A stretch of DNA of 6,784 bases from an uncultured candidate division Zixibacteria bacterium (lineage in GTDB: Bacteria; Zixibacteria; MSB-5A5; GN15; FEB-12), in NCBI GenBank assembly GCA_913009765.1, contig CAJVYT010000239.1, positions 1 through 6,784 on the forward strand, written 5' to 3'. Both the position numbers and the translations under genes were made by a program. Below, piece by piece: positions 1 to 6,784 of this stretch. Each line of letters starts with the position of its first letter. Position 1 is the first letter of the stretch. Below the pieces are notes generated by a model. That model saw only the letters and a program-made list of their open reading frames with translations. It was not told the DNA's origin and searched no databases.

Positions 1-673
1 TATCAAGATGCCACTTCTTTCCATCAGATAACCACAATTTAGTACCACTTGATACAACACCTTTTCCTACGCTCTCAAAACGACTCACACTCAATGGAAC
101 GATAGTCTTTGGCTGCAAAAGAATATTACCCTTTTCTTTATATGTTTCTATCTCAATTACTTTTATATCTACGCCATGTTCTCTCAACCATAGCGCCACA
201 CTGCCCAATTTGTCTTTTATCTCACTACCAAGCAATATAACTCGCTGATCCTGGTTGATATCAGGAATTTCATCTACGCTTGATTCCTGACAAAATCGCT
301 CATACACCGAGTTAAAGTTAAAATCTTTCTTACCAGAGTTATACAAATTAGCCTGCTTCTCAAAATCTTCGAATTTCCAGCTTGAAATATAACTAGCATA
401 CCTGGCCCCTTGCATATCAACAGGATCTTTAAGCTTCCCTCTCTTCAGCTCAATAATAACGGCATTACCTTGTGGATCTAATGCAAGTAAATCCAATCTA
501 TCTTTTACATCTTCTATAGTTACTTGCCTGCCAATAATAAGTAGCGGCTCGCCTAAAATAGACACATCCTTCTCTATCCAGTCTTCAAGGTGTGATTCTA
601 GTATTTGCTCTTTTGCAGGTTGTATTTCTTCTACTTTTTCTGGACCATCTTCTGTAATTTTCCAGATTGGCAT
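1..673 (-). CDS. NucS/DUF91-type PD-(D/E)xK nuclease-like protein, N-terminal part (C-terminus beyond the window)
   Basis: Translating the minus strand from the ATG at 673-671 gives 224 codons with no stop before the window edge, so the 3' end is missing. Residues 58-80 carry a PD-(D/E)xK nuclease core: D61 in RLDLLALD, then E75 and K77 in VIIELKRGK, with acidic residues E27 and E30 in the preceding helix. The DLL...ExK layout and the later segment around residues 160-192 (WLREHGVDIKVIEIE) match the endonuclease NucS/DUF91 group, whose known members cut DNA at mismatches or branched structures. The region after about residue 195 looks like the start of a further C-terminal domain (GTKLWLSDGKKWH). 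A strong Shine-Dalgarno, AGGGAGG at 685-679, lies 5 nt before the ATG and fixes the start. The gene is divergent from the five-gene operon and shares its promoter region. The nuclease fold is fairly secure. The substrate, and membership in the neighbouring system, are not. Confidence 0.8.
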   Translation of the reverse strand, partial: MPIWKITEDGPEKVEEIQPAKEQILESHLEDWIEKDVSILGEPLLIIGRQVTIEDVKDRLDLLALDPQGNAVIIELKRGKLKDPVDMQGARYASYISSWKFEDFEKQANLYNSGKKDFNFNSVYERFCQESSVDEIPDINQDQRVILLGSEIKDKLGSVALWLREHGVDIKVIEIETYKEKGNILLQPKTIVPLSVSRFESVGKGVVSSGTKLWLSDGKKWHLD

Positions 674-678
674 TACTA

Positions 679-685
679 CCTCCCT
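679..685 (-). promoter_or_regulatory. Strong ribosome binding site of the NucS-like gene
   Basis: On the minus strand AGGGAGG ends 5 nt before the ATG at 673. It is a near-consensus anti-16S match and decides the start codon of the leftward gene. Confidence 0.75.
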
Positions 686-750
686 ACATTTAAGTGCAAA
701 ACACCACCAAAACACGTATTTATTAACATATTCTTACTCTAATTTATTTA

Positions 751-779
751 TTGCAATTTATTAGTCTATTGGCTAACAT
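751..779 (+). promoter_or_regulatory. Candidate rightward sigma-70 promoter for the five-gene operon
   Basis: TTGCAA (751-756) and TAACAT (774-779) are each a 4/6 match to consensus and are separated by an ideal 17 nt. Initiation would fall near 786, about 26 nt before the ATG at 812. The hexamers overlap the leftward promoter, so the two would compete or be controlled together. This rests on motif matching only. Confidence 0.35.
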
Positions 780-792
780 CCATTGATGTCAA
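763..792 (-). promoter_or_regulatory. Candidate leftward sigma-70 promoter for the NucS-like gene
   Basis: Read on the minus strand, a perfect -35 hexamer TTGACA (792-787) is followed after 18 nt by TAGACT (768-763), a 4/6 match to the -10 consensus. Transcription would begin near 756, giving a leader of about 80 nt. The perfect -35 box is the strongest point. The weak -10 and the AT-rich setting keep this a prediction. Confidence 0.4.
774..791. promoter_or_regulatory. Imperfect inverted repeat, candidate operator between the divergent genes
   Basis: TAACATC and GATGTCA form 7-bp arms around a 4-nt spacer (CATT), with one mismatch between the arms. The 18-bp element covers the proposed rightward -10 and start site and also most of the proposed leftward -35 box. 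A dimeric repressor bound here would shut off both directions. The first gene of the operon encodes a ribbon-helix-helix-like protein with an AT-hook, so it is the natural candidate ligand. That link is inference. Confidence 0.4.
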
Positions 793-811
793 CAAATTTA
801 TATTCTTAGTT

Positions 812-1219
812 ATGGTAGCAAGAATCGGTGATAAAGTTAGAGTCAAACATAAGGATTTAGCTGGCCAGAGGGGCATTGTTCGTAAGGCAAACAATAAAGG
901 CCTTTTGATCGAACTGAATTCATCAAATGAGTCTATCTGGATACCAAAAAACGCAGTCACTAATTACAGTCTTGCTGCCCGTAAGGCCTGGAAGAATATG
1001 CCGAAACGACAGGTGGGTAGACCAAAGGGAAGCAAAGTAACGGACCGAATTTCAGTTACTCTACGTATAAACCGGGATAGTTGGAATAAATTTCGGTCAT
1101 TTGAATCAAACGGCCTCATTGAAGATAGAACGGCAGTTATTAACGACCTGATCGAACAGAAACTAGCATCTATAGAACATCGCCATGGCAAAAAAGCTCA
1201 GTGCAAATCGTCGGAATGA
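812..1219 (+). CDS. Small DNA-binding regulator: KOW-like + AT-hook + ribbon-helix-helix-like protein
   Basis: This 135-residue basic protein has three recognisable parts. Residues 3-50 resemble a KOW/SH3-like barrel (RIGDKVRVKHKDLAGQRGIV, then a strand and WIP). Residues 65-75 form an AT-hook-like segment with core GRPKG. Residues 78-122 have the strand-helix-helix pattern of ribbon-helix-helix repressors: a beta strand ISVTLRI followed by two predicted helices ending in NDLIEQKLASI. The ATG at 812 is the first standard start in the frame after the stop at 740-742. No Shine-Dalgarno is visible before it, so initiation is weak or unusual. The gene leads the operon, lies next to an inverted repeat, and overlaps the ATPase gene by 35 nt, all of which fit an autoregulator. 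A structural DNA-binding or nucleic-acid-recognition subunit is the alternative. The domain calls are by eye and the function is inferred. Confidence 0.72.
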   Translation: MVARIGDKVRVKHKDLAGQRGIVRKANNKGLLIELNSSNESIWIPKNAVTNYSLAARKAWKNMPKRQVGRPKGSKVTDRISVTLRINRDSWNKFRSFESNGLIEDRTAVINDLIEQKLASIEHRHGKKAQCKSSE

Positions 1220-2573
1220 AATCATAACTATGTTGGAGCAAGGCCAAGATAGACAATCTATTGCCTCTGTTATGGGGGTTTCCCCTGCTCAAGTATCTGC
1301 GGTCTCTGCTCATATAACGATGGGCACCTACGGTGCTTCAACAACTGCAGGCAGCGACTTATCTAACGAGGTAAGCGAAACAACAATGAATATGCTGAGC
1401 TCATTGCAAACAGCTCATCTAGACTCACTTGAACCTACCGATACTAATCCGATACCGTTAGGCATCAATGCCGATACAAATCAAACCGAGTATTGGAACC
1501 CCTATCCGAATGGTGGCTCACACAACCCTCATATCCTTATTTTAGGAGAAAGTGGAACCGGAAAAACCTATACAACCTCGTGTATCTTGGCTGAATTAGC
1601 TCAAGCCAATGTTCCTTCCATTGTCTTTGACTACGGACAAGGATTCTCTGCCGAATCCTTAGACCCGATTTTCTCTGAACATGCCAGCCCAATCGAGATT
1701 CAGGCCTCCAGAGATGGGATCGCAATAAATCCTTTGCAAATTTTCCCTTTTGATATGCATGGGCCTATTAACGTAGCCCAGCGCATTGCCGATACATTTT
1801 CAAGAGTCTATTCACGAATCGGAATTCAACAACATGCTGTTCTTAGACAAGCTATTTTAGAAGTATTTACTGATGCCGGAATAGTTGCAGAAACTCCTGA
1901 TACCTGGACTCTTGACTTACCCTCATTTTCGGCTGTACAGAAAAAACTAATTGATTACTCTATCGACCCAGACAACCCTGGTCGCAATCAAGCCTCCTCT
2001 GTTGCATCCCATATCTCAACCCTTTTTGTATTTAATACCTTTAGACCAGAAGGAGAAATGATCAATTGGTTTGATATTCTTCAATCCGGTGGGCACTGTT
2101 TCATAGTTCAACTAAAAGGCCTTGAACATTCACTAGAGCGAGCAGTAACTGAATTTTTGCTATGGAATTTTATTGGATTTGTTGACTCCTTGGGCCCTGG
2201 TCCTTTGCGAGCATTTATAGTACTAGACGAAGCGCATAAGCTTTCCTTTGACCAAGACTCTCCAGTAGAAAAACTACTAAGAGAAGGAAGAAAGTTTGGT
2301 TTAGGACTTATCCTTGCTTCACAACAACCTGATGACTTCTCCCCCATTGCTTTCTCGAATACTGCCACGAAAATAGTATTTCAAGTCGGTGATGATCGAG
2401 GATTGGTAGCGCGTCAACTATCTCGTAAAGTGAGAGGGTCTCATTCCTTTTCAGATATCGCTGAAATTATCTCTAAACTACCGCGTAGCTGGGCGTATGT
2501 TGTCTCAGAAAATGAAGGTCGAGTTGTTCGTATACTAAGTTTTTCTGAAAGAGAGCGCCAATGGAAGCAGTAA
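1185..2573 (+). CDS. HTH-fused HerA/FtsK-superfamily P-loop ATPase (DNA translocase-like)
   Basis: The 462-residue product starts with a helix-turn-helix-like segment (residues about 5-46: RQSIASVMGVSPAQVSAV, then AHITMGTY). A linker leads to a HerA/FtsK/VirB4-type ATPase core. Walker A is GESGTGKT at 121-128, preceded by a strand HILIL. The second strand ends in FDYGQGF (148-154), and INPLQIFPFD (181-190) resembles the NPL segment of VirB4/HerA proteins. Walker B is FIVLDEAH at 344-351 with E349 as the likely catalytic glutamate. A polar sensor segment, ASQQPDD, lies at 378-384. Such ATPases usually form hexamers that pump or thread DNA and work with a nuclease or effector partner. The N-terminal beta-barrel of classical HerA is absent and replaced by the HTH. 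The start overlaps the upstream gene by 35 nt without a clear Shine-Dalgarno, suggesting coupled translation. The superfamily call is secure; the exact branch is not. Confidence 0.9.
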   Translation: MAKKLSANRRNEIITMLEQGQDRQSIASVMGVSPAQVSAVSAHITMGTYGASTTAGSDLSNEVSETTMNMLSSLQTAHLDSLEPTDTNPIPLGINADTNQTEYWNPYPNGGSHNPHILILGESGTGKTYTTSCILAELAQANVPSIVFDYGQGFSAESLDPIFSEHASPIEIQASRDGIAINPLQIFPFDMHGPINVAQRIADTFSRVYSRIGIQQHAVLRQAILEVFTDAGIVAETPDTWTLDLPSFSAVQKKLIDYSIDPDNPGRNQASSVASHISTLFVFNTFRPEGEMINWFDILQSGGHCFIVQLKGLEHSLERAVTEFLLWNFIGFVDSLGPGPLRAFIVLDEAHKLSFDQDSPVEKLLREGRKFGLGLILASQQPDDFSPIAFSNTATKIVFQVGDDRGLVARQLSRKVRGSHSFSDIAEIISKLPRSWAYVVSENEGRVVRILSFSERERQWKQ

Positions 2574-3931
2574 GGATAGATAGCGAAAATTCCGCCTACA
2601 TATCTAGAGATAATCTGGCAAAGATTAAACTCGTCACCATTGCTGGGCCATTATTATGTAACCCTAATATGTCAGAAAGAGCTTCGATGCTGCTTTCCAA
2701 CCGGGCTAGGTGGGGAAGAGAAATGCCACTAGTAATGATAGCAGTACACAACGAACAAGAACTCAAGGCTGCAGATCGGCTCGTCAGTACATATGCTAAA
2801 CATGTGGCCGACTTCAGAATCGTTCAACAAAAAGGTCACAACGAAACGGTTGGGAATGCCATCGGTCTTTTCAGAGAGTATTTTGATCAATCTGCAGATC
2901 CGTTTACAGTAAAACGACAAAGCCTCTTCCTGACACGACGAGGTGGCAAGGGTAAGCCAAAATTTATATCGCCATTTACAGGAGGACAGGGCACTACGTG
3001 CGGGGAGTGGACACATGTTATGTCCCGGAAAAAAAACGGTACCATTTTGAAGGGATTCATGAAGGCATCTGTCGCTGTGGGGTTCTGCCCAGTAGGTTGC
3101 CCCTATTGTTATCTAAACATGCCTTACACAGACGGAATGGATGTTTCTTTGAATTGGGAAGACCTTAAGCAAGAGCTACTGGACAAGTGGATCGAGTATC
3201 GATGGCCTATTAATTTCGGGGAAACAAGCGGGCTGGTCGAATATGATGAATGGTTTGTAGACAACAATAACAATGGCTCAATGGTACAGTACATAATCGA
3301 TGCCTGTTCTTCGGCTAAAGTTACACCCTTCTTCTTAACAAAAATTCGCTACCCCGCCTATCTTAAGTTCCATGGAAAAGTGCAAACTGGTATTTCCCTA
3401 ATGCCAGAAGATGTGCGGGTTTGGCTGGCCCCAAACGGTTCCCCGACTGACGAGCTATTGGAAAGTCTTGCCTGGACTGTTTTTTCTGGCGCCGTGGACC
3501 CTGTGGTACGGCTTACCGTGATATGGCAACAAAAAGATTCTTATCCTGAATTGCTTACTCGATGCAAAGAATTACTTGGCAAAACTAATTGGAGATTAAC
3601 GTTGGATATTCTCCGATTCACGCCCACGACTGCATCAATTATTAATAATCGTTACCCGAAAGCTGCGGGGATCTTTGCTTCTGAACTTGATTCAGATAGC
3701 AAACTATCGCTAAGCCAGTTGGCCAAGAACGCAAGGGGCGCCAAAAAACTTAGGCCTAGCGAAGGTAGGCAGGCCAAAATATATACCTGGTTTAGGGATC
3801 AGTTAAATAACATTGGATGTAGTGATGTGATTCTAACTCCCTGTAAAGGTGATGCTAGTGAGCTACTGCCACTAGTGCGAAAGGGTGTGATTAAGGCTAT
3901 GCCATGTGCTTGTTACGGCAATAAACTATAG
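2561..3931 (+). CDS. Spore photoproduct lyase-like radical SAM protein
   Basis: The cluster motif C176-x3-C180-x2-C183 in GFCPVGCPYCYLN matches the SPL (SplB) branch of radical SAM enzymes, which bind a [4Fe-4S] cluster and cleave S-adenosylmethionine. Downstream segments follow the SPL order: a GE-type motif in NFGETSGLVEYD (218-229), FFLTKIRYPAYL (257-268), ISLMPEDV (278-285) and LRFTPTTASII (351-361). The protein has 456 residues against about 340 in classical SPL. Most of the excess is an unrecognised N-terminal region of about 165 residues. The position where SPL carries its hydrogen-donor cysteine, as I recall the family, falls in the GETSG segment here and is not cysteine. Additional cysteines sit at the extreme C-terminus (C449, C451). 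The gene overlaps the ATPase gene by 13 nt. Radical chemistry on nucleic acid or nucleotide is inferred; the substrate is unknown, and classical thymine-dimer repair is unlikely. Confidence 0.85.
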   Translation: MEAVRIDSENSAYISRDNLAKIKLVTIAGPLLCNPNMSERASMLLSNRARWGREMPLVMIAVHNEQELKAADRLVSTYAKHVADFRIVQQKGHNETVGNAIGLFREYFDQSADPFTVKRQSLFLTRRGGKGKPKFISPFTGGQGTTCGEWTHVMSRKKNGTILKGFMKASVAVGFCPVGCPYCYLNMPYTDGMDVSLNWEDLKQELLDKWIEYRWPINFGETSGLVEYDEWFVDNNNNGSMVQYIIDACSSAKVTPFFLTKIRYPAYLKFHGKVQTGISLMPEDVRVWLAPNGSPTDELLESLAWTVFSGAVDPVVRLTVIWQQKDSYPELLTRCKELLGKTNWRLTLDILRFTPTTASIINNRYPKAAGIFASELDSDSKLSLSQLAKNARGAKKLRPSEGRQAKIYTWFRDQLNNIGCSDVILTPCKGDASELLPLVRKGVIKAMPCACYGNKL

Positions 3932-3939
3932 ATCTAAGC

Positions 3940-3948
3940 AAGGAGAGG
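3940..3948 (+). promoter_or_regulatory. Strong ribosome binding site of the GHKL ATPase gene
   Basis: AAGGAGAGG lies in the 21-nt gap after the radical SAM gene, with AGGAG ending 7 nt before the ATG at 3953. It is the only strong Shine-Dalgarno inside the operon, suggesting that this product is made in excess or independently of upstream translation. It also settles the start codon. Confidence 0.75.
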
Positions 3949-3952
3949 AAAC

Positions 3953-5632
3953 ATGACTACTAAAGATTGGAAAACCTTGGCAACCTCAGAACAGCGTACA
4001 CTCCTGGAGCACAATACAGACGAAGAACTTGTAGATAAATTTAATCAAGATGTCTTATTTTACTCGGATATTAGAAAATTTTTTAGTGAGATACCGTCTC
4101 AGACTATACAGGCTGTCCCAAAGCCGCATTTTCCGCCAAAGGAACTGATAATTACTGCTCGTCGAGATCTATCTTTTTTTGAGGCCAATTTTGAATTGTT
4201 TGATAACTCTATAGATAAATGGCGAACTCTAGGTATGAAAAATTCATTGAATATAGAACTGGCCTACGATATTAATCACAGTATTGGTCGTTATAGAGAC
4301 AATGCTGGTGGTATGAATGAAAATGAGGTTTATAAAGTATTTATTCCCGGAGAAACTACCAATAACGATTTTAGCAAACCGGTAATTGGTTCGTTTGGCA
4401 TGGGAGCAAAAAAAGGCATATTCCGATTGACGGATGGAGCTAAGGTTGTTTCCTGTACTTCTGATGAATTTTCTGCCACTAGCGAGGTTCCTGAGAAATG
4501 GGAACAGACACCTTCCTGGGAGACACTAGATGGACGAGCAGAACCTATTGGTTTTGGGTGTACTGAAATTTATCTGTACAAATTATTTGATCCACCCTCA
4601 CAATCTGATATTGATGAATTGATAAAAAAAGCTAGTCAAGTATATGGTCCATTGTTGAAGGGGGATGATGAAACTCCAAAAATCAATATTTCAGTAAATG
4701 GGGTCCCCGTTACTTCACCTAGGTCCATTAATTGGTCTGGAGCAGAAAGTGCCCGCCCAAGAATCTACGACTACACCCATACTTTTAGGAATTTTCTAGA
4801 CACTGGAAGAAATGTTCAGCTAAACGTCCGGTTTGTTTGTGGTCTTACGCAGAAATCCACTGGACGGGCTTTAGACAAAGAAAGCGACTGGGGCATAGAC
4901 GTTTATGGAAACGGAAGATTAATTGAACCCCATTTAAAAGACGTTTTTGGCTTTGGTACCTCTGGATTAGGTAAAAATAGCCCAGGAGTAAAGTATTTCA
5001 GAGGTCTCCTATTTATTACTGGCCATAGTATTGGAATCCCTTGGGACACACACAAGCGCCAGTACCTACAAGACCATATTGTTAGCGCGTGGCTAAAGCA
5101 ACATCTTAGAAAGATAATTAAATCTTACTACAATATATCCTCTAGATTTGCTTCGGACACTACTAAGAGAAAAGATATTTTGGAGGGATCCGTTTTTGAG
5201 GGAAGTCCTGATGTATACAAGATATCTCCGGGCGGTGGGATATCTGACGATATGCTACCTAAATGGATATACGGAAAGACATCCACCAGTAATAAAACCA
5301 CTAACAGTCCGCCGTCTCAAAACGAGACTGATGATAAAAACACTGGGGATGATAGCGACGAGTCCAATGCAGTTCTAGGAGAAACTGATGATACTAGTCT
5401 AGTAGTTGAAATTCCCTTCGCACAATCTGACTTCTCAAAACAGTTAGAGCGATTCTCTGCAGCTGATGATGAAGAACTAGCTACCGCTATTTCTGATTGC
5501 TTGATAAGTGGTATCGCATTTCAACTGTCCAAAAAAGAATTAGATTCTGCCCTCTCTGCCTTCCATTTAGAAGATCCTATTGAACTATCAGATCTTTTAA
5601 AAGAACAGTTAATAAAAAAAATTGGCCAATAG
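3953..5632 (+). CDS. GHKL ATPase, MORC/MutL/Hsp90-like
   Basis: The 559-residue product has the full Bergerat-fold signature. The N box is ELFDNSIDKW (81-90), with E81 as likely catalytic base and N85 as magnesium ligand. The G1 box is DNAGGM (116-121), the G2 box is GSFGMGAKKG (146-155), and a G3-like GFGCTEI lies at 200-206. An S5-like transducer follows, with VYGNGRLIEP (317-326) and WDTHKRQY (364-371). K368 sits where MORC/MutL-type proteins place the lysine that contacts the ATP gamma-phosphate. Residues about 441-482 are a polar, acidic, low-complexity linker, followed by a helical tail (495-559). ATP-driven dimerisation into a clamp on DNA is the family behaviour. Bacterial MORC-like ATPases are known in restriction-modification-like loci. 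No histidine-kinase features are present. The ATPase assignment is firm; the role as a clamp in this operon is inference. Confidence 0.9.
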   Translation: MTTKDWKTLATSEQRTLLEHNTDEELVDKFNQDVLFYSDIRKFFSEIPSQTIQAVPKPHFPPKELIITARRDLSFFEANFELFDNSIDKWRTLGMKNSLNIELAYDINHSIGRYRDNAGGMNENEVYKVFIPGETTNNDFSKPVIGSFGMGAKKGIFRLTDGAKVVSCTSDEFSATSEVPEKWEQTPSWETLDGRAEPIGFGCTEIYLYKLFDPPSQSDIDELIKKASQVYGPLLKGDDETPKINISVNGVPVTSPRSINWSGAESARPRIYDYTHTFRNFLDTGRNVQLNVRFVCGLTQKSTGRALDKESDWGIDVYGNGRLIEPHLKDVFGFGTSGLGKNSPGVKYFRGLLFITGHSIGIPWDTHKRQYLQDHIVSAWLKQHLRKIIKSYYNISSRFASDTTKRKDILEGSVFEGSPDVYKISPGGGISDDMLPKWIYGKTSTSNKTTNSPPSQNETDDKNTGDDSDESNAVLGETDDTSLVVEIPFAQSDFSKQLERFSAADDEELATAISDCLISGIAFQLSKKELDSALSAFHLEDPIELSDLLKEQLIKKIGQ

Positions 5633-5646
5633 AGCTTCACTCTATT
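5628..5646 (+). promoter_or_regulatory. Intercistronic hairpin spanning the GHKL stop codon
   Basis: AATAGAG (5628-5634) and CTCTATT (5640-5646) are perfect 7-bp complementary arms around a 5-nt loop (CTTCA). The stem contains the TAG stop of the GHKL gene (5630-5632) and ends 4 nt before the next ATG, where a Shine-Dalgarno would normally be. It lacks a GC-rich stem and U-tract, so it is not a convincing terminator. A role in limiting or coupling translation of the last gene is more likely. Confidence 0.5.
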
Positions 5647-5650
5647 AACT

Positions 5651-6502
5651 ATGTCAAAAATATACCATGAATCTGCTTCATCTGCCTATAGAATCCAGAA
5701 ACGCTTGTCATTAAACCAGTGTTTTAGGGAGATTTACAAAGACACTAGACCGCCTGATCAAATCTCCTACATTACATTTGGCGGTGCTGATCTTTATGAT
5801 GTAATGGATTTATTGGCCGTTTTTGATGTCACCAAAAGTAAATTTTTTATTACGTCTTTTGAGAGAGATGAAGATGTTGCGGCATCTTCAAAAAATTGCC
5901 CAGTTGCCTCTACGTTATCGAAAATTAACACCGTTAATATACTAATTAATCCATACGAATTTCCTATTGGTATAGAACAATTGAGTAGCATTAGAGAATT
6001 AAATAAATTTATTTACTTTCTAGATTACACTGGTACATACAGCGAGAAAGATAAAGATGTACTCTTGGACATACTTAATCAGGGATTGTTGCGCAAGGGC
6101 GATTACTTGTTGGTTACCTCCTGCCTTACCCCGCGTATTGTCCATCAGCCAAGTTTCATGAAGACGCACTCTTCTTCGTTTAAACTATACTTCTCTACAA
6201 CAGAGGTCGACAACGAATTTGTTGTGCGCAACCACGTTGACCTACTCGTTGCTGCTGCATTGTCAGAATATGATAAGACTTCCAGATTTAATGGTAATAG
6301 AGAATTCCTGAGAGCTCGTCTATTGCGCAAGTTCCGTTACCAAGATACACGTTCTCCAATGGGGATTTGGCTATTCAAACTGGAATGTCGCGATACACCT
6401 ACCATTGTACTTGAGGATGTGCCTTTAAAAGATTATCCCAGTGCATTTGAACATCACCCTATTAAGAGAGAGCCAATCCCAAATATCTTTGATGACTTAT
6501 AA
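5651..6502 (+). CDS. Unrecognised protein with Rossmann/methyltransferase-like features
   Basis: I do not recognise this 283-residue protein as a named family. Its N-terminal two thirds read like an alternating alpha/beta Rossmann fold. A strand YITF leads into GGADLYDVMDLL (44-55), which resembles a nucleotide- or SAM-binding loop. A second strand ends with an acid (FFITSFERDED, E71). A central FIYFLDYTGTY (120-130) is followed by a helix, and LRKGDYLLVTSCL (147-159) looks like a later core strand. That order is compatible with a class I SAM-dependent methyltransferase, or with Rossmann partner proteins encoded beside three-cysteine radical-SAM-like proteins. The consensus glycine loop of methyltransferases is degenerate, so catalysis is doubtful. 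The C-terminus is basic, then proline-containing. The gene follows the GHKL gene by 18 nt in the same frame, has no Shine-Dalgarno, and is preceded by a hairpin. It is clearly the operon's last gene. Confidence 0.75.
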   Translation: MSKIYHESASSAYRIQKRLSLNQCFREIYKDTRPPDQISYITFGGADLYDVMDLLAVFDVTKSKFFITSFERDEDVAASSKNCPVASTLSKINTVNILINPYEFPIGIEQLSSIRELNKFIYFLDYTGTYSEKDKDVLLDILNQGLLRKGDYLLVTSCLTPRIVHQPSFMKTHSSSFKLYFSTTEVDNEFVVRNHVDLLVAAALSEYDKTSRFNGNREFLRARLLRKFRYQDTRSPMGIWLFKLECRDTPTIVLEDVPLKDYPSAFEHHPIKREPIPNIFDDL

Positions 6503-6515
6503 TCTTTATAGAATA

Positions 6516-6776
6516 CTATTTTCTTTCACCAATTAATTTCACCAATATTTTACCTATCAAAACCCTTGCGGATTCTTTATTTGGCGAGCATTCATAAACT
6601 AAATCTATTACTTCTCTATATGTCGATCGTTTATGTTTAGGTAATTGATCTAGAGGACCCTTCTTATTGCGTAATACTACCTTCTTGTCTATCTTTCCTT
6701 CCAGCTTCTTCAATTTCATTTTAAGCTTATTTGTTTCACTCAAACCTAAAACCACCACATCCGTCAACTTATTCAT
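6516..6776 (-). CDS. Small lysine-rich hypothetical protein, convergent with the operon (start may lie beyond the window)
   Basis: This minus-strand frame encodes 86 residues if started at the ATG at 6776. The frame stays open to the window edge, so the true start could be further upstream. The product is strongly basic, with lysine-rich helical stretches (KLKMKLKKLEGKIDKK, about residues 17-32). A compact C-terminal half follows (KHKRSTYREVIDLVYEC, then helices ending in KLIGERK). No known domain is recognised. No other gene competes for this stretch, and its stop lies 13 nt beyond the end of the operon, a normal convergent spacing. The bases before the ATG (GGGGCG) are a poor Shine-Dalgarno. 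It may be a nucleic-acid-binding protein, the C-terminal fragment of a larger one, or a chance frame in AT-rich DNA. Confidence 0.45.
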   Translation of the reverse strand: MNKLTDVVVLGLSETNKLKMKLKKLEGKIDKKVVLRNKKGPLDQLPKHKRSTYREVIDLVYECSPNKESARVLIGKILVKLIGERK

Positions 6777-6784
6777 CGCCCCAA

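Follow-up and report, generated by a model that had tools for sequence, protein, structure and literature searches.

The window, i.e., the whole stretch of 6,784 nucleotides that was analyzed, has a GC content of 41% and contains five genes (A to E) in a row on the forward strand, all of which were recovered as open reading frames within positions 812-6502 (Table 1). The frames of A and B share 35 nt and those of B and C 13 nt, and the spacers between C and D and between D and E are 21 and 18 nt, in agreement with the five-gene operon proposed in an earlier note that was made from the letters of this DNA. Scans for promoters and terminators gave nothing above the shuffled expectation. No nuclease family was matched in A-E by family scans, the match of B to DndH being to its ATPase part, and the earlier observation that the five genes hold no recognizable nuclease was thereby reproduced. 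The set was also not recognizable as a named system, since A, C, D, and E were each left without a match in PADLOC (2023) at E ≤ 1, B being the one gene of the five that was matched, and no description of the gene set was found in that catalogue or in the available portions of the open-access literature. A neighboring gene that adjoins the operon but is divergently oriented matched the PADLOC family PDC-S11 (E 1e-36) and, below the Pfam cut-off, NucS_C (E 0.0013).

Table 1. Genes of the operon and the adjoining gene in the window.
Feature	Positions	Strand	Description
Gene A	812..1219	+	135 aa; N-terminal KOW/SH3-like stretch, C-terminal ribbon-helix-helix-like stretch
Gene B	1185..2573	+	462 aa; HTH and HerA/FtsK-clade ATPase, nearest to the DndH C-terminal ATPase
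Gene C	2561..3931	+	456 aa; radical SAM enzyme, spore-photoproduct-lyase fold
Gene D	3953..5632	+	559 aa; MORC/paraMORC-like GHKL ATPase; gene 1 of the exchangeable cassette
Gene E	5651..6502	+	283 aa; SAM-methyltransferase fold of class I, distantly related to Methyltransf_35; gene 2 of the cassette
NucS-like PD-(D/E)xK protein (PADLOC PDC-S11)	2..715	-	neighbor outside the operon; continues past the window edge

Motifs and folds of the encoded proteins

Every match of A was weak, including KOW (Pfam E 0.01), BrnA-type ribbon-helix-helix (RHH; Pfam E 0.12), and the KOW of SPT5/L24 (E 0.15-0.3), and the protein is probably a DNA-binding core subunit that combines KOW/SH3 and RHH-like parts. 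It had no Pfam match to DndE at E ≤ 1, its BLAST comparison with the DndE part of a DndE-HerA fusion in another locus (L034, described below) gave E 0.72, and its RHH-like stretch is weak. A toxin-antitoxin reading prompted by the weak BrnA match was set aside. B contains a central DUF87/HerA domain (Pfam E 1.1e-11), an N-terminal HTH (HTH_7; E 2.2e-4, 21.7 of 23.8 bits), and, as read off the translation, a Walker A motif (GESGTGKT) and a Walker B motif (FIVLDEAH). In the PADLOC defense library it matched DndH best, in the C-terminal part of that protein (E 7e-50), and also mad8 (E 1e-19), and the best solved relative was DptH (PDB 7es4, E 1.6e-10). Profile comparison with the HerA part of the L034 fusion gave an hhalign probability of 96% (E 4.1e-9). 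B is thus a HerA-type ATPase, as the earlier note had it, with DndH as its nearest relative; a reading as a conjugation ATPase was set aside.

The family signal of C alone was near-absent (Radical_SAM E 0.16 and SPL E 0.22 in Pfam), and its scores fell below the curated cut-offs for spore photoproduct lyase (SPL), with 10.8 of 27 bits for Pfam SPL and 12.7 of 400 bits for TIGR04070. The likeness to SPL comes from profile alignment and from VIA-align 2, in which C shared the overall SPL fold, including the N-terminal domain, over 316 aligned residues; the earlier assignment of C as an SPL-like radical SAM protein is now backed by this fold. SPL was absent from the top 50 Foldseek matches of C, and those that were returned, MTHFR and short-chain dehydrogenases, had marginal E-values and were rejected. 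The CxxxCxxC motif lies at residues 176-183, its three cysteines (C176, C180, and C183) are present in 42/42 aligned homologues, and the equivalent of SPL Tyr98 is kept in 40 of the 42. C differs from SPL in its greater length, in further conserved cysteines at position 147 and near the C-terminus (428, 449, and 451), and in having a glutamate in the place of SPL Cys140, the hydrogen donor of that enzyme. This column, located via the C140S and C140A SPL chains in the structural alignment, corresponds to Glu221 of C and is occupied by E in 40, D in 1, and A in 1 of the 42 homologues. The C428/C449/C451 set is perhaps an auxiliary cluster. A reading of C as a peptide-modifying radical SAM enzyme was set aside.

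D matched HATPase_c_3 below the Pfam cut-off (E 1.2e-4, 22.6 of 25 bits), and MORC4 (7k7t, E 9.3e-4) was the sole PDB match at E ≤ 0.1 of a profile of 23 sequences. The ATP-binding motifs, comprising D84, N85, D88, D116, AGG at 118-120, GSF at 146-148, and GAKK at 151-154, were invariant among these 23 aligned sequences, including that of the window, which supports the earlier description of D as a MORC-like GHKL ATPase. The predicted structure of E has a class I SAM-methyltransferase fold, with Trm1 as the nearest fold; the Rossmann protein of the earlier note is thus a methyltransferase-fold protein, and E recurs together with D beyond this locus. E matched Methyltransf_35 (PF20553) below the cut-off (E 4.6e-4, 20 of 27 bits), 13 of 48 relatives of E matched this family at E ≤ 0.01 (best 1.3e-8), and alignments of the E family and PF20553 matched each other at 73.9%. 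These sequence comparisons suggest a distant link between E and Methyltransf_35. The window-E profile missed the PF20553 gene of genome G050 at E ≤ 1e-5.

Fixed core and exchanged cassette

One genome per species was scanned with the C alignment and two peptide patterns, and 29 stretches were matched, two of which were relatives of the locus. These relatives, L001 (Candidatus Latescibacterota) and L002 (Gemmatimonadota), both belong to a single set of 64 genomes that represents one phylum. In each, A, B, and C occur in the same order with overlapping frames, at 46 and 49% (A), 56 and 58% (B), and 64 and 65% (C) identity to the window proteins of L001 and L002, and the GC content is 52-56% vs. 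41% in the window. The "DNA-binding regulator" of the earlier note did not hold up as a separate part, as A is not detachable and A-B-C form a fixed core in the three loci.

The genes behind C differ among the loci. In L001, C is followed by a relative of D (27% identity to window D) and then by a relative of E (21% BLAST identity, E 0.006; hhalign probability 97%), which had no Pfam match at E ≤ 0.1. In L002, the two genes behind C encode another GHKL protein and another small protein, neither of which significantly matched window D or E; for the small protein, the hhalign probability was 0.2 against window E and 5.7% against the PF20553 set. A GHKL gene and a small partner thus stand behind C in 3/3 loci, and the partner is methyltransferase-like according to a model (window), a profile (L001), or inspection by eye (L002). 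Beyond the E relative of L001, the 3' end of C is matched once more, and this stretch runs into a broken copy of the L002 D gene. This relic of 427 nt is 85.5% identical to L002, vs. 77.3% over 119 nt to the C end of L001 itself. The simplest reading of these sequences is that one cassette displaced another in L001 by recombination within the 3' end of C. Because A-B-C are kept while the downstream pair differs across the window, L001, and L002, the core is fixed and the GHKL and partner pair is exchanged in the three loci seen.

The immediate neighbor of the L001 locus is AbiEi/HTH-like and that of the L002 locus AlbA_2-like, both matches falling below the Pfam cut-off. Farther out, L001 has ordinary metabolic genes, as judged by eye.

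Distribution of the genes and company of the D-E pair

Counting the window protein in each case, relatives amounted to 76 protein clusters for C, 67 for D, and 57 for E. Full-length C was found in 2/64 genomes and, among the best four or fewer candidates per genome, in 2/386, these being the same two genomes; the C family is rare. Short matches to the CxxxCxxC region (L006 and L018-L024; raw tallies 3/64 and 10/386) were dropped as generic radical SAM. Searches for C at E ≤ 1e-20 found it in 0/3, 0/40, 0/3, 0/385, and 0/386 genomes, the last two scoring the best four or fewer candidates per listed genome; these sets overlap and hold no known positive, so the zeros are uninformative alone. The window-E profile matched 1/386 genomes among the best six or fewer candidates per genome, and this match was the E gene of L001 (E 4.1e-6). 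C was not found in viral contigs, plasmids, or phages, window E was not found in viral contigs or plasmids, and the window DNA had no plasmid match.

Co-occurrence was assessed from contigs of equal size across the C, D, and E clusters, covering the longest contig of each cluster, against shifted controls. D and E shared 18 equal-size contigs, one of which is the window, vs. 0-1 in the controls. C and D shared four (three besides the window) vs. 0-1, and C and E shared three (two besides the window) vs. 0-2, which is not clearly above the controls by count. Chance is hard to invoke for one contig size shared by C and E, 7,323,734. The only size common to the C, D, and E lists was that of the window. 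Co-occurrence that was read directly from contigs comes from the window, L001, and L002, the latter two being from the same phylum. The refuting condition of the earlier note on co-occurrence limited to one lineage may therefore still apply.

Matches to PF20553 were found in 3/64 genomes, 2/202 genomes, and 1 of 72,556 plasmid records. In 6/6 of these loci, the PF20553 gene lies directly behind a GHKL gene, which is the position of window E behind D, and a DNA-modification module is present in the same gene run; as the six loci were found via PF20553, these small numbers measure the company of the pair and not that of C. In L010 (with Vsr), L011, L012, and L035 (with Vsr downstream), the gene that immediately precedes the GHKL gene encodes a C5-methyltransferase. 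L034 contains DndC, DndD, the DndE-HerA fusion, GHKL, and Methyltransf_35 genes, and a cysteine desulfurase of the DndA type is encoded nearby on the opposite strand. L015, a Microvirga plasmid, carries the pair with a DISARM system that includes a C5-methylase, Vsr, and MmeI. D is related to the GHKL partners of the PF20553 genes, and it aligned with the GHKL protein of L034 at E 1.3e-10. Three plasmid matches to D were all archaeal. In two of them (L026 and L027), Dam-type methylase genes adjoin the GHKL gene, and one of these two also adjoins dptF, dptG, and an FtsK-domain gene; the third (L028) has no annotated modification gene alongside. Relatives of D and E thus keep the restriction- or defense-type company that the earlier note had suggested.

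Relation to known systems and possible function

One of the closest known systems is the Dnd module of L034, which shares with the window a HerA ATPase, a modification enzyme, a D-related GHKL gene, and a Methyltransf_35-type gene. However, DndE and HerA form one fusion in L034, whereas A and B are separate in the window and A has no significant DndE match; moreover, neither DndC nor DndD was among the seven window proteins scanned, and their place is taken by a radical SAM enzyme of the SPL fold. By analogy, B, and perhaps A, may correspond to DndE-HerA and C to the modification enzyme, with a different gene order. Because C fills the slot of modification enzymes in the compared loci, it is a candidate DNA-modification enzyme, the DNA substrate being suggested by its fold.

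According to the available portions of PMC10853773, HerA/FtsK capture systems include DndE-HerA fusions, and Dnd-type cores can take up cytosine methylases in lieu of phosphorothioation. DndFGH and these capture systems share with the window a DndH-type HerA/FtsK ATPase and HTH DNA-binding parts, but the window contains no REase, DndF, or DndG, its B is a stand-alone protein of 462 aa, and a radical SAM enzyme is present. Restriction-modification loci in which methylases and Vsr accompany paraMORC GHKL proteins were described (Iyer 2008; PMC2292703, in the portions available), and a GHKL duplet adjoining C5-methylases was described in the available part of PMC8011034. The window shares with such loci the MORC-like GHKL ATPase motifs, which there lie beside DNA-modification genes; in contrast, its operon has no helicase, C5-MTase, or nuclease, and has radical SAM and HerA proteins instead. 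The available portions of these three sources describe no SPL-like enzyme in such a locus, and the radical SAM passage found in PMC10853773 concerns DndC. In PADLOC, mad8 via B was the sole MADS match, the remaining mad genes not being found. No drmA, drmB, drmC, or DrmD match was found among the window proteins by PADLOC, but the DISARM locus L015 shares a GHKL and Methyltransf_35 (O-methyltransferase) pair of the same kind.

The explanation that we tentatively favor, with a probability somewhat below even, is that A-E form a modification-based anti-invader system in which C marks self and D-E discriminates. A and B, as an RHH-like protein and an HTH-HerA translocase, would load on and travel along DNA like the DndE-HerA part of Dnd. 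C, in the slot filled by a C5-methyltransferase or DndCD in relatives, would make a covalent change to a DNA base by radical chemistry and thereby label self DNA. D would close on DNA in an ATP-gated manner, E would read or complete the mark, and unmarked DNA would be blocked or passed to a nuclease encoded elsewhere. The gene content, motifs, folds, fixed core, exchanged cassette, and slot equivalence were shown by sequence and fold; DNA as the substrate of C, self-marking, restriction, and the roles of D and E are inferred, as is the sensing, clamping, and altering of nucleic acid imagined in the earlier note. This explanation is supported by the conserved core, the DndH/DptH-like B and its profile match to the HerA part of L034, the published uptake of cytosine methylases by Dnd-type cores, the SPL-fold C with its changed Cys140 position, the DNA-modification genes adjoining 6/6 pairs, the cassette relic of L001, the PDC-S11 neighbor, and the Dam-type methylase genes adjoining 2/3 plasmid D matches. 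It is weakened mainly by the operon being without a nuclease, and also by the weak domains of A and its lack of a significant DndE match, the distant link of E to Methyltransf_35, the L028 locus without a modification gene, the second protein of L002 without homology to window E, the Foldseek result without SPL, and directly read co-occurrence confined to the window, L001, and L002, the latter two from the same phylum. A more specific form, radical SAM modification-restriction, is somewhat less probable; here the SPL-fold C, with Glu for the quenching Cys, would set a radical-derived self mark that is read by the exchangeable GHKL-methyltransferase pair, and the scaffold of a repair enzyme would have come to serve in marking DNA.

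If the modification-based explanation is true, bacteria would mark or alter DNA in conflicts with invaders via radical SAM chemistry, with the scaffold of a photoproduct lyase, and C would fill the slot of C5-methylases and DndC in sister loci. It predicts a new DNA nucleoside that is detectable by mass spectrometry and assigns the GHKL and Methyltransf_35 pair beside C5-MTases, Dnd, and DISARM a role that can be tested. A rule of modular exchange is also suggested, in which the modification core stays constant and the ATPase-methyltransferase cassette is swapped.

Other explanations differ mainly in the role given to C. The earlier note held that the radical SAM or Rossmann protein would have to be the effector. 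In a HerA/FtsK-capture defense of this type, A, B, and D would recruit C to the DNA of the invader, where C would cause radical damage or cross-links, with no self mark. This is unlikely, even though no nuclease was matched in A-E, B is DndH-like, and HerA capture systems are described in the available portions of PMC10853773; the new capture systems are said there to bear active endonuclease domains, and in the other contexts of the pair the slot of C is that of modification enzymes, not nucleases. The lack of a nuclease thus agrees with the earlier idea, but the comparison suggests that C may be a DNA-modification enzyme and not necessarily an effector. Repair of DNA lesions, with C as an SPL-type lyase reversing a base lesion, B translocating to find it, and D and E as accessories, would account for the SPL fold over 316 residues, CxxxCxxC in 42/42 and the Tyr98 equivalent in 40/42 homologues, and the source name "DNA repair photolyase" borne by 6/76 C clusters. 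It is about as unlikely; the Cys140 position is Glu in 40/42, and the patchy spread, the exchangeable GHKL-MTase cassette, and the R-M, Dnd, and DISARM company better match conflict systems.

Modification or repair of RNA, in which the KOW-like A would bind RNA and E (nearest fold Trm1) and C would modify tRNA or rRNA, appears improbable. That chance or a mobile element brought the genes together and that they have no joint function is very improbable. The family is rare and the five-gene contig evidence comes from few loci, but A-B-C kept their order and overlaps at 46-65% identity across 41% vs. 52-56% GC, and a GHKL gene with a small partner stands behind C in 3/3 loci. Relatives of C, D, and E exist, the overlapping A-B-C order recurs in L001 and L002, and 17 further equal-size contigs are shared by D and E vs. 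0-1 in the controls, all of which argues against a chance grouping.

GHKL genes in Dnd, Dpt-type and DISARM surroundings

A GHKL gene came directly after a Dnd module in L034, and another was inserted in a DISARM cluster (L015, on a Microvirga plasmid); in L034 a DndA-type gene was present on the other strand relative to the Dnd module. On the Natronorubrum plasmid (L026), the GHKL gene that resembled D of the window was flanked by two Dam-type methylase genes and adjoined by dptF, dptG, and a gene encoding an FtsK-domain protein.

Gene clusters and genes in and around the compared loci
Locus	Coordinates	Strand	Feature
L034	5481-12999		Dnd module: DndC-DndD-DndE/HerA fusion, then GHKL and Methyltransf_35
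L015	1575-19568		DISARM cluster with inserted GHKL and O-methyltransferase pair
L002 (Gemmatimonadota)	7231-12101	opposite	Three-gene run adjoining A-E locus: a GHKL protein of 663 aa plus two proteins related to each other
Window	2-715	minus	NucS-like PD-(D/E)xK protein, PDC-S11 candidate defence family; runs off window end
Window	6516-6776	minus	86-codon ORF
L001 (Candidatus Latescibacterota)	6932-8011		AbiEi/HTH-like gene immediately upstream of A

Radical SAM proteins paired with GHKL ATPases

One gene set recurred in three loci, all on plasmids, from Bradyrhizobium (L029), Novosphingobium (pNL1, L030), and Agrobacterium (L031), and it encoded two ATP-binding proteins, one of them a GHKL ATPase, together with a PIN-like protein, a DGQHR protein, and a radical SAM protein. 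These sets are a further case of radical SAM proteins paired with GHKL ATPases. The DGQHR protein of L030 matched DndB in Pfam, and the radical SAM part of L031 was located on the opposite strand.

Genes beside the A-E loci

The 86-codon ORF of the window matched none of the families scanned at a meaningful level. The AbiEi/HTH-like gene of L001 contained a pattern that, by eye, resembled PD-(D/E)xK. In the L002 run, one of the two mutually related proteins was a radical SAM protein with CxxxCxxC, which also had a sub-threshold B12-binding match.
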